This document shows positions 1 to 64,000 of a DNA stretch of 64,000 bases, in pieces. Each line of letters begins with the position of its first letter. The first letter of the stretch is position 1. The stretch is from Kineosporia mesophila. GTDB taxonomy: Bacteria; Actinomycetota; Actinomycetes; Actinomycetales; Kineosporiaceae. The position numbers and the translations under genes are program-made. The DNA is taken from positions 1 to 64,000 of the forward strand of contig NZ_JAJOMA010000017.1 in the NCBI RefSeq assembly GCF_021129235.1. Reading direction: 5' to 3'. The notes beneath the pieces are model-generated. The model did not search any database. It was not told the origin of the DNA and saw only the letters and a program-made list of their open reading frames with translations.

Positions 1-456
1 GTTCTGGGTCGCGTTGGAGGTGTCGCCGTAGTTCCAGCCGGAGTCCACGTTGAGCGCACCGTTGATGGTGACGTCGTCGGGGTTCTGGCCGAGACCGGCC
101 ACCGAGGTGTAGAAGCCGAGGTTGGCCCAGACCCGGTCGTAGGTGCCCGGCTTGAACAGGAAGGCGTAGCGCTGGTCGCCGAACTGGGCCGTGGGGCTGA
201 CGTTCTGGGCGTCGAAGGCCGCGTCGAAATCCTTCTGGATGGTGTCGGCCGACGTGGACGAGTCGTAGATCTTGACGTTCTCGCCGAAGTCCGGGGTGTC
301 GGAGGTCGGGAGCGTGGCCTCGTCGGCCGCCGGCTCGGCGGCCGTCGCGGGCCCCATCGGGCCGAACGCGAAAAGTCCCGCGATCAGGGCCAGGACCGAA
401 CCGATCAGGATCGCCAGGATCTTACGGCCACGCGGACGCGAAACGGGGGGTGGCAT
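1..456 (-). CDS. Secreted beta-helix protein (actinobacterial GH55-like family, often mislabelled adenylyl cyclase), N-terminal part
   Basis: Partial: the gene reads off the left edge, leaving 152 codons. The ATG at 456 follows a GAGGAG ribosome site at seven bases. Residues 1-40 form a Sec-type signal: basic start (RPRGRK), hydrophobic core, then ATAAEPAA. After it come the hallmarks of a family of secreted right-handed beta-helix proteins in streptomycete relatives: FLFKPGTYDR, GFYTSVAGLGQNPDDVTINGA and a trailing NATQN. By family analogy it is probably an extracellular carbohydrate-active or carbohydrate-binding protein. The catalytic half is outside the window, so no substrate can be given; the adenylyl cyclase label found on relatives is not supported by anything seen here. 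Confidence 0.75.
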   Translation of the reverse strand, partial: MPPPVSRPRGRKILAILIGSVLALIAGLFAFGPMGPATAAEPAADEATLPTSDTPDFGENVKIYDSSTSADTIQKDFDAAFDAQNVSPTAQFGDQRYAFLFKPGTYDRVWANLGFYTSVAGLGQNPDDVTINGALNVDSGWNYGDTSNATQN

Positions 457-618
457 TGCTGACTCCTCGGTGAGCTTGACGGGAGGCGGACGCACTGCGC
501 CACCTGGTCATTCAGGGATTGCTCACCCCGGAGAATTGTCCCCTTCGCGACCGGCGGTCAAGGCGATCGGGGCCACTTGAGGTAACCATGACGGTCCGGC
601 GAGACCGCCATGATGTAG

Positions 619-1026
619 CTAGGACTTAAGGCCCAGCCGGGCGACCCGCCGCGTTCCGGCGGTCAGGCGGTAGGACTCCTGGAGGAGTTCCGCCACTTCC
701 TCCCAGTCACTGGCGGCCTCCAGGTCCAGGCCGATGTAGCCCGAAGGCCCCCGATAGGCGGGCACGAAGCACCGCGGGTCCTGCTCCAGCGCCGTCCGGG
801 AGTCGGGGTCGGCCGGCACGAGCACCGCGTGGTCGTGCGGAACCCACTCCCCCGCCTCCCGCACCGATCCGCCGTAGTAGGCGAAGACCTTGGTCGTGCA
901 GAAGGCGGGGCGCCCGTGCGAGATCTTCTCCGCCGCGTCCGGCAGCCCCAGCGCCAGCTCCCGCACCCGGGCCAGGAGCGGGTCACAGTCCTCGAACATC
1001 GTCGGATGCGCCACGCTCACCAGCAT
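619..1026 (-). CDS. MmcQ/YjbR family protein
   Basis: 135 residues, the usual size of the MmcQ/YjbR (CyaY-like fold) family. Typical elements are the early LALGLPDAAEKISHGRPAF stretch, the FAYYGG segment, and the late YIGLDL..DWEEVAELLQESYRLTA helix. The molecular role of the family is unsettled; it is annotated as DNA-binding on weak grounds. ATG 1026 is preferred because the GGAGG at 1039-1043 abuts the alternative GTG at 1038 and could not serve it, whereas it lies 12 bases before the ATG. It is separated by about 70 bp from the creatininase gene upstream on the same strand and may be a separate unit. Confidence 0.8.
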   Translation of the reverse strand: MLVSVAHPTMFEDCDPLLARVRELALGLPDAAEKISHGRPAFCTTKVFAYYGGSVREAGEWVPHDHAVLVPADPDSRTALEQDPRCFVPAYRGPSGYIGLDLEAASDWEEVAELLQESYRLTAGTRRVARLGLKS

Positions 1027-1095
1027 AGGAACGCCCACCCTCCGGCGGGAGCGGCAACCACCTTCCTGTGCGTGGCCACCGCTCCCGCCGACGGG

Positions 1096-1872
1096 TCACG
1101 GCCGGAAGCCCGCGATCTCGGTCAGCGCACCCGCGGCCCGCTGCACCGACTCCCCGAACAGCTGCGCCCCGGCCACGGCACTGGACCCCGTCGGGTCACC
1201 GATCACCCCCGAGCCGAAGTCGTCGCTCGTCCAGCCGAAACTCACCGGGTAACCGTTGAATCCGATGTACTTCAGGTCGGCCATCGACTCCGGCACGTTG
1301 CGCTCGGCCAGAGTCAGGTCGACCAGGTCCGGGCGCAGGTGCATCACCAGGGAGGTCTCCCCGAACCCGGCGTGGATACCCATGCCCAGTTCGTCGGGCT
1401 CCCCCTCGGTGCCCCGCCCGGCCCGCTGCACCCCGGCCGGCAGGCTGAACGTGGCCAGGCCGAACTGGCGGCGCAGCTCCCGCAGCGCCACCCCGAGCAG
1501 GGCGGTGTTCCCGCCGTGCCCGTTGACGAAAACGACCGTGCGCGCGGGTGTCGTGGCGATCGACCGGCCCAGGTCGATCAGCGTCGACCACAACGACTCC
1601 GCCGACAGCCACATCGTGCCGGGGGCCCAGGCGTGCTCGTCCGACTTGGTGTAGGTCAGGGTGGGCAGCAGCCACAGGTCCAGGCCCTGCGAGCGCCCTT
1701 CCACCACGGCCGCCTCCGCCACGCTCTCGGCGATCAGCGCGTCGGTCATCAGGGGCAGGTGCGCGCCGTGGTGCTCGATGGCGCCGGTCGGGAGCACCAT
1801 GATGGACGAGGTGGTCAGCTCGGTCGCGACCGCGGGCCCGGAGAGCTCGGCGAGTTTGTAGCGGCCGCTCAT
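1096..1872 (-). CDS. Creatininase family amidohydrolase
   Basis: 258 residues, full length for creatininase/creatinine amidohydrolase. Metal-site residues of the family are visible: E33 and H35 in GAIEHHG, D44 in LMTDA, H119 in NGHGGN and E172 in HAGFGETS. The family opens cyclic amides (creatinine, formamidopyrimidines in riboflavin/F420 work, mycofactocin peptide). Its start ATGA overlaps the stop of the FAD oxidase gene, so it is the last gene of the operon starting near 7134. Context (ABC uptake, CodA-like deaminase, FAD oxidase) points to catabolism of a cyclic amide or N-heterocycle; creatinine itself is only one possibility. MftE is less likely because no mycofactocin gene is nearby. 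Confidence 0.85.
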   Translation of the reverse strand: MSGRYKLAELSGPAVATELTTSSIMVLPTGAIEHHGAHLPLMTDALIAESVAEAAVVEGRSQGLDLWLLPTLTYTKSDEHAWAPGTMWLSAESLWSTLIDLGRSIATTPARTVVFVNGHGGNTALLGVALRELRRQFGLATFSLPAGVQRAGRGTEGEPDELGMGIHAGFGETSLVMHLRPDLVDLTLAERNVPESMADLKYIGFNGYPVSFGWTSDDFGSGVIGDPTGSSAVAGAQLFGESVQRAAGALTEIAGFRP

Positions 1873-3179
1873 GCCTGCCGCCCGGTGCGAACCGTGAGCT
1901 CCTGCTGGAGTTTCCCGGGATTGAGCAGGCCCCGCGGGTCGGTGGTGCGGGCCAGCTCAGCCGTGCGCTCGGGCTGGTAGTCCACGTACCACTGGTGGCA
2001 GTTGTGGAAGCCGACGCCGAGTTCGGTCAGCCGGTCGAACCCGGCGTAGACCTCGTCGGCGCTGGAGTAGATCCCGGCCAGCATGCCGATGGGGCGGCCC
2101 TTCTGGGCCTCGATGTGCAGCATCCCGCCGGCGTAGACCTGCTCCACCTCGGCGATCCGGTCGATCAGCGCGTCGCCGGCCACCTCGAGGTGGAAGTATT
2201 TGCCCGGGAAAGACTTCTGCAGCCACTCGATCGGGTGGTTGTAGGAGATCCGGCTCATCCTCAGCATCGCCTGGGTGCCCTCACGGATCAGCTCGACGCG
2301 TCCGCCGGCCTGTTCGACCAGGGCGGTGGCGGCCTCCAGCGAGGCCTGGTCGAGGATCGCGCGCAGGCTGGCCCGCCCGGCCGGGATCCCCTCGTCGGCC
2401 GGCAGGGCCTCGGCGAGCGTCACCGGGTCGGCCGAGACCAGCCGCGGGGTGGGCTCCAGGTCCGCGAACGACCGGATCACGCTCAGGGCCTGCTCGAAGG
2501 TGCCGAAGCTGGCGAACAGGCCCTTCCACGGCTGCAGCGGTTCCAGCGCGATCTTCGCCCGGGCGATGATCCCGGCCGTGCCGTAGTTGTGGATGTACGG
2601 CTCGGCCTCGGCCCCCTCGACGTGCACCAGCCCGGCGTCCTCCCGCGCGTGCACCACGTCGAGCGCGAGCGCGAAGTCCTGGTGCAGCATGCCGTGCCGG
2701 ATCGAGCCGGTGCCGCCGGAGCCACCCGACAGGAAGCCCCCGATGCTGGAGTTCGCGGTCGAGGGGTACATGAGCACCTGCTGGCCGCGGGCGTTGGCCT
2801 CGTGCTCGATCTGGGCCATCGGCACGCCGGCCTCGACCACCACGTACCCGTCGCCGAACTCGACGACGGCTCGGGCCCGGGTGGTGTCCAGGACCAGACC
2901 TCCGGACATCGGGATGGCCTGGCCGTAGTTGCCGGTGCCCTTGCCACGCGGGGTGATCGGGACCTGATGACGTACGGCGGCCGCGACCGTCGCGGCGATC
3001 AGGTCGGCGCTGGTGGGCCAGGCGACGAGCTCCGCCCGGCCCAGGGGCAGTTGACCGGCGATGATCGGCGACAACCGCGCGCCGTCCACCGACGCGCGAT
3101 CCAGGGCAGCGGCGTCCTCACTGACGTTCTCCTCGCCCAGCAGGACGCGCAGTTCGGCTGCGAGAGCAGCGACACCCAT
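1869..3179 (-). CDS. FAD-binding oxidoreductase (VAO/GlcD-type)
   Basis: 436 residues. The N-terminal PCMH-type FAD domain (about 45-215) shows PITPRGKGTGNYGQ, the pyrophosphate-binding loop of the VAO superfamily, and a later glycine-rich FLSGGSGGTGS segment. The C-terminal part, ending TTDPRGLLNPGK, matches the FAD-linked oxidase C domain found in glycolate/lactate oxidases and aldehyde/alcohol oxidases of this fold. Starts on the last base of the upstream lipoprotein stop codon (TAATG) and overlaps the creatininase start, so it is translationally coupled. Likely oxidises an intermediate of the compound imported by the adjacent ABC system; substrate not predictable. Confidence 0.85.
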   Translation of the reverse strand: MGVAALAAELRVLLGEENVSEDAAALDRASVDGARLSPIIAGQLPLGRAELVAWPTSADLIAATVAAAVRHQVPITPRGKGTGNYGQAIPMSGGLVLDTTRARAVVEFGDGYVVVEAGVPMAQIEHEANARGQQVLMYPSTANSSIGGFLSGGSGGTGSIRHGMLHQDFALALDVVHAREDAGLVHVEGAEAEPYIHNYGTAGIIARAKIALEPLQPWKGLFASFGTFEQALSVIRSFADLEPTPRLVSADPVTLAEALPADEGIPAGRASLRAILDQASLEAATALVEQAGGRVELIREGTQAMLRMSRISYNHPIEWLQKSFPGKYFHLEVAGDALIDRIAEVEQVYAGGMLHIEAQKGRPIGMLAGIYSSADEVYAGFDRLTELGVGFHNCHQWYVDYQPERTAELARTTDPRGLLNPGKLQQELTVRTGRQA

Positions 3180-4345
3180 TACTTCAGCCCGATCGAGGAG
3201 TCGAGGAACTCGTTGGTGAACAGGTCGGCGGCCTTCAGGCCCTTCTTCGGGGCGGTGTTGCTCGCGGTGAAGATCGGGGTGTCGATGTCGATGATCTTCT
3301 GGATCCGCCCGGCGTCGAAGTCGCCGACGTAGTCGTTGTCACCATTGCTGACGATGCCGTCGGCCAGCAGCGTCCTGACCGAGTAGTCGGCCACGCCCTG
3401 GCTGTACACCCAGCCGTTGCTGAACTGCGTGACCAGGTCGAGCACGAGCTCGTTGGTGGTCGCGGGGTCGGCGAAGTAGTCCACCTCGGCCTGCTGCAGC
3501 ACCGGCACCAGCTTCTTCAGGCAGGGGCTGTCCTTCTCCAGGTCGCCGGTGCGCACCGTCATCGCCGAGGAGTAGAACGGGTAGCCGGCGTCGTGCACCA
3601 GCTGGTACTTCACCGCCTTGCCCCAGGCCTTCACCTCGGTCTGGTAGATGTACGGCTCGGCGCTGGCGAAGCCCTGCTGGGCGTCCTTGCCCTGGGCCGC
3701 GGCGAACTTGGCCGGGGTGCCGTCGTAGGTGCCGTCGGTGACGCTCTTGTCGAGCTGGCCCGAGCTGATCAGGTACTCCATGTAGGCCGCGCCGCCGAAG
3801 TAGCGCGTCACCCCGCCGCTGCTCTTGAGGGCCTGGCCCAGCGAGGCGATGTCGGTGACGCCGGGATAGGTCGACGGGTCCCACATGATCATCTGCGGGC
3901 TCTTCTCCAGCGGCGCGAACACCGCGGTGATCGGGTTGTCCTTCGACATCCGCACCGCCTCGTCGGTGTTCACGTAGCCCAGCATGATGTCCTTGTCCTG
4001 GTACATCTGGCTGGTCACCGTGGAGTACCCGATCGCCGGACCGCCGGAGCGGATCTCGACGTTCACCCCGGTCGACTTCCCCTGGGACATCAGCGGTCCC
4101 GACACCGACTTCTTGTCCGCGTCCACCGTGTAGTCCTGCCCCAGCAGCTGGTACAGGTGGCCGTGCTCGGCCTCGGGGTTCCAGTCGGTCTGGAGCACGA
4201 CGGTGGCCGGGCAGTCCGCCGACAGGTCCACCGCCCCCGCGGCGGCCGGGGCGGCGCTCGCGGTCGAGGACGACGAGCCGCCACAGGCGGCCAGGGCGAG
4301 AACGGCGGCGACGGACAGACCCGTGGCCAGAGGACGACGCACCAT
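3179..4345 (-). CDS. ABC transporter substrate-binding lipoprotein (NMT1/THI5/SsuA-like)
   Basis: 388 residues. Lipoprotein signal peptide with lipobox LAAC, acylated cysteine at C21, followed by a Ser/Ala linker. The mature protein has the periplasmic-binding type II layout of the nitrate/sulfonate/thiamine-precursor family (substrate arm at VLQTDWNPEAEHG). In these importers it captures a small, often aromatic or N-heterocyclic ligand outside the membrane and hands it to the permease. Lies 37 bp after the permease gene. The neighbouring deaminase and creatininase suggest a pyrimidine-like or cyclic-amide ligand, which is inference. Confidence 0.88.
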   Translation of the reverse strand: MVRRPLATGLSVAAVLALAACGGSSSSTASAAPAAAGAVDLSADCPATVVLQTDWNPEAEHGHLYQLLGQDYTVDADKKSVSGPLMSQGKSTGVNVEIRSGGPAIGYSTVTSQMYQDKDIMLGYVNTDEAVRMSKDNPITAVFAPLEKSPQMIMWDPSTYPGVTDIASLGQALKSSGGVTRYFGGAAYMEYLISSGQLDKSVTDGTYDGTPAKFAAAQGKDAQQGFASAEPYIYQTEVKAWGKAVKYQLVHDAGYPFYSSAMTVRTGDLEKDSPCLKKLVPVLQQAEVDYFADPATTNELVLDLVTQFSNGWVYSQGVADYSVRTLLADGIVSNGDNDYVGDFDAGRIQKIIDIDTPIFTASNTAPKKGLKAADLFTNEFLDSSIGLK

Positions 4346-4382
4346 GTTTGTTTCCTTCGAAAGTTCGGGGGTTGGGGAGTTT

Positions 4383-5159
4383 TCAGGACTGGTCGGCCCA
4401 TTTGCCGGTCACCAGCCGGCCCAGCAGACCGAAGAGCAGGAAGACGACGACGCCCAGCAGCGACGCGGTGATGATGGCCGCGAACGTGCCCGGGCCGTTG
4501 AGGCGCGAGTTGGACACCTGGATCAGCACACCCAGGCCGGGGGTGCCGCGCTGGAAGAACTGGTCACCGACGATGGCGCCGATCACCGCCAGCCCGGCCG
4601 CGGTGCGCAGCCCGACGAAGATCGCCGGCAGCGCCGCCGGCAACTGGAGCTTGAGCAGGGTGGTGAACCGGCCGGCGCCGTTGAGCCGGAACAGTTCCCA
4701 CTGCGCGCGGTCCACCGAGGCCAGGCCGAACAGGGTGTTGGAGACCATCGGGAACAGCGAGATCATCACCGTCACGATCACCCGGGAGGTGAACTCGTAG
4801 CCGAAGATGGTGCCGATCAGGGGGACGATCGCCAGGATCGGGATGGTCTGCAGGATCACCGCGTACGGGTACAGCGAGTGCTCCAGCCAGCGGGCCTGCG
4901 ACATCAGCACGGCCCAGCTCATCCCGATGACCGTGGCGATGAGCAGGCCGGTCGCGGTGATGACGACGGTCTGAAGAAGGTTCTCGAGCAGCTGCTGCCG
5001 GAACTGGCCGTCGGTCAGCGCCTCCTGGAGCACCAGGTGCGGGTAGGGCACGACGAACGCCAGTTCCTTGCTCTTGTCGTACCAGGCGGCGATCGCGTAC
5101 CAGAGGGCGACGACCAGGCCGAACACGATGGTCGGCTGCCACCAGGGAATGCGCTTCAT
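4383..5159 (-). CDS. ABC transporter permease (SsuC/ThiX-like)
   Basis: 258 residues, about six hydrophobic helices. The EAA loop that docks on the ATPase is visible in the second half (GAGRFTTLLKLQLPAALPA, about residues 161-179). Size and topology match the BPD_transp_1 permeases of nitrate/sulfonate/taurine/thiamine-precursor importers. Its ATG overlaps the ATPase stop by four bases (ATGA), so the two are coupled; the binding lipoprotein follows. Works as a homodimer in the cytoplasmic membrane. Confidence 0.9.
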   Translation of the reverse strand: MKRIPWWQPTIVFGLVVALWYAIAAWYDKSKELAFVVPYPHLVLQEALTDGQFRQQLLENLLQTVVITATGLLIATVIGMSWAVLMSQARWLEHSLYPYAVILQTIPILAIVPLIGTIFGYEFTSRVIVTVMISLFPMVSNTLFGLASVDRAQWELFRLNGAGRFTTLLKLQLPAALPAIFVGLRTAAGLAVIGAIVGDQFFQRGTPGLGVLIQVSNSRLNGPGTFAAIITASLLGVVVFLLFGLLGRLVTGKWADQS

Positions 5160-5899
5160 CGGTGTCCTTCCCGCAGGGCGTGGGAGATCTGGCCCACCAG
5201 GGCGGCGAACTCGGGGGTGAACCGGATGTCGGGGTCGCGGGGCATGTCGAACGGGACGTCGAAGCCGGCGACGATCGTGCCCGGGCGCCCCGACATCACC
5301 AGCACCCGGGTGGACAGGTACACGGCCTCGGCCACCGAGTGGGTGATGAACAGCCCGGCGAAGTTCTGCTGCACGAAAAGCTTGAGCAGCTCGTCGTTCA
5401 GGCGCTCGCGGGTGATCTCGTCCAGGGCCCCGAACGGCTCGTCGAACAGGAACAGCTCCGGGTCGAGGGTGAGCGAGCGGGCCAGGGAGGTGCGCATCCG
5501 CATACCGCCGGACAGCTGCCGGGGCAGGTGCTTCTCGAACCCGGTCAGGCCCACCAGGTCGATCGCGGCCGCGGCCCGGGCCGCGCGCTCGGCCCTGGGC
5601 ACATGGTGCAGCTCGGCCAGTAGCTCCACGTTGCGCCGCACCGAGCGCCAGGCCAGCAGGGTGGCGTCCTGGAAGACGTACCCGATGCGCTGCGACGCCG
5701 TCGAGGCGGTGCCGCCCGAGACCTGTTCCAGGCCCGAGGCGATGCGCAGGAGTGTCGACTTGCCGCAGCCCGAGGGCCCCACCACCGAGACGAACTCGCC
5801 GCGGGAGACGGTCAGGTCGACGCCGGTGAGCGCTTCGGTGTCACCGAATCGCATGGACACGTCACGGAAGTCGAGGAGTACGGAGGTGTCCGCGGTCAT
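5156..5899 (-). CDS. ABC transporter ATP-binding protein (SsuB/TauB-like)
   Basis: 247 residues. Walker A GPSGCGKST at 41-49, Q-loop Q77, signature LSGGM at 129-133, Walker B LFLFDEP ending near 155, switch histidine in FITHS. It powers import by the adjacent permease. The start at 5899 is chosen because GAAGG sits exactly six bases before it; longer in-frame starts would overlap the upstream amidohydrolase and lack a site. The signature is followed by MRMR instead of the usual MRQR, a minor variation. Confidence 0.92.
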   Translation of the reverse strand: MTADTSVLLDFRDVSMRFGDTEALTGVDLTVSRGEFVSVVGPSGCGKSTLLRIASGLEQVSGGTASTASQRIGYVFQDATLLAWRSVRRNVELLAELHHVPRAERAARAAAAIDLVGLTGFEKHLPRQLSGGMRMRTSLARSLTLDPELFLFDEPFGALDEITRERLNDELLKLFVQQNFAGLFITHSVAEAVYLSTRVLVMSGRPGTIVAGFDVPFDMPRDPDIRFTPEFAALVGQISHALREGHR

Positions 5900-5919
5900 G
5901 GTCATCCTTCGTTCGCGGA

Positions 5920-7134
5920 TCAGAAGGCGCAATGGTGGACGACGGAGGAGCTCGCCACGAGGGCGCCCCGGTGAATCACCCGGCGCTGGGCGGGAGCCGC
6001 GGCGACCACCTCCCCGAGGCCGCCGCCCCGCACCGCCAGGAAGTCGGCGACCAGGCCGGGCCGCGCGCCGGCCGGGGGCAGGCCCAGCACCGCGCGGGCT
6101 CCGGCGGACACCGCGTGGTAGGCCTCGTCGAGATTCAGGTGCCCGGCGGTGACCAGTAGCGACGCGGTCTCCAGGGCGTCCCCGCGACCGACCGGGTTGA
6201 ACGGGTCGCGCAGGTTGTCGGCGCCACCCGCGACCGGGACGCCGGCGTCCAGGAATGCCCGCAGGGCGGTCAGGCCGCGCGGGGTACCGGCCGGGTGCTC
6301 CCAGCCCTGGAGGTAGAGGTTGGTGATCGGCAGGCTGATCACGCCGATCCCGGACGCGAGCACGGCCTCGATCACCGGGACCAGGTCGGCCGCGCTCTGG
6401 GTGCCCTGGCGCACGCAGTGCCCGGCGGAGCGGACGCGGCCGGCGGGCCAGTCCCGCACGCTGTTCGCGTAGTGCAGGAGAGTCGGCTCCCGGTGCAGGT
6501 TCTCGTCGGTGTGCAGGTCGGCGCCGACACCCCGCTCGACGGCGATCGCCAGCAGCCGGTCCAGGTCGCGCAGCGGGTCGGGGGCCAGGTGGGGTGCTCC
6601 CCCGATCAGGTCGGCGCCCAGGTCCAGGGCCGCGTGTACGGTCGCGTCCGGGGTGGACGGGCCGGCCATCGCCACGATCTGGAGATCGACCAGGTGCCGC
6701 ACCTGTTCGCGCAGGCCGGTCAGGGCCTCCACGCCCCGCAGCGGTTCCGGCCCGGGCAGCAGGTCGACGTGGGAGCGCACCGCCGTGGTGCCGGCCTGGA
6801 GCATCATCCGCAGCGCCGCGGTGGCCCGGGCGGCGATGCCCTGGGTGGTCATCGTGCTGCTGTGGGCCCGCCAGGAGTCGATGGCCAGACCGAGATCGCC
6901 CATCGGCGGTGAGATCTCGTCCCAGGACAGGGCCTTGTCGAGGTGGGCGTGCGGCTCGGCCGGGGCGGTCAGCAGTAGGTAGCCGGTCAGGTCGAGTTCC
7001 CCCGCCCCGGCCGCCGCCCCGGTGGACGGGGAGACCGCGGTGACCACGTCGTCCTCCATGTCGATGTCCACCACCCGCCCGTCGGGCAGGGTGGCGCCGA
7101 TCAGGCGGCTGAGGTTCTGCTGAATCGCCGGCAC
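5920..7134 (-). CDS. Amidohydrolase, cytosine deaminase (CodA)-like
   Basis: 404 residues from GTG 7134, which has AGGAG four bases upstream; a longer reading frame to 7215 lacks a site. All expected metal and catalytic positions of the CodA branch are present: HAHLD after the first strand, ADLHTDEN, the later SAGHC histidine, and AGGADNLRDPFNP carrying the strand-8 aspartate. Relatives deaminate cytosine, isoguanine or related heterocycles, or hydrolyse cyclic amides. First gene of the catabolic/import operon, 20 bp before the ATPase, and divergent from the XRE-cupin regulator, which probably controls it. Exact substrate unknown. Confidence 0.82.
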   Translation of the reverse strand: MPAIQQNLSRLIGATLPDGRVVDIDMEDDVVTAVSPSTGAAAGAGELDLTGYLLLTAPAEPHAHLDKALSWDEISPPMGDLGLAIDSWRAHSSTMTTQGIAARATAALRMMLQAGTTAVRSHVDLLPGPEPLRGVEALTGLREQVRHLVDLQIVAMAGPSTPDATVHAALDLGADLIGGAPHLAPDPLRDLDRLLAIAVERGVGADLHTDENLHREPTLLHYANSVRDWPAGRVRSAGHCVRQGTQSAADLVPVIEAVLASGIGVISLPITNLYLQGWEHPAGTPRGLTALRAFLDAGVPVAGGADNLRDPFNPVGRGDALETASLLVTAGHLNLDEAYHAVSAGARAVLGLPPAGARPGLVADFLAVRGGGLGEVVAAAPAQRRVIHRGALVASSSVVHHCAF

Positions 7135-7293
7135 GATGCTCCTGTCGTTCTCACGGCCGCTCAGGCCGTACGGCCCTTGCGTAGGATGACCGCGAAATGT
7201 TCCTGTGAGGAACATCGGCGAATCTAGGCACCTGTCGTTTCCGTCGTGTCACGCGCGACGTCGACGCTGTAAAGCTTCAGGGAGGCGATCACC
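7135..7293. promoter_or_regulatory. Divergent promoter region between catabolic operon and XRE-cupin regulator
   Basis: 159 bp between the operon's first start (7134, minus) and the regulator's probable start (7294, plus). It must hold both promoters and is the obvious place for the regulator's operator. I see no clear long inverted repeat. GGAGG at 7281-7285 is the ribosome site of the regulator. Confidence 0.5.
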
Positions 7294-7863
7294 GTCAGTG
7301 ATTCAGCGGACACCAGCGATCCGGCCGCGGCCCTGGGGGCCCGGATCCGCCAGATCCGGCGCGCCCGCGGCCTGACCCTGATCCAGCTGGCCGACACGGC
7401 CGGGCTGACCCACGGATTCCTGAGCAAACTCGAGCGGGGATTGGCCAGCCCGAGCATGGCCTCGCTCGACCGGATCACCGTGGCGCTGGGTACCAGCCAG
7501 GTGGAACTCCTGGCCGGGCAGGGGAACGTGCAGGTCAGTGCCGTGCACCGGGCCGGCGAGGGCACCGCCGGCTCCTACGGGCTGGGCCGGGCGCGCCTGC
7601 TGACCACCGGGAACCGGCGCCTGCAGCCGATGCTGTACGCGGGCGACAACACCGACCCGGGCGAGTTCTACCAGCACGCCGAAGACGAGTTCATCCACGT
7701 CACGGACGGGAAGGTCCTCGTCGACCTGGGCCCCGACGGGATCGAGCCGCTGGGCCCCGGTGACTCGCTGTACCTGAGCGGCGGAACACCGCACCGCTGG
7801 AGCACGGGCGGCCCGGAGGTCTACCGGCTGTTCATCGTGAAGGAGAACCCGGACGCCCGCTGA
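7294..7863 (+). CDS. XRE-family regulator with C-terminal cupin sensor domain
   Basis: About 189 residues. HTH_3 domain near residues 10-65 (ALGARIRQIRRARGLTL, GLTHGFLSKLERG, ASPSMASLDRI) followed by a cupin_2 sensor (HAEDEFIHVTDG, GDSLYLSGGTPHRW). Such regulators bind a small effector in the cupin and control the adjacent operon, here the divergent import/deaminase genes. Odd point: in this frame there is a stop at 7270 and no ATG, GTG or TTG before 7441, which lies inside the HTH. A good GGAGG (7281-7285) is followed at eight bases by GTC (7294), so initiation is either non-canonical (GTC, ATC 7288 or CTG 7333) or the base call is wrong. Confidence 0.8.
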   Translation, partial: VSDSADTSDPAAALGARIRQIRRARGLTLIQLADTAGLTHGFLSKLERGLASPSMASLDRITVALGTSQVELLAGQGNVQVSAVHRAGEGTAGSYGLGRARLLTTGNRRLQPMLYAGDNTDPGEFYQHAEDEFIHVTDGKVLVDLGPDGIEPLGPGDSLYLSGGTPHRWSTGGPEVYRLFIVKENPDAR

Positions 7864-7913
7864 CTGCACCCCCGCGCCCTGGCCGCCGGCACGACCGTGT
7901 ACCTGGAGGGTGG

Positions 7914-9200
7914 TCAGGAGAGCGCCTGACCCAGCCGCGCGACCAGCTCGCTCTCATCGGTACCGACGAGCCGGTAGTCCCGCACCACCACGCGTCCACC
8001 GACCACCACGTGCCGCGGGCGTCGTCCCGGACTGGCCCACAACAGCCCGGCCACCGGGTCGGCCACCGCGGCGTCCGCCACCCCGGACACGTCCCAGACG
8101 CACAGGTCCGCCGCCGCACCGGGCCGCAGGTGCCCCAGTTCCGGCCGGGCCAGCCCCGCCGCCGACCCCTGCGTGGTGGAGGCCAGCACCTCGCGGGCGC
8201 TCAGCGGACGTCCCACCAGAGCCGAGACCTGCATCGCCAGGCGGGCATCCGCGAGCAGGTGACCCGCGTCGTTGCTGCCCCCACCGCTCGTTCCCAGGCC
8301 CACCGGGATCCCGGCCTCCAGCAGCGCCGCGACCGGGGCGATCCCCCACCCCATCGGCACGTCACAGCCGGGGGCGTGCGTGGCGCTGACCCCGGCTGCC
8401 GCCAGACGCGCGATCTCGGCCGGGGTGACGTCACAGAGGTGGGCCACGGTCACGTCCGGCGCCAGCCACCCCCACTCCGCCAGCAGCTCCAGCGGACGGC
8501 GCCCGTACCGCTGCGCCGCGATCTCGACGTCCACCTGCTCGTTGGCCTGGGTGCGTCGGCGCAGCCCGAACCGGGCCGCCACCTCGGCGAGCGCCTCGAA
8601 GGTCTCCCGCCGGTCGCTGTGCACCCCGGCCGGCCCGACCGCCAGCTGGAGCATCCCGTCGTCGCCGATCCCGGTGCCGGTCCCGGGCAGCAGGGCCTCG
8701 ACGATACGGGTGGCGGAGTCGGCGGCCTGCTGCGGATCGTCGCCGGCGCTGCCCCGCACGAACACCAGCCGCGCACCCAGGGCCCGGGCGGAAGCGGCCG
8801 TGGCCTGCGCCATCCCGACGTCGTCACACCCGTCCGGCCAGGTCAGATGGTGGTCGGCCACCGTGGTCACCCCGCTCAGCAGCGCCTCGGCCACCCCGAC
8901 GGACGCGGCGGCCCCGGTCAGTTCCGGGGTGATACCGGCCGCACGGTACCCGGCCGCCATCACGCCGAGCCATTCGCGCATAGGGACCCCGCGGGTGCCC
9001 GGCAGCGTGCGGAACGCCGTCTGCAGCAGATGGTGATGAGCGTTGATCAGGCCGGGCGTGACCACCGCCCCCTGGGCATCCAGGGTCTCGCCACCGGTGA
9101 CGGCCAGATCGGTGATCCACCCGTCCACGGCGGACAGATCCCCGGCGCTCTCGGTGGCCGGGTCGATGAGGATGCGGGTGGCGCCGGTGATCGTGAGCAC
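7914..9200 (-). CDS. Amidohydrolase of the 8-oxoguanine deaminase/ATZ-TRZ group with altered metal site
   Basis: 428 residues. Overall sequence follows 8-oxoguanine deaminases (PGLINAHHHLLQ, SNDAGHLLADARLA). The strand-1 histidines (H55-H57) and strand-6 H254 are present, but the strand-5 HTHLAE-type motif reads RTQANE (216-221) and the strand-8 aspartate position (VDG in relatives) reads TSG with S305. Two expected metal ligands are therefore missing. It may use metal differently, have no hydrolase activity, or belong to a conserved non-canonical subfamily. Convergent with the XRE-cupin gene; GTG start has no obvious ribosome site. Confidence 0.72.
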   Translation of the reverse strand: MLTITGATRILIDPATESAGDLSAVDGWITDLAVTGGETLDAQGAVVTPGLINAHHHLLQTAFRTLPGTRGVPMREWLGVMAAGYRAAGITPELTGAAASVGVAEALLSGVTTVADHHLTWPDGCDDVGMAQATAASARALGARLVFVRGSAGDDPQQAADSATRIVEALLPGTGTGIGDDGMLQLAVGPAGVHSDRRETFEALAEVAARFGLRRRTQANEQVDVEIAAQRYGRRPLELLAEWGWLAPDVTVAHLCDVTPAEIARLAAAGVSATHAPGCDVPMGWGIAPVAALLEAGIPVGLGTSGGGSNDAGHLLADARLAMQVSALVGRPLSAREVLASTTQGSAAGLARPELGHLRPGAAADLCVWDVSGVADAAVADPVAGLLWASPGRRPRHVVVGGRVVVRDYRLVGTDESELVARLGQALS

Positions 9201-9263
9201 GGCGGAGTTCTACCAGACGCTCCTACCCGCTCAGGTTTCGCGGTCCGGCGAGCGGTAGCCCGA

Positions 9264-9899
9264 TCAGCCTCCGGCGATCTCCGGGGTACCGGTCAGGTGC
9301 ACCCCGGCCGCGAACTCGATGATCGTCGCCGTGTCCCAGTCGAAGTTGTCCGGGAACTGGAAGATCAGCGTGTACTTGCCGGACGGAACCCACAGACGAG
9401 GATCACCGTCGAGGTACGTGTCCAAGGTCCCCGTCACATCACCGACCTTCACCGGCTTCCCCGCGTCCGACTTCGTCGAGAGCTCCGCCTCGTTCGCCAC
9501 CATCACCAGGATCTTGCCGCCGAACTCGTTCGGGTCCCGGTTGCTGGCCCCCTCGTCGGCCAGCACGAGGCGACCGGCATCGGCAGCCAGCACGTCCCAG
9601 CCGACCGGGACCTTGTCGAGCGAGAAGCCCTTCGGCTGTTTCCCCTGGTAGGTGGTGAGGGCGACCGAGATGGTGGACGAGTGCGGCGCCGGGTTCCCAG
9701 TTCCGTCACCGATGCCGGCCACGGAGAAGGCGAGCACGGCAGCCACCCCGGCGGCCAGGCCGGCCGGGACCAGCGTGCGCCGGCGGGCCAGGCGGGCCCG
9801 GGCGCGGCGGCCGCGGCGGACATCAGCTTCGACCGCCAGGTCCGAAGGGCTCGCGACACCCGCAACCGCTTCTTTCATCAGATCGCGCAGATCATGCAT
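9264..9899 (-). CDS. Membrane-anchored partner of SigE-type sigma factor (putative anti-sigma-like protein)
   Basis: 211 residues. Short cytoplasmic N-terminus (LRDLMKEAVAGVASPSDLAVEADVRRG), an Arg-rich stop (RRARARLARRR), one membrane helix near 45-63, then an extracytoplasmic domain of about 140 residues. Its ATG (GGAG six bases upstream) lies inside the end of the sigma gene, overlapping by eight bases, the arrangement expected for a sigma/anti-sigma pair. I do not recognise a named anti-sigma domain, so the role rests on context. The C-terminal domain is nearly identical to that of the gene at 10662-11213. Confidence 0.7.
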   Translation of the reverse strand: MHDLRDLMKEAVAGVASPSDLAVEADVRRGRRARARLARRRTLVPAGLAAGVAAVLAFSVAGIGDGTGNPAPHSSTISVALTTYQGKQPKGFSLDKVPVGWDVLAADAGRLVLADEGASNRDPNEFGGKILVMVANEAELSTKSDAGKPVKVGDVTGTLDTYLDGDPRLWVPSGKYTLIFQFPDNFDWDTATIIEFAAGVHLTGTPEIAGG

Positions 9900-10440
9900 C
9901 GTGAGCTCCGTGGGGTCCATGTACGGCGAATTGAGGAGACATCCGTTCGCGTAGCTTGTCGATTGCCCGTTTTGATTGACTTTTCACTGTTCCGGTCGAG
10001 CAGTTCATCGCTTCCGCGGTCTCTTCCACGCTCAGTTCCTGGAAGTAGCGCAGCACCAGAACGGCCCGCATCCGCACCGGAAGATCCCGAAGACCCGCGT
10101 AGAGAGCCTCGGTCCGCTCGTTCGACTCGCTCTGGTCGATCGGCATCAGGGTGCTGAGGACCAGGTTCTCGGGGATCTCGTCGGTGACCCGCTCCCGGCG
10201 CTGCCAGGGACGCCGCTTCTCGTCGATGAAGGCGTTCACGAGACAGCGCCGGGCGTAGGAGTTCTTGTGCTGGGCCAGGCGGAAGGCCGGCCATTTCACG
10301 TACAACGCGGTCAACGCGGTCTGGGTCAGGTCCTCGGCCAGGTGGTGGTCGCCGGCCGTCAGGAGGGTCGCCGTGCCCAGGAGACTGGCGCGCCGTTCCC
10401 GGACGAACGCCCGGAATTCGTCGTCATAGCCCGTCTTCAT
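9892..10440 (-). CDS. RNA polymerase sigma factor, SigE-type ECF family
   Basis: 182 residues. Region 2 (DEFRAFVRERRASLLGTATLLTAGDHHLAEDLTQTALTALYVKW) and region 4 (LPVRMRAVLVLRYFQELSVEETAEAMNCSTGTVKSQSKRAIDKL) are both complete and typical of the actinobacterial SigE/sigma-24 group. Directs RNA polymerase to a dedicated promoter set, probably in response to a signal sensed by the overlapping membrane protein. ATG 10440 has GGAG six bases upstream. A block about 50 bp upstream (10491-10526) resembles the region upstream of the duplicated partner gene, suggesting self-regulation. Confidence 0.88.
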   Translation of the reverse strand: MKTGYDDEFRAFVRERRASLLGTATLLTAGDHHLAEDLTQTALTALYVKWPAFRLAQHKNSYARRCLVNAFIDEKRRPWQRRERVTDEIPENLVLSTLMPIDQSESNERTEALYAGLRDLPVRMRAVLVLRYFQELSVEETAEAMNCSTGTVKSQSKRAIDKLRERMSPQFAVHGPHGAHDA

Positions 10441-10490
10441 CGCGGCTCCAAATTACTCATACGTCTTTGACGGAACTCGTCGGATCGCCG

Positions 10491-10526
10491 GTTGCATTCA
10501 CCGGCAACGAGTTTCCCTCGGCTGAC
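10491..10526 (-). promoter_or_regulatory. Upstream block shared with the duplicated partner gene
   Basis: On the plus strand this reads GTTGCATTCACCGGCAACGA then GTTTCCCTCGGCTGA. A matching block (GTTGCATTCGGAACGAGC then TTCCTCGGCCGA) sits at 11239-11272. Each lies upstream of a minus-strand gene of the same pair (sigma at 10440; partner copy at 11213). Likely a shared promoter or activator site; sigma dependence is inference. Confidence 0.45.
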
Positions 10527-10661
10527 CCGATCCTGCGGTCCGGTCACGCCGGTCTGTCACCCAAGCGCCCGATATTTCGGCCCCCGGGCCGGAGCCCGGA
10601 GGGCCGGTGTGACGGTCCACGTCACACCGGCCCACCGGCGGCCCACCGGGGAGAAGGCCGA

Positions 10662-11213
10662 TCAGCCGGCGGCGATCTCCGGGGTGCCGGTCAGGTGCAC
10701 ACCGGCCGCGAACTCGACGATCGTCGCCGTGTCCCAGTCGAGGTTGTCCGGGAGCTGGAAGATCAGGGTGTACTTGCCGGACGGAACCCACAGACGGGGA
10801 TCACCGTCGCTGAAGGTGTCCAGGCTCCCGGTCACGTCCCCGACCTTCACCGACTTCGCCGTCTTCGACTTCGTCGACAGTTCCGCCTCGTTCGCGACGG
10901 TCACCAGGATCTTGCCGGGGAACTCGTTCGGGTCCTGGTTGCTGGCCTTCTTGTCGGCCAGGACGAGCTTGCCCTGGTCGGCGGCCAGCGTGTCCCAGCC
11001 GACCGGGACCTTGTCGATGCTGAAGCCGTCGACGGCCTTGCCCTCGTACGAGGTGAGGGCGGCGGAGATGGTGGTGGTGGAGCGAGAGGGCGAGGCCACC
11101 ACCGGCGAGCTGGAGCCCATCAGGGTGAAGGCGAGTGCGCCGGCGGCTACAGCGGCGGCGATCCCCGCGGGAACGAGGACGTTGCGGCGGGCAATGGTGT
11201 TGGTCATGCCCAT
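10662..11213 (-). CDS. Tandem paralogue of the sigma-partner protein lacking the cytoplasmic domain
   Basis: 183 residues. Short basic N-terminus (MTNTIARRN), one membrane helix (LVPAGIAAAVAAGALAFTLMG), then the same extracytoplasmic domain as the gene at 9264-9899: both carry GKYTLIFQ, DWDTATI.EFAAGVHLTGTPEI and LADxxASNxDPNEFxGKIL, and the DNA is visibly about 90% alike over the last 150 bp. It has no sigma gene of its own and lacks the roughly 38-residue cytoplasmic part, so it cannot act as a classical anti-sigma factor. It may bind the same extracellular ligand or heterodimerise with the full-length copy. Function unknown. Confidence 0.7.
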   Translation of the reverse strand: MGMTNTIARRNVLVPAGIAAAVAAGALAFTLMGSSSPVVASPSRSTTTISAALTSYEGKAVDGFSIDKVPVGWDTLAADQGKLVLADKKASNQDPNEFPGKILVTVANEAELSTKSKTAKSVKVGDVTGSLDTFSDGDPRLWVPSGKYTLIFQLPDNLDWDTATIVEFAAGVHLTGTPEIAAG

Positions 11214-11238
11214 TAGAACGGAATCCGCCTGGCGCCGG

Positions 11239-11307
11239 GTTGCATTCGGAACGAGCTTCCTCGGCCGAGGACATGTTGTCTGGAGATTCGCGTCCTCGGC
11301 CGAGGAC
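11239..11307. promoter_or_regulatory. Twin GC-rich palindromes upstream of the paralogue gene
   Basis: TCCTCGGCCGAGGA (11258-11271, 14 bp) and GTCCTCGGCCGAGGAC (11292-11307, 16 bp) are perfect palindromes sharing a core, with centres 35 bp apart. They lie 45-95 bp upstream of the 11213 start and just after the dacA stop. Repeated palindromes at this place fit a dimeric regulator's operators; a role in ending dacA transcription is the alternative. Confidence 0.45.
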
Positions 11308-11330
11308 CTCGTCCTCAGTGCGTCAGCCGG

Positions 11331-12515
11331 CTAGCCGACGCGGGCGAGCGCCACCGAGTAGGTGTGCGCCCCCTGCTTCACGGTGATCTTCTTCGGGGTC
11401 TCGCCCGCGGCCAGACCGGCGGGCAGGCTGAGCTTGTACGACAGGCCGTCCCAGGCCGGAGCGGCCAGGGACTTCTTCACGCCGTACTTGCGCACCGTGC
11501 CGTCGGCCCCGGTGACCGAGACCAGCGCGGTGCCCTTCTTGAGCAGGGTCACCGCGCGCAGTTCGGCCTGGGCCGTCTTCACCATCGCCTTGGCGTAGGG
11601 GAAGCGCTTGGCCTTGTCGGCGGACGAGCCCTTCACCCCCAGAAGCACACCGTAGATCGTGTACTTCTTACCGCCGACGGTGTCGGTGGCCGCGAAGAGC
11701 AGACAGGCACCGGCCGGTGAGGTGGTGCCGGTCTTGATCCCGATCACGTTGTCCGCACCGAGCAGCTTGTTGGTGTTGGTCAGCGAGTGCAGCGGGATCT
11801 TCACCGCCCGGGTGCTCACGATCTTGCGGAACGCCGCGCTCCTCATGGCCGCGGGGGCCAGGTCGAGCAGGTCCTCGGTACTGCTGGACGACTTCTTGTT
11901 CACCCCGTGCACATCCACGAAGGTGGTGTTGGTCATCCCCAGGGCCTTGGCGTTCTTGTTCATCCGGGCGACGAACTTGGCCTCGGTACCGGCGTCCCAG
12001 CGGGCCAGGGTGACGGCCAGGTTGGAACCCGATTCCAGGAGCAGGCCCTGCAGCAACTGCAGCTGGGTGAGGTTGACACCGGCCTTGACCTTGAGCACCG
12101 ACGCACCGTCGGCCTTGAGCTGGTTGTAGGTGGTCACATCCTTCTTGGTGATCTTGATCGTTGGCCCCTTGGCCCCTGCGGCCAACGGGTGATCTTTCAG
12201 AATGGTGTATGCCGTCATCACTTTCGTGACACTGGCGATCGGCACCTGAGTAGCGCTGCTGTACTTCTGACCGATCGTGCCCAGGCCGGCCACCTCGAGG
12301 CGAGCTCGCCCCGCGCCCGGCCAATCGATCTCAGGAGCGCCTCCGGCCACCTTCTGGGTGGCCGACACCAGCAGCTTGGCCTTCGTGGCCTTCGACGCCA
12401 TCGGCACGGCCGAGGCAATCTGTGGAGCCACCGGGGCAACCACGGTCACGGAGGCCACCAGGGCCGCGGCCCCGGTGATGTAGCGCTTCCGGATGGTGCT
12501 GCGACGAAAGTTCAC
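11331..12515 (-). CDS. D-alanyl-D-alanine carboxypeptidase (peptidase S11, DacA-like)
   Basis: 394 residues. N-terminal signal peptide (RKRYITGAAALVASVTVVAPVAPQIASA). Penicillin-binding motifs: SVTK at 95-98 with the nucleophile S95, SGSN at 162-165, and KTGTT in IGIKTGTTSPAG. The second motif has Ser where the usual S-x-N has Asn (SGS then N), a shift worth noting. A C-terminal region of about 100 residues follows the catalytic domain. The enzyme trims the terminal D-Ala of peptidoglycan pentapeptides outside the membrane. Single gene. Confidence 0.85.
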   Translation of the reverse strand: MNFRRSTIRKRYITGAAALVASVTVVAPVAPQIASAVPMASKATKAKLLVSATQKVAGGAPEIDWPGAGRARLEVAGLGTIGQKYSSATQVPIASVTKVMTAYTILKDHPLAAGAKGPTIKITKKDVTTYNQLKADGASVLKVKAGVNLTQLQLLQGLLLESGSNLAVTLARWDAGTEAKFVARMNKNAKALGMTNTTFVDVHGVNKKSSSSTEDLLDLAPAAMRSAAFRKIVSTRAVKIPLHSLTNTNKLLGADNVIGIKTGTTSPAGACLLFAATDTVGGKKYTIYGVLLGVKGSSADKAKRFPYAKAMVKTAQAELRAVTLLKKGTALVSVTGADGTVRKYGVKKSLAAPAWDGLSYKLSLPAGLAAGETPKKITVKQGAHTYSVALARVG

Positions 12516-12703
12516 CAGCGAAGAATACTGAAAGACGGGCTAAATGTTTCCAAACGCCAGATAAAGCGACTTGTTCCACCCAGCTGCTCGCTCCCTCTCC
12601 GGAAGGCGGTCAGCTTCTCCACCGAGGTCTCAGCATCGACCCGGACGCGGCCCGGCGGGCGGTGGGCCAGGCCGTCGAGCACCGGCACCCGGTCCACCAG
12701 CAG

Positions 12704-13570
12704 CTAGGGCGCCTCGCGCGAGGCCACGGCCGACCAGCTCCCGAGCAGGTGCAGAGCATCCTGCGAGGGCTGGTCGACGGCCGCGTAGGCGATCAGGATG
12801 AGGCCGCGATCGTTGGTGAGTTCCATTCCCTCACAGACAAGTTCGAGGTCGCCGACGACCGGGTGGTGAAAGCGGTTCACGCTGGCCCGGTGCTCACGGA
12901 CGTTGTGCGCGGCCCACAGCTGCCGGAACTTCTCGCTACGGGTGGAGAGCTCCCCGACGAGGCCAGACAGGCGCCGGTCGTGCGGGACCCTTCCGGCTTC
13001 GGCGCGCAACAGGGAGACCGTCTGTGTCGCCGCCTCGTCCCAGTTGCGGTAAAACGCCTGCGCCCGGGGATCGAGGAAGACGAACCGGCCGAAGTTCACC
13101 GGTCGCTGCGGCTGCTCGAACAGGGGTGCGTACACCGCGGCGGCGAGATCGTTGGTGGCCACCACGTCGAGCCGGCCGTTCTGCACGAGCGCCGGGACAT
13201 CGCGCATCCGGTCAAGAATGTGCTGCACGACCGGCCGGACCGGCCCGGGGTGCCCGGACTCACGTCGGCTCCGGGGGTGGGCGCCGCGATTCGCGAACCG
13301 GACCAGGTCGTGGAGGTGGTCGCGCTCGGCCTCGTCCAGCTGCAGCGCCCGGACGATCCCCTCCAGGATCGACTCGGACACCCCGCTCGCGTTGCCCCGC
13401 TCCAGGCGCACGTAGTACTCCACGCTCATCCCGGCCAGCAGCGCGACCTCCTCCCGGCGCAGGCCGGCCACGCGCCGGCGCCCACCGAAGTCCGGCAGCC
13501 CGGCCTGCTGCGGCGTGAGCCGGTTACGGCGCGAGATCAGGAACTCGCGGATCTCGTTCGGACCGTCCAT
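12704..13570 (-). CDS. MmyB-type XRE transcriptional regulator
   Basis: 288 residues from ATG 13570. N-terminal HTH: EIREFLISRRNRLTPQQAGL, RRVAGLRREEVALLAGMSVEYYVRLERG, GVSESILEGIVRAL, the standard start of the actinobacterial XRE/MmyB group. The C-terminal MmyB-like ligand-binding domain (VVATNDLAAAVYAPLF...FVFLDPRAQAFYRNW...LWAAHNVREH) is a PAS-like fold reported to bind fatty acids in one member. Divergent from the quinone-reductase gene at 13713, the usual arrangement in which the regulator controls a neighbouring oxidoreductase. It is the only complete member of this type in the window; relics lie at 57048, 61244 and 63078. Confidence 0.88.
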   Translation of the reverse strand: MDGPNEIREFLISRRNRLTPQQAGLPDFGGRRRVAGLRREEVALLAGMSVEYYVRLERGNASGVSESILEGIVRALQLDEAERDHLHDLVRFANRGAHPRSRRESGHPGPVRPVVQHILDRMRDVPALVQNGRLDVVATNDLAAAVYAPLFEQPQRPVNFGRFVFLDPRAQAFYRNWDEAATQTVSLLRAEAGRVPHDRRLSGLVGELSTRSEKFRQLWAAHNVREHRASVNRFHHPVVGDLELVCEGMELTNDRGLILIAYAAVDQPSQDALHLLGSWSAVASREAP

Positions 13571-13599
13571 ACCGGCCAATCTACGGGCGCCCCGGCGAT

Positions 13600-13621
13600 C
13601 GAGGGGGTCACCAGCATTAAC
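13600..13621 (-). promoter_or_regulatory. Candidate MmyB-family promoter motif (divergent form)
   Basis: On the minus strand GTTAATGCTGGTGACCCCC matches 14 of 22 positions of the motif found at 56997 (GGTAATGCCAGACCCTCCC). It lies between the divergent regulator and MdaB-like genes. The match is partial, so this is a weak call. Confidence 0.3.
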
Positions 13622-13712
13622 CCTGTAGCCGGGGACTGCCTCGGTCTGCGGTGATCGCGAAGAGTGAACGGCGACAGCATTCCGCCCGTAGAACTCCGGG
13701 AGCACCCACACC

Positions 13713-14348
13713 GTGCACGTACACATCGTCAACGCCCACCTGACCTACCCGAACTGGTCGGAGGGCGCCCTCACCCGAACCATGGTCGAGGCCGCGCGAA
13801 CGCACCTCCTCGACCTCGGGCACGAGATCACCCAGACCCGGATCGAGGACTCCTACGATCCCCAGATCGAGGTGCAGCGGCACCTGGACGCCCGGCTGGT
13901 GATCCTCCAGACCCCCGTCAACTGGTTCGGCGCCCCGTGGATCTACAAGCGCTACGTCGACGAGGTCTTCAACGCCGGTCTCCACAGCACCAGGTTTCTC
14001 GAGACCGACGGGCGCACCCGCTCCGACCCGTCCCGTCAGTACGGAACGGGAGGCCACCTGCACGGCCGGGGATTCCTGATCTCCTCCACCTGGAACGCTC
14101 CGAGGGACACGTTCAGCAATCCCGGCAGCGTGCTGTTCGGGGGCAAGAGCGTGGACGACCTGCTGCTCGGCCTCAGCACCAGCTACAAGTTCGTCGGCTA
14201 CACCGTTCTCGAGAGCTACGGCCTGTACGACATCTTCCGCAACCCCTCCGACGTCGAGGTGGGCATCAAGGCCTACGGCGCCCACCTCGACCGGCAACTG
14301 GCGGCTCTCGACGCGCCGCCGTCGGCTACACCCGATCTGCCTTCGTGA
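13713..14348 (+). CDS. NAD(P)H quinone oxidoreductase, MdaB-like flavodoxin fold
   Basis: 211 residues from GTG 13713. Begins HVHIVNAHLTYPNWSEGALT, the FMN phosphate loop of MdaB/NQO-type reductases, and contains LVILQTPVNWFGAPWIYKRYVDEVF, the diagnostic P-V-N-W-F segment. Catalyses two-electron reduction of quinones by NADPH in the cytosol, protecting against redox cycling. Divergent from the MmyB-type regulator that probably controls it. Its 3' end overlaps the convergent amylase gene by 23 bp. Confidence 0.88.
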   Translation: MHVHIVNAHLTYPNWSEGALTRTMVEAARTHLLDLGHEITQTRIEDSYDPQIEVQRHLDARLVILQTPVNWFGAPWIYKRYVDEVFNAGLHSTRFLETDGRTRSDPSRQYGTGGHLHGRGFLISSTWNAPRDTFSNPGSVLFGGKSVDDLLLGLSTSYKFVGYTVLESYGLYDIFRNPSDVEVGIKAYGAHLDRQLAALDAPPSATPDLPS

Positions 14349-15843
14349 AGGCGACCGCCCCCTTCGCCGCAACCGTGACACGCGCCTGACCCCGTGCGTC
14401 CACTGTTACCGTCGGGCCCGAACAGCGACCCTGGGTGACCGACCCACGGGTGACGTCGCAGTAGGTGCCCGCCGCCAGGCCGGTGCCGAACGTCTCGGTG
14501 TGGGGCACCTTGTCGTTGTTGAGCGCCACCCAGCCGGCCTTCCCGCGGCTGAAGGCGATCAGGTTGCCGCCGTTGTCCCACCAGTGGGTCACGGGCGCGC
14601 GGCCGACGTGGTTGTGGAAGGAGACCAGCCCGGTCACAGCCTTCTCGGCGTGCACGCAGACCCACGCCGGCGAGGCGCAGTCGGTGTCGGTGATGATGCC
14701 GTCGGCGGACGAGGGCGGCGAGGCGTCCGTGGCCTCCCAGGCGAAACTGCTGTAGACCTGCGGGGTTCCGTACCCGTAGGCGAGCAGGAACTGCTGGGCC
14801 AGCAGGTTCGTCGCGCCGTCCTTGTAGTTCAGGGAGTCACCGTTGCGCTCGGTGTCGTGGTTCTGCACGAACGTCAGGGTCCTGCCCGAGGCCGGCAGCC
14901 CCGCACCGAAGTCCCGCAACGTGGCCAGGCTGCCCGTGGCATCGGCCGGGTAACTCTTGAAGGCGTTCTTCAGCTGGATGTCCGCGTCCAGCCCGAGTAC
15001 CGCGCCGGCCCCGGTGAAGGCCTCCGGCGACAGGGTTCCCGGTCCCCCGCCGAAGACCTCCAGCGCCACGTAGGGCTTGTCGCCGTCCAGCGTGCGGTTC
15101 AGCTTCTTCTGCAACGCGATCAGGTCGTCCTGGCCGACGTGCTTGGCCGCGTCCACCCGGAACCCCGAGACCCCGTAGCCGATCAGCCGGTTCAGGTAGG
15201 CCGCGAGCTCGTTGCGAACCTTCGGCTTGTCCGTGCGCAGGTCGGCCAGGCCCACCAGTTCGCACTTGCGCACCTGCTGGAGGTTGTTGAAGTCCTCGAT
15301 CCCCCCGGTGGACGAGGGACAGTCGGTGCCCTTCTGGTGGAAGTCCGAGGCGTCGTACAGCCCGGCGTAGGCGAAGTGGCTGTACTTCGTACCGCCGTAC
15401 GACACCGAGCCCTGCCCGGTCATGTGGTTGACCACCGCGTCGACGTAGACCTTCACCCCGGCCTTGCGGCAGGTCTTCACCATCGCCCGGAACTGCGCCT
15501 CGCTGCCCATCCGGCTGGTCAGCTCGTACGAGACCGGCTGGTAGATCTCCCACCACGGGTGCAGCACGGTGTCGCTGCCGTTGCCCAGCTCGGTGCGCCT
15601 GAGCGAGTCGGCCGGCTGCGAGACCTGCACCCCGGCGTACCCGGCCGGGCCCAGCACGTCGGTGCACTCCGAGGCCACCGAGGCCCAGTTCCACTCGAAG
15701 AGGTTCGCCATCACGTCGGTGCGGCCGGGACCGGCCTGCCCGGGTGCGGTGTCGGAGTGCTGCAGGGCCGCGATCCCGCCCAGGGGCAGTCCGATCGCCG
15801 CGAACACGGCGATGGCGGCCAGGGACGACGAGCGTGCGGACAT
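14326..15843 (-). CDS. Secreted alpha-amylase (GH13)
   Basis: 505 residues from ATG 15843 (GGGGGA six bases upstream; an upstream ATG at 15867 is possible). Signal peptide ARSSSLAAIAVFAAIGLPLGGIAA. GH13 regions in order: VYVDAVVNH (D135), GFRVDAAKH with nucleophile D231, VALEVFGG with acid E262, and FVQNHDTE with D330. A C-terminal beta domain follows (VTHWWDNGGNLIAFSRG...AAGTYCDV). Endo-hydrolysis of alpha-1,4-glucans outside the cell, in the streptomycete-type amylase group. Monocistronic. Confidence 0.92.
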   Translation of the reverse strand: MSARSSSLAAIAVFAAIGLPLGGIAALQHSDTAPGQAGPGRTDVMANLFEWNWASVASECTDVLGPAGYAGVQVSQPADSLRRTELGNGSDTVLHPWWEIYQPVSYELTSRMGSEAQFRAMVKTCRKAGVKVYVDAVVNHMTGQGSVSYGGTKYSHFAYAGLYDASDFHQKGTDCPSSTGGIEDFNNLQQVRKCELVGLADLRTDKPKVRNELAAYLNRLIGYGVSGFRVDAAKHVGQDDLIALQKKLNRTLDGDKPYVALEVFGGGPGTLSPEAFTGAGAVLGLDADIQLKNAFKSYPADATGSLATLRDFGAGLPASGRTLTFVQNHDTERNGDSLNYKDGATNLLAQQFLLAYGYGTPQVYSSFAWEATDASPPSSADGIITDTDCASPAWVCVHAEKAVTGLVSFHNHVGRAPVTHWWDNGGNLIAFSRGKAGWVALNNDKVPHTETFGTGLAAGTYCDVTRGSVTQGRCSGPTVTVDARGQARVTVAAKGAVAFTKADRV

Positions 15844-16175
15844 ACGGGTTCCCCCATCGGTCGACATTGACCTGACGTCATGACACGTTGCGACGCCAAG
15901 GTAACGGTGCGCGCACCGTCCCGGCCAGGCTTAGACCACACCTGATTGAGGACGCCGTGGTCGCCCCGGTTTCGCCCGTCCCGACAGCCGGTGGTCGGGA
16001 TCCTGGGCGCGATGCCGCATCGTCGGCTGCCGGAACCTCCGCTCAGAGCCTGTTATCGCCAATCATGGGCGTCGGCTTCCCCGCCCGGGACCTGTGGACA
16101 ACGGTTCGGAGCACGCCCGCGGGCCGGTGAGCGCGAGATACCCGCGTGCGGAGACCACGGACGTCCGCCGATGCC
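15844..16175. other. Intergenic stretch with no gene seen
   Basis: 332 bp between the amylase start and the structured element downstream of pepN. It should contain the amylase promoter. No convincing reading frame, long repeat or operator is visible. Confidence 0.5.
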
Positions 16176-16284
16176 CCTTCGAGCCCCGAACCCGGCGGTT
16201 CGTGATCAGGCAATCCCCCGCCTTCGGCCGGGCGGTGCCCCCGCTTCCCCGAGGAAGCGGGACGCCTGATCGCGAACTCGAAGG
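16176..16284. repeat. Branched inverted-repeat element downstream of pepN
   Basis: An outer stem pairs 16198-16211 with 16264-16277 (14 bp, one G-U). Inside is a perfect hairpin CCCGCTTCC-CCGA-GGAAGCGGG (16240-16261) and a second hairpin around 16217-16235. Outside, CCTTCGAG (16176-16183) pairs with CTCGAAGG (16277-16284). It begins 12 bp after the pepN stop, so termination or mRNA 3'-end stabilisation is the simplest role; a REP-type element or a structured RNA is possible. Confidence 0.5.
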
Positions 16285-16296
16285 TGACCAGCCTTC

Positions 16297-18834
16297 CTAT
16301 TCCGCCAGGATGGATCGGGCCCGAACCACCTCGTCGCGCCCCTCCAGCACCAGACGGCGCAGCCAGGCGGGAGGCTGGGCCTGCGCCAGGTACTGTTCGG
16401 TCAGCGCGGGCAGGTCGGCCTGCGAGCGGGCCGGCGGGTAGGCGCCCCGGGCGAAGGTCTGCACGCGCTCGCTCGGCCAGACGTCGGCCACCTGTGTGAG
16501 CACGTCGAAGTAGGCCTGGGCCCACCCCTCGACCAGCTGCGTGTGCTCGGCCGCGAAGAACCCGTCCAGCGCCCACCGGAGCGTGTTCAGCGGCTGCTCA
16601 CCAGCCACGAACTCCTGCCAGGCAGCTGTTTTCGCCTCCACCGAGGGAATGGCCGCCCAGCACGCCGCGGCCTGCTGACGGCCCTTGTCGGTCGGGTCGG
16701 CCGCCAGCTCGGCGTCGATGCGCTCCGGCCCCGCTCGGCCGGTCACGGCCAGGCGCAGCAGCAGGCTCCAGCGCAGGTCCGCGTCCACGACCACCCCGGA
16801 CAGCAGACCCGTCCCCTCGTCCGACAGCAGTTCCTCGATCACCGACAGCTGCTCGTCCGACGACGCGGCCGTCACGAACGCCCGCACCAGGGCCAGCTGC
16901 TCGTGCGAACCGGGCTCGGCCGCCACGGCGTGCCCGAGCAGACCGTCGGCCAGCTCCTTCAGCGCCGCCGGGCGCTCGTCGGCGGGCACGTAGGCCTTCA
17001 CCGCGAACACGGCCTGCGCCAGCAGCGTGCGCCGCACCGAGGCGTTGCTCACCGCGCCCACCCCGGCCATGACCACCTCGGCGTAGCGGGCGGGCGAGAG
17101 TTCGGCGTCGCGCACCAGGTCCCAGATGACGGTCCAGCTCACGGCCTGGGCCAGCGGGTCGCTGATGCGCCCGATCGAGCCGAGCACGGTGTCCAGCGAC
17201 GCCTCGTCCAGCCGCACCTTGGCGTAGGTCAGGTCGTCGTCGTTGACCAGCACCAGATCGCCGCGGGCCTGGCCCAGCAGCGCCGGAACCTCGGTGCGCG
17301 GGCCCGCCACGTCGAGCTCCACCCGCCGGCGGCGCACGATCTCCCCGGCCCGGTCGTCGTACAGGCCGATCGCGATCCGGTGCGAGCGCAGCGTCGGGTG
17401 CCCCTCGGGTGCGCTCTGCACGATCGCGAAGCTGGAGAAGGCGCCGGACTCGTCGAGCCTGAAGTCGGCTCGCAGGGTGTTGGGGCCCGTGGTCTCCAGC
17501 CACTGCGCCGACCAGCCGCTCATGTCGCGGCCGGTCTCCTCGGTGAGGGCGGTCAGCAGGTCGCCGAGGGTGGCGGTGCCCCAGGCGTGACGGGCGAAGT
17601 AGCGGCGCAGCGCGGCCAGGAACGTCTCCTGCCCGATGGTCGCCACCAGCTGCTTCAGTACCGACGCGCCCTTCTGGTAGGTGATCGCGTCGAAGTTCAC
17701 CTCCATCGAGCGGATGTCGGGGATGTCCGCGGCGATGGGGTGCGTGGTGGAGAGCTGGTCCTGGCGGTAGGCGCGGGCCTTCGCGCTGTCGGCGAAGGTG
17801 CCCCAGGCGTCGGTCCAGCGGGTGGCGCCGGTCTGCGAGAGGGCCGCCGCGTAGGTGGCGAACGACTCGTTGAGCCACAGGTCGTCCCACCACCGCATGG
17901 TGACCAGGTCGCCGAACCACATGTGCGCCATCTCGTGCAGGATCGTCGAGGCACGCCGCTCGTACTCGGCGTCGGTCACCCGCGAGCGGAACACATAGGT
18001 CTCGGTGAAGGTCACGCAGCCGGGGTTCTCCATCGCGCCGAGGTTGAACTCGGGCACGAAGGCCTGGTCGTACTTGCCGAACGGGTAGGCCATGCCGAAC
18101 GCGGTCTGGTAGAAGTCGAAGCCGCGGCGGGTGACGTCGAGAATCTCGTCGGCGTCGAAGTGCGGCGCCAGCGACTGGCGGCACAGGGCGCGCAGCGGGA
18201 TGACGATCTCGCCCGTGCCCAGGGGGTCGTTGCGGTACTCGCCGGTGGCCACGTGATACGGCCCGGCGACGATGACGGCCAGGTAGGTGGAGAGCACGTC
18301 GGTCGGCGCGAAGGTCCAGCGGCGGCCACCCTCCACCTCCTCGACCGAGGTGTGGGCCGAGTTGGAGACGACCTCCCAGTCGGCCGGGGCGGTGACGGTG
18401 AACTCGTACCGCGCCTTCAGGTCGGGCTGGTCGAAGCAGGCGAACATGCGCTGGGCGTCGGCCGTGGCGAACTGGCTGTGCAGGTACACGCGCCCGTCCA
18501 CCGGGTCGGTGAAGCGGTGCAGGCCCTGCCCGGTGTGGGAGTAGTCGACGTCGGCGACGACCCGCAGCGTGTTCTCCCCCGCCAGGTCCGGCAGCGTGAT
18601 GCGGCCGTCCTCCCCGGCGGGCAGGGCCACGCCGTTCAGCCCGGCCTCCAGCACGTTCGCGCCGAACAGCTCGGCGAACGTGGAGGCGCCCGGCCGGGAG
18701 GCGTCGAAGCGCACGACCGTGGCCGACCGGAACGTGTCCGGGCCGGTGGTGAGGTCGAGTTCGACGGCATATGTGTGCACGGTGAGCAGACGGCTACGCT
18801 CGGCAGCCTCATCTCGGGTCAGGTTCCCAGCCAT
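16297..18834 (-). CDS. pepN: Aminopeptidase N (peptidase M1)
   Basis: 845 residues from ATG 18834, the normal length for actinobacterial PepN. Substrate-binding GAMEN at 266-270; zinc motif HEMAH at 300-304 with third ligand E323 in LNESFA, 18 residues after the second His as required. N-terminal beta domain, thermolysin-like middle, and a helical ERAP1-type C-terminal domain from about 530. Cytoplasmic removal of N-terminal residues from peptides. Transcribed alone; its promoter shares a 25-bp gap with the divergent methyltransferase. Confidence 0.95.
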   Translation of the reverse strand: MAGNLTRDEAAERSRLLTVHTYAVELDLTTGPDTFRSATVVRFDASRPGASTFAELFGANVLEAGLNGVALPAGEDGRITLPDLAGENTLRVVADVDYSHTGQGLHRFTDPVDGRVYLHSQFATADAQRMFACFDQPDLKARYEFTVTAPADWEVVSNSAHTSVEEVEGGRRWTFAPTDVLSTYLAVIVAGPYHVATGEYRNDPLGTGEIVIPLRALCRQSLAPHFDADEILDVTRRGFDFYQTAFGMAYPFGKYDQAFVPEFNLGAMENPGCVTFTETYVFRSRVTDAEYERRASTILHEMAHMWFGDLVTMRWWDDLWLNESFATYAAALSQTGATRWTDAWGTFADSAKARAYRQDQLSTTHPIAADIPDIRSMEVNFDAITYQKGASVLKQLVATIGQETFLAALRRYFARHAWGTATLGDLLTALTEETGRDMSGWSAQWLETTGPNTLRADFRLDESGAFSSFAIVQSAPEGHPTLRSHRIAIGLYDDRAGEIVRRRRVELDVAGPRTEVPALLGQARGDLVLVNDDDLTYAKVRLDEASLDTVLGSIGRISDPLAQAVSWTVIWDLVRDAELSPARYAEVVMAGVGAVSNASVRRTLLAQAVFAVKAYVPADERPAALKELADGLLGHAVAAEPGSHEQLALVRAFVTAASSDEQLSVIEELLSDEGTGLLSGVVVDADLRWSLLLRLAVTGRAGPERIDAELAADPTDKGRQQAAACWAAIPSVEAKTAAWQEFVAGEQPLNTLRWALDGFFAAEHTQLVEGWAQAYFDVLTQVADVWPSERVQTFARGAYPPARSQADLPALTEQYLAQAQPPAWLRRLVLEGRDEVVRARSILAE

Positions 18835-18859
18835 GGGGCGAAGCCTATGCTTTCCCCTC

Positions 18860-19486
18860 GTGCCGGACTCCACCGCTCTTATCGCCGCCGCCCAGGCCGC
18901 CCCGGGCTTCATGCCCTCCCACGAGGGCCTGGCCCTCTACCGCGCGGCGCTGGCCGCGCCGCCGGTCGGCCCGCTGCTGGAGGTCGGGAGCTGGATGGGC
19001 AAGTCCGCCCTCTACCTGGCCGCGGCCGCTGCGGAATCAGGGACGCGGGTGGTCACCGTCGATCACCACCGCGGTTCGGAGGAGCACCAGCCCGGCTGGG
19101 AGTACCACGACCCCACCCTGATCGACCCCGCCACCGGGCTCGTCGACACCCTGCCCGCCTTCCGCCGCACGATCGCCCAGGCCGGCGCCGAGGACCTCGT
19201 GGTGGCCGTGATCGCCCGCGGCGAGACCCTGGCCCAGCTCTGGAACACCCCCCTGGCGTTCCTGTTCATCGACGGCAGCCACACCGACGACTCGGCCCAG
19301 CGCGACCTGCGCTCCTGGGCCCCCCACCTGGCTCCCGGCGGAACCCTGGCCATCCACGACGTCTTCCCCGACCCGGCCGACGGCGGCCAGGCCCCCTACC
19401 GGATGTACCGCACGGCCCTGGACAGCGGCGACTACGAGGAGCTGGACGGCACCGACTCCCTGAAACTCCTGCGCCGCCGCGACTGA
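18860..19486 (+). CDS. Class I SAM-dependent methyltransferase (methyltransf_24-like)
   Basis: 208 residues. Motif I PLLEVGSWMGKSALYLA near residues 35-51, then VVTVDHH (acidic ribose ligand), and FLFIDGSHTDDSAQRDLRSWAPHLAPGGTLAIHDVF, typical of the family that includes cephalosporin hydroxylase-like and O-methyltransferase members. Substrate not predictable. GTG 18860 is the only sensible start and lies 25 bp from the pepN start on the other strand, so the two promoters must overlap or the transcript be leaderless. Confidence 0.82.
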   Translation: MPDSTALIAAAQAAPGFMPSHEGLALYRAALAAPPVGPLLEVGSWMGKSALYLAAAAAESGTRVVTVDHHRGSEEHQPGWEYHDPTLIDPATGLVDTLPAFRRTIAQAGAEDLVVAVIARGETLAQLWNTPLAFLFIDGSHTDDSAQRDLRSWAPHLAPGGTLAIHDVFPDPADGGQAPYRMYRTALDSGDYEELDGTDSLKLLRRRD

Positions 19487-19647
19487 GAGCGTTCACCGCC
19501 CCATTTGTACCCATTCGCGGGAAACTGGCAGCACACGAGGATCGCAGGAGTGGACGGCGCGGAGGGGACAGCGCCATCGCAGGGGTATTCGGCCTGGCCG
19601 CACCCAGTTCGGCCATCGCGGCGACCGGGCCGGAAGGTTTTCCCGTC

Positions 19648-20130
19648 GTGGCGGGTGCCTACATCGCCGACCACGTCGAGGGGGCCAAGAAGATCAAGGC
19701 GCCGTTGAGCCTTGCGTACGTCTGGCTGGACCGGGCACCGAAGTGGCGCGAAGGTCCCCTATGGACCTTCGGGAACGTCGACCTGGTGCTGCAACCCGAC
19801 AGCAACCTGGCGATGTACCCCAAGGGTGACTACGCCGACGGGAATTACTCCCGGCACATCTGGGCCAGTAACACCACCGGGTCCGGTGCCACCCGGCTGC
19901 TCCTCCAGAGGGACGGGAACCTGGTGCTCTACACGGCGAACTATGCCCAGCACGTGTGGGCCAGCAACACCCAAAGCGCTTGTGTCGGAACGGGCCTCAA
20001 TTATCCGGCCCTGTCCACCCAGGCCGACTCCAACCTGGTGATCTACTGTGCCGAGCCGTCGGTCTACTCCGACTGGAGCAAGCCCTGGGTCGCCAGCGCG
20101 CAATGGGCCACCAATACCGCGGGTTCCTGA
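19648..20130 (+). CDS. Bulb-type (mannose-binding) lectin domain protein, 5' end damaged or non-canonical
   Basis: 160 residues from GTG 19648. Three Q-x-D-x-N-L-x-x-Y repeats (LQPDSNLAMY, LQRDGNLVLY, TQADSNLVIY) and HIWASN/HVWASN define a B_lectin domain that in secreted bacterial proteins binds mannose-type sugars. Upstream in the same frame is the tail of a signal peptide (AIAGVFGLAAPSSAIA at about 19579-19626), but no start codon and no basic/hydrophobic beginning exist in that frame. Either the 5' end carries a frameshift or deletion, or only a short cytosolic form from 19648 is made. Confidence 0.6.
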   Translation: MAGAYIADHVEGAKKIKAPLSLAYVWLDRAPKWREGPLWTFGNVDLVLQPDSNLAMYPKGDYADGNYSRHIWASNTTGSGATRLLLQRDGNLVLYTANYAQHVWASNTQSACVGTGLNYPALSTQADSNLVIYCAEPSVYSDWSKPWVASAQWATNTAGS

Positions 20131-20141
20131 TCACAGCGGTA

Positions 20142-20185
20142 CTGGACCGGTGCTGGGAGCCCGCAGGCTCCCAGCACCGGTTCAG
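20142..20185. terminator. Strong bidirectional hairpin terminator
   Basis: CTGGACCGGTGCTGGGAGCC (20142-20161) pairs with 20166-20185 through 20 positions with a single G-U, around a CGCA loop. It lies between the convergent lectin and NmrA-like genes and runs into the last codon of the latter. No U-tract, as usual in high-GC actinobacteria. Confidence 0.75.
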
Positions 20186-21066
20186 CCGTCGACGGCCGGC
20201 TTGAGAACGTCGGCGCACCACTGCGCGAACGTGGTCGGGGTGCTGTTCCCGGCGGTGCGGGCGACGTTCAGGTCCAGGCCCTCGTTCTTGGCCAGAGCCA
20301 TGTCCAACAGCCCCTGGGCGATGGCCTCGGAGTTGCCGAACTTCATCATGGTGGCCTTGAAATCCTCGCCCGGGATCTGCTGATACTCCACCGGGCGCCC
20401 CAGGACGTCGGAGGCGATCTGGGCCATCCCGGCGAAGGTCAGGTTCTCCGGGCCCAGGACCGGGCGCTCCTCGAAACCGGTCCAGGAGGAGTCCCGGAGC
20501 AGGTCCACGGCGACGGCGGCGATGTCCTGGGTGGCGACCGACGGCATCGCCAGGTCCGGAACGTAGGGGCCGAAATACGTTCCGGTGGACTTGATCGAGC
20601 CGGTGGCCCACAGCCAGTTGTCCATGAAGGACGGGTTGGTCAGGGCCCGGTAGGGCACCCCGGTGGCCGCGATCAGATCGTCCATCGCGAGCGTGGCGGT
20701 CACGTGCCCGGCCCGCCCGGCCACGGGCGTCCCGCGCCCGAGCGCCGAGATCCCGACCACCCGCGGGACCGGCCGGGTCGTGAGGGACTCGATGCCCGCC
20801 CGGGCGAAACCCGAGTAGGCCTCGTCCATCGACGTGGCGGCGTCATCGGCCGGGACGAGCCAGAACACGGCGTCCGCTCCCTCGAAGGCCCGGTCGACCA
20901 CGTCCGCGTCGGCGTGGGAGCCGACCACGACGTCCACCCGCCCGGCGACCTGCGGGTCGAGCCGGGCCGGGTCACGGACGACGACGCGCACCTGCTCATC
21001 GTTCTCCAGCAACCCCCGCACCACGCCGGCGCCGATGTTCCCGGTCGGTGCAGTCACAACAATCAT
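20182..21066 (-). CDS. NmrA-family NAD(P)-binding protein
   Basis: 294 residues from ATG 21066 (a start four codons earlier is possible). Rossmann start MIVVTAPTGNIGAGVVRGLL with TGNIG dinucleotide loop, followed by VVVRDPARL and VFWLVPADD. Atypical SDRs of this kind are NADPH-quinone reductases (QorB-like) or redox sensors. Divergent from the LysR regulator at 21165, which likely controls it. Confidence 0.85.
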   Translation of the reverse strand: MIVVTAPTGNIGAGVVRGLLENDEQVRVVVRDPARLDPQVAGRVDVVVGSHADADVVDRAFEGADAVFWLVPADDAATSMDEAYSGFARAGIESLTTRPVPRVVGISALGRGTPVAGRAGHVTATLAMDDLIAATGVPYRALTNPSFMDNWLWATGSIKSTGTYFGPYVPDLAMPSVATQDIAAVAVDLLRDSSWTGFEERPVLGPENLTFAGMAQIASDVLGRPVEYQQIPGEDFKATMMKFGNSEAIAQGLLDMALAKNEGLDLNVARTAGNSTPTTFAQWCADVLKPAVDG

Positions 21067-21151
21067 GGTTCGTCCCATCCGGAGAAGACTTTGCCCTCTC
21101 AGTGAAGGCCCAGGGGCGACCCGGAGGGAAAGACCTCTTACCTCTAGGCAT

Positions 21152-21166
21152 ATACCGTGCAGGTAT
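21152..21166 (+). promoter_or_regulatory. LysR-type box overlapping the regulator's own start codon
   Basis: ATACCGTGCAGGTAT is a perfect 5-5-5 interrupted palindrome containing the T-N11-A signature of LysR operators. Its right arm ends inside the ATG of the LysR gene (21165), so occupancy would repress that gene while leaving the divergent NmrA promoter free. Confidence 0.5.
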
Positions 21167-22091
21167 GAACGACCTGGAGACCCGGCAGCTGAAGTACTTC
21201 GTGGCCGTCGCCGAGGAGAAGAACTTCAGCCGGGCCGCCGTCCGGCTGGGGATCGCGCAACCTCCTCTCTCCCGGGCCATCCGGGATCTCGAGCGTCAGC
21301 TCGGATCCCAGTTGCTGGTGCGGACCACCCGCCAGGTCACCCTCACTCCCGCCGGCGAGATGCTCCTGACCGAAGGCCGGCGGCTGATCGGGGAGGTCGA
21401 GGCGCTCGCCCGCCGCGTCCACGACGCCGGGAGGCTCGCGCGGCCCCTGCGACTGGCCCTCAAGGCCGACTACGACGGCGGGCTACTGCCGAGGATCGTC
21501 GACGCCTTCCACACCGTCCCCCTGGAACTCCTGCTCGGGGGCCGCGGCGAGCAGGTCACGGCCCTGAACAGCCATCAGGCCGACGTGGCGCTCCTGCCCA
21601 CGCCGTACGACGAGACCGGCCTCGAACGCGAGGACCTGCTCACCGGGGCCCGCCTGATCGGCCTGTCCGCCGCCGACCCGCTCGCGGCCCGCACCAGCCT
21701 GCGCCTGTCCGACCTGGCCGGGCGCACCCTGCCCGACGGCACCGCCGCCGAGCTCGGCGGCCTCGAGATGCCGCCCGGCTACCGGCAGACCCGTGACCTG
21801 GCCCAGATCTTCAGCCTGGTCGAGGTCGGCCGCATCGTGTGGTTCGTGCCGGAATGGATCGCCGCCCGATTCCCCCGTCCGCACATCGCCTATCGGCCGG
21901 TCGAAGACCTGGAACCCGTGACCCTGACCGTCGCCTGGCGGGCCGGGTCACGCTCACCCGAGGTGGCCGCCTTCGTCCGTACTGTTCAGGAGGTGGCCGA
22001 GACGGCACTCCTCGATGGCCTACCCGGCGCTCGCCCGCCTGCGGCGACCGCCCTGGAAGATCTCCCGGAGCGAGCGGAACAGCTTCCGTAA
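21165..22091 (+). CDS. LysR-family transcriptional regulator
   Basis: 308 residues. N-terminal winged HTH: LETRQLKYFVAVAEEKNFSRAAVRLGIAQPPLSRAIRDLERQLGSQLL, then TPAGEMLLTEGRRL, followed by the effector-binding domain. Expected to regulate the divergent NmrA-like gene and itself through the site overlapping its start. Ends 120 bp before the aldehyde dehydrogenase relic. Confidence 0.9.
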   Translation: MNDLETRQLKYFVAVAEEKNFSRAAVRLGIAQPPLSRAIRDLERQLGSQLLVRTTRQVTLTPAGEMLLTEGRRLIGEVEALARRVHDAGRLARPLRLALKADYDGGLLPRIVDAFHTVPLELLLGGRGEQVTALNSHQADVALLPTPYDETGLEREDLLTGARLIGLSAADPLAARTSLRLSDLAGRTLPDGTAAELGGLEMPPGYRQTRDLAQIFSLVEVGRIVWFVPEWIAARFPRPHIAYRPVEDLEPVTLTVAWRAGSRSPEVAAFVRTVQEVAETALLDGLPGARPPAATALEDLPERAEQLP

Positions 22092-22210
22092 CAAGCCTAT
22101 TGCTCCTCCGGCGGAACCCAGCCGGCCACCTGCGCGCTGACCTTCGCCAGGAGCCCGGCCAGGAGCGCGTCGTCGCCGTCCCCCAGGCCCGCCCGCAGGT
22201 GGTCGTCCAG

Positions 22211-23064
22211 GTGACGGAAACAACCACCAGCCGCGACGGCGACCTGGGCCAGGCCCGGTCCGAGATCGTCACCCTGGAGCAGGCCGGCGGTACGGTCTTC
22301 GCCCGGTACCCGGTCGCCACCGCGGAACAGGTGGACGAAGGCGTCGCCCGCAACGCCACCGGTCCCTGGTGGGAGCTCGGTGTCGCCGGACGCGCACGGC
22401 GCCTGCGCGCCTGGCGGCTGGAGATCGCCCGCGGGGGTGGGGAACTGGCCCGGAAGATCACCGCCGCCGCCCGGCGCGTCCACACCGGCAGTTCCGAGAC
22501 CGACCAGATCGGCCCGATCCCGCTGCCCACCCAGCTCCGTTGATCCGTCAGCACATTGAGGACGCCCTGGCTCTCGGAGCGAGGGCCACGGTCAGTGGTC
22601 CCGTCCCCGGCGACAACCGCTACCTGCAACCGACGATCCTGGTCGACGTACCCAAGGACGCCCTGGTCGCCACCCAGGAGACCTTTGGTCCCGTCCTGGC
22701 CCTGGTCCGGGTCAAGGACACGGAAGAAGCCGTCGCACTGGTGAACTCGGCCCCGTACGGGCTGGGCAGCTCGGTGTTCAGCCGCGAGCGGGGACCGGCC
22801 ATCGCCTCGAGACTGCGCGTCGGCATGACCAGCGTCAACGACGCCATCGCCACCTCCCGGGTGGCCGGGCTGCCCTTCGGCGGCCGTGGGCACAGTGGTT
22901 TCGGCCGCAAGCACGGGGACGAGGGCCTGCTCGAGTTCGCCTGCCCCCAGGCCATCACGGTCCGCACAGCCCCGGGCACGACCGGCTCATCCTTCGAGCG
23001 ACCGGCCGGAGCCGTCGCCGCGACCCTGGCCGCGACCGTGGACCGTCTGTCCCAGAAAGGCTGA
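22211..23064 (+). pseudogene. Aldehyde dehydrogenase relic, internal deletion plus frameshift
   Basis: From GTG 22211 one frame encodes an ALDH N-terminal piece (TVFARYPVATAEQVDEGVAR, WWELGVAGRARRLRAWRLEIARG) running directly into a late segment (TDQIGPIPLPTQL) and ending at a stop at 22543. The neighbouring frame continues the family sequence from about 22545: HIEDALALGARA, YLQPTILVDVP, ETFGPVLALVRV, LPFGGRGHSGFGRKHG. The central 200 or so residues, including the NAD site and the catalytic Glu and Cys, are gone. It cannot encode an active enzyme. Confidence 0.8.
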
Positions 23065-23170
23065 CGAATTTTCTCCAGCGGCCGGCATCTGGCCTACCGG
23101 TCAGGTGCCGGCCGGGCTGTTCGGCGCCCGACCTGATTCGGCACTGGCACTCAGCGCCCAGAAGCCCGGC

Positions 23171-24271
23171 TCAGGACACCAGATCGTCCAGATCATCGAG
23201 GTTGTCGAGATCGTCCAGGTCGTCTGGGTTCGGCTCCCGGAGGTCCAGGTCCATCGTGCCGAACACCTGGGTCGTGGCTTTGCCGCCGTTGATCAGGTCG
23301 ACCGCCAGCACCATGGCCGCTCCGGTCCAGGTGCTGTGCTCGACCGGCCAGTTCTTGCCGTCGGTGAGGACGAGGCCGGTCCAGTAGGAGCCGTCCGCCT
23401 CTCTCAGGTGCTGCATGGCCGCCACCTGCTCGGCCGCCCGCCGGGTATCGCCCATCACCGCCAGGGCCAGGGCCAGTTCGCAGGTTTCGGCTCCCGTCAC
23501 CCAGGGGCGATCGGCCACGCAGCGGATGCCCTGGCCCGGCACCACGAACGTGTCCCAGCCGGCCGAGATCCGGTCCTGGGCCTGGTCACCACGCAGGGCG
23601 CCGCCCAGCACCGGGTAGTACCAGTCCATCGAGAACCGGGATTTCTCCACGAAGGCTCCCGGCCGGTGAACGATCGCCTCGCGCAGTCGGTGCGCCGACG
23701 CGTCCCACATTTTCGCGAGGTCGCCGGCCCTCAGCGTCTGGGCCAGCGTGACCCCGCACCGCAGCGCGTGATGGATGCTGGAGCAGCCGGTCAGCAGGGC
23801 CGCGGGGTCGGGGGATCCCTGCGGGGAGCGGGCCCAGCCCACGGTGCCGTCGGGGTTCTGCATCTGGAGCACGAAGGTCAGGGCATTACGCACCATCGGC
23901 CAGGCGCGCGCGACGAACTCGTCGTCACCGGTGCTCAGCCAGTGGTGCAGCACACCGACGGCCACGTAGGCGGCGTGGTTGGTCTCGGCCGTGGCCTCGA
24001 CCACGATCTCCCCGCGGACCCGGCCGGGCCAGCTGCCGTCCGGGAGTTGCGTGCGCCGCAGCCAGTCGTACCCGGAGCGGGCCGCCTCGTGCAGGCCGGC
24101 GACGTCGAGGGCCATCAGGCATTCGACGTGGTCCCACGGGTCGGTCTCACCGCCCAGGAACCACGGCACCGCACCGGAGGTCTCCTGAGCTGCGGCGATA
24201 CTCAGCGCGGTCGCGTGCACCTCGGCCGCGGTGGGGAACGTCAACCTGACCGCCGCTTGGGCCGGAGGCAC
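23171..24271 (-). CDS. Alpha/alpha-toroid protein (prenyltransferase/squalene cyclase-like fold)
   Basis: About 366 residues. Opens with SIAAAQETSGAVPWFLGGETDPWDHVE, followed by repeated helical QxPDGSW-type turns (RRTQLPDGSWPG, MQNPDGTVGWA, LREADGSYWTG), as in toroidal glycoside-hydrolase and prenyltransferase-like folds. No DxDD cyclase motif is visible, so it is unlikely to be a terpene cyclase. Start is uncertain: GTG 24271 or TTG 24244; an ATG at 24312 preceded by a conserved promoter block is out of frame. The C-terminus is an acidic repeat, NPDDLDDLDNLDDLDDLVS. It follows the GT4/methyltransferase genes and may act on the same glycan. Confidence 0.65.
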   Translation of the reverse strand: MPPAQAAVRLTFPTAAEVHATALSIAAAQETSGAVPWFLGGETDPWDHVECLMALDVAGLHEAARSGYDWLRRTQLPDGSWPGRVRGEIVVEATAETNHAAYVAVGVLHHWLSTGDDEFVARAWPMVRNALTFVLQMQNPDGTVGWARSPQGSPDPAALLTGCSSIHHALRCGVTLAQTLRAGDLAKMWDASAHRLREAIVHRPGAFVEKSRFSMDWYYPVLGGALRGDQAQDRISAGWDTFVVPGQGIRCVADRPWVTGAETCELALALAVMGDTRRAAEQVAAMQHLREADGSYWTGLVLTDGKNWPVEHSTWTGAAMVLAVDLINGGKATTQVFGTMDLDLREPNPDDLDDLDNLDDLDDLVS

Positions 24272-24311
24272 GGGGTGACGTGCGGCTGGGGTCGAGCGGC
24301 AGCGGTGTCCA

Positions 24312-24347
24312 TAAGCTGATGACAATATCCGGTTCGGCCCGAATCCC
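24312..24347 (-). promoter_or_regulatory. Conserved promoter/start block, copy 1
   Basis: Minus strand 24347-24325 reads GGGATTCGGGCCGAACCGGA then TAT, matching 21 of 23 bases at 26713-26691. Both copies have TATYGT (a TANNNT -10 form) and an ATG exactly 12 bases after the block. Here the ATG (24312) opens a 23-codon frame whose stop overlaps the TTG at 24244 of the toroid gene. Confidence 0.5.
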
Positions 24348-24445
24348 GGGCGCGCGGTTGGTGCGTGACGGCGTCGCGATGGATGGCGTCCGGGTCCACC
24401 CAGAGGTCCCCGTGACGAGTGCGGCCGGTCGCGCCGGAGACCTCT

Positions 24446-24499
24446 GCGTTGTGTACACCTGGTACATCCGGTACCGGATGTACCAGGTGTACACAACGC
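24446..24499. repeat. 54-bp perfect palindrome with GTAC every nine bases
   Basis: Arms 24446-24470 and 24475-24499 (25 bp each) are exact reverse complements about a central GTAC. GTAC occurs at 24453, 24462, 24471, 24480 and 24489, i.e. at exact 9-bp steps. The palindrome can be read as TGTACACCTGGTACA and its complement, TGTACCAGGTGTACA, flanking a 12-bp centre. There is no loop or T-run, so it is not a standard terminator; a multimeric operator, recombination or cruciform site is more likely. Confidence 0.8.
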
Positions 24500-24687
24500 G
24501 ACCGTGGCGGTCGCAGCACGAGCGGCGCCTCCGGGCTGGTGCGCCGGCCGACCGTGTTCGCCGGGACGAGCCGAAGGGTCGTGAGCGATCGCTGTGTGCA
24601 TTCCGTGCGCCCTGACCGCGACGAACGCACACGGTCAGGGGAATCCGGGCGGAGACCGGTCAGGGTCAGGGTGCGCGGCCCGCCGCG

Positions 24688-25395
24688 CTAGGCGCTCTTG
24701 CGCAGGTACAGCACCACGCTCTTGCCGATGAGCGGGTTCAGGGCCCGCTCCAGCAGTTTCGTCGTGCGGGGCTTCTTCATGATGTCCCAGACCAGCAGGC
24801 GGTGGTAGGCGCGCACGATCGGGGTGTCTTCCATCCCGAAGAAGCACTTCAGCCACCAGTACACGCTGTGCAGGGCGTGGGCGTGGCCGGTACCGGTGTG
24901 CTCCAGCCCGGCGTCGTGGCAGAGCGCGGCCAGGTCGGAGGCCTTGTAGATGCGCACGTGCCCGCCCTCGTTGGCGTGGTACTCGTCCGACAGGGCCCAG
25001 CAGATCCGTTCGGGCAGCCAGCGCGGCACCGTGATCGCGGCCAGGCCACCGGGTTTGAGGACGCGGGCGATCTCGGCGATCGCGATGGCGTCGTCCTGGA
25101 CGTGCTCGAGCACCTCCGAGGCGATCACCCGGTCGAACGACTCGTCGGGCAGGGGCAGCGAGCGCAGGTCACCGACCACCGGGGCGGTCCGGGCGCCGGT
25201 CGGGGTCTCCCCCGCCAGGTCCATGGCGCCGGTCCAGGTGCGGGTGGTGGCCAGGTCTTTCGCGCTCAGGTCGAGCGAGATGACGTCGGCCCCGCGCCGG
25301 TAGGCCTCGAAGGTGTGCCGGCCCTCCCCGCATCCCAGGTCGAGCAGAGTCGTTCCGGCCCGTACGTCGAGGCGGTCGTAGTCGAGCGTCAGCAA
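24688..25395 (-). CDS. Class I SAM-dependent methyltransferase (UbiE-like)
   Basis: 235 residues. Motif I TLLDLGCGEGRHTFEA at about 16-31, VISLDLS acidic ribose site, VVGDLRSLPLPDESFDRVIASEVLEHVQD motif II/III, then VLKPGGLAAITVP. The C-terminal YWWLKCFFGMEDTPIVRAYHRLLVWDIMKKPR segment recurs in methyltransferases next to glycosyltransferases. Start overlaps the GT4 stop by seven bases, so it is translationally coupled and probably modifies the same glycan or lipid-linked precursor. Confidence 0.85.
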   Translation of the reverse strand: MLTLDYDRLDVRAGTTLLDLGCGEGRHTFEAYRRGADVISLDLSAKDLATTRTWTGAMDLAGETPTGARTAPVVGDLRSLPLPDESFDRVIASEVLEHVQDDAIAIAEIARVLKPGGLAAITVPRWLPERICWALSDEYHANEGGHVRIYKASDLAALCHDAGLEHTGTGHAHALHSVYWWLKCFFGMEDTPIVRAYHRLLVWDIMKKPRTTKLLERALNPLIGKSVVLYLRKSA

Positions 25396-26678
25396 GTGCC
25401 CTCACTTTTCAGGTCGTCGATGGCGTCGCCGTACCACTGGGCCGTGCGGCTGGCCGTGAGCTGCCAGGTGAAGTGCTCGACCACCCGGGCGCGCCCGGCC
25501 GCGCCGAGGCGGGCGCGCAGGGGGGCGTCGTCCAGGAGGCGGCCGATCGAGTGGGCCAGGGCCTCGCTGTCACCGGCGGGTACGTGCAGGGCGGTGAGCC
25601 CGTCGGGGCCGGCGACCTCGGGCAGGGCCCCGGCGGTGGTGACGACCAGGGGCACGCCGCAGGCCATCGCCTCGACGGCGGGCAGGGAGAAGCCCTCGTA
25701 GCGGGAGGGCACCACGGCGACCTGGGCGCTGCGGAAGAGGTCGGCCAGGGCCTCGTCGCTGATGCCCTGCACGAACCGCACGATGCCGGTGAGACCAAGC
25801 CGGTGGATGGCCTGGTCGGCCGGGCCGCCGGGGCGGGCGGCGCCGACGACCACGAGCTCGACGGGCCGCTCGACGGCGACCTTGGCGACCGCCTCGATCA
25901 GGTCACCCAGCCCCTTGAGGGGAACGTCCGCACTGGCGACGGCGACCACGCGACCGGGCACCGCGGGCGTCCTCAATTCTGGGGTGAACGTTTCTTCGTC
26001 GACCCCTACCCCGATGACCCGCAAGCGTTCGGAGCGCACCCGGAAGGCCCGCACGATCTCGTCGCGCGAGGCCACCGAGACGGTGGTCAGCCACGGCAGC
26101 TGCCGGGCGACGCGTCCCTGCATGCGGCAGAACGCGTACCAGCGGCGCAGGGAGTAGCGGCGCTGGCGGTCGGTGGCGGCAGCCAGTTCCAGGTCGCGGT
26201 CGACCGTGATCGGGTGGTGGATGGTCGCGACCAGCGGGACGCCCCGGCGGCGCAGCTGCGCGCGCAGCCCGAGCAGCCCGTACCCCAGCGACTGGTTGTC
26301 GTGCACCACGTCGAACTCGCTCAGCCGGGAGCTGAGGTGGTGCCAGGCGCGCAGGGAGAAGGTGAGCGGCTCGGGGAACGCCGCCGTGCACATCAGGCCC
26401 CACTCCAGCACGTCGACCGGGGAGGTGAACTCGCGCAGCGCCGGGGTGCGGAACGGGTCGGGCTCGCGGTACAGATCGAGGTTGCGGATGTGGGTGAGCC
26501 GCACGCCCGGGTCGAGCTCGGGCAGCGGTGGGCTCGAGAACACCTCGACGTGGTGCCCGAGCGCCACCAGCTCCCGGGACAGGTGCCGCACGTAGATGCC
26601 CTGGCCACCGCTGTGCGGTTTGCTGCGGTACGACAACAGCGCGATGCGCAGTGCCCGGGGTGACCTGTCGATGTTCAT
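25389..26678 (-). CDS. Glycosyltransferase family 4
   Basis: 429 residues, GT-B fold. N-terminal LRIALLSYRSKPHSGGQGIYVRHLSRELVALGHHVEVFS is the acceptor-domain start; C-terminal EGFSLPAVE is the E-x7-E motif binding the nucleotide sugar, within VAVVPSRYEGFSLPAVEAMACGVPLV. Retaining transfer of a sugar, probably to a lipid or polysaccharide acceptor at the inner membrane face. ATG 26678 is preceded by the conserved promoter block rather than by a Shine-Dalgarno, consistent with a leaderless or near-leaderless mRNA. Confidence 0.9.
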   Translation of the reverse strand: MNIDRSPRALRIALLSYRSKPHSGGQGIYVRHLSRELVALGHHVEVFSSPPLPELDPGVRLTHIRNLDLYREPDPFRTPALREFTSPVDVLEWGLMCTAAFPEPLTFSLRAWHHLSSRLSEFDVVHDNQSLGYGLLGLRAQLRRRGVPLVATIHHPITVDRDLELAAATDRQRRYSLRRWYAFCRMQGRVARQLPWLTTVSVASRDEIVRAFRVRSERLRVIGVGVDEETFTPELRTPAVPGRVVAVASADVPLKGLGDLIEAVAKVAVERPVELVVVGAARPGGPADQAIHRLGLTGIVRFVQGISDEALADLFRSAQVAVVPSRYEGFSLPAVEAMACGVPLVVTTAGALPEVAGPDGLTALHVPAGDSEALAHSIGRLLDDAPLRARLGAAGRARVVEHFTWQLTASRTAQWYGDAIDDLKSEGTC

Positions 26679-26713
26679 GAACTGGTCACGATATCCGGTT
26701 CGGCGCAAATCCC
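26678..26713 (-). promoter_or_regulatory. Conserved promoter/start block, copy 2
   Basis: Minus strand 26713-26691 reads GGGATTTGCGCCGAACCGGA then TAT; TATCGT forms a TANNNT -10 element ending nine bases before the ATG at 26678. It falls between the FemAB-like and GT4 genes. The near-identical copy at 24312-24347 suggests that the two transcripts are co-regulated. Confidence 0.5.
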
Positions 26714-26718
26714 AGATC

Positions 26719-27960
26719 TCAGGACCGGGCCGCCTGGACCTTCTGGTACGTCTGGAAAGCCTTCTGCCACAGCGGTGACAGGGTGAATTCCCACTCGCCC
26801 ACGGTCTCCACGACGTGACCACCGGCACCCAGCTTGAACCGCAGCAGGCCGGCCAGCCGCTCGTTCTCGTCGAGGGTGTCGGCGATGCCCCGGAAGTCGT
26901 AGACCCAGTTGCCGCGGCCCAGGGCCGCCCGCATCGACGTCCACTGCATGGCCGTGGGAGCCTGGACCTCACGGTGGCGCGAGGTGGAGGCGCCGTAGGT
27001 GTACCAGCAGGTGCGGTCCACGTCGACGGTCAGGGCCGCTGCCAGCGGCTCCCCCTCGTACTCGCTGATCCACAGCCGCAGCACCGTCTCCGGGCCGGCG
27101 TTCAGGGCCCTCCACATCGTGGTGAAGTACCCGGCCGGGCGCGGGGTGAAGCCGTCACGCTCGCCGGTCTCGACGTAGAGGCGGTGGAAGATCGGCAGGT
27201 CGGCCAGGTCGCCCTGGCGCACGATGACGCCGGCCGCGGCCGACTTCTTCACGTTGCGGCGCCACTGCTGGTTCATGTTCTTCAGGAGCTGCTCGGGGGT
27301 GCGGTCGCGCATGTCCACGCGCACGCCCAGGCGCGGCTGCCCGGCGGTGAACTGCCCGGACTCGTCCTCCAGCGACACCCAGCCCAGGGCCTTGAGGGCC
27401 TGCTGGAGCGCGGCGCCGTCGGGGTAGGTCTCGTCCGGTGCGAGCTCCGAGAAGCGGGTGACGCCCTCGGCCGACAGGCCGCGCTTGGCCGTGGCGGTGC
27501 TCCAGTACCGGGTGGGCTGGGTCGGGCCCATCCGCACGGCGAACGCGTGCTGGCCACGCAGGTGGTCCAGGAACGGGCTGAGCCACCACGACGGTGCTTT
27601 GAGGACGCGGTCCCAGGGCAGGGTGGGCCCCTCGGGGATGTAGGCGAGACTGCGGCCGGTCCCGGGCACCGGCCGGTAGAGCACCAGGGCGGTGCCGATC
27701 ACCTCGCCGTTCTCGATCCAGCCGAGGCTCTCGTTGCGCCAGGCCTTCTTCACCCCGCCCCAGGCCGGGGTCTGGGTGATGCTCGCCGAGTTCTTCACGG
27801 CGAAGCGCTCGTGATCGGCGGCCGAGATCGGCAGCACCGTCAGACCGGCATGCTGGGCCGGCCAGAGCGCCGTACCGGAGCGTGCGTCAGTTCCAGGCAT
27901 GAGAAGGGAAGCCTCCGGGGCGGTCGCGCCAGGTCGGGCCGCAGGGGAGGCCTGCGACAT
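26719..27960 (-). CDS. FemAB/FemX-like aminoacyltransferase (peptidoglycan bridge or related)
   Basis: 413 residues with two GNAT-like lobes. Typical sequences are SLAYIPEGPTLPWD, LLKNMNQQWRRNVKKSAAAGV (the conserved RxNxKKAxxxGV helix) and ISEYEGEPLAAALTVDVDRTCWYTYGASTSRHREVQAPTAMQWTSM. Family members add amino acids to the lipid II stem peptide from aminoacyl-tRNA; related GNAT_6 proteins act in exopolysaccharide loci. First gene of the surface-glycan group; GT4 follows 40 bp later. Confidence 0.82.
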   Translation of the reverse strand: MSQASPAARPGATAPEASLLMPGTDARSGTALWPAQHAGLTVLPISAADHERFAVKNSASITQTPAWGGVKKAWRNESLGWIENGEVIGTALVLYRPVPGTGRSLAYIPEGPTLPWDRVLKAPSWWLSPFLDHLRGQHAFAVRMGPTQPTRYWSTATAKRGLSAEGVTRFSELAPDETYPDGAALQQALKALGWVSLEDESGQFTAGQPRLGVRVDMRDRTPEQLLKNMNQQWRRNVKKSAAAGVIVRQGDLADLPIFHRLYVETGERDGFTPRPAGYFTTMWRALNAGPETVLRLWISEYEGEPLAAALTVDVDRTCWYTYGASTSRHREVQAPTAMQWTSMRAALGRGNWVYDFRGIADTLDENERLAGLLRFKLGAGGHVVETVGEWEFTLSPLWQKAFQTYQKVQAARS

Positions 27961-28023
27961 TTATCGGGTGATTGTGACATCATCCCGCACCGGAGACCCA
28001 CAGGTAACAAGCACCCGGGTGGA

Positions 28024-29175
28024 TCAGGGTTGGGCCGGGCCGTCCCCGGTGAAGAGGCCGACCAGACCGTGAGGGGTATCGGCCCCGAAGATCAGGTCGA
28101 GGGTCTCGTGCGCGGCGACGGCCTCCTGTTCGGCGCGGGGGAACATGACCTCCTCGTAGGCGGCGAGGGCGGTCTCGAGGTCGCCCGGGTGCGCCGCGAT
28201 CGCCTTCCCGAGCTCGGCCCCGTCGAGCATCGCGAGGTTGGCTCCCTCGCCCCCAGGCACGGTGACGTGCGCGGCGTCACCCAGGAGGGTCACCCCCGGG
28301 CGGCGTGACCACCGGTGGCGGTCGGGCAGCCGGTGGATGCTGCGCAGGACCGGAGCCACGTCGGCGTCGGCGATGAGGGAGACCAGTTCCGGCGCCCAGC
28401 CGTCGAACTCGGCCGCGATCGCGGCCTTCGCGGCGCGGGCGTCGGTGAAGTCGATGGCCTCGAACCACGCCGGTGGGCGTTCCAGGACCACATAGGTGTG
28501 GATGCGGTTGCCCGCCTCGCGGTGGGCCAGGAACCCGGTGCCGGGGGTCAGCACGTACAGGGCGCCGGCGCCGACCGCCTCGGCGGTGGCCGCGTGGCGT
28601 TCGTCCACGTCGTGCAGGAAGGTGTCGACGTAGCTCAGGCCGGCGTAGGTCGGCTCCTGCGGCGAGAGCAGCGCCCGGACCTTCGACCAGGTGCCGTCGG
28701 CACCCACGAGAACGTTCGTGGTGACGGTGCTTCCGTCCGCGAAGGTCAGCTCGTACCGGCCCGGGCCGGCCGGGGTCGCCTGGCGGAGCTTCTTGCCCCA
28801 CCGCACGGTCCCGGCCGGCAGGGAGTCCAGCAGGATCCGGCGGATGTCGCCGCGCAGCGCCTCGGGGCGGGTCAGGGAACCGTCGTCGGGCAGTTCGGCC
28901 AGGACCGTGCCGTGCGGGTCCACGACGCGCTGGGCGCCACCGCCCCGGTGAATGATCGCCCGGTACTCCGGCGTCAGCCCGGCGATCTCGAGCGCGAGCT
29001 GACCGTTGTGCTCGTGCAGATCCAGCTGCCCGCCCTGGGTCCGGGCCTGCGCGCAGGCATCGGCGTCGTACACGGTGACCGGGACGCCGTGGCGATGCAG
29101 GACGCGGGCCAGGGTGAGCCCGCCGAGTCCGGCACCCACGACGACAACGGGACGAGCGGCAGCAGTGATGTCCAT
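28024..29175 (-). CDS. FAD-dependent monooxygenase, TetX-like
   Basis: 383 residues. FAD site VVVVGAGLGGLTLARVL (G14-x-G-x-x-G), then DG-type motif LVGADGTWSKVRALL and the C-terminal VTLLGDAAHVTVPGGEGANLAMLDG, the GDAAH..PP/PGGEGANLA form seen in TetX and other aromatic hydroxylases. GGQLDLHEHNGQLAL also matches TetX-type enzymes. Possible roles are hydroxylation or inactivation of a polyketide-like compound. GAGGG six bases before ATG 29175. Divergent from a TetR repressor whose operators overlap its promoter. Confidence 0.85.
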   Translation of the reverse strand: MDITAAARPVVVVGAGLGGLTLARVLHRHGVPVTVYDADACAQARTQGGQLDLHEHNGQLALEIAGLTPEYRAIIHRGGGAQRVVDPHGTVLAELPDDGSLTRPEALRGDIRRILLDSLPAGTVRWGKKLRQATPAGPGRYELTFADGSTVTTNVLVGADGTWSKVRALLSPQEPTYAGLSYVDTFLHDVDERHAATAEAVGAGALYVLTPGTGFLAHREAGNRIHTYVVLERPPAWFEAIDFTDARAAKAAIAAEFDGWAPELVSLIADADVAPVLRSIHRLPDRHRWSRRPGVTLLGDAAHVTVPGGEGANLAMLDGAELGKAIAAHPGDLETALAAYEEVMFPRAEQEAVAAHETLDLIFGADTPHGLVGLFTGDGPAQP

Positions 29176-29194
29176 GGTGATCCCTCTTCGTCAC

Positions 29195-29239
29195 ATTGGA
29201 CCACCGGTCCAATGGAGTGAGTGTTGGACCAGCGGTCCA
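29195..29239. promoter_or_regulatory. Twin TetR operators
   Basis: ATTGGACCACCGGTCCAAT (29195-29213, perfect 8-3-8 palindrome) and TGGACCAGCGGTCCA (29225-29239, 6-3-6) share GGACC-N3-GGTCC, with centres 28 bp apart. They lie between the monooxygenase start (29175) and the TetR start (29260), ideally placed to repress both. Confidence 0.8.
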
Positions 29240-29259
29240 TCTCTGTCAAGCTGGTTCCC

Positions 29260-29940
29260 GTGACCAGCCCGGACCAGCGCAGCCCGCGCCGCAGCGACGC
29301 CCTCTCACGGGACCGGATCGTCGAGGCCAGCATCGAGATCCTCGACACCGCGGGCGAGAGCGGCCTGACCGTGCGGGCTGTCACCACCCACCTGGCGACC
29401 GGGCGGGGTGCGATCTACCACCACGTGACCGGCAAGGACGAGCTCCTGGCCGCCGCCGCCGCCGGCATCATCGACCACGTCGTGACCGGCACCGGCCCCG
29501 GCGACGAGCCCCGGAAGGCCCTGCGGGCCCTGGCCCTGAGGATCTTCGAGGCGATCGACGCGCACCCGTGGGTGGGCACGCAGCTGTCCCGCGACCCGTT
29601 CCAGCCCGCCGTCCTGCGGATCTGGTCGGGCGTCGGAGCCCACCTGCAGCGCCTGGGTGTGGACGGGCCGGCCCGCTCCGATGCCGGCGCCGCCCTGGTC
29701 AACTACGTGCTCGGGGCCGCCGCCCAGCACGCGGCGGGCGCCCGGCACGCCACCGACGACGCCGCCCGCCAGGCATTCCTGGACACCCTGGCCACCCGGT
29801 GGGCCCAGTTCGACGGCGAGGCGTCCGGATCGGCCTCACACCTGCGCGAACACGATGACCGGCAGCAGTTCCTGGCCGGGGTCGACATCTTCCTGGCCGG
29901 CCTCAGCCGTCCGGACTCCGACGCATCAGGGGACATCTGA
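29260..29940 (+). CDS. TetR-family regulator (TetR_C-type)
   Basis: 226 residues from GTG 29260. HTH: SRDRIVEASIEILDTAGESGLTVRAVTTHLATGRGAIYHHVTGKDELL. The all-helical ligand domain follows (LRIFEAIDAHPWVGTQLSRDP). Expected to repress the divergent TetX-like monooxygenase and itself until a drug-like effector binds. A longer frame from 29221 would place coding sequence over the second operator, so 29260 is preferred. Confidence 0.87.
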   Translation: MTSPDQRSPRRSDALSRDRIVEASIEILDTAGESGLTVRAVTTHLATGRGAIYHHVTGKDELLAAAAAGIIDHVVTGTGPGDEPRKALRALALRIFEAIDAHPWVGTQLSRDPFQPAVLRIWSGVGAHLQRLGVDGPARSDAGAALVNYVLGAAAQHAAGARHATDDAARQAFLDTLATRWAQFDGEASGSASHLREHDDRQQFLAGVDIFLAGLSRPDSDASGDI

Positions 29941-30053
29941 TCTTGCGGATCCGCCAGGAGGCGGTGGACTGATTGTCGCAAGGAGGTTTCGCCCGGGTTT
30001 CGAACGGATGACCCGAAACCGCGCCACCCACCTGCCGCTTGGAGGCATACATC

Positions 30054-30422
30054 GTGAGCACGTCCAGCAACTGGGACCCGTGGAACTACCGCGCCGAGGC
30101 CGGGGTCGGCACCGGACGCGACCTGACCGGCCTGTCCGTGCAGGCCACGGACGGCCACATCGGCAAGGTCGACGAGGCCACCTACGACACCGACAGCAGC
30201 TACATCGTGGTCGACACCGGCCCGTGGATCTTCGGTAAGAAGGTGCTGCTCCCGGCCGCCGTGATCCGCTCGGTGGACGTGGAGAAGAAGGACCTGTACG
30301 TCGACCTGACGAAGGACCAGATCAAGGAATCGCCGAAGTTCGAGGAGGGCTCCACCTCTTCGGACACGGCGCACCGCGACGACGTCGGCACGTACTACGG
30401 CAAGTACCACAACGGTCTGTAG
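30054..30422 (+). CDS. PRC-barrel domain protein
   Basis: 122 residues; GGAGG lies eight bases before GTG 30054. PRC-barrel at about 18-80 (TGRDLTGLSVQATDGHIGKVDEA, YIVVDTGPWIFGKKVLLPAAVIRSVD), then an acidic, polar C-terminus. These small cytosolic proteins are frequent in actinobacteria and linked by expression to stress and sporulation, with no defined activity. Single gene, followed by a small hairpin. Confidence 0.85.
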   Translation: MSTSSNWDPWNYRAEAGVGTGRDLTGLSVQATDGHIGKVDEATYDTDSSYIVVDTGPWIFGKKVLLPAAVIRSVDVEKKDLYVDLTKDQIKESPKFEEGSTSSDTAHRDDVGTYYGKYHNGL

Positions 30423-30440
30423 CCCGGCGGTTCCATGACA

Positions 30441-30461
30441 GTTCCGCGGTAACGGCGGAAC
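30441..30461 (+). terminator. Possible terminator after the PRC-barrel gene
   Basis: GTTCCGC and GCGGAAC form a 7-bp stem with a 7-base loop 19 bp after the stop codon. Short and without a U-tract, so only a candidate. Confidence 0.35.
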
Positions 30462-30548
30462 CGGTGAACGGCCCCCTGTTAGCCTGAACACGGCTATCCC
30501 CCAGGGCCGTCATTGGTTCCGCCGCATCCACGTCCCCAGGAGCAGCCG

Positions 30549-31736
30549 GTGTCCTACAGATTCGCCGACCGCATGGAGCGGGTCCACCCCTCGGCCATCC
30601 GCGAGCTGCTGAAGTTCGGGGACGACCCGGGCATCACCTCGTTCGGCGGCGGCTACCCCGACCCGGCCCTGTTCCCCCTCGACGAGCTGCGGTCCGTGTT
30701 CGACGAGGTGCTCCAGGAGGGCAACCGGTCGGCACTGCAGTACACCACCTCGATCGGCCTGCCCGGCCTGCGTTCCCTCATCGCCGAGCGGATGACGGCC
30801 GACGGCTCGGCCTGCGGCCCCGATGACGTCCTGGTGCTCCAGGGGGCCCAGCAGGGGCTGGATCTGGTCGCCAGGCTGCTGATCAACACCGGCGATGTGA
30901 TCGTCACCGAGAACCCCACCTTCCTCGGGGCACTCATCGCCTTCAACCCGTGCCGGCCCCGCTACGCGACGGTCGACGTCGACGAGGCCGGGATGAAGAC
31001 CGAGGAGCTGGAAGCGGTTCTGCGCTCCACCCCCGAGGCCCGGTTCATCTACGTCATCCCCGACTTCCAGAATCCCTCGGGTGCGACGCTCAGCCTGCAG
31101 CGGCGGGTGCGCCTGCTCGAACTGGCCTCCCGGTACGACGTTCTCGTCCTGGAAGACACGCCCTACCGCGAACTGCGCTACGCCGGAGAGCAACTGCCCA
31201 CCCTGCGGTCGCTGGACACCGAGAACCGGGTGATCCACCTCGGCAGCTTCTCCAAGACACTGGCCCCGGGACTACGCATGGGGTGGGCGGTGGCCGCCCC
31301 CGGGATCCTGGAGAAGCTCGGCCTGCTGAAGCTGGCCGCCGACACCCAGAGCAGCACCCTGAACATGGCGGTCACGGCCCGGTTCCTGCAGAGGTTCGAC
31401 CTGGACCAGCACATCCGTGGCGCCCGGGAGGTCTACCGGGCCAAGCGCGACCTGATGCTCGCCACCCTGGACGAGCACTTCCCCGCGCGGGTGAGCTTCA
31501 CCCGCCCCGACGGCGGCCTTTTCACCTGGGTCGAGTTCCCCGGGGAGTTCGACAGCGCCCGCTTCATGAGCGAGCAGGCGCTCCCCCACGCCAAGGTCGC
31601 CTACGTCCCCGGCGCCACCTTCTTCCCCCTCGTCGAGCGCCCGAACTTCGCCCGGTTCAGCTACTCCGGGCAGTCCGACCAGGCCATGGTCGACGGGCTC
31701 GTGCGGCTCGGCCATCTTCTGCACGAGACGCTCTGA
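30549..31736 (+). CDS. PLP-dependent aminotransferase (LysN/MocR-type fold I)
   Basis: 395 residues from GTG 30549 with AGGAG six bases upstream. Fold-type I features: ITSFGGGYPDPALFP at the N-terminus, LQGAQQGLDLVARLL, YVIPDFQNPSGATLS with the cofactor-binding Asn, and HLGSFSKTLAPGLRMGW with the Schiff-base lysine. Closest to 2-aminoadipate/aromatic aminotransferases; no HTH, so not a MocR regulator. Single gene, convergent with the response regulator 20 bp away. Confidence 0.88.
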   Translation: MSYRFADRMERVHPSAIRELLKFGDDPGITSFGGGYPDPALFPLDELRSVFDEVLQEGNRSALQYTTSIGLPGLRSLIAERMTADGSACGPDDVLVLQGAQQGLDLVARLLINTGDVIVTENPTFLGALIAFNPCRPRYATVDVDEAGMKTEELEAVLRSTPEARFIYVIPDFQNPSGATLSLQRRVRLLELASRYDVLVLEDTPYRELRYAGEQLPTLRSLDTENRVIHLGSFSKTLAPGLRMGWAVAAPGILEKLGLLKLAADTQSSTLNMAVTARFLQRFDLDQHIRGAREVYRAKRDLMLATLDEHFPARVSFTRPDGGLFTWVEFPGEFDSARFMSEQALPHAKVAYVPGATFFPLVERPNFARFSYSGQSDQAMVDGLVRLGHLLHETL

Positions 31737-31756
31737 CCGCCGGCCACGGCCATCGG

Positions 31757-32467
31757 TCACCGCACCACGGGTGAATCCAGGGGGCCGGGCCGACCGGCGT
31801 ACGGGGCGGGAACGATCCCCGCAGCTATCCCCCGGTTGATGGCGTCGATCCGGGAGACCGCCCCCAGCTTGCCGAAGACGTTCCGGAGATGGCGTTTCAC
31901 CGTCCCTTCGGTCGTGCCCAGCCGGCCGGCGATCTGCACGTTGCTGAGAGCCTGGGCCGCCAGGCCCAGCACCTCGGCCTCCCGTTGCGAGAGTCGCTGC
32001 ACCCGAATAACTTCCCCCGGCGGCGCGAAGAGACGGTCGGCGCCGTCGGCTGAGATGGATACCGTGACGTGCCCGGGACGGGAAGCGGCCCGCACCACGG
32101 CCACGAGCTCATGGCGGCTGGTGCTCTTGTGCAGGAATCCCCGCACGTGGCGGCGCGCCAGGGCCCGGACGAAGTCTGGGTCGTCCGACATGGACAGCAC
32201 CACAACGCCAATGCCGGGAGCAATGTCGGCTATCTGACCGACCAGCTCGGGCACGTCGGCACCGGGCACCCCGACATCGAGGAGCACGACGTCCGGGCGG
32301 GTCAGCCGGACCAGATCGGGAACGGCAACGACCTCGTCGGCCTCACCGACCACCTGCATATCGGTCTGGGCCTCAAGAATCTTCCGAAGACCCTCACGAA
32401 AGAGCGGATGATCATCCGCCAGGACGATCCGAATGGCAGCCGGTTCCCCCTCCCGGACTCCCTTCAC
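31757..32467 (-). CDS. Orphan NarL/LuxR-type response regulator
   Basis: 236 residues. Receiver: IRIVLADDHPLFREGL acidic pair, phospho-acceptor D in DVVLLDVGVPG (about residue 63), T/S in VVLSMSD, K in FLHKS. C-terminal LuxR HTH: LSQREAEVLGLAAQALSNVQIAGRLGTTEGTVKRHLRNVFGKLGAVSR. No histidine kinase is adjacent. It faces the acyltransferase-kinase gene across a 673-bp gap and could control it, which is conjecture. GTG 32467 is the annotated start; the family core begins about 12 residues later. Confidence 0.85.
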   Translation of the reverse strand: MKGVREGEPAAIRIVLADDHPLFREGLRKILEAQTDMQVVGEADEVVAVPDLVRLTRPDVVLLDVGVPGADVPELVGQIADIAPGIGVVVLSMSDDPDFVRALARRHVRGFLHKSTSRHELVAVVRAASRPGHVTVSISADGADRLFAPPGEVIRVQRLSQREAEVLGLAAQALSNVQIAGRLGTTEGTVKRHLRNVFGKLGAVSRIDAINRGIAAGIVPAPYAGRPGPLDSPVVR

Positions 32468-33140
32468 CGGACTCTGACCACGACATCTAACCGAAGACCC
32501 AGCAAGGGACTGCTCCGATCCGGAATCAGGGATTCAGCACCGGCACCCCCATTGGCACCAAGGAGCCACAGAATACATATCGCCCGGACCCTGTGCTCGC
32601 TCCTCGCCACCGGGCAACAGCACGGTGTGATCACCGACCGCCGCGCACCCGTCGGCCCCCACCCGGCCCGGACCCCTAGGTCCCGGCACCGAGATGGCCG
32701 ACGACATGCGGCGTTGCCGAACCGGCAGCCGCCCCGGCCAAGCGCTACGGTCACCGTTCGGCAGGTACTCACCACGCCCGCCCCGGCATCGTCAAGAGCA
32801 GTCCGCCCGGGAGCCCATGAAGAATGTCACAGAACGTACCGGTATGTCCGTTCGTTGGTCATGCCCTCGATCGTCCGCTCCGGCTCCTCGGCGACACCCC
32901 GGATCCGCGGCCTCCCACCAGCGTCTCCTGTCCAGGAGGAGAACCCGGCGGACCGCAGGGAGTAGGGACGTATGTTCCCCCGGGCGGACCCGGCGTACCT
33001 CTTCCGGGGTGACACGGCGACCTTTCCGTCGTTCGAAGGATCCGCCCCCAGCGACCTTCCGATGCCCGGAACGCCCGCAGCATGGGGAGCGAGCGGTCAG
33101 CGACGACCGGGTCCGTGCATCGACCTCGAGAGGGAACGTC
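32468..33140. other. 673-bp non-coding region upstream of the acyltransferase-kinase gene
   Basis: Unusually long gap for this window. Reading frames across it have no family-like sequence and I see no gene. It contains an imperfect palindrome ACGTACCGGTATGT (32834-32847) within GAACG...CGTTC flanks (32832-32853), a possible operator. It should hold the divergent promoters of the response regulator and the acyltransferase-kinase operon. Confidence 0.5.
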
Positions 33141-36100
33141 GTGACCTTGACCGAGACGACAGCTCGCCCTGGCGACCAGAGCCCCCAGATCGTCGGATTC
33201 TTCCCCGGGCTGGGCAGCCGAAGCCACCACCGCGATCTCGACCGCGACCACCTGGACGCGAACGACGCCGTCACGAACGACATCTACCGTTCCGCCGCAA
33301 CAGTTCTCGGCTTCCCGGCGACACCCGAGCGGCTCCTGCTGCGCGCCGGGGACCTCCCACCGACCCGGCTGGCCCAGCAGAGCCTCATCGGGGCGGGCGT
33401 GCTCGTGCACGGCCTGGTGCTGCGAGCGCGGCTGATCGGCCAGGCCCGCCACCAGGGTCTGCCCGCCCAGTTCGTCGCCTACACCGGGGAGAGCTTCGGC
33501 ATGCTCACCGCGGCGGTCGCGGCCGGGGCGCTGAGCGTCACCGACGGGGTCCGCACGGCCGCCGCGTTCACGCCACTGCTGCTGATGGCGGCCGAAGGTG
33601 CCCAGCCCGAGGACGATTTCACCGAGCGCCTCGCCCGCTACCGGCCCGGGCCGGCCGGGTCGGGCCTGGTGGCCGAACCGCATCACGTGATCGGGCTCCG
33701 GGGCGCCCCGGAGGTCCTGGAGCACGTCCTGGAGCAGGCCCGGGCCGAGTTCGGTCCCGACGTCGAACTGCACAAGGCCTACTCGTGGCGGCAGGTCAAC
33801 GTCTACGTGCCGGTCCCGGCCCGCGACGCCTTCGACCGGTTCACCGGACGTTTCCCGGAGCTACAGGTCACCGATCTGAAGCCGCCCACCCGGTTCCTGG
33901 CCCACTCAGCGCGAATGCGCCCGGCGCGAGCGGCGTTCGAGCGATTCCTGAATGAAGAGGGCATCACGCTCTCGGCCCCCTCGGTGCCGCTCGTCCCCAA
34001 CCACGGCACCGGCCTGATCCGGACCGCGGACGAGGTCAGGGAGGCGCTGGGGGCCATGGTCGACCAGGTGATGGACTCCCGCTCGACCGTGGAGATGCTC
34101 CAGCAGATCGGCCCGGACCTGGTCGTGGAGTTCGGCCCCGGCGCGCGTTCGCTGCACCTGCTGGCCGACAACCACGTACCGTTCCCGTCGACGGCCTACA
34201 CCGGGGCCGCCGAGGAGACAGCGGAACTGCTCGAGGGGCTGGAACTCTCGGCGATCCTGCGGCGGGAGCTGAGGCACCGCGCCGGGCCCGGGCCGCTGGA
34301 TCCGGTCCGGCGGCTCTTCCGGGCCACCGCACGATCTGCGTTCCTCGATGGCTGGGTGCGCCACACGGTGAACCAGGTCGTCGCGGACGAGCTGCTCACC
34401 GATGCGCACGCCCCGCTGCCCGGCACGGTGGATCACCGGCTGCTGGCCGTCCTCCAGCACACGCTGGCCTACCGGGACGTGGTCGATCTGCGCCGGGGCG
34501 AGATCGTTCTGCAGGCCCGGCTGAAGCGGGACGTCTTCGGCCAGATCCACGGCGTCGGCCGCCCGTACTCGGAATTGCAGGTGAGCCTGCCCGACGGTGA
34601 GACCGAGTTGCGGACGACCTCGCGTGTGCTTCATCCCGAGGTGGTCGTCCATCTCCTGGACGCGCCGGGGCACCGCGCCGGCGACGGTCACCTCCTCGGC
34701 TCCGTGCTCCGGCAGGAACCCCCCGCCCGTGAGCAGGTCCACGCCGTGCTCGCCGCCGCCGGCCTGAACGACGACGTGCTGCACGCGGGCGGGGCGAGGG
34801 CCGGGGCCGCGCGGCGCCTGCTGCTGCCCCTGGCCCTGTTCAGGACGCTGGGGCGGCATCGCCCGGCCTTGCTGGCCCAGACCGACCACTACCTGGCCGC
34901 GCTCGGCCGGGAGGGATGGCTGGCCGCCCTGGTCCTGGCCGGGTCGGCGGACAGCGCCTCCGCTCTGGCCGTGACCGCGGGCGCGGACGTCGAGGCGTTC
35001 GTCGCCGGTCTGGGCGACGCCCAGACCCCGCTGCTCGCGCCGAGCGGTACCCCGGTGCGCTCAGGCCGTGACCTCCGGGCGGTGACCCGCGGCATCCTGC
35101 GGCCGGAGGGCGGGAACAGCGGCCCGCTGCCTGTGCGTCTCAACGGCGACTGCCTGGTGATCTCGCTGGGACACCCGATCACCCCCGAGGACGTGGACGC
35201 CCGGCCCTTCCGCGGGCAGACGCTCGCGGTCACCGACCCGCACGACATCGCCCGGCGGGGGACCTGCCCGGACCTGGACGACTTCGAGAACCGGGTCCTG
35301 CGGTCGGTGACCGCCGAGAGCCGCAGCGTGCTGCGCGAGGCCCGCCAGCGCCGGGTGCTGATCAGTTCGGTGAACACGTTCCTGGCACCGGGCGAGAGTG
35401 TGCTGGGGTTCGGGGACGGGGGGAGCGAGTCCCTGACCATCTTCCTGGAACGGCCCGGCGAGAAGGACACCGTGGTCCGGAAGATCCTCAGCCCGGCGCT
35501 GATCACGGCCCGCTGGGAGGACGACGGCACCGGGGTGATGCTGCCCCCGTTCGCCAAGGCCCGCAAGCAGGCCGAGTTCCTGCAGGCGCTGCCCGAACCG
35601 GTGCGCTCGCGGTTCCCCCGCGTGACCCACGCCCAGGAGCGGGTGGTGCCGGTGCCGGAGCACCTGCGGGAGGGCCGCCCGGACACCTTCACCGAGATGG
35701 TCTACGAGATGAGCTACGTGCCCGGGGTGGAGGTGAGCCGGTACGTGGCCCGGGAGACACCGCCGCCGGCGGTCGTGGCCCGCCTCTACGAGGTGATCTT
35801 CTCGACCCTGCACCGGGAGACGCACACGGTCGGGCGGGTGCCGGCGCCGGGTTCCACCCTGGAGACCTCGTACTTCCGCAAGATCGAGGACCGGCTGAAC
35901 CTGTGCCGCCGGACCGCTCCCCTCACCTTCTCGCCGGATCTGCTCGACACCGAGCACATCGTCATCAATGGCCGCCGCTACCTGAATCACGGGCCGCTGC
36001 TGCGCCGCTTCCGCCAGAACGCCGTGTTCCGCAGAGTGCTGGAGCCCCGCTGGCACGCCCTGGTGATGGGTGACACCAACACCGAGAACATCAAGATGGC

Positions 36101-36818
36101 GCAGGTCGAACCATTGCGCCGGGCCGCCCGGCTGATCGCCGACCAGGCATCACCGGCCCGGATCGCCGCCGCCCTGCACGACATCACCGCCGGGTCGATC
36201 GGGCTGATGTTCCTTGATCCGCGCGCCATCGGTTTCGACTCCGACGGGGCGGTCACCCGGGACGACCCGATGTACGACAACAAGCCGTGGCACAACTCGA
36301 TCGGGCACTACGACGAGATGCACCACGAGCACTTCGATCTCGTCGTGGACGCCGGGCCGGGCCGGACCCCCTCGATCGACGTCGCGTTCCACGACGACAA
36401 CCCCTACCGGCGTTCCTACCGGGTCCGGGACGTGGCGGTCACCGGGGCGCCGGTGCATCCGCACGCGCCGGAGGGGATGGAGGACCACTTCGCCGCCGTC
36501 ATGACCTCGGCCCACGGCCTGGATCGCCCGGGTTCTTCGTACCTGCGTGAGGACCCGCACTGGCTGGTGCGTTTCGTCTTCATGATGGGTACGCACTTCA
36601 CCGCCATGCCGCCCTTCCACTTCTCGTCCGAGCCGGACGGCTCGCTCTCGGACTCCCCGCAGAGCCAGCGTCGGCCCGTCGCCATCTACGGCGAGGGCGT
36701 CCAGTGGCTCAACTGGGCCCTGGAACTGCTGGAAGGAACCCGTACGCAGTTCCTGGGGGTGTGTCCCGCGGCCCTGCCGGGTGAGACCGGCCACCTCGCC
36801 GACCCCGCCGCAGCCTGA
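33141..36818 (+). CDS. Acyltransferase-kinase fusion protein (FabD/PKS-AT-like plus APH-like domain), unknown pathway
   Basis: 1225 residues from GTG 33141 (AGGG six bases upstream). N-terminal domain, about 15-400, is a malonyl/acyl-CoA:ACP transacylase fold: GFFPGLGSR at 19-27, AQQSLIGAGVLVHGL, nucleophile S118 in YTGESFGML, H255 in FLAHSARM, and a PNHGTG segment. The middle (about 400-720) is not recognised. The C-terminal domain is protein-kinase/APH-like: lysine K781 in VVRKILS, hinge EMVYEMSYVPG, catalytic D978 in VMGDTNTENIK, metal-binding D1026 in FLDPRAIG, then DDPMYDNKPWHNSIGHYD as in capsule-linked kinases. Presumably transfers an acyl group and phosphorylates the same small molecule or carrier. 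No ACP, KS or NRPS is nearby. Operonic with 36850. Confidence 0.8.
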   Translation: MTLTETTARPGDQSPQIVGFFPGLGSRSHHRDLDRDHLDANDAVTNDIYRSAATVLGFPATPERLLLRAGDLPPTRLAQQSLIGAGVLVHGLVLRARLIGQARHQGLPAQFVAYTGESFGMLTAAVAAGALSVTDGVRTAAAFTPLLLMAAEGAQPEDDFTERLARYRPGPAGSGLVAEPHHVIGLRGAPEVLEHVLEQARAEFGPDVELHKAYSWRQVNVYVPVPARDAFDRFTGRFPELQVTDLKPPTRFLAHSARMRPARAAFERFLNEEGITLSAPSVPLVPNHGTGLIRTADEVREALGAMVDQVMDSRSTVEMLQQIGPDLVVEFGPGARSLHLLADNHVPFPSTAYTGAAEETAELLEGLELSAILRRELRHRAGPGPLDPVRRLFRATARSAFLDGWVRHTVNQVVADELLTDAHAPLPGTVDHRLLAVLQHTLAYRDVVDLRRGEIVLQARLKRDVFGQIHGVGRPYSELQVSLPDGETELRTTSRVLHPEVVVHLLDAPGHRAGDGHLLGSVLRQEPPAREQVHAVLAAAGLNDDVLHAGGARAGAARRLLLPLALFRTLGRHRPALLAQTDHYLAALGREGWLAALVLAGSADSASALAVTAGADVEAFVAGLGDAQTPLLAPSGTPVRSGRDLRAVTRGILRPEGGNSGPLPVRLNGDCLVISLGHPITPEDVDARPFRGQTLAVTDPHDIARRGTCPDLDDFENRVLRSVTAESRSVLREARQRRVLISSVNTFLAPGESVLGFGDGGSESLTIFLERPGEKDTVVRKILSPALITARWEDDGTGVMLPPFAKARKQAEFLQALPEPVRSRFPRVTHAQERVVPVPEHLREGRPDTFTEMVYEMSYVPGVEVSRYVARETPPPAVVARLYEVIFSTLHRETHTVGRVPAPGSTLETSYFRKIEDRLNLCRRTAPLTFSPDLLDTEHIVINGRRYLNHGPLLRRFRQNAVFRRVLEPRWHALVMGDTNTENIKMAQVEPLRRAARLIADQASPARIAAALHDITAGSIGLMFLDPRAIGFDSDGAVTRDDPMYDNKPWHNSIGHYDEMHHEHFDLVVDAGPGRTPSIDVAFHDDNPYRRSYRVRDVAVTGAPVHPHAPEGMEDHFAAVMTSAHGLDRPGSSYLREDPHWLVRFVFMMGTHFTAMPPFHFSSEPDGSLSDSPQSQRRPVAIYGEGVQWLNWALELLEGTRTQFLGVCPAALPGETGHLADPAAA

Positions 36819-36849
36819 GCCGAAACATCCTCCAGGACAGGAGAGTCAC

Positions 36850-38352
36850 ATGGTTCGGCAAACTTCCGCGGCCGCCGGCCCGCGGCCGGGGACACCGACC
36901 GCGATCGGTCCCCTGACGGCCGAGCGGCGCCTGATCGCCACTCCGTGGAGCCGCATGGTGCGGGCCCTGGGACTCGGCCAGGACCCGACCGGACCGGACC
37001 CGCAGACCGGGCAGTTCGTCCGTGAGACCTTCGCCGCCCTGGTGAGGCGGGTCGGCGGCGGCAACCCGTACACCGTCTTCTGCGCCGGCCTGGCCGATCT
37101 GGTGCTGGAGGCCACCGCACCCGGAGGGCCCGCCGGACAGGAGGCCGGGCGGCGGCTGCCCGGCCTCCTGGCCGCCGCCGGGGCGGAACCGAACGCCTAC
37201 TACCGGCTGACAGCGCTCTGTCTGCTGGCGGAGTCCTGGGTCAAGTGCGGGCTGGACTCCAGGGCGCTCACCCAGGGCGGTCCGGACCTCCCGGGGCTGA
37301 TCCTGGCCACCCTGGACCAGATCCGCCCCGATCAGATCCAGGACGAGAACCGCGGCCGTCACGGGCAGTACGAGCGGCTGTCGGCCAGCACCTCGGCCTT
37401 CCTGGCCGTCGGGCACCTGGGGGTCGCGCACCGCCTGGTGCAGGATCAGCGTGACCGGGTGCGCGAGGCGCTGGGCCTGCTCGAGCAGATCCCGGCACCG
37501 TTCTTCCGGGGTCGCGGCGGATCGATGCTGATGTCGGTGACCGCTGCGCTCGGCCGCCCAGACCTGGTGAACGGGCAGGACCCGGACGGTGGCCCCGACC
37601 ATCTGCGCGCCACGCTGGACTACCTCGACCGGGCCGGCGAGATCAACCTCCCGCCGGCCTTCCCCAGCCCGATGACCCCCGCCTTCGGGCAGATCTACCC
37701 GCTCCTGACCATGCTCAACGCGGTGGCCGCGGTGGGCCGGCCGCAGATCCTCGACGAGGGCCGCGACCGCCTGGCCCAGGCCGACGAGCTGTACCGGCGG
37801 CTGGCTCCCGCCGAGCGCACACACATGGGCCTGTACCTCCTGATCGCACTGCACAACCTGGGCCGTCTCGCCGAGCGCCGACCGGAATGGGAGGACGAGG
37901 TGACCGCCCTGGTCGGGCAGTGGCGGGAGGGCGACCCGGGCGCCGACTACTTCCTGCACGGCATCTCCTACCCGTACCTGATCGAGACGGCCCGCCTGAC
38001 CGGGCGCACCGACCTCCTGCCCGAGGCGATGCTCGTCCGCCTGGCGGGCGCCTCCATCGGCCTGGAGCGATCGGCGGAACACCGGGCCAACCGGCCCTAC
38101 CCGTTCAGCTACGCCGTCTCCACCCTCGGGGCCCTGAACCGGCTGGACCTGCTGAGCACCCCGGACCGGCGGTACGACGGGCAGAGCGCGACCTCCTGGG
38201 TGATCGACCGGCTCTCACCGGGCGGCCGGGCCGAGGGCAACCGCCTCTACATGCTCGACCACGCCCTGGTGCACCTGGCCCTGCGTCAGCGCGACCCCGC
38301 CCGGGCCGAGCCGGCCCTGTTCGCGGGGTTCCGGTTCGCCGCCGATCGGTAA
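36850..38352 (+). CDS. All-helical protein of unknown family, partner of the acyltransferase-kinase
   Basis: 500 residues; GGAG six bases before ATG 36850, which is 31 bp after the fusion gene, so the two are co-transcribed. I do not recognise the family. It is mostly alpha-helical with no signal peptide or membrane helix; tryptophan/tyrosine-rich helices (AYYRLTALCLLAESWVKCG, YDGQSATSWVIDRL, DHALVHLALRQRDPARAEPALFAGF) suggest a helical toroid or solenoid. No DDxxD, DxDD or P-loop is visible. It could be an enzyme with an alpha/alpha barrel or a scaffold for the upstream enzyme. Confidence 0.7.
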   Translation: MVRQTSAAAGPRPGTPTAIGPLTAERRLIATPWSRMVRALGLGQDPTGPDPQTGQFVRETFAALVRRVGGGNPYTVFCAGLADLVLEATAPGGPAGQEAGRRLPGLLAAAGAEPNAYYRLTALCLLAESWVKCGLDSRALTQGGPDLPGLILATLDQIRPDQIQDENRGRHGQYERLSASTSAFLAVGHLGVAHRLVQDQRDRVREALGLLEQIPAPFFRGRGGSMLMSVTAALGRPDLVNGQDPDGGPDHLRATLDYLDRAGEINLPPAFPSPMTPAFGQIYPLLTMLNAVAAVGRPQILDEGRDRLAQADELYRRLAPAERTHMGLYLLIALHNLGRLAERRPEWEDEVTALVGQWREGDPGADYFLHGISYPYLIETARLTGRTDLLPEAMLVRLAGASIGLERSAEHRANRPYPFSYAVSTLGALNRLDLLSTPDRRYDGQSATSWVIDRLSPGGRAEGNRLYMLDHALVHLALRQRDPARAEPALFAGFRFAADR

Positions 38353-38454
38353 CGCCCGTGTAACCAAGCGTGATTAGGCTACTTGCAGCGGTAGCCCGCG
38401 TGCGGAATAGTTTCAGACGTCAGACATTCTTTCCTCAGCCTGGAAGGTCTCCTC

Positions 38455-39669
38455 ATGCCTATCGGCCTTTTCGCCCTGGCCCTCGGGGGGTTCGGCATCG
38501 GCCTCACGGAGTTCGGGATCGTCGGCCTGCTCCCGGAAGTGGCTGCCGACACCGGAGTCTCGGAGTCGGTCGCCGGCTATCTCGTCTCCGGCTACGCCCT
38601 CAGCGTCGCCTTCGGGGCCGTCGCCCTGAGCGCCGCGGTGATCCGGATGGACCGCAAGAAGGTCCTGGTCGGACTCATGCTCCTGTTCATCCTGGGCAAC
38701 TTGATCTCCGCCGTGGCCCCCGGGTACGGCATCCTGCTGGCCGGGCGGATCGTGGCCGCGCTGTGCCACGGTGCCTTCTTCGGGATCGGCGCCGTGGTCG
38801 CCGCCGACATGGTCGAGCAGAGCCGTAAGGGTGGGGCGATCGCCCTGATGTTCGGCGGGCTGACCCTCTCGAACGTGCTCGGTGTCCCGTTCGGCACCCT
38901 GCTGGGCCAGCAGCTGGGCTGGCGCGCCACCTTCTGGGTGATCACCGCCCTCGGCGTCGTCACGATGATCGGCATCCAGGCTCTTGTCCCCGCCACCCCG
39001 GCCCCGCAGGACACCCATCTGCAGCGCGAACTGGCCGCCTTCCGGCGTCCCCAGGCATGGGTGTCCCTCGCCGTCAGCACCCTGGCCTTCGCCGCCGTCA
39101 TCGGCCCCTTCACCTACATCGCCTTCACCCTGACCGAGGAGACCGGCTTCGCGACGTCCACCCTGCCGTGGCTGCTGGTCCTCTTCGGGGTCGGCACCTT
39201 CATCGGCAACTACGTCGGGGGCCGCGCGGCAGACCGCAACCTGGACCGGACCCTGCTGACCGCCCTGGCCGTCCTGACGGTGGTTCTCGGCGTCTTCGCC
39301 CTTCTGGTGGACAGCAAGCCCGCCGCCGTCGTCCTCCTGCTCCTCATGGGCGCGGTGGGCCTGTCCGCCGCTCCCGGCCTGCAGGTGCGCATCATGGTTT
39401 ACGCCCCGGACGCACCGACGGTTGCCAGCGGCGCGAACATCGCCGCCTTCAACATCGGCAACGCGATCGGCGCCTGGATCGGGGGCCTGACGATCGCCGC
39501 CGGCCTGGGCTTCGCCTCTCCCCTGTGGGTCGGCGCCGCGCTGGCCGTGGGTGGCGTGGGGGCTCTGCTCGTCGGGGCGGCGCTCCCCCGCGAGGCCACG
39601 GCCGGCGAGGCCGCCACCGTGGAGGAGCCCCTCCCGGCTCTGGCCCGCCAGCCCGAATCCGCAGGCTGA
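38455..39669 (+). CDS. MFS transporter (DHA1, AraJ/YdhP-like)
   Basis: 404 residues, 12 predicted membrane helices. Starts LFALALGGFGIGLTEFGIVGLLPEVAADTGVS, the usual AraJ/NepI opening, with motif-A-like VIRMDRKKVLVGLMLLF between helices 2 and 3 and a GVPFGTLLGQQLGWRATFW motif in the N-half. Proton-driven efflux of small molecules (sugars, nucleosides, drugs). It lies 102 bp after the unknown helical gene; product export for that locus is a reasonable guess. Followed by a strong hairpin and a MarR gene. Confidence 0.9.
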   Translation: MPIGLFALALGGFGIGLTEFGIVGLLPEVAADTGVSESVAGYLVSGYALSVAFGAVALSAAVIRMDRKKVLVGLMLLFILGNLISAVAPGYGILLAGRIVAALCHGAFFGIGAVVAADMVEQSRKGGAIALMFGGLTLSNVLGVPFGTLLGQQLGWRATFWVITALGVVTMIGIQALVPATPAPQDTHLQRELAAFRRPQAWVSLAVSTLAFAAVIGPFTYIAFTLTEETGFATSTLPWLLVLFGVGTFIGNYVGGRAADRNLDRTLLTALAVLTVVLGVFALLVDSKPAAVVLLLLMGAVGLSAAPGLQVRIMVYAPDAPTVASGANIAAFNIGNAIGAWIGGLTIAAGLGFASPLWVGAALAVGGVGALLVGAALPREATAGEAATVEEPLPALARQPESAG

Positions 39670-39684
39670 GCCGACACCGCCCGG

Positions 39685-39726
39685 AAACTACCCGCGTCGT
39701 CCGTTCGTTGACGACGCGGGTAGTTT
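39685..39726 (+). terminator. 17-bp perfect hairpin between MFS and MarR genes
   Basis: AAACTACCCGCGTCGTC (39685-39701) and its exact complement (39710-39726, ending GTAGTTT) enclose an 8-base loop CGTTCGTT. It begins 16 bp after the MFS stop and ends in TTT, so it is a good intrinsic terminator. As it also lies 57 bp before the MarR start, an operator role cannot be excluded. Confidence 0.7.
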
Positions 39727-39783
39727 CACTGGGAGAACGACGCGTCCGCCCCGAGGACGTCCGTGGACGAGGAGGCTCACACC

Positions 39784-40248
39784 ATGTCGCTGCCTGACGA
39801 GAAGGTCGAGGCGCTGGTTCACGGCTGGCGCCAGCTCGCCGTCCTTCACACCCGGATCGCGGCACGCCTGGAGCAGGTCCTGCAGGGGCAGTTCGAGCTG
39901 AGCGTCAACGAGTACGGCGTGCTGGAACTGCTGTCCCGGCAGGAAGAACACCACCTGCGCATGGGTCAGCTGGCCACCGCCATGGCGATGAGCCAGGCCG
40001 CGACCACCCGGCTGGTCACCCGCCTCGAAGACCGGGGCCTGCTCCGGCGCTGCCTGTGCCCGGACGACCGGCGGGGCATCTACAGCGAAGCCACCGGCGA
40101 GGGCGCGGCCCTGCTCGCCCACGCGCGCCAGGAGCACAACGCCGCCCTGGAGAAGGCTCTGTGCGAGGCCCGGGAGGCCAACCCGGACATGGCTCATCTG
40201 ATCGAGGCCATCGGGACCGCCGAGCGGCAGCCGGTGCTGGTCAGCTGA
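39784..40248 (+). CDS. MarR-family transcriptional regulator
   Basis: 154 residues from ATG 39784 (GAGGAGG eight bases upstream). Winged HTH core: LSVNEYGVLELLSRQEEHHLRMGQLATAMAMSQAATTRLVTRLEDRGLLRRCLCPDDRRGIYSEATGEG. Probably represses the upstream MFS exporter or a redox/drug response; the two cysteine-adjacent residues (LCPDD) are not a known sensor. 3' end overlaps the convergent MazG-like gene by eight bases. Confidence 0.88.
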   Translation: MSLPDEKVEALVHGWRQLAVLHTRIAARLEQVLQGQFELSVNEYGVLELLSRQEEHHLRMGQLATAMAMSQAATTRLVTRLEDRGLLRRCLCPDDRRGIYSEATGEGAALLAHARQEHNAALEKALCEAREANPDMAHLIEAIGTAERQPVLVS

Positions 40249-40618
40249 TCCGGGCGCGGATGGCTCCGTCCCGCCCGGCCGGGGTCTCCAGCCAGGACAG
40301 CCATTTGCGCCGCACCGCGAGCTCGGGGTCGATCCCGTGGTGGTGGGCCAGGATCAGCACGTGCGCCAGCACGTCGGCCAGTTCGTCCTCCAGGCCTTCG
40401 CGCAACTGCCCGGGAGTCTTGTCCCGCGAGCGGTTCTGCCCGCTCACGGCCAGGTACGCCTGGGTGAGCTCGCCCAGTTCCTCCTGCAGTTTCAGGAGGA
40501 ACCAGGCCGCGTCGCGCTCGATCCCGAAGCGCTGCGCGTAACCCTGCGAGACCTGCTCGAGCGATGCGGTCAGGCTGCGCAGATCGCCGCCCCCGGCCGT
40601 CCCTGAATCGTTCGTCAT
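40241..40618 (-). CDS. MazG-like nucleotide pyrophosphohydrolase
   Basis: 125 residues, single-domain MazG/dUTPase-like all-alpha NTP pyrophosphatase. Metal-binding acidic motifs: KLQEELGELTQAYLA (E-x2-E) and LEDELADVLAHVLILAH (E-x3-D). Hydrolyses (d)NTPs or house-cleaning nucleotides to NMP and PPi in the cytosol. Divergent from the diguanylate cyclase gene. Confidence 0.83.
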   Translation of the reverse strand: MTNDSGTAGGGDLRSLTASLEQVSQGYAQRFGIERDAAWFLLKLQEELGELTQAYLAVSGQNRSRDKTPGQLREGLEDELADVLAHVLILAHHHGIDPELAVRRKWLSWLETPAGRDGAIRARIS

Positions 40619-40745
40619 CGTGGTCCGGACCCCTGCCTCGGCGGCTGCGAGCGCACCACTGTGCCAGATCGGCCCGCACCGCCCGCTTCACCCCGGCCCC
40701 GGATCTGTCGATGGCCTGGCCATCGGGGAGTTCGAGGGGGCTGGT

Positions 40746-42182
40746 GTGCCAGGGTCGCGCGGCTGGCAGTGGTACACGTCGGTGTGCGGGGTGGTCGTGC
40801 TCGGCTATCTCGCCACGCCGTCGGAGCCGGCCCAGGCGCTGATCGCCGGGCTGGTGTACCTCTCGGCGACGGTCGCGATCCTCGGGGGCGTCCGGCGACG
40901 CCGGCCGCGGACCCGCTGGGCCTGGTACCTGCTGGCGGTGAAGGTCGCCCTGTTCGGGGCCGCGGAGGTCGCCTACTGGGTGCAGAGCCTGACGACCCAC
41001 CGCGATGCCTTCCCCTCGGTGGCCGACGCCCTGTACCTGCCCTCGTCCCTGCTGCTGATCGTGGTCCTGATCGCCTTCACGCTGGCGCGTCACCGTGAGT
41101 GGGACCAGGCCGGGCTGCTGGACGCGGCGGTGCTCTCGATCGGGGCCGGGATGCTGGCCTGGTTGTACCTGATCTCGCCGACCGCGGACACCGGGAACCT
41201 GTCGGTGCTGGGCCGGACGGCCTCCCTGGCCTATCCGATCCTCGATCTGCTGGCCCTGGCCGTGCTGCTCCGGCTCACCATCGGCTCGGGCCGAAAACCC
41301 GCGGCCTACGGGCTCCTCGTGGGCGGCGTCATCACGCTCCTGGTCACCGACGCGGTCTACACGCTGCTCGAGCTGGCCGGGGCCTACCAGGCCGGTGGGG
41401 TCCTGGACTCCGGCTGGCTGGTGTCGCACATCCTGTTCGCGTCCGCCGCACTGCACCCGTCCATGCCCGAGCTCTCCCAGCCCAGCCCGCCGGTCCCCGA
41501 GGGCGTCATCGGCCGGCGCCGGCTGTACGCCCTGGCCGTGGCCAGCCTGATGGCCCCGCTGGTCCTGATCATCGAGTGGCTGCGCCACGAGGCCATCGAC
41601 GCCCCGGTCATCGCGGGCGGCTCCATCGGCTTGTACCTGCTGGTCCTGGCCCGCCTGCACGGTGTCGTGCAGCAGCTGGCCTCCTCGCTGGACACCGCAC
41701 AGTCCCAGGCCCACACCGACCTGCTCACCGGCCTGGCCAACCGCCGGCTGTTCTACTCCCGGTGGACCCGGTCGCTGGCCGAGGCCCCCGGCCCGACCGC
41801 CCTGCTGTACATGGACCTGGACGGTTTCAAGGCGGTCAACGACACCCTGGGCCACGAGACCGGTGACGCCGTCCTGCAGATGGTGGCCGACCGCATCCGG
41901 CAGGTCGTGCGCAGCGGTGACGTGATCGCGCGCCTGGGCGGTGACGAGTTCGCGATCATGCTGCCGGGGGCCACCGACGAGCACGCGGGCGACATCGCCG
42001 CCCGCATCGTCGCGGCCGTCTCGGTGCCGATGACGATCCAGGCAGCGCCGGTGCGGGTCGGGGCGAGCATCGGCGTCATCCTGGCTCCCCCGGGAGCCGA
42101 CCCCGACGCCGAGATCAAGCGCGCCGACACCGCCATGTACGGGGCCAAGTCCGCGGGACGAGGCCGGGTCGTCCGGGCCTGA
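40746..42182 (+). CDS. Membrane-bound diguanylate cyclase (GGDEF)
   Basis: 478 residues from GTG 40746 (GAGGGGG upstream). About nine membrane helices occupy residues 10-305; the GGDEF domain follows with HTDLLTGLANRRLF, ALLYMDLDGFKAVNDTLGH, active-site GGDEF at 398-402 and an intact inhibitory I-site RSGD at 389-392. Makes cyclic-di-GMP from two GTP under product feedback. The membrane part resembles the MASE-like sensor region of actinobacterial cyclases; no EAL domain, so synthesis only. Confidence 0.9.
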   Translation: MPGSRGWQWYTSVCGVVVLGYLATPSEPAQALIAGLVYLSATVAILGGVRRRRPRTRWAWYLLAVKVALFGAAEVAYWVQSLTTHRDAFPSVADALYLPSSLLLIVVLIAFTLARHREWDQAGLLDAAVLSIGAGMLAWLYLISPTADTGNLSVLGRTASLAYPILDLLALAVLLRLTIGSGRKPAAYGLLVGGVITLLVTDAVYTLLELAGAYQAGGVLDSGWLVSHILFASAALHPSMPELSQPSPPVPEGVIGRRRLYALAVASLMAPLVLIIEWLRHEAIDAPVIAGGSIGLYLLVLARLHGVVQQLASSLDTAQSQAHTDLLTGLANRRLFYSRWTRSLAEAPGPTALLYMDLDGFKAVNDTLGHETGDAVLQMVADRIRQVVRSGDVIARLGGDEFAIMLPGATDEHAGDIAARIVAAVSVPMTIQAAPVRVGASIGVILAPPGADPDAEIKRADTAMYGAKSAGRGRVVRA

Positions 42183-42283
42183 GCCGCAACGATCACCCCC
42201 TTCCCCAGGAGACGGAGGGCTTCTGCGCTGAGCGGCGCGCACGCCGTTGTCGTCATCGGGCCCGCCGACCACACCCGTGGGGA

Positions 42284-42303
42284 GGTCCGGTGGACGCCGG
42301 ACC
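42284..42303. terminator. Possible terminator between convergent GGDEF and LLM genes
   Basis: GGTCCGG and CCGGACC form a 7-bp stem with loop TGGACG, extended imperfectly on both sides. Located 100 bp after the cyclase stop and 25 bp after the convergent gene's stop. Confidence 0.4.
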
Positions 42304-42327
42304 CCTCGCGGACCGTCGTCGGTCGCC

Positions 42328-43209
42328 TCAGATCGCCCGCAAGCGGGGGACGACGTTCTCGACCAGGCCGGTGGCCCAGGGAACCGGGTTCTCGTACGGC
42401 GGGGGCGTCAGGGCAACCAGGCTGATGCCCAGCGCCTTGAACTCCTCCATCTGGGACAGGAACGTGTCCACGTCCCCCAGGACCTCGCCGCGGAAGAGCA
42501 TCGTCTTCTCGATCGCGTCGTAGTCGGTGCCCAGGCGCTCGCAGTGCCCGCGCAGCACCTCGAGCTTGTGCCGGATGGTCTCCAGGCCCTCGGCGCCCGG
42601 CGCCGCGAACAGGTTGCAGGCCTGCCCGTACTCCGCGACCAGCCGCAGGGTCTTCTGCTCCCCGCCGCCACCGATCATCACCGGAACGCTTCCCCGGCGC
42701 GGCTGCGGAAGGTTGATCGTCTCCTCGAGCTGGTAGTGCCGGCCGTGGTAGGCGCCGTCGTTGTCCGACCACATCTGCCGGCAGATCTGCAGCGTCTCCT
42801 CCAGCCGCTCGAACCGCTCGGCGGTGGACGGGAACGGCACGCCCAGACCGGCGTGCTCCCGGTCGTACCAGGCCGCCCCCAGACCGAGCATCGCGCGCTC
42901 GCGCGAGAGGACGTCCACCGTCGAGACGATCTTGGCCAGCAGACCCGGGTGCCGGTAGGTCACCCCGGTGACCAGCAGGCTCAACCGGACGTTCCTGGTG
43001 ACGCCGGCCAGGTAGCCCAGCGAGGTGTACCCCTCCAGCATCGGCTCGAAGGGCCCGCCCGCGTGGAGCATCTGGAACCAGTGGTCCATCACTGTCAGCA
43101 GACTCACGCCACCCTGGTCGGCGACCAGCGCCGTCTCGGTGAAGCGGTCGGTCAGGGTCGTCTCCCACTCGGGGTGGGTGAACGTGAAGTAGTGAATGCC
43201 GAGATCCAT
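42328..43209 (-). CDS. F420-dependent LLM-class oxidoreductase
   Basis: 293 residues from ATG 43209 (GAGGG six bases upstream). Luciferase-like TIM barrel: DLGIHYFTFTHPEWETTLTDRF, LTVMDHWFQML, RLSLLVTGVTYRHPGLLAKIVSTVDVLSRERAMLGLGAAWYDREHAGLGVPFP, VPVMIGGGGEQKTLRLVAEY. The TVMDHW and LGAAWY..E segments are those of F420 rather than FMN users. Catalyses hydride transfer to or from an unknown substrate. Confidence 0.85.
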   Translation of the reverse strand: MDLGIHYFTFTHPEWETTLTDRFTETALVADQGGVSLLTVMDHWFQMLHAGGPFEPMLEGYTSLGYLAGVTRNVRLSLLVTGVTYRHPGLLAKIVSTVDVLSRERAMLGLGAAWYDREHAGLGVPFPSTAERFERLEETLQICRQMWSDNDGAYHGRHYQLEETINLPQPRRGSVPVMIGGGGEQKTLRLVAEYGQACNLFAAPGAEGLETIRHKLEVLRGHCERLGTDYDAIEKTMLFRGEVLGDVDTFLSQMEEFKALGISLVALTPPPYENPVPWATGLVENVVPRLRAI

Positions 43210-43361
43210 GAAAAGCCCTCTTCCTTGCCACCACGGTTGTGCCACCGGCCGTACCCGGCCGATCAGGACGGTCACCACCCTAACCGCAGAAACGGAGGAT
43301 CATCCGGATTTGCCGCTCACCGACATCTCCTGGTCACCGTGTCGGGCCGGCGTTACGGTTT

Positions 43362-43375
43362 TCGAACCGGTTCGA
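43362..43375. promoter_or_regulatory. LacI-type operator
   Basis: TCGAACCGGTTCGA is a 14-bp perfect palindrome with a central CG, the form bound by LacI-family dimers, 11 bp before the LacI gene start at 43386. Fits autoregulation and possibly control of the downstream glycosidase. Confidence 0.6.
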
Positions 43376-43385
43376 CGGAGAAAAG

Positions 43386-44399
43386 GTGCGCATGGGTCCG
43401 ACCATTGCCGATGTGGCCCGGGTCGCGGGGGTCTCCCGCAGCACGGTCTCGTACGCCTTGTCCGGCAAGCGCAGCATCTCCGGGGAGACCCGGCAGCGGA
43501 TCTTCGACGCCATCCGGGATCTGGGGTTCACGGCCAACGCCGGCGCCCGGGCCCTGGCCACCCGGCGCACGATGGTGCTCGGCCTGCTGATGCAGTTCGA
43601 ACCGGACGAGTTCGCCCCGGCCATGCTCCAGTACGTCATGGCCGTCACCGAGACCGCCCGCCGGAAGGGCTACGACATCCTGCTGGTGACCGACCACGAC
43701 GGGCCGGCCGCGCTCCGGCGGATCACCGACTCCGGCATGGTCGACGGGGTGGTGCTGCTCGACGTGCTGCACGACGACCCCCGGCTGCCGGTCCTGCGGG
43801 AGGCCCACCGGCCCGCGGCAACGGTCGGGCTGCCCGCGGACACCGAGGGGCTGGACGTCTACGACCTCGACTTCGGCGCGGCCGCCCGCCAGATCGTCGA
43901 CCACCTGCGCGATCTCGGTCATCCGGAGATCGTCCTGATCACCCCGCCCCGGCCGGTGTTCTCCCGGGGCGGCGCCTACAGCTGGCGTTTTCGCGACGCG
44001 GCGGTGGAGCAGGCGGCCCGGCGCGGCGTGCGGCTGACGGCCCACTACGGCGAGGCCGACCCGTCCCGGATCCCCGCCACCGTCGGCGCCGTTCTGGATG
44101 CCCACCCTCAGGCCACCGCCCTGATCGTGCACAACGACGCGACGGCGGCCATGCTCCCCGCGGTGCTCGGGGCCCGCGGGGTCGCGGTCCCCGGTGACCT
44201 GTCCGTGATCAGCCTCTACTCGGCGGATTTCGCCCGGACGTTCTCCCTGCCCTACACCTTCGTCGAGTCCGCTCCCGGCCTCCTCGGCCGGTCGGCGGTC
44301 GAGGCACTGGTGCACCGCCTCGATCACCCCGGTGGGCCGGACCGACCGGTCACCCGGCTCGTCGCCCCGCACCTGATCGACCGGGGATCCACCCGCTGA
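43386..44399 (+). CDS. LacI-family transcriptional regulator
   Basis: 337 residues from GTG 43386 (GGAG five bases upstream). HTH plus hinge helix: TIADVARVAGVSRSTVSYALSGKRSISGETRQRIFDAIRDLGFTANAGARALATRRT, then the periplasmic-binding-like sugar domain. Probably senses a mono- or oligosaccharide released by the secreted glycosidase encoded next, 61 bp downstream, and binds the palindrome just upstream of its own start. Confidence 0.9.
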   Translation: MRMGPTIADVARVAGVSRSTVSYALSGKRSISGETRQRIFDAIRDLGFTANAGARALATRRTMVLGLLMQFEPDEFAPAMLQYVMAVTETARRKGYDILLVTDHDGPAALRRITDSGMVDGVVLLDVLHDDPRLPVLREAHRPAATVGLPADTEGLDVYDLDFGAAARQIVDHLRDLGHPEIVLITPPRPVFSRGGAYSWRFRDAAVEQAARRGVRLTAHYGEADPSRIPATVGAVLDAHPQATALIVHNDATAAMLPAVLGARGVAVPGDLSVISLYSADFARTFSLPYTFVESAPGLLGRSAVEALVHRLDHPGGPDRPVTRLVAPHLIDRGSTR

Positions 44400-44459
44400 C
44401 CCCGGCGCTCCCTTCGACGCACCCAAGTTCGTGTGGATCCCCCTCCTGAAGGAGTTCCC

Positions 44460-45833
44460 ATGCCGAAAAAAGCTGCTCCGCGAAGGCGTCCGTTGCTCTT
44501 CGTCGTTCTCGTCCTGATCGCCGGCCTGTTCGCGGTGATCCGCCCGGCCGGGCCGGCCGCGGCCGCCGTCGACGGGATGACCGTCGACATGTCCACCTAC
44601 GGTGGCACTCCCACCTACCGGGCCAGCGGCTTCATCTACGGCCTGTCGCAGAACGGGACCACGCCGGCCCAGAGCCTCCAGAGCCAGATCAAAGTGACTG
44701 AACTACGGGCCGGCGGTTCGCAGATCGGCTGCCCCAACGGCGGTTACGTCAACGGGGCCTACACCGCCCGCTGGACCACCGAGAAGGCCTACTACGCCCG
44801 GGCCAAGGCTCTGGGGGCACACTTCGAGATGATCCTGGCCGGGCTGTGGGGCGCGGACGGCGTCTGCACCGTTCCGCGCTGGCCCGGCAACGGCGGCAGC
44901 TGGACCGAGTACAACGCCTTCTTCGACCAGGTCGTCGCCGACGTCAAGGCGGCGGGCATGACCGGGTCGGACGTGCGCTGGGACCTGTGGAACGAGCCGA
45001 ACATCTTCTTCTGGGGCGCCACCCAGGCCCAGTACCTGGAGATGGTCAAACGCGGCACCCAGCGCATCCGGGCCGCCCTGCCGAACGCGGTGATCGAGGG
45101 CCCGAGCTGCGCCTGCAACCCCACGGACGCGTGGTTCACCACCTACCTGGACTACGTCAAGGCCAATAACGTAGTTCCCAACATCCTCAGCTGGCATGCC
45201 CTTCCCGGCGACCCCGCTGTGGACGCCGCCAATGCCCGCACCGCTCTCAGCACCCGTGGCCTGACCGTCTCCGGTCTGGACGTCAACGAGTACGGCGCCT
45301 ACGGGGCAGAGCAGCAGCCGGGCCCCTCGGCCTGGTACATCGCGCGCCTGGAACGGGGCAACGTCGACGGCGCCCGCGCGAACTGGGGCATGGTCGGCCA
45401 GACCCCCTCACTCTACGACACGATGGGCTGGCTGGTCACGGCCGGCGCCAACCAGCCGATGGGCCAGTGGTGGGTCTACCGGCGCTACGCCGAGCAGACC
45501 GGGCAGCGCACCCGGATCACCCCCGGAGCCTCGGACGCTCACGACGGCACCGTGTTCCAGAACTCCAGCACCCACACCACGATCGGCGTCTACGGGGCGA
45601 CCCCCTCGGCCGCCACCGGCTCGGTGGGGGTGACCTACGCCAACATCCCGTCCTGGCAGCAGACGAACAGCACCGTTCACGTCAAGGTGGAGAGGATGCC
45701 GTCGACGAACGCCGCCGTCTCCGCCCCCACCGTGGTGTCCGACGCCCGGGTGAGCGTCACCGGTAATGCCGTCACGGTCAATCTCGACTGGACGAACAAC
45801 CTCGACGCCTACGTGGTCACCCTGACCGCCTGA
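44460..45833 (+). CDS. Secreted glycoside hydrolase (clan A, GH39-like)
   Basis: 457 residues from ATG 44460 (AGGAG five bases upstream). Signal peptide KKAAPRRRPLLFVVLVLIAGLFAVIRPAGPAAA. TIM-barrel clan-A signatures: acid/base glutamate in DLWNEPNIFFWG and nucleophile glutamate in GLDVNEYGAYG. C-terminal beta-sandwich from about 350. Resembles secreted xylosidase/endoglycosidase-like proteins; family assignment between GH39 and relatives is uncertain, as is the substrate. Preceded by a LacI regulator, which probably makes it sugar-inducible. Confidence 0.8.
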   Translation: MPKKAAPRRRPLLFVVLVLIAGLFAVIRPAGPAAAAVDGMTVDMSTYGGTPTYRASGFIYGLSQNGTTPAQSLQSQIKVTELRAGGSQIGCPNGGYVNGAYTARWTTEKAYYARAKALGAHFEMILAGLWGADGVCTVPRWPGNGGSWTEYNAFFDQVVADVKAAGMTGSDVRWDLWNEPNIFFWGATQAQYLEMVKRGTQRIRAALPNAVIEGPSCACNPTDAWFTTYLDYVKANNVVPNILSWHALPGDPAVDAANARTALSTRGLTVSGLDVNEYGAYGAEQQPGPSAWYIARLERGNVDGARANWGMVGQTPSLYDTMGWLVTAGANQPMGQWWVYRRYAEQTGQRTRITPGASDAHDGTVFQNSSTHTTIGVYGATPSAATGSVGVTYANIPSWQQTNSTVHVKVERMPSTNAAVSAPTVVSDARVSVTGNAVTVNLDWTNNLDAYVVTLTA

Positions 45834-45847
45834 CCGCCTGACCGCCG

Positions 45848-45885
45848 TTTCCCGGCGCGGTTCCTCACCGGACCGCGTCGGGAAA
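45848..45885. terminator. Bidirectional terminator hairpin
   Basis: TTTCCCGGCGCGGT (45848-45861) pairs with ACCGCGTCGGGAAA (45872-45885), 14 positions with one G-U, around a 10-base loop. It starts 15 bp after the glycosidase stop and ends 13 bp before the convergent aldo/keto reductase stop. Confidence 0.7.
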
Positions 45886-45898
45886 TCCGGGGCCCGGT

Positions 45899-46915
45899 TC
45901 AGCGACGACGCGCCTGCGGGGTGAGTTCGGCTGCACCGTAGCTGTTGTCGTCGGGATTCAGGGTCACGCCGGGGGCCACCAGCTCGTCGATCCGGTCGAG
46001 CACGGCCTCGCTGAGCGTGATGCCGGCCGCCGGGAGCTGCGACTCCAGCTGCTCCATGGTCCGCGGGCCGATGATCGCCGACGTCACGCCCGGGTGGTTG
46101 ATCGCGAAGGCCAGGGCCAGCTCGATCAGGGTGATGCCCTCCTTCTCGGCCAGCAGGGCGAGTTCCTCGACGACGTCGAGCTTGCGCTGGTTGGCCGGGC
46201 TGGACATGTCGAACCGGGCGCTCGGGCGGGCGGCCGAGGTCGGCCGGCCGGCCGCGTCCTTACGCCAGCGGCCGGACAGCCAGCCCCCGGACAGCGGGCT
46301 GTAGACCAGGGTGCCCATGCCGTGCCGCAGGGTGGTCGGCAGGACATCCTCCTCGATCCCGCGCACCAGGATCGAGTACGGCGGCTGCTCACTGACGAAC
46401 CGCTCCAGATGTCGCTCCCGCGAGGCCCACTGAGCCTCCACGATCTGCGCACCGGAGTACGAGGAGGACCCGATGTAGCGGACCTTGCCCTGCCGCACCA
46501 GGTCGGTCAGGGCCCCCAGGGTCTCCTCGACGTCCATCACCGCACTGGGGCGGTGCACCTGGTACAGGTCGATGTAGTCGGTCCCCAGCCGGCGCAGGGA
46601 GTTCTCGACCTCCTGCACGATCCACTTGCGCGACCCGCCGGCGTGATTGGGCGCCTCGTCCATCGGCATGAAGAACTTCGTCGCCAGGACGATCTGGTCG
46701 CGACGGCCCTTCAGGGCCTTCCCGACGATCTCCTCCGACACCCCTCCGGAGTACACGTCGGCCGTGTCGACGAAATTGACGCCGGCGTCCAGGGCCCGGT
46801 GAATGATCCGGATCGAGTCGTCGTGGTCGTCGTTGCCCCAGGGGCCGAACATCATCGTGCCCAGGCACAGCGGGCTGACGGACAACCCGGTGCGCCCCAG
46901 AAGGCGGTATTCCAT
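45899..46915 (-). CDS. Aldo/keto reductase
   Basis: 338 residues from ATG 46915 (AAAGGAA upstream). Catalytic tetrad visible: D and Y in FVDTADVYSGG, K in VLATKFF, H in LYQVHRPS; NADPH-binding C-terminus IIGPRTMEQLESQL. Member of the YajO/PdxI-like (Tas) group that reduces aldehydes and ketones in the cytosol. Immediately downstream of the DHA2 exporter gene (25 bp), so likely co-transcribed with it. Confidence 0.92.
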   Translation of the reverse strand: MEYRLLGRTGLSVSPLCLGTMMFGPWGNDDHDDSIRIIHRALDAGVNFVDTADVYSGGVSEEIVGKALKGRRDQIVLATKFFMPMDEAPNHAGGSRKWIVQEVENSLRRLGTDYIDLYQVHRPSAVMDVEETLGALTDLVRQGKVRYIGSSSYSGAQIVEAQWASRERHLERFVSEQPPYSILVRGIEEDVLPTTLRHGMGTLVYSPLSGGWLSGRWRKDAAGRPTSAARPSARFDMSSPANQRKLDVVEELALLAEKEGITLIELALAFAINHPGVTSAIIGPRTMEQLESQLPAAGITLSEAVLDRIDELVAPGVTLNPDDNSYGAAELTPQARRR

Positions 46916-46940
46916 GATCTTCCTTTCGTGGAGGCAGATA

Positions 46941-48365
46941 TCAGTCACGCGCGGGCAGCAGAACCACCAGCACGATCAGCAGGGCCAGGGCCAGCATCAC
47001 GCTGCTGCCGGTGATCGCATCATGGAACTGGGCGGCCACGGCCCCGGGCGAGGTGCTGCCGGACCCGGCACGCGTCGAGATAGCCACCAGTACAGCCAGT
47101 CCCAGGGCCATGCCGAGCTGGTGGGCGGTGTTGAGCAGACCGGAGGCGGCCCCGGCGTCGGATTGCCGTACCCCGGCGATCCCGGAGCTGGTCAGGGGAG
47201 CGAACACCAGCCCCTGGCCGGCGCCCACCAGCACCATCGGCAGGGCGACGGCGGTCACGTAGGCGCCGCCGACCCCGGCCTGGCCCAGCCAGAACATCCC
47301 AGCCAGGGTCAGGGCGGTGCCGCCGGTCAGCAGCACGGCCCCCGGGATGCGGGCACCCAGGCGCGGCGCGGCCATGGCCACCCCGAAGTTCACCATCGTC
47401 ATCGGCAGGAAACCCAGCCCGGCCTGCAACGGGGTGAATCCGTACGAGTTCTGCAGGAACTGGGTGGTGAAGAAGAAAAAGCCCATCATGGCGCCCAGAT
47501 AGAGCAACCGCACCCCGTAGGCCCCGCTGCGCTCCCGGCTGCGGAACAGCCGCAGCGGCATGATCGGCTGCTCGGCCCGGCCCTCATGAAGCACCAGGAC
47601 GATCAGGAGGACGATTCCCGCGGCCAGCGAGCCCAGGACCCGCGACGAACCCCAGCCCGCGGCGGAGGACTCGATGAAGCCGAACACCAGGGCCCCGATT
47701 CCCGCGGTCGCGCAGATGGCGCCGATCAGGTCGAATCGCCCGTCCCGGCGCGGAGTCTCGGTGAGCACGCGACGGGTGGCGACGATCATGACCAGGGCGA
47801 TCGGCACGTTCACCAGGAAGGCCGCCCGCCAGGAGATCCACTCGGTGAGGGCGCCACCCACGAGCATGCCCAGGCTCGCCCCGATCCCGGCCGTGGCCGC
47901 GTAGGCGGCGACCGCGCGGCGGCGGGCCTCGCCCTCGAAGTAGACGGTGATCAGCGCCAGGGAGGTCGGGGCCACCACCGCGGCGCCGATGCCCTGCACC
48001 GCGCGCCCGGCGATCATCCACCAGCCGGTCTGGGCCAGCCCGATGAACAGGGAGGCCAGGCCGAACACGGCCAGGCCGGCCACGAACAGGCGCACCCGGC
48101 CGACGAGATCCCCGGCCCGGGCCCCGAGCAGCAGCAGACCCCCGAAGACCAGGGTGTAGCCGTCCTGCACCCACGACAGCGACGCCGGGGACAGATCCAG
48201 ACTGTCGCGGATGGTGGGCAGCCCGGTGAAGATGACCGAGTTGTCCATCAGGATCATGAAGTAGCTGACCAGGATGACGGCCAGGACCGCCCCCGACCGG
48301 GCGGGAGTTCCCGTTCCGGCCGCCGGGGTGGTCACGGCCGGCGCGGGAGGTGCTGTATCTCGCAT
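46941..48365 (-). CDS. MFS transporter, DHA2 (EmrB/QacA) family
   Basis: 474 residues, about 14 membrane helices. Begins GAVLAVILVSYFMILMDNSVIFTGLPTIRDSL with the DHA2 motif D1-type LMDNSVIFTGLP, motif A ARAGDLVGRVRLFVAG and motif C AATAGIGASLGMLVGGALTEWISWRAAFLVNVP. Proton-coupled multidrug or metabolite efflux. Faces the zinc alcohol dehydrogenase operon across a 225-bp region holding a 19-bp inverted repeat. Confidence 0.92.
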   Translation of the reverse strand: MRDTAPPAPAVTTPAAGTGTPARSGAVLAVILVSYFMILMDNSVIFTGLPTIRDSLDLSPASLSWVQDGYTLVFGGLLLLGARAGDLVGRVRLFVAGLAVFGLASLFIGLAQTGWWMIAGRAVQGIGAAVVAPTSLALITVYFEGEARRRAVAAYAATAGIGASLGMLVGGALTEWISWRAAFLVNVPIALVMIVATRRVLTETPRRDGRFDLIGAICATAGIGALVFGFIESSAAGWGSSRVLGSLAAGIVLLIVLVLHEGRAEQPIMPLRLFRSRERSGAYGVRLLYLGAMMGFFFFTTQFLQNSYGFTPLQAGLGFLPMTMVNFGVAMAAPRLGARIPGAVLLTGGTALTLAGMFWLGQAGVGGAYVTAVALPMVLVGAGQGLVFAPLTSSGIAGVRQSDAGAASGLLNTAHQLGMALGLAVLVAISTRAGSGSTSPGAVAAQFHDAITGSSVMLALALLIVLVVLLPARD

Positions 48366-48415
48366 GCCACCAGTGAACGGGCCCGGCCGTGACCTGGGGA
48401 GATCCTGTCGTGGCC

Positions 48416-48484
48416 GGTACTGGCATTACCTCCCTGGAGATCCGGCCGGCGGGCTGATCCGTCCGGGGAGGTAATGCCAGTACC
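48416..48484. promoter_or_regulatory. 19-bp inverted repeat in divergent promoter region (MmyB-type motif)
   Basis: GGTACTGGCATTACCTCCC (48416-48434) recurs as its exact reverse complement at 48466-48484, with a 31-bp spacer. Each arm points outward to one divergent promoter (DHA2 exporter and ADH). The same motif, with few changes, lies at 56997 and 63028 just upstream of XRE-family genes, so an MmyB-type regulator probably controls this pair of operons from elsewhere. Confidence 0.65.
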
Positions 48485-48590
48485 TGGCCCAGCAGGATCT
48501 CCCTCTCCGCTGCGGTATCCCCTTTCCTGGGTGAGGAGGCAGCGGATGTCCGGCCTCCACTCAAAGCCCCTTCGGAAGGAACCACCACAG

Positions 48591-49628
48591 GTGCGAGCCA
48601 CATTCATGTACGGCGCCGGTGACGTCCGTGTCGAGCAGACAGCCGACGCCGTCATCCGGCAGCCGACCGACGCCGTCGTGCGGATCGTCCGTTCCTGCGT
48701 GTGCGGGTCGGACCTGCACCCCTTCGGCAGCATGCCCGCGGGCACCGACGGCGCCGCCATGGGCCACGAGTTCATCGGCGTCGTGGAGGAGATCGGTTCC
48801 GCCGTCACGAACCTGGTCCGGGGTGACTTCGTCATCTCCCCCTTCGCCTACTGCGACAACACCTGCGACATCTGCAAGGACGGCTTCCAGACCGCCTGCG
48901 TCAACGGCGGCTGGTACGGCCTCGGCGACGTCGGTGGCGCCCAGGCCGAGGCCGTGCGCGTCCCACAGGCTTCCGGCACCCTGGTCAAGGTCCCGGCCGG
49001 GGTCGACGAGGCGCTCTACCCGTCGCTGCTGGCCCTGTCCGACGTCTACCTCACCGGCTACCACGCCGCGTTCATGGGCAAGGTCCAGCCCGGCAGGACC
49101 GTCACGGTCATCGGTGACGGCGCGGTCGGCCTGTCGGCGGTGCTGTCGGCCCGGCAGATGGGCGCGGAGCACATCATCCTGATGGGCCGTCACACCGACC
49201 GCACCGACCTCGGCCGGACGTTCGGCGCCACCCACGTCGTCGCCGAGCGTGGCGAGGAGGGCGTGGCCCAGGTCATGGAACTGACCGGTGGTCAGGGCTC
49301 GCACATCGTCCTGGAGGCCGTCGGCCACCTGCCGGCCTACGAGCAGGCCTACGGCATCGTTCGCGCCGGTGGCGTGATCAGCCGGGTCGGCGTGCCCCAG
49401 TACGAGGACGCACCGGTGGGTTTCGGCTCGCTCTTCGGCAAGAACGTCACCCTCAACGGCGGCCCCGCCCCGGTCCGCGCCTACATCGAGGAGGTCCTTC
49501 CCGACGTCCTCGAAGGGCGCATCGACCCGGGCCAGGTCTTCGACCGCACGCTCACCCTAGACGAGGTCCCCGCCGCCTACCGGGCCATGGCCGACCGCGA
49601 CGCACTCAAGGTGCAGCTGATCCCCTGA
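48591..49628 (+). CDS. Zinc-dependent alcohol dehydrogenase (MDR)
   Basis: 345 residues from GTG 48591. Catalytic zinc ligands C38 (CVCGSD), H59 and E60 (MGHEF); structural zinc cysteines in CDNTCDICKDGFQTAC; NAD(P) site VTVIGDGAVGLSAVL. Related to actinobacterial ADHs of the threonine/sorbitol dehydrogenase-like MDR group. First gene of an ADH-CMD-cupin operon often seen together in actinobacteria. Reading frame extends upstream but runs into the inverted repeat, so 48591 is preferred. Confidence 0.92.
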   Translation: MRATFMYGAGDVRVEQTADAVIRQPTDAVVRIVRSCVCGSDLHPFGSMPAGTDGAAMGHEFIGVVEEIGSAVTNLVRGDFVISPFAYCDNTCDICKDGFQTACVNGGWYGLGDVGGAQAEAVRVPQASGTLVKVPAGVDEALYPSLLALSDVYLTGYHAAFMGKVQPGRTVTVIGDGAVGLSAVLSARQMGAEHIILMGRHTDRTDLGRTFGATHVVAERGEEGVAQVMELTGGQGSHIVLEAVGHLPAYEQAYGIVRAGGVISRVGVPQYEDAPVGFGSLFGKNVTLNGGPAPVRAYIEEVLPDVLEGRIDPGQVFDRTLTLDEVPAAYRAMADRDALKVQLIP

Positions 49629-49646
49629 TCGAAAGGCAACATCATC

Positions 49647-50399
49647 ATGACGCCGGGCGACACCGACGCACTCTTCCCCGGGCCGATGTCCGGTCTGAGC
49701 ACCACCGACCCCGAACTCGTGGATTACTTCGGTCATTTCGCGTTCGACGAGGTACTGCGGTCCGGGGAGCTGGACCCGCACACCCGCCTGATCGTGCAGC
49801 TGTCCGCCCTGATCGGGAGCGGGTCCCTGCGGGAGTTCCGGGTGCTCCTGGGTGGTGCACTCACGAGCGGGGTCACCCCGGTGCAGGTCAAGGAGATCGT
49901 TTACCAGTCGGTCGCCTACGTCGGGATGGGCCGGGCGATCGACTTCGTGCACGCCACGAACGACGTCCTGAACGACCGCGGGATCGATCTGCCCCTGCCC
50001 GGCCAGTCGACCACCACCCCGCAGACCCGCGCCGAGAAGGGCCTGGCGGTACAGAAACAGATCGTCGGGGCCGATGCTGTCGACGCGATGTACGCCAACG
50101 CCCCCGCCGACGAGCAGCACATCCAGGAACTGCTGTCGGCCAACTGCTTCGGCGACCACTACACCCGCACCGGGCTCGACCTCCAGACCCGCGAACTGGT
50201 CACCCTCGCCGTCCTGATCGGCCTGGGCGGCTGCGATCCACAGGTCAAGGGGCACGTCGTGGCCAACCTGAATGTCGGCCACGACCGGGCGCTCCTGCTC
50301 ACCGTCATCACCCAGCTGCTGCCATTCGTCGGTTACCCCCGCACGCTGAACGCCCTGCGGGCGCTCGACGACGTCGCACCGTCAGACAGGACATCATGA
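49647..50399 (+). CDS. Carboxymuconolactone decarboxylase family protein, two CMD domains
   Basis: 250 residues; CMD-type helical domains at about 35-115 (HTRLIVQLSALIGSGSLREFRVLLGGALTSGVTPVQVKEIVYQSVAYVGM) and 165-240 (QTRELVTLAVLIGLGGCDPQVKGHVVANLNVGHDRALLLTVITQLLPFVGYP). Lacks the CxxC of AhpD, so it is not a peroxidase of that type. Actual reaction unknown. Second gene of the operon, its stop overlapping the cupin start (ATGA). Confidence 0.88.
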   Translation: MTPGDTDALFPGPMSGLSTTDPELVDYFGHFAFDEVLRSGELDPHTRLIVQLSALIGSGSLREFRVLLGGALTSGVTPVQVKEIVYQSVAYVGMGRAIDFVHATNDVLNDRGIDLPLPGQSTTTPQTRAEKGLAVQKQIVGADAVDAMYANAPADEQHIQELLSANCFGDHYTRTGLDLQTRELVTLAVLIGLGGCDPQVKGHVVANLNVGHDRALLLTVITQLLPFVGYPRTLNALRALDDVAPSDRTS

Positions 50400-50797
50400 A
50401 CATCGAACCGGCCGTCCCCACGTCCAAGAACCCGCCCGAGCAGTTCGCCGGTGACGTCTGGCTCGACCCGATCGCGCTGCCGCACGAGGGCGACCAGCGG
50501 ATGATCGTGGCCACCGTCCGCTTCGCGCCCGGCGCCCGCACCGCCTGGCACTCCCACGCCCGCGGCCAGTACCTGCGCGTCACCCAGGGCGTGGCCCGGT
50601 TCGGCGGCCGCGACGGGCAGATCTTCGAGGTCCACGCCGGCCAGACCCTCTACACCCCGCCCGGCCAGGAGCACTGGCACGCCGCTGCGCCCGGCTGCTT
50701 CATGGAGCACATCGCCATGATCGAGAACGCCGACGACCCGGCCGCGACCACGCAGTGGCTCGAGCACATCACCGATGACGAGTACAACGGCGTCTGA
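50396..50797 (+). CDS. Cupin domain protein
   Basis: 133 residues, a single small cupin barrel. Metal-binding motif 1 ARTAWHSHARGQYLRVTQG and motif 2 YTPPGQEHWHAAAP are present, so it probably binds a divalent metal. Resembles the YhhW/QdtA-type proteins encoded with CMD proteins and ADHs. May be a small dioxygenase or isomerase; unproven. Last gene of the operon, convergent with bioN at four base pairs. Confidence 0.88.
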   Translation: MNIEPAVPTSKNPPEQFAGDVWLDPIALPHEGDQRMIVATVRFAPGARTAWHSHARGQYLRVTQGVARFGGRDGQIFEVHAGQTLYTPPGQEHWHAAAPGCFMEHIAMIENADDPAATTQWLEHITDDEYNGV

Positions 50798-50801
50798 GGA
50801 A

Positions 50802-51398
50802 TTACCGCACACCCCGGGCCGTCAGCGCATCGCCCAGCGCATCGGCGTGTTTGAGCGCGACGACCAGGAACGGCATCGCGAAGTGCCGCAGGCCCGGCGG
50901 GGCGCCGCGAGCACGCTGGGCCTCACGGACGTCGTGGGCCAGACGGGCGAGCACGGGCAGCATGGTGATGGTCACGATGAGCAGCAGGGCCACGCGCTGC
51001 CGGTCGACGCCGAGGTGGTCCAGCGGTTTCAGGCCGCGCTCGAGGGCGTCCAGCAGGGCGCCGACGGGGGTGGTCAGGGCGAGCAGGGCGCTGATCACCA
51101 GGGCCGCGCCCACCCGGGTGGTGTTCGCGGCCGCCGGTCCCGGTCCGAGGAACACCAGCTGCCCGGCTGCGGTGACCCCGATCGCCCAGCGCACGGCGAC
51201 CAGCTGACGGCGCAGTTCCCGCAGGCCGATCCCGGGCACCGCGTAGCAGCCGACGGCGATGGCAGCTGCTACCGCGGGGCCCGGCCAGCTCACCGGCAGC
51301 AGGCTCACCCCGAGCACGATCACTATGAGCAGCAGCGCTTTCGGGCCGGCCGCCAGCCGGTGCCAGGGGCTGTAACCGGCGCGGTAGAGGCTCAGCAC
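50802..51398 (-). CDS. bioN: Energy-coupling factor transmembrane protein BioN (EcfT)
   Basis: 198 residues, four to five membrane helices. Ends with the coupling-helix motifs of EcfT proteins: DVREAQRARGAPPG and ADALGDALTARGVR (the A-R-G signatures that dock on the ATPase). Starts inside the last codons of bioM. With BioM and BioY (54295) forms the biotin-specific ECF importer. The symbol is assigned from this context. Confidence 0.88.
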   Translation of the reverse strand: MLSLYRAGYSPWHRLAAGPKALLLIVIVLGVSLLPVSWPGPAVAAAIAVGCYAVPGIGLRELRRQLVAVRWAIGVTAAGQLVFLGPGPAAANTTRVGAALVISALLALTTPVGALLDALERGLKPLDHLGVDRQRVALLLIVTITMLPVLARLAHDVREAQRARGAPPGLRHFAMPFLVVALKHADALGDALTARGVR

Positions 51399-52078
51399 GC
51401 GAGGTGCGCCTCGTAGGCGGCGACGACCGGGGCGGGGTCGCCGATCGCGGCGATCGTCCCGTCCTGGATGAAGACCACCTGGTCACAGCGCTTCGCCAGG
51501 TCGAGGTCGTGGGTCACCAGCAGCAGCCGGTGCGAGCCCTTCCCGAGAAGGTGACCGGTGACCCGGCGGGCGTTGCGGGCGTCCAGGTACGCGGTGGGCT
51601 CGTCGGCAATCACCAGGTCGGGCTCCCGCACGAAAGCTCCGCACAGGGCGAGCAGCTGTTTCTGCCCGCCCGAGAGGTCGTGGGCCGAACGGTCGGCGAT
51701 CCCGTCCAGGCCGAACCGCTCCAGCGCGGCCCGGACCCGACGCCGTTTCTCCTCCCGCGGAAGCTTGTCCGAGCGCAGGGAGAACGCGACGTCCTCGGCG
51801 ACGGTCGGCATGATGATCTGCGCGTCGGGGTTGCTGAACACCATGGCCACCCGGCGCCGGAGCCGGGCCGCGTCCCGCGCCGGGTCCAGACCCAGCACGC
51901 GAACCGTGCCGCGGGTGGCCGGGGTGAGCCCGCCGACGATCCGGGCGAACGTGGACTTACCCGAACCGTTCTCGCCGATGACAGCGATCGTGCGGGCGTC
52001 CAGCGCACAGGTGACGTCGCGCAGCACCACCACGTCCCCCCACCGCACGCTGACCTCGTCCAGAAGCAACGCACTCAC
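51392..52078 (-). CDS. bioM: ECF transporter ATP-binding protein BioM
   Basis: 228 residues. Walker A GENGSGKST near 35-43, Q-loop SNPDAQIIMPTVAEDVAF (typical of EcfA-type ATPases), signature LSGGQKQLLA, Walker B LVIADEPTAYLD. Energises biotin uptake with BioN and BioY. Starts within the last codon of the thiolase gene (four-base overlap). Confidence 0.92.
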   Translation of the reverse strand: MSALLLDEVSVRWGDVVVLRDVTCALDARTIAVIGENGSGKSTFARIVGGLTPATRGTVRVLGLDPARDAARLRRRVAMVFSNPDAQIIMPTVAEDVAFSLRSDKLPREEKRRRVRAALERFGLDGIADRSAHDLSGGQKQLLALCGAFVREPDLVIADEPTAYLDARNARRVTGHLLGKGSHRLLLVTHDLDLAKRCDQVVFIQDGTIAAIGDPAPVVAAYEAHLAC

Positions 52079-53217
52079 CGGACCACCTCGACGACCGCCG
52101 CGACCCCCATACCGCCACCGACGGACGCGGCCGCCACCCCGAGCGTTCCCGCCGGGGCACCCGCGCGGACCAGACGGCTGAACAGCCGGACCAGGCTGAC
52201 CGCACCGCTGGCACCCCAGGGGTGACCCAGCGCGAGAGCGCCACCGTCGGCGCAGACCCGGGGATCGTCGTCCTCCAATCCCAGCCGGGAGAGGACGGCG
52301 AGAGACTGCGCCGCAAAGGCTTCCACGATCTCAAAGGCGGCGACGCCGGCGATCGACGCACCGGCGCTCGCGAGCGCGGCCTGTACGGCCGGGGCGGCGC
52401 CGATGCCGGGAAGGGCCGGGTCGCAGCCGACCACGGCCTGCCCCCGCACCACGAGACCGGGTGCCCGGCCTCGCATCGGTCGAGGGATCACGGCGACCAC
52501 CGCCGCGCCGTCACTGATCCGGGTCGAGGTTCCCGCCGTGACCGTGCCCTCCGGGAATTGAGGACGCAGTCGGGCCAGCAGGCGTTCGTCCCACCTGATC
52601 GAGTCGTCGGCGAATACACCACTCAAAGTTACGATTTCGTGGTCGAAGCGGCCGGCGTCGTGGGCTGCGCGGGCTCGCCGGTGACTGCGGGCGGCGTGGG
52701 CGTCCTGGCGTTCGCGGGTGATCCCGTCGGCGTGGGCCAGGGCCTGGGCGGCCTCCAGCATGTCCGGGTCCGGCCAGCCGGAAGGTGCGAAGGGCGCTCG
52801 CTCGTAGATCTTTCCGCCGATCGACCGGGTCGGTGCGGTCGAGGCGCTCTCGACCCCACCGGCCAGGCGCGGACGGTCGTCGCCCGCCTGGATGGCCCGG
52901 ACCGCGTCGAGGACGGCGGCCAGGCCACTGCCGCACTGCCGGTCGATGGTCGCACCCGGCACGTCCACGCCGAGCCCGGCCGCGAGCGCGGCGATCCGGG
53001 CCGGATTACCCCCGGGTCCCCGACAGTTTCCCAGCACGACGTCGGCCGGGACGAGGGTGGAACCGATGGCGGCCTCCGCGTCGGACAGCGCGCGGCGCAG
53101 GACGGGTGCGGCCAGGTCTTCGAGGCCGAGCCGGGCGAAGGCCCGGCTGCGGGTGGCGATCGGGGTGCGCCGGGCACTGACGATGACCACATCAGGGGTC
53201 CGTACCCGGTCAGGCAA
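52075..53217 (-). CDS. Thiolase-family protein in the biotin operon (YhfS-like)
   Basis: 380 residues from TTG 53217 (GAGGTG seven bases upstream; GTG 53232 also possible). Nucleophile C95 in TIDRQCGSG and the histidine in GGALALGHPWGASG are present. The second catalytic cysteine (CIGGG in true thiolases) is serine in AAASVGGGMG, and NEAFA reads VEAFA. Ordinary acetyl-CoA acetyltransferase activity is therefore doubtful. In Bacillus the yhfU-yhfT-yhfS operon likewise joins a BioY, an acyl-CoA ligase and a thiolase homologue, so a role in supplying or recycling a biotin precursor such as pimeloyl-CoA is plausible. Confidence 0.8.
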   Translation of the reverse strand: MPDRVRTPDVVIVSARRTPIATRSRAFARLGLEDLAAPVLRRALSDAEAAIGSTLVPADVVLGNCRGPGGNPARIAALAAGLGVDVPGATIDRQCGSGLAAVLDAVRAIQAGDDRPRLAGGVESASTAPTRSIGGKIYERAPFAPSGWPDPDMLEAAQALAHADGITRERQDAHAARSHRRARAAHDAGRFDHEIVTLSGVFADDSIRWDERLLARLRPQFPEGTVTAGTSTRISDGAAVVAVIPRPMRGRAPGLVVRGQAVVGCDPALPGIGAAPAVQAALASAGASIAGVAAFEIVEAFAAQSLAVLSRLGLEDDDPRVCADGGALALGHPWGASGAVSLVRLFSRLVRAGAPAGTLGVAAASVGGGMGVAAVVEVVR

Positions 53218-54295
53218 GACGAGGCACCTCACCGGTGAGGGCCCGGCGCCGGGCCTCGGCGCGGGCGGGTTTTCCGGAGGCCGTGCGGGGCAGTTCCCCC
53301 ACGAACCAGACGCGCGGACGATGAGCGGTGGCGAGCCCGGCCTCCACCGTGGTGCGCAGACGGCCGGCGGTCAGGGCCGGGCCGTCCGGTTCGACCAGGG
53401 CCGCGACGATCTCACCGATCCCCGGTGCCGGGATGCCGAAGACCACCGCGTCGCGGACCCCGGCGATCGTCCTCACCTGGGTTTCCACCTCGTCGGGGAC
53501 GACGGTGGCCGAGGCGGTGAGGATGGCGCTGTCCGCGCGTCCGTGCAGCGTGAGCACGCCCTGGTCGAGGGACGCGAGATCGCCGACGGTGCTCCTGGCC
53601 CCGTCCGTACGCAGGGGGCCCGTCCCGCCCAGGTAGCCGAGCGCCGCGTACGGCGTGCGCACCCACAGTTCGCCGTCGCGCACGTCCAGGTCCACCCCGG
53701 GGAACGCCCGCAGTCCCGTTCCGTCGTCGAGGGCGACGAACGACAGTTCGGCCGCCCCGTAGTACGAAATGACCCGGATTCCGCGTGCTTCGGCGGCGGT
53801 CCGCAGGGACGGGTCGAGGTGGGAACCGCCCACGAGGGCGACGCGGAGCCGGGGGTGGGTGTCGAGGACGGTACGCAGGGCGTGCGGTGTTCCGTGGAAC
53901 GAGGTGGCGTCCTGACTGTCGGCCACGGGCGCCGGGCCGCCGTCGAGAGCGTGGGCCAGTGAGAACAGCGTCAGGGACGAGGCCGGTGGCGCCGGGAGCA
54001 GAACCGGGCCGGTGAGGATCGTCGAGATCGCGGCGAAGGAACGCTGCCACGACGCCGCGGTGCGCAGGACGATGCGCGGTCTCCCACTGGTACCGGACGT
54101 CAGGGTCGCCCAGGCCGCTTCGCCGGGCACCGGGGCGCCGGCCACCAGGTCATGCACCGCCGACCAGTGCGCCGACGGCCAGCGCTCGTCCCCGACCAGC
54201 GGGACGTCTCCCCGGCGGCGCACCTCGCGCAGCCGGTCGAGCAGGTCGAGCAGGTCGCCGGGGAAACCCCGCAGCACGACGATCCGGGACGTCAT
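53210..54295 (-). CDS. Short AMP-dependent acyl-CoA ligase in the biotin operon (YhfT-like)
   Basis: 361 residues, about 150 shorter than usual acyl-CoA synthetases; the N-terminal subdomain before the phosphate loop is reduced. Present are TLTSGTSGRPR (A3), YYGAAELSF (A5), STVGDLASLD and LHGRADSAI (A7/A8), and the catalytic lysine in PRTASGKPARAE (A10). ATG 54295 uses the last base of the bioY stop (TGATG). Likely activates a carboxylic acid, possibly pimelate, to its CoA ester; the BioY neighbour is the basis for that guess. Confidence 0.82.
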   Translation of the reverse strand: MTSRIVVLRGFPGDLLDLLDRLREVRRRGDVPLVGDERWPSAHWSAVHDLVAGAPVPGEAAWATLTSGTSGRPRIVLRTAASWQRSFAAISTILTGPVLLPAPPASSLTLFSLAHALDGGPAPVADSQDATSFHGTPHALRTVLDTHPRLRVALVGGSHLDPSLRTAAEARGIRVISYYGAAELSFVALDDGTGLRAFPGVDLDVRDGELWVRTPYAALGYLGGTGPLRTDGARSTVGDLASLDQGVLTLHGRADSAILTASATVVPDEVETQVRTIAGVRDAVVFGIPAPGIGEIVAALVEPDGPALTAGRLRTTVEAGLATAHRPRVWFVGELPRTASGKPARAEARRRALTGEVPRLA

Positions 54296-54918
54296 CACGT
54301 CGCTTCCGGGCGGGAGACCTCGCGCTGCCGGGACGAGCCCCAGGTGCGGCGGAACGCGCGGGGGTAGGCCCGCAGCAGGGTGCCGACGGTGGTGGTCGCG
54401 ATCGCCGCCTTGATCAGGTCGCCGGGGATGAACGCGAGACTGAGGACGACGGTGTGCCCCAGCGGCAGTCGGGTCACCAGGCTCTGGACGGGGATCCCGA
54501 TCGCGTAGACCACGAGGATCCCGCCGATCAGGAGGCCGAGCGCCGTCCGGGCCAGCGTGGGCCGGCGGGACGTGGAATGCACGACGAGCCCGGTGACGAA
54601 CGCCCCGGCGACCCACCCGAAGAGGTAGCCCGCGGACGGCCCGGTGAACACCCCGATGCCGCCCCGACCGCCGGCCAGCAGCGGGAGCCCGGCCGCGACG
54701 AGGACGAGCAGGACGATCATCGCCAGGGCGCCGAGCCGGGGACCGAGGATCGCCCCCGCCAGCATGACCCCGAGGGTCTGTGCGGTGATGGGTACCCCGC
54801 CGAACGCGCTGAAGCTGCCCGGCAGCCCGAGCGCCACCGTCAGCGCCGCGAAGACCGCCACGCGCGCCAGATCCGTCGCATCGATCGGCCTGACCGTTGA
54901 ACCGTGCCCTTTTGCCAT
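54295..54918 (-). CDS. bioY: Biotin transporter BioY (ECF S component)
   Basis: 207 residues from ATG 54918 (GGAGG eight bases upstream). Six membrane helices; BioY marks include FGGVPITAQTLGVMLAGAILGPRLGALAMIVLL, FTGPSAGYLFGWVAGAFVTGL and PGDLIKAAIA. Binds biotin from outside and passes it in with BioM/BioN. First gene of a five-gene operon with every junction overlapping. Two BioQ-like operators lie 14-41 bp upstream. Confidence 0.92.
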   Translation of the reverse strand: MAKGHGSTVRPIDATDLARVAVFAALTVALGLPGSFSAFGGVPITAQTLGVMLAGAILGPRLGALAMIVLLVLVAAGLPLLAGGRGGIGVFTGPSAGYLFGWVAGAFVTGLVVHSTSRRPTLARTALGLLIGGILVVYAIGIPVQSLVTRLPLGHTVVLSLAFIPGDLIKAAIATTTVGTLLRAYPRAFRRTWGSSRQREVSRPEAT

Positions 54919-54931
54919 CGCCTCGCCCTCC

Positions 54932-54959
54932 TGAACGGCGTTCACCTGAACAGCGTTCA
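54932..54959. promoter_or_regulatory. Twin BioQ-like operators
   Basis: TGAACGGCGTTCA (54932-54944) and TGAACAGCGTTCA (54947-54959) are perfect 5-3-5 palindromes repeated every 15 bp between bioY and a divergent TetR gene. The form matches the TGAAC-N3-GTTAC site published for the actinobacterial biotin repressor BioQ. Confidence 0.85.
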
Positions 54960-54975
54960 TGACCATAATGGGCCG

Positions 54976-55602
54976 ATGACCGGTTCGGGAAGCCCACCCA
55001 GACGAACACGGGACGACGTGGCCGACATGGCCCTGTACCTGCTGGACGAGCGCGGGCTGCCCGACCTGACGATGCGTCACCTGGCCACTGCCCTCGGCGT
55101 TCAGCCCAGCGCCCTGTACTGGCACTTCCCGAACAAGCAGGCTCTCCTAGCCGCGGTCAGCGAACGGATCCTCGCGCCGGTGGGCGAGGTCACGGTCGAG
55201 AACCTGTCCGTGCCCGCGGCCGTGCTCGTGGTGGGCGCCCGGATGCACGCGAGCCTGCTCGCCCACCGGGACGCCTCCGAACTGGTGTCGAGCTCACTGG
55301 CCCTCGGGCTCGTGGACTCCCCCGTGCGTCTTCCGCTACTGACCGTCGGGCGCGCCCAGGGCGTGCCCGACACCCTGTCCGAGGTGGCGGCCGAGGCGGT
55401 CATGCACTTCGTCGTCGGCTTCACGTTCCACGAACAGCAGCGCCTCGTCGCGGATGCGCTCGGGCTGCTGGAGACCGACGAAATCTCAAGCGGCCATGAC
55501 ACCTTCACCGACGCGCTGACGATGATTGCCCAAGGCCTCGCGGCGTCCCTGGACCGGCACCAGGGCCCGCCCGCCCCAACGGGAGAAAGCCAGGCTCCCT
55601 AG
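54976..55602 (+). CDS. bioQ: TetR-family biotin regulator, BioQ-like
   Basis: 208 residues from ATG 54976. HTH: RRTRDDVADMALYLLDERGLPDLTMRHLATALGVQPSALYWHFPNKQALLAAV, as in BioQ and TetR_C-type regulators. Divergent from bioY with two BioQ-type palindromes in between. BioQ does not bind biotin directly in characterised relatives but represses biotin genes. The symbol rests on operator and context. Confidence 0.78.
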   Translation: MTGSGSPPRRTRDDVADMALYLLDERGLPDLTMRHLATALGVQPSALYWHFPNKQALLAAVSERILAPVGEVTVENLSVPAAVLVVGARMHASLLAHRDASELVSSSLALGLVDSPVRLPLLTVGRAQGVPDTLSEVAAEAVMHFVVGFTFHEQQRLVADALGLLETDEISSGHDTFTDALTMIAQGLAASLDRHQGPPAPTGESQAP

Positions 55603-55623
55603 CCGGCTCGGGTTGCCCACGCC

Positions 55624-56352
55624 TCAGCCGAGCTGGTCGGCGGGACGCAGGAGCACCTCGTTGATCACCAGGTGCCGCGGGCGGGCCAGGACGAAGGCGA
55701 TGATCTCGGCGACCTCCGCCGGGCTGACCCTGGCCACGTCGTACATCTGCTGCACCGCGTCGCGGGTGGCATCGTGCGTGATGTGGCCGGGCAGCTCGGT
55801 GTCCACCACGCCCGGCTCGATCAGGGTGACGCGCACGTCCGGCAGGACCTCCTGACGCAGCGACTCCGACCAGCCGTTCAGTCCCCACTTGGTGGCGGCG
55901 TAGACGCCGTTACCGGCCCGGGCCGTGCGCCCGGCTACCGAGGAGATGTTGACGATGTCACCGCCGCCGTCCTTGAGCTGGTCCAGGAAGACCTCGGTGG
56001 TCGTGATGGTGCCGAGCAGGTTGCTCTCGATCATCCGGCGGTAGTCCTCGCGCTGGTCCGACGAGAACGGCCCGAGCAGCATGATTCCGGCGTTGTTGAC
56101 CAGCACGTCGGCGGGGCCGAGTTCGCGGGCTATCTGCTGCGCCGCGGCCAGGAGCGAGTCCCGGTCGGTGACATCGGCCTGGACCGCGAGCGCACCCTCC
56201 CCCAGCTCGGCGGCGAGGGCCTCGATCCGGTCGGCCCGGCGGGCCAGCAGCGCCACCTGGTAGCCCTCGGCGACCAGAGCGCGGGCGGTGGCCGCGCCGA
56301 TCCCGGAGGAGGCGCCGGTGATGACTGCGACGCGAGCGTTCTTGATACTCAT
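55624..56352 (-). CDS. SDR-family NAD(P)-dependent oxidoreductase
   Basis: 242 residues from ATG 56352 (GAAGG upstream). Classical SDR: VITGASSGIGAATARAL (TGxxxGIG), NNAG in VLVNNAGIM, catalytic Ser in NISSVAGR, Y-x3-K in YAATKWG. Close to the YdfG/serine 3-dehydrogenase-like actinobacterial SDRs; substrate unknown. Downstream of the flavodoxin relic on the same strand, an arrangement frequent behind MmyB-type regulators. Confidence 0.92.
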   Translation of the reverse strand: MSIKNARVAVITGASSGIGAATARALVAEGYQVALLARRADRIEALAAELGEGALAVQADVTDRDSLLAAAQQIARELGPADVLVNNAGIMLLGPFSSDQREDYRRMIESNLLGTITTTEVFLDQLKDGGGDIVNISSVAGRTARAGNGVYAATKWGLNGWSESLRQEVLPDVRVTLIEPGVVDTELPGHITHDATRDAVQQMYDVARVSPAEVAEIIAFVLARPRHLVINEVLLRPADQLG

Positions 56353-56389
56353 GATGTTTCCTTCAGTGGTTGTCATGGTTTGTCGGCCA

Positions 56390-56912
56390 TTAGTTGAGTC
56401 CAGCTGCGGTGAGCCAGACTTCGAGTTCTTCGGCCGCGTCGGACACGGTCTTTCCGCGGACGGCCAGGCCCTCCCCCACCTCAGCGCCCGGCAGTGCCTT
56501 GCGGTGGTCGGCGTCGACCCCGCTCATCCCGCTCACCGCGTAGGTGACGAACGGCAGGACGGTCTTGCCGGCGTTCTCGATGAAGGTCCGCATGATCATG
56601 GGCGCCTGGGTCTCCACACCGGACTGCCGATCAGCACTGTGTCGTACCCGCTGAGGTCCGGGAGCGGTTCGGCGATCCCCGGCCGGGCGTCGTCCTCCTG
56701 CTCTTGTGAATTGCGCTGCACCGTGGGTTCGTACGCTTCGGGGTAGGGTCGGCCGCCTCGATCCGGTAGACGTCGCACTCGATGCGTTCGGTGATCATGT
56801 CGGCACGAACCTCGGTGTTCCCCACCTCCAGAACCCTTCTGCCTTCGTTGAAGTAGTTCTCACCGGTCCGGGAGAAGTACACGAGCAGGACGCCGGAGAG
56901 GCCGCTGCTCAC
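56390..56912 (-). pseudogene. Flavodoxin relic with two frameshifts
   Basis: Three frames in succession carry one flavodoxin: LLVYFSRTGENYFNEGRR and ECDVYRIEAADP; then YPEAYEPTVQRNSQEQ...LSGYDTVLIGSPVW; then APMIMRTFIENAGKTVLPFVTYAVSG...GEGLAVRGKTV to the stop at 56390. The first break fits loss of one C in the ADP-YPE junction near 56765, the second a single-base change after GSPVW near 56620. Start would be GTG 56912. FMN-binding loop and hydrophobic core are otherwise well kept, so decay is recent or the breaks are sequence errors. Confidence 0.8.
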
Positions 56913-56996
56913 CGCGGCGCCGCCGATTCGTCGCTGATTCGTCGCTGCCACCAGGGAACGCCCCTTCGCCGGCCCGTACCAGTGACGCCTTTCCCC

Positions 56997-57018
56997 GGTA
57001 ATGCCAGACCCTCCCTGG
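56997..57018 (+). promoter_or_regulatory. MmyB-type promoter motif upstream of XRE relic
   Basis: GGTAATGCCAGACCCTCCC then TGG, 30 bp before the ATG at 57048. Shares 18 of 22 positions with the 48416 arm. It lies between the flavodoxin relic and an XRE gene start. Confidence 0.6.
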
Positions 57019-57047
57019 CTCCTCACCCAGCACCTGACGTCGGTGAC

Positions 57048-57416
57048 ATGGACAAGCAGGTCGAGGTCCGCACCTTCCTCACCACCCGCCGCGAGCGGTT
57101 GACCCCGGACCAGGCCGGGGTACAGATGCACAGCGGCGGGCGGCGCGTCCAAGGACTGCGCCGTGCGGGACCTGGTGGCGGCCCGGAGAACGGCTGGTTC
57201 CGGCGGGCCGAGCAGGCCGGCCGGGGCCGGATCCAGGTGGCCGGCCGGGAACGCGACGTGCTGTTCCAGACCCCGCCCGACCAGGTGCACGAAGGGCTCG
57301 ATGCCACCCTGCACGCCAAGTACGACCACTACGGGCCCGGCCCGGTCGGCGCGATCACCGGCCCGCAGGCCCGACCCGGCACCCTGCGCGTGGTCCCGCT
57401 GGACGCCGGCGGCTGA
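57048..57416 (+). pseudogene. Chimeric relic: XRE regulator N-terminus fused to DUF2255 C-terminus
   Basis: An open frame of 122 codons. Residues 1-38 (VEVRTFLTTRRERLTPDQAG, GGRRVQGLRR) are the start of an MmyB-type XRE regulator, but the recognition helices are missing. From about residue 42 (GPENGWFRRAEQAGRGRIQVAGRERDV, AKYDHYGPGPVGAITGPQAR, TLRVVP) it is the back half of a DUF2255 protein. Best explained by a deletion joining two neighbouring genes. May still be translated, but neither domain is whole. Confidence 0.65.
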
Positions 57417-57477
57417 TGCGGCGAGCACCGACCACGAGACCACGACCCGGACCGAGGTCGGGCAGGCCTACCGGACG

Positions 57478-57859
57478 ATGTACCGCAGCAGGCTCGACCG
57501 GGACAGCGACCTGCTCCACGGCCTGCCCGATCCCGGTCACACGCTCACCCACATGACCTGCTACCGGTCATCGCGCACCGAGTGGCTGCAACAGATCGGT
57601 TCCGGCGAGACGAGGTACCTCTCGGCGCGACCGGTGAGCGTTGCGGTGGAGGTCGCCGACGGTGAGGCGACCGTCGTCGATCAGGCCGTCGTCGACACCA
57701 CCCGTCCGGGGCTGCCGGGGCACCTGGAATCTGCTGACGGTCGTCGATCGGATGGGCCTGGGTGACCCGGCCGAGCCCCGGAACAAGCGGATGGAAGCAC
57801 GCAATCAGCAGCTCTGCGTCATGTTTCAGATCAGTCACCGGATCACCGGCAAGCGCTGA
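57478..57859 (+). pseudogene. DUF4440/SnoaL-like (NTF2 fold) relic with frameshift
   Basis: Frame one from about 57445 encodes YRTMYRSRLDRDSDLLHGLPDPGHTLTHMTCY, TEWLQQIGSGETRYLS and VAVEVADGEATVVDQAVVDT, a typical NTF2-like DUF4440 start, then shifts near 57700 to a second frame with RGTWNLLTVVDR and ends at 57859. No in-frame start precedes the first ATG at 57478. Completes a row of three decayed genes. Confidence 0.6.
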
Positions 57860-57868
57860 GACAGGGCC

Positions 57869-58771
57869 TCAGGAACTGGAATTGTCGCCCACATGCCACA
57901 TTTCGTAGTTCCCGCACTCGGCCGTGATCCCGGCCGTCGCCCGGGCCGCGGCGAGGAAATCGCCGGCCACCGACGAGGTGCCCGACGCCGCCACCGCGAG
58001 GCAGACCTGGTCGGGCGCCAGATCTGCGACCGGAACGTAACTGATCTCCGGATGGGAGTAGAACACCGTTGCCGAACGGGCCAGGAACGAGATGCCCCGG
58101 CCGGCCGCGACGTGCTCGAGCGTCTCGTCCACCCCACGCACGCGGTACCCGGCGTCGGGGTGCGGGAGCCGGGTCGGCTGCGTGCCGGCGTCCGCCGGCC
58201 ACAGCAGCGGCTCGCCCGCCAGGTCGGCCTCGGTGATCTGCTCCTTGCCGGCCAGTCGGTGGCCGGCGGGCAGCACCGCCACCCGCGGCTCGACGTACAG
58301 CGGGGTGACGCGCAGGCCGGCCTCGTCGATGGGCAGGCGCACGTAGGCGATGTCGATGCGACCGTCGAGCAGCATCGCGGCCTGGTCGTCCGCTTCGATC
58401 CGCTGCATGTCCACGGTCACGCCCGGGTGCCCGGCGGCGAACTGGCGGACCGCCGGGGTGATGGTGATGCCCGCGCGGAAGCCGACCATGAGCCGCCGGC
58501 CGCTGCGCGCGGCCGCGGTCACCCGGCGGCGGATCGCCTGGGTGGAGGCCAGCAGCGGGCCGGCATCGGTCAGCAACTGGCGGCCGGCGTCGGTCAGCGC
58601 CACGCCGTGACTGTCGCGGGTCAGCAGCGGGGTGCCGAGATCTTGTTCCAGTGCGCGGATCTGCCGGCTGAGCACCGGTTGCGCGATGTGCAGCTCCTCG
58701 GCGGCGCGGCCGAAGTGCAGGGTCTGCGCGACGGCGACGAAGTAACGCAGCTTGCGCAGGTCCAGATCCAT
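57869..58771 (-). CDS. LysR-family transcriptional regulator
   Basis: 300 residues from ATG 58771 (GGGAGG four bases upstream). HTH LDLRKLRYFVAVAQTLHFGRAAEELHIAQPVLSRQIRALEQDLGTPLLTRDSHGVALTDAGRQL, then effector domain. Divergent from the F420-reductase-like gene at 58887 with 115 bp between, presumably its target. No clear T-N11-A palindrome was picked out in the gap. Confidence 0.9.
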   Translation of the reverse strand: MDLDLRKLRYFVAVAQTLHFGRAAEELHIAQPVLSRQIRALEQDLGTPLLTRDSHGVALTDAGRQLLTDAGPLLASTQAIRRRVTAAARSGRRLMVGFRAGITITPAVRQFAAGHPGVTVDMQRIEADDQAAMLLDGRIDIAYVRLPIDEAGLRVTPLYVEPRVAVLPAGHRLAGKEQITEADLAGEPLLWPADAGTQPTRLPHPDAGYRVRGVDETLEHVAAGRGISFLARSATVFYSHPEISYVPVADLAPDQVCLAVAASGTSSVAGDFLAAARATAGITAECGNYEMWHVGDNSSS

Positions 58772-58886
58772 GGAGCCTCCCGGTCCGGCAATGTCCTGAG
58801 GGTATCGCAACCGCTGAAAGAGGTCTTGGACACCTCCGGGGGCCGGTGGCACCGTGAATGGCGCACCCGAAACCTCAGGAGAACAC

Positions 58887-59486
58887 ATGCGCTACGCAAT
58901 TATCGGCTTCGGCAGTATCGGCCAGGCCCTCGCCAAGGCGTTCGCCCGCAGCGGCATCGAGGTGTCCGTGGCGACCACCCGCGACCCGGAGAGCATGGCC
59001 GGCACCGCGGCCGCGATCGGGCCCGAGATCGTCCCCGTCGATCTGGCTCAGGCCCTGACGGCGGACATCATCTTCCTGGCCGTGCGTTTCGAGGCACACC
59101 CGGGGGTCGCCCAGGCGCTGCCGTCCTGGACGGGAAAGACCATCGTGGATGTGACCAATGCCTACGGTGTCTCTCCCGAGCTGCTGGGAGGGAAGTCGTC
59201 GGCCCAGGTCGTTGCGCAGGCCTTCACCGGGGGAAAGGTGGTGAAGGGCTTCAACCATCTGGTCGCCGGAGTCCTGGAGCAGGATCCGGCCGTGCACGGT
59301 GGACGCCGGGTCGTGTTCCTGGCGAGCGACGACGAGGGCGCGGCAGCGCAGGTCGGTGCGCTGGCGGAAGACCTCGGATTCGCGCCAATCGAGCTCGGCG
59401 GGCTCGCGGAGGGTGGGCTGCTGGTGCAGGCGAGCGGAACCACCTGGGGTCAGCTGATCTTCAAGGATCTGGTCACGTTCGGCTGA
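58887..59486 (+). CDS. NADPH-dependent F420 reductase-like protein
   Basis: 199 residues from ATG 58887 (AGGAG five bases upstream). Rossmann start RYAIIGFGSIGQALAKAFARSGIEVSVATTRDPES, then ADIIFLAVRFEAHPGVAQALPSWTGKTIVDVTNAYGV, the F420_oxidored (Fno-like) family pattern. Could reduce F420 or simply be an NADP-binding reductase of the same family. Divergent from the LysR gene that probably regulates it. Confidence 0.87.
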   Translation: MRYAIIGFGSIGQALAKAFARSGIEVSVATTRDPESMAGTAAAIGPEIVPVDLAQALTADIIFLAVRFEAHPGVAQALPSWTGKTIVDVTNAYGVSPELLGGKSSAQVVAQAFTGGKVVKGFNHLVAGVLEQDPAVHGGRRVVFLASDDEGAAAQVGALAEDLGFAPIELGGLAEGGLLVQASGTTWGQLIFKDLVTFG

Positions 59487-59677
59487 GCGGTCCCGGGTCC
59501 ACGCATCTCCCGGCGACTCTGCCGGGGCACGTCCGTGACGCGCGGGAATGGCTTGTCCCACGGGCCGTTCCCGCACTCGGGGCAGGGCGGCACGACCTGG
59601 GCCGAACTCGCCTGCCCGTAGTAGCCGCAGAAGCAGGTGTCGGACGAGGTCTCGGACGCGGGGAGCGGATCAGCCAT
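59450..59677 (-). CDS. Small putative zinc-ribbon protein
   Basis: 75 residues. Two cysteine pairs, TCFCGYYG and PCPECGNGPW, spaced as in a zinc ribbon, then a basic tail (RQSRREMRG). ATG 59677 has GGAAG about eight bases upstream. It overlaps the 3' end of the convergent F420-reductase-like gene by 37 bp, so its last codons may be fortuitous. Not a recognised family. Confidence 0.45.
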   Translation of the reverse strand: MADPLPASETSSDTCFCGYYGQASSAQVVPPCPECGNGPWDKPFPRVTDVPRQSRREMRGPGTAQPNVTRSLKIS

Positions 59678-59734
59678 GGAGCCATCTTCCCCGAGGTATC
59701 ACCTCACGCCACTCGGTGGTACCCCGTACCGCCC

Positions 59735-60715
59735 TCAGAACCCGCGCCGAAGAGCCCTGACCACCGCCGTCGACAGCTCGGCCACTTTCCCGAAATCGAC
59801 TTCCCCCGCGACGTCCCCGGGAAGGTGGTAGCGATGGTTCCGGAACGACGCCGTGCAGGTGAGCATCAGCGACGGGACGCCCTTGTCCCAGAACGGCGCG
59901 TGGTCGGAGCGGTCGAGGTTGCGCAGGGGCCGGGCGACCTGTGTCACCAGGCGCCCGGCCAGACCGCCCGGCCGGGGTTCCTGACCGACCAGAACACGCA
60001 ATCCGTCAGCACTTTCGCGAATCGTTTCGGCAGCCCGGCGCGACGACCGCTTGCAGATCGCCAGCACGAAGTCGCCCCGGCCGCCCTGGCTCGCGATCTC
60101 GGCCGCCGCCTGCGGGAAGACCCACTTGAGCACACCCACCTGCTGGGAGCCCGGCTCGCTGGTGAAGGTCCCGACCGACTCCAGGCAGATCACGTGACGA
60201 AGCCCCCGCCGGAAGCGGCGGTCCCCGGCGAGCGCGCGCGAACCCATCTTGCCCAGCTCCTCCATGTCCACGAGGGCCAGCCGCACCACGGGCGCGTCGG
60301 GCAGCGCGGCCAGCAGCCGAGCGCACTCCAGCACCGCGGCCACCCCCGAGGCGTTGTCGTCGGCGCCCGGACTGTTCTCGACGCTGTCGACGTGCGCGAT
60401 CAGGAGCACGGCCGGGGCCTCCGGGGAGTGCTGCGGGAGGTGAGCCAGCAGATTCGTGCCCTCCAGCCGGCGGTACAGCCGGACCCGGCGCCACAGGGGT
60501 GCGGTGCCGCCCTTCTCCGTGACCCCGATGGCCCAGCGCATCACGAAGGGAACGTGCCGGGTCGTCCATCCGTAACCGTCGAGCTCGGTGGCGAGGTAGT
60601 CCATGGCCTGTTGCAGGGCCTGCGGGTGGTGCCGACGCCCGCGGGGGCTGCCCGCCAGGGTCCGCACGTGCTTCTCCACCCGCTGCTCGTCGGCCGTCTC
60701 CGGTGCGCTGCTCAT
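59735..60715 (-). CDS. M28-family zinc metallopeptidase
   Basis: 326 residues from ATG 60715. Zinc ligands of the M28 aminopeptidase family: H and D in LLIAHVDSVENSPGADDNASG, E in LVDMEELGKMG, and H in the C-terminal RYHLPGD. No signal peptide is evident, so it is probably cytosolic. May hydrolyse dipeptides or acylated amino acids. A fragment of another metallopeptidase lies just upstream. Confidence 0.85.
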   Translation of the reverse strand: MSSAPETADEQRVEKHVRTLAGSPRGRRHHPQALQQAMDYLATELDGYGWTTRHVPFVMRWAIGVTEKGGTAPLWRRVRLYRRLEGTNLLAHLPQHSPEAPAVLLIAHVDSVENSPGADDNASGVAAVLECARLLAALPDAPVVRLALVDMEELGKMGSRALAGDRRFRRGLRHVICLESVGTFTSEPGSQQVGVLKWVFPQAAAEIASQGGRGDFVLAICKRSSRRAAETIRESADGLRVLVGQEPRPGGLAGRLVTQVARPLRNLDRSDHAPFWDKGVPSLMLTCTASFRNHRYHLPGDVAGEVDFGKVAELSTAVVRALRRGF

Positions 60716-60756
60716 CTGGCGTGTCTCCTCCTGAGGTTTGCGGAGCATCCTCGCAG

Positions 60757-61108
60757 TCAGCAGTCAGACAGGAACCGGTGCAGGACAGCGGCCCCGAACC
60801 CCTGGGCCCGGGTGGGGACGCGTTCGTCCACCCCGTGGAACGGCGCGGTGAGGTCGAGGTCGGGCGGCAGCTGGAGAGGAGCGAAGCCGAAGTGAGGGAT
60901 TTCCAGGCGCTGGACCGACCACGTCCCGTACCTGCTGCGGATCAGCGCGGCGGCCCGCGCCACCACCTCGTCGACAGCGATGATCTCAGCCACCGGCCGA
61001 CAGCTGTTTCCCGCGGCAAAGGGCCTGTTCGCGCCACTGCGGGGGCACGTGCGGCGGGATGCGCTCACCGGTGACCGCGCGAGGCACCGCGGTGACCACG
61101 TCACTCAT
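60757..61108 (-). pseudogene. M20-type metallopeptidase relic (C-terminal fragment)
   Basis: The last 70 or so codons read VDEVVARAAALIRSRYG, FGFAPLQLPPDLDLTAPFHGVDERVPTRAQGFGAAVLHRFL, the end of M20 peptidases (HGVDERVP is diagnostic). Upstream, an ATG at 61108 opens a short frame that stops before joining it. The catalytic domain is missing. Probably the remains of a deleted peptidase gene. Confidence 0.5.
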
Positions 61109-61243
61109 CCGGCACACGGTAGGAACCGACACCGGGCAGGTCAATCGTCGCGGCGGCGGAGCGAAACGAAAATGACTGTCAAGAAGGGAATTCTGCCTAT
61201 AGACAGACGGAGGACCCGCCGTCGCCCGAGGCCGCTGGTCCGG

Positions 61244-62077
61244 TCACGGCCCGCGGCGCACGTGGCCCAGACGCTGGAAGAGCTCACGCGTCGGTGAGCC
61301 GGGTTCCGCGCAGTAGGTGATGAGGCGCTGCCCGGTCTCGGGGATGTGCAGCACCTGGCAGTCGAACTCCAGGGGGCCCAGGGTTTCCGAGTCGATCTTC
61401 TTGGTCACGCGGCGGCGGGCGTCGACCTCGTGAGCGGCCCACATCCGCTCGAATATGGTTGAGGTGCTGATCATCTCGGTGATCAGGGCATCCAGTCCCG
61501 GGTCGCCGGCGTAGCGGGCGTAGGAGGCCCGCAGGTCGGCCACGGTGGCCCGCGCGAAGGCGGTGGCTGATTCGCCGTCCCAGCGGGAGTCGTCCCGCGC
61601 GGCGTGGAACATCCAGCGCACCATGTTCCGGTTCCCGGTCGGGTCGTCGACCGCGTGGTGAATGAAGTGCAGGGCCAGGTCGTTCCAGGCCAGCAGATCA
61701 TACTTGGCGTCGACGACGTAAGCCGGGACGTGTGTCATGCTCTCCAGCAGCAGGCGCACCGTGGTGCCGACCGCGTCGCTGATCCCCGGGGCCTGTGGTG
61801 GTGCCCCACCGGCCGCCCGGTACAGGTACTCCCGCTCGTCGCGGTTCAGCATGAACGCCCGGGCCAGCGCCGCGAGGATCTGCCGGGACGGGTTCGGCCC
61901 GCGTCCCTGCTACATCCGCACGTAGTAGTCCACGGAGATCCCCGCCAGCTGGGCCACCTCCTGGCGGCGCAGCCCCGGCGTGCGGCGACGCTCACCGTCG
62001 GGCAGACCCACATCGCGCGGTTGCAGTCGCGCCCGCCGCGCCCGCAGGAAGAGGGCGAGCCGTTCGGGGGACGTCAT
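61244..62077 (-). pseudogene. MmyB-type XRE regulator interrupted by an amber codon
   Basis: From ATG 62077 the frame encodes a normal XRE start (ERLALFLRARRARLQPRDVG, RRTPGLRRQEVAQLAG, ISVDYYVRM) and then TAG at 61912-61910, exactly where relatives have the Glu of RLEQGRGPNPSRQIL. The frame continues intact for 220 residues after the stop (QGRGPNPSRQILAALARAFML, then the MmyB ligand domain VVDAKYDLLAWNDLALHF, RMWAAHEV). A single G-to-T change explains it. A truncated protein from 61852 would lack the HTH. Divergent from an SDR gene. Confidence 0.85.
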
Positions 62078-62190
62078 TGCCTCAGGATCGCGTACCGGAT
62101 CCTGCGGTGGCGACGTCCCAGGGTGGTATCTCCCGTCCTAGTCTGCAGCGGTCCCTCCACAGCCGCAGGTCACGCTGCCAGGGTGAGGAC

Positions 62191-62937
62191 ATGACGACAA
62201 CAGCTCTCATCACCGGAGCGAACAAGGGCATAGGTTTCGAGACCGCCCGCCTCCTGGGCGAGCGCGGTTTCACCGTGCTGGTCGGCGCGCGCTCCGAGGC
62301 CGGCGAGGGCGCGGCCCGCACCTTGCGGGAGCGTGGTCTGGACGCTCGTTCCCTGCGCATCGACGTCACCGACGATGCCTCCATCGAGCGGGCCCGGGCC
62401 GAGGTGGGGGCTGAGTTCGGACGGCTGGACGTGCTGGTGAACAACGCCGGGATAGCCTCGTCCACCGCGGTGGGCACCCGGGGCGGGCCCAGTACCGCCA
62501 CCCGGGCCGCCATGCGGGAGATCTACGAGACCAATGTTTTCGGGCTCGTGGCGGTGACCAACGCGTTCCTGCCGCTGCTGCGCCGGGCCGACGCGGCGCG
62601 CATCGTGAATGTGTCCAGCCAGGTCGGGTCGTTCCGCTCGGTCGGCACTCCCGGCGAGTCACTGTGGTACGTCACGACGATTCCGTACCCGACGTCGAAG
62701 ACGGCCGTGAACATGATCACGCTGATGTATGCCAAGGAACTCGCGGACACCCCGATCAAGGTCAACTCCGCCGATCCCGGCTACTGCTCCACCGATCTGA
62801 CCGGCCGGACCGGCGAACGCACACCCGAACAGGGCGCCCTGGTCAGCGTCGCACTGGCCACGTTGCCGGCCGACGGGCCCAGCGGCCGGTTCTTCACCGA
62901 CGGCGATCCGACGCTGAACGAGCCGCTGCCCTGGTAG
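62191..62937 (+). CDS. SDR-family oxidoreductase
   Basis: 248 residues from ATG 62191 (GTGAGG upstream). TGANKGIG nucleotide loop, VLVNNAGIAS, catalytic Ser in VNVSSQVGS, Y-x3-K in YPTSKTAVN; resembles carbonyl reductase-like SDRs regularly encoded divergently from MmyB-type regulators. Here that regulator carries an early stop codon, so the SDR may now be constitutive or uninducible. Confidence 0.92.
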   Translation: MTTTALITGANKGIGFETARLLGERGFTVLVGARSEAGEGAARTLRERGLDARSLRIDVTDDASIERARAEVGAEFGRLDVLVNNAGIASSTAVGTRGGPSTATRAAMREIYETNVFGLVAVTNAFLPLLRRADAARIVNVSSQVGSFRSVGTPGESLWYVTTIPYPTSKTAVNMITLMYAKELADTPIKVNSADPGYCSTDLTGRTGERTPEQGALVSVALATLPADGPSGRFFTDGDPTLNEPLPW

Positions 62938-63027
62938 TGCCCGAGCCTCGTCGCGACCCCGGCCAGGGGCTCCCTGCCATGGCACCTTTCGGCAGTGACT
63001 TCCCCGATGGAGGACTCGCGTGAGGGG

Positions 63028-63049
63028 TGTAATGGCAGGGCCTCCCAGC
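63028..63049 (+). promoter_or_regulatory. MmyB-type promoter motif upstream of truncated XRE gene
   Basis: TGTAATGGCAGGGCCTCCC then AGC, 28 bp before the GTG at 63078. Same spacing to the start codon as the copy at 56997. Confidence 0.55.
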
Positions 63050-63077
63050 TGCGGGGTTGCGGTTCTACGGTGATCCG

Positions 63078-64000
<923 letters not shown>

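Follow-up and report, generated by a model that had tools for sequence, protein, structure and literature searches.

The window, by which we mean the whole 64,000-nucleotide stretch of Kineosporia mesophila DNA that was analysed, carries on its forward strand a gene (33141..36818) that begins with GTG, is open throughout and encodes a 1225-aa protein joining an acyltransferase to a kinase. Beyond it on the same strand are genes for a 500-aa helical partner protein (36850..38352), a 404-aa MFS exporter (38455..39669) and a MarR-family regulator (39763..40248). The sequence upstream of the GTG start at 33141 is GAGAGGGA. Translation of the main gene confirms the open reading frame and motifs listed in an earlier note made from the DNA letters, namely FFPGLGSR, GESFG (S118), AHS (H255), VRK (K781), GDTNTENIK (D978) and FLDPR (D1026). 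Residues S118, H255, K781, D978, N983 and D1026 are identical in all 36 distinct full-length relatives that were aligned. Scans of the window with Rfam and for tRNAs gave no match, and a promoter scan found none; terminator-like sites numbered one, below the shuffle mean.

The acyltransferase domain (residues 15-350; 33183..34190, forward strand) adopts a FabD fold as judged by profile, with a match to FabD at E=1.5e-6 by phmmer and at E=7.3e-11 when a family profile is used. Pfam Acyl_transf_1 (PF00698) matches weakly in 4 of 17 relatives, and the window protein itself has no Pfam match. Like the malonyl acyltransferases of FabD and polyketide synthases (PF00698, TIGR00128, and MdcH, TIGR03131), the domain has FPGxGS and GxSxG motifs and a Ser-His dyad. 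Unlike them, it is fused to a kinase, stands outside an assembly line and reads GESxG in place of GHSxG, with E117 present in 36/36 relatives. Two papers (PMC11775670, PMC10054515) describe Arg117 of FabD as the residue that binds the malonyl carboxylate. The corresponding position, which adjoins the end of the FabD profile alignment, is Phe (F143) in 36 of 36 relatives. Because the malonyl-binding Arg is an invariant Phe and GHS has become GES, the main protein is not a malonyl loader of the FabD/PKS kind, and this candidate function is excluded by residues in all 36. Thus, the proposed FabD/PKS-type transacylase stands with respect to the fold, S118 and H255, but not with respect to the malonyl type.

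The surroundings agree with the earlier suggestion that neither ketosynthase nor carrier protein is encoded nearby. There is no match to the ketosynthase family PF00109 at E<=0.001 anywhere on the 166.8-kb contig, which places the acyltransferase outside any assembly line, as had been proposed. The sole match to the carrier family PF00550 on this contig (32.6 bits, above the cut-off) lies beyond the window at position 72747, a distance of 36 kb.

Between the two catalytic domains lies a middle region of ~370 residues (365-735; 34233..35345, forward strand), which is the least conserved part of the protein at 36% mean identity. Residues ~550-640 weakly resemble the nucleophile elbow of an acyltransferase (hhalign probability 12%, P 0.0024), and the FabD profile gives weak matches to the region (E 0.25-0.82); on these values we do not propose that the region is a second, degenerate acyltransferase. 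Five Pfam families matched the middle-kinase part, each in a single one of 46 members, and we take these matches as chance.

The kinase-fold domain (residues 735-1213; 35343..36779, forward strand) is the best-conserved enzymatic part. It has no sequence match to a kinase family or to the PDB; among 46 members, no kinase family in Pfam or NCBIfam was matched at E<=0.1, the APH family PF01636 included. The fold is recognizable in a model of residues 365-1213 predicted by AlphaFold2 (mean pLDDT 86.9): most of the 50 Foldseek matches listed are kinase folds with a probability of 1.00, at modest E-values (7.6e-4 to 6e-3) and modest target TM-scores (0.19-0.46). Protein kinases, PknB, PDK1 and SRPK1 among them, make up most of these 50 and have target TM-scores up to 0.40. 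The highest values among the matches listed are those of small-molecule kinases: APH(3')-Ia reaches 0.46, NahK 0.44 and methylthioribose kinase (MTNK) 0.41. Enzymes of the APH family phosphorylate the hydroxyl of a small molecule. The domain shares with these APH-like enzymes its fold and the catalytic Lys, Asp, Asn and Asp (K781, D978, N983, D1026), and the complete kinase set reported previously is therefore upheld by its invariance in 36/36 relatives and by the modelled fold. It differs from them in its want of a Pfam APH match, its length of ~470 aa and its own long invariant C-terminal motifs, DDPMYDNKPWHNSxGxYDxxH and MGTHFxAMPPFHF, whose conservation suggests one fixed ligand. The fusion as a whole had been thought to lie outside characterised families, and it found no match in the family libraries searched.

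Viewing the fusion on its own, as the earlier note did, was correct in that the fusion is real but missed a larger unit. Of 56 distinct loci from four phyla, 53 have the partner next to the kinase; unless stated otherwise, this and the later locus counts leave out L056, L057 and L058, which are stretches of L008, L003 and L007. The partner is absent from loci L042 and L046 although there is room for it. The partner belongs to no family in Pfam, NCBIfam, PHROGs or PADLOC, and its model, which is of high confidence, is all-helical and repeat-like and has no fold match in the PDB at E<=0.001. Isolated Pfam matches of the partner to SidE_PDE (E=2.4e-4), Glyco_hydro_88 and DnaB_bind occur in one of 47 members each and are likewise attributed to chance. 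A kinase beside an alpha toroid is also characteristic of lanthipeptide-type RiPP systems, which have a precursor gene and the Cys and His zinc ligands of LanC. In contrast, the partner has neither Cys nor His at any position that is invariant or nearly so. Furthermore, reading frames of 18-110 aa lying no more than 900 bases from the unit were compared at 60 loci (three duplicates included), and no conserved one was recognised; the 12 largest similarity clusters listed resemble the ends of known genes or readings of them in another frame. We therefore reject a RiPP precursor within that distance, a search that a distant or very divergent precursor would escape. A phage or defence origin was also rejected, as no match was obtained, PADLOC models at E<=0.01 included.

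A neighbourhood search of the kind proposed earlier did recover relatives of the fusion in several arrangements. At three Omnitrophota loci the acyltransferase, kinase and partner share one continuous reading frame; the acyltransferase-middle part and the kinase are separate reading frames in 8 loci; and nine loci, most of them cyanobacterial, have a kinase to which no acyltransferase is adjacent. An apparent fusion of main gene and partner in Glycomyces was dismissed, since the 1837-aa reading frame runs in a different frame from the main gene. Interrupted reading frames at three loci (L054, L043, L031) were kept as separate pieces. Given that the acyltransferase is not adjacent in nine loci and is a separate reading frame in eight, the kinase and partner look like the core of the unit. 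Among 396 Actinomycetota genomes, these two genes occur together in 2, and neither occurs alone.

Distances among the acyltransferase, middle region, kinase, partner and MFS exporter correlate (r 0.77-0.95, six pairs tested), and 0 of 2000 permutations gave a value as high for any pair, to which shared host descent may contribute. The kinase tree does not track phyla: Halomonas joins Cellulomonas (support 100/99), and Gammaproteobacteria appear in three places. The unit occurs sporadically, a 12-kb plasmid being among its carriers, and appears to move horizontally. We found no description of an acyltransferase-kinase-partner unit in the literature other than subscription papers, and the two-gene unit is apparently undescribed.

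The exporter is a frequent neighbour. Its top NCBIfam matches are to the Cmx/CmrA and AraJ models, although its score against Cmx/CmrA (332 bits) falls below the cut-off of 400. Of the 47 acyltransferase-bearing loci (46 without L055, whose contig starts inside the kinase), 28 have a Cmx/AraJ-type gene no more than 2.5 kb away, and 0/9 loci without the acyltransferase do. In the other 19 of the 47, some with short flanks, no such gene was seen adjoining. As a control, the same MFS subfamily was sought at E<=1e-60 and found in 183 of 388 genomes of the class, and genomes in which the full unit was not detected contain relatives 58-65% identical. We therefore reject the pump as an exclusive marker of the unit. 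Three other loci (L004, L024, L028) have relatives of the MarR-family regulator close to their MFS gene. Elsewhere, an ArsR homologue falls within the fetched stretch of 19/47 acyltransferase-bearing loci, and others have MarR or TetR genes or, judged by eye, LysR genes. Among 16 Streptomycetaceae loci, 11 include an AfsA homologue, representing gamma-butyrolactone genes, in the stretch that was fetched. The pair without acyltransferase is accompanied by a molybdenum hydroxylase, an alcohol dehydrogenase and an amidohydrolase.

Our tentative preference is for a self-contained cassette in which a small molecule is both acylated and phosphorylated and the product is then exported, serving biosynthesis rather than detoxification. 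One enzyme may perform both reactions on one molecule. The acyltransferase would accept on S118 a non-carboxylated acyl group supplied by CoA or by a housekeeping ACP and hand it to an acceptor; the kinase would phosphorylate either this acceptor or its precursor. Its long invariant motifs may form the lining of a pocket that fits a single small molecule, the partner could bind or finish the intermediate, and the MFS pump would carry the product out of the cell. We favour the making of a diffusible compound because Streptomycetaceae units often adjoin gamma-butyrolactone genes and no scaffold-building enzyme was recognised among the shared genes. The frequency of the MFS subfamily without the unit, and its absence from view at the 19 loci noted above, speak against a cassette, as do the two loci (L042, L046) that have room for a partner but none.

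It is somewhat unlikely that the unit instead provides detoxification or self-resistance, with the kinase, its partner and the acyltransferase inactivating a toxic small molecule that the pump also expels and the regulators sense. The resemblance of the pump to chloramphenicol exporters, the ArsR, MarR, TetR and LysR genes, the sporadic distribution and the small plasmid would all fit, as would the molybdenum hydroxylase and alcohol dehydrogenase beside the pair without acyltransferase. However, the Streptomycetaceae gamma-butyrolactone genes argue otherwise, and the known substrates of FabD-fold enzymes are thioester-bound, whereas these enzymes are not known to acylate drugs. With its amidohydrolase, the setting of that pair looks more like aldehyde conversion or detoxification than biosynthesis. 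The MarR, ArsR and LysR regulators are also compatible with an inducible detoxification operon.

Another reading, which we consider improbable, holds that the acyltransferase domain only strips wrong acyl groups from a carrier or small molecule while the kinase performs the main chemistry. The acyl hydrolases of trans-AT systems (PksD/PedC) likewise keep the Ser-His dyad and have lost both GHS and the malonyl Arg. Those enzymes, however, have Gln, or less often other residues, at the Arg site and work beside trans-AT polyketide synthases, whereas the protein studied here has an invariant Phe, is fused to a kinase and lies on a contig free of recognised ketosynthases. We find it quite improbable that the pair is regulatory or structural, in which case the kinase would act on a protein, which might be the partner, while the acyltransferase would sense acyl-CoA or ACP; the many protein kinases among the listed matches and the repeat-like helical partner agree with such a role, but the top TM-scores favour small-molecule kinases by a small difference and the invariant motifs point to a fixed ligand. 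Scarcely plausible is the alternative in the earlier note that an acyl group is loaded onto a phosphorylated carrier: the fold does need an acyl donor and an acceptor, but no PF00550 carrier lies within 36 kb and no conserved small reading frame was recognised up to 900 bases from the unit.

Returning to the self-contained cassette, it is possible that the locus represents an undescribed, mobile and compact pathway in which a FabD-fold domain unable to hold malonyl shares a chain with a kinase of its own family, a helical partner of new fold assists, and a diffusible compound is made and exported without a PKS, NRPS or RiPP scaffold gene. The partner alone offers a high-confidence model with no clear match in the PDB. 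The unit is hidden behind existing annotation, since both plasmid relatives that carry annotation label the main gene ‘ACP S-malonyltransferase’ and the partner ‘hypothetical protein’. If the unit serves detoxification, it would represent a new inactivation chemistry moving between phyla. If it makes a compound, it would exemplify a class of biosynthetic loci, with two short genes, that would go unrecognised in searches for scaffold genes.

The main gene (33141-36818, forward strand) runs for 1225 codons from a GTG start preceded by GAGAGGGA, and the motifs that the earlier note had read in its product are all correct. Sequence comparison places an acyltransferase (AT) domain with a FabD fold at residues 15-350, and a structure model of residues 365-1213 (mean pLDDT 86.9), together with Foldseek, predicts that residues 735-1213 are a kinase-fold domain, which upholds the proposal that both folds reside on one chain. 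Protein kinases (PknB and others), MTNK (methylthioribose kinase), NahK and APH(3')-Ia were matched at a probability of 1.00, these matches being modest among the best 50 listed (E 7.6e-4 to 6e-3; target TM-scores 0.19-0.46). Pfam and NCBIfam searches gave a kinase family match for none of 46 members. Residues S118, H255, K781, D978, N983 and D1026 are invariant in all 36 distinct full-length sequences (39 aligned, three of them duplicates), as are E117 and F143 of the AT domain. In this set, mean pairwise identity falls from 64% in the kinase to 51% in the acyltransferase and 36% in the middle section. Judged by sequence, the main protein is evidently under constraint and is not a chance ORF.

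Two papers (PMC11775670, PMC10054515) describe Arg117 of E. coli FabD as holding the malonyl carboxylate, and acyl hydrolases of trans-AT PKS systems as carrying Gln, or less often other residues, at this site, with the GHSL motif replaced by G(A/S/V)SL. In contrast to Arg117 and GHSL in FabD, and to the mostly Gln and G(A/S/V)SL of those hydrolases, the AT of the 1225-aa protein has Phe and GES; F143 is placed at the Arg117 position, with the HMMER alignments stopping one residue short of the site. The invariant Phe and GES speak against malonyl as the substrate and argue for an AT that would take a non-carboxylated acyl group. The assignment to FabD/PKS-type transacylases is therefore retained for the fold and withdrawn for the malonyl type, since F143 and GES occur in 36/36 sequences.

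Downstream lies the partner gene (36850-38352), whose ATG is preceded by AGGAG and whose 500-aa product matched no family in Pfam, NCBIfam, PADLOC or PHROGs; 47 relatives yielded just three single-member Pfam matches (best 2.4e-4). The partner model is of very high confidence (pLDDT 92.5) and all-helical. No PDB chain reached E 0.001 in a structure search with it, and the list was headed by helical repeat proteins and a designed alpha/alpha toroid. A tblastn search located the partner gene in 53 of 56 distinct loci (56 of 59 counting three duplicates); of the others, L020 stops just past the kinase, and L042 and L046 have no partner. Among 396 Actinomycetota genomes, the kinase and partner profiles match the same two genomes only (E<=1e-5).

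Gene arrangement varies. Separate ORFs encode the AT-middle portion and the kinase in eight loci, four from acetic acid bacteria and four from actinomycetes, and three Omnitrophota loci hold AT, kinase and partner within one very long ORF, with the partner repeated in two. These Candidatus Omnitrophota ORFs (L027, L040, L041; 3130 and 3224 aa, L040 being interrupted by the contig end) have an additional N-terminal part, and the partner repeats of L027 and L041 are in tandem. A second, oppositely oriented partner copy adjoins the unit in Myceligenerans salitolerans (L024, 15715-17433), and in Actinoplanes sp. NBRC 103695 (L034, 8458-12523) the partner gene is upstream of the AT-kinase gene, not downstream. 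Pairwise distances of AT, middle, kinase, partner and MFS correlate (r 0.77-0.95, six pairs tested), which suggests that the parts of the unit travel together, with common host descent perhaps contributing to the correlation.

The unit is rare and appears to move horizontally. Within the class, four of 394 genomes, with the source genome counted, have a full-length match, as does one of 58 relatives, again the source genome. Among 72,556 plasmid records, three contain the unit, including a 12-kb Acinetobacter larvae plasmid (L066, NZ_CP018141.1) that bears the unit with MFS pieces only, replication, toxin-antitoxin and hypothetical genes and little more; its main gene spans the record start, where gene annotation is absent. 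A 30-row tree of the kinase scatters the Gammaproteobacteria over three places and joins Halomonas to Cellulomonas (support 100/99). Amycolatopsis pithecellobii RM579 has two copies on separate contigs (L026, L029), one with a single main ORF and the other split.

Nine loci (seven cyanobacterial, one gammaproteobacterial MAG and one alphaproteobacterial MAG) carry the kinase without an adjacent AT, absence being scored beside the kinase only and the upstream stretches of L049 and L053 being short. Most have the partner, and in the six aligned the kinase is 50-52% identical to that of the window. Loss of the AT in this branch would be the simpler reading, because AT-bearing Omnitrophota and an AT-bearing actinobacterial group flank it in the midpoint-rooted kinase tree, whose true root may differ. 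Queries with a Mo hydroxylase small subunit, an alcohol dehydrogenase and an amidohydrolase found nearby genes in seven, seven and six of the nine loci, respectively. Such genes accompany the kinase-partner pair in L044, L045, L047-L050 and L053, from cyanobacteria and the two proteobacterial MAGs; the Mo hydroxylase large subunit has a TAT-like leader by eye, and several of these loci also carry genes for an SRPBCC protein and for a YdcZ-type exporter.

Of 47 AT-bearing loci, 28 (29 of 50 with duplicates) have a Cmx/AraJ-like MFS gene (38455-39669 in the window) no more than 2.5 kb away; none of the nine others has one. With 183 of 388 class genomes containing this subfamily, the pump is recruited rather than diagnostic of the unit. 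A MarR gene adjoins the MFS gene in the window and in L004, L024 and L028, and the fetched stretches contain an ArsR homologue in 19 of 47 AT-bearing loci (20 with one duplicate). A divergent pair in the window (28024-29940) comprises a TetR-like regulator and an FAD monooxygenase that resembles Tet(X) and HpxO models below cut-off. The earlier statement that no KS or ACP lies near the main gene agrees with profile searches of the 166.8-kb contig, where PF00109 has no match and the sole PF00550 match is 36 kb from the unit. Inspected by eye, the gene clusters common to at least three loci included no recognisable KS, NRPS or other enzyme that builds a scaffold. A search for small ORFs within 900 bases of the unit brought no recognisable conserved one. 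An acyl-CoA-ligase-like gene is common to L011, L036 and L042 only, an NAD-dependent epimerase-like gene occurs in six Streptomycetaceae loci, and the Streptomyces sp. NBC_00503 locus has a biosynthetic-looking neighbourhood (3-dehydroquinate synthase II, aminodideoxyheptulosonate synthase and an adenylate-forming enzyme). A homologue of AfsA, the gamma-butyrolactone synthase, is found within the fetched stretch in 11 of 16 Streptomycetaceae loci.

Sequence does not distinguish a role in biosynthesis from one in detoxification: the gamma-butyrolactone neighbourhood favours biosynthesis, and the Mo hydroxylase genes near the AT-less loci favour detoxification, which we consider the somewhat less likely of the two. 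The domains with their active sites intact, the partner, the frequently present pump and the correlated divergence are demonstrated; beyond these, we propose that one small molecule would be acylated and phosphorylated and the product then exported. The two component folds, acyltransferase and kinase, are already known; the architecture, kinase family, partner and cassette match nothing in the libraries searched. The searched literature contained no description of the unit, and the system as a whole is apparently new.
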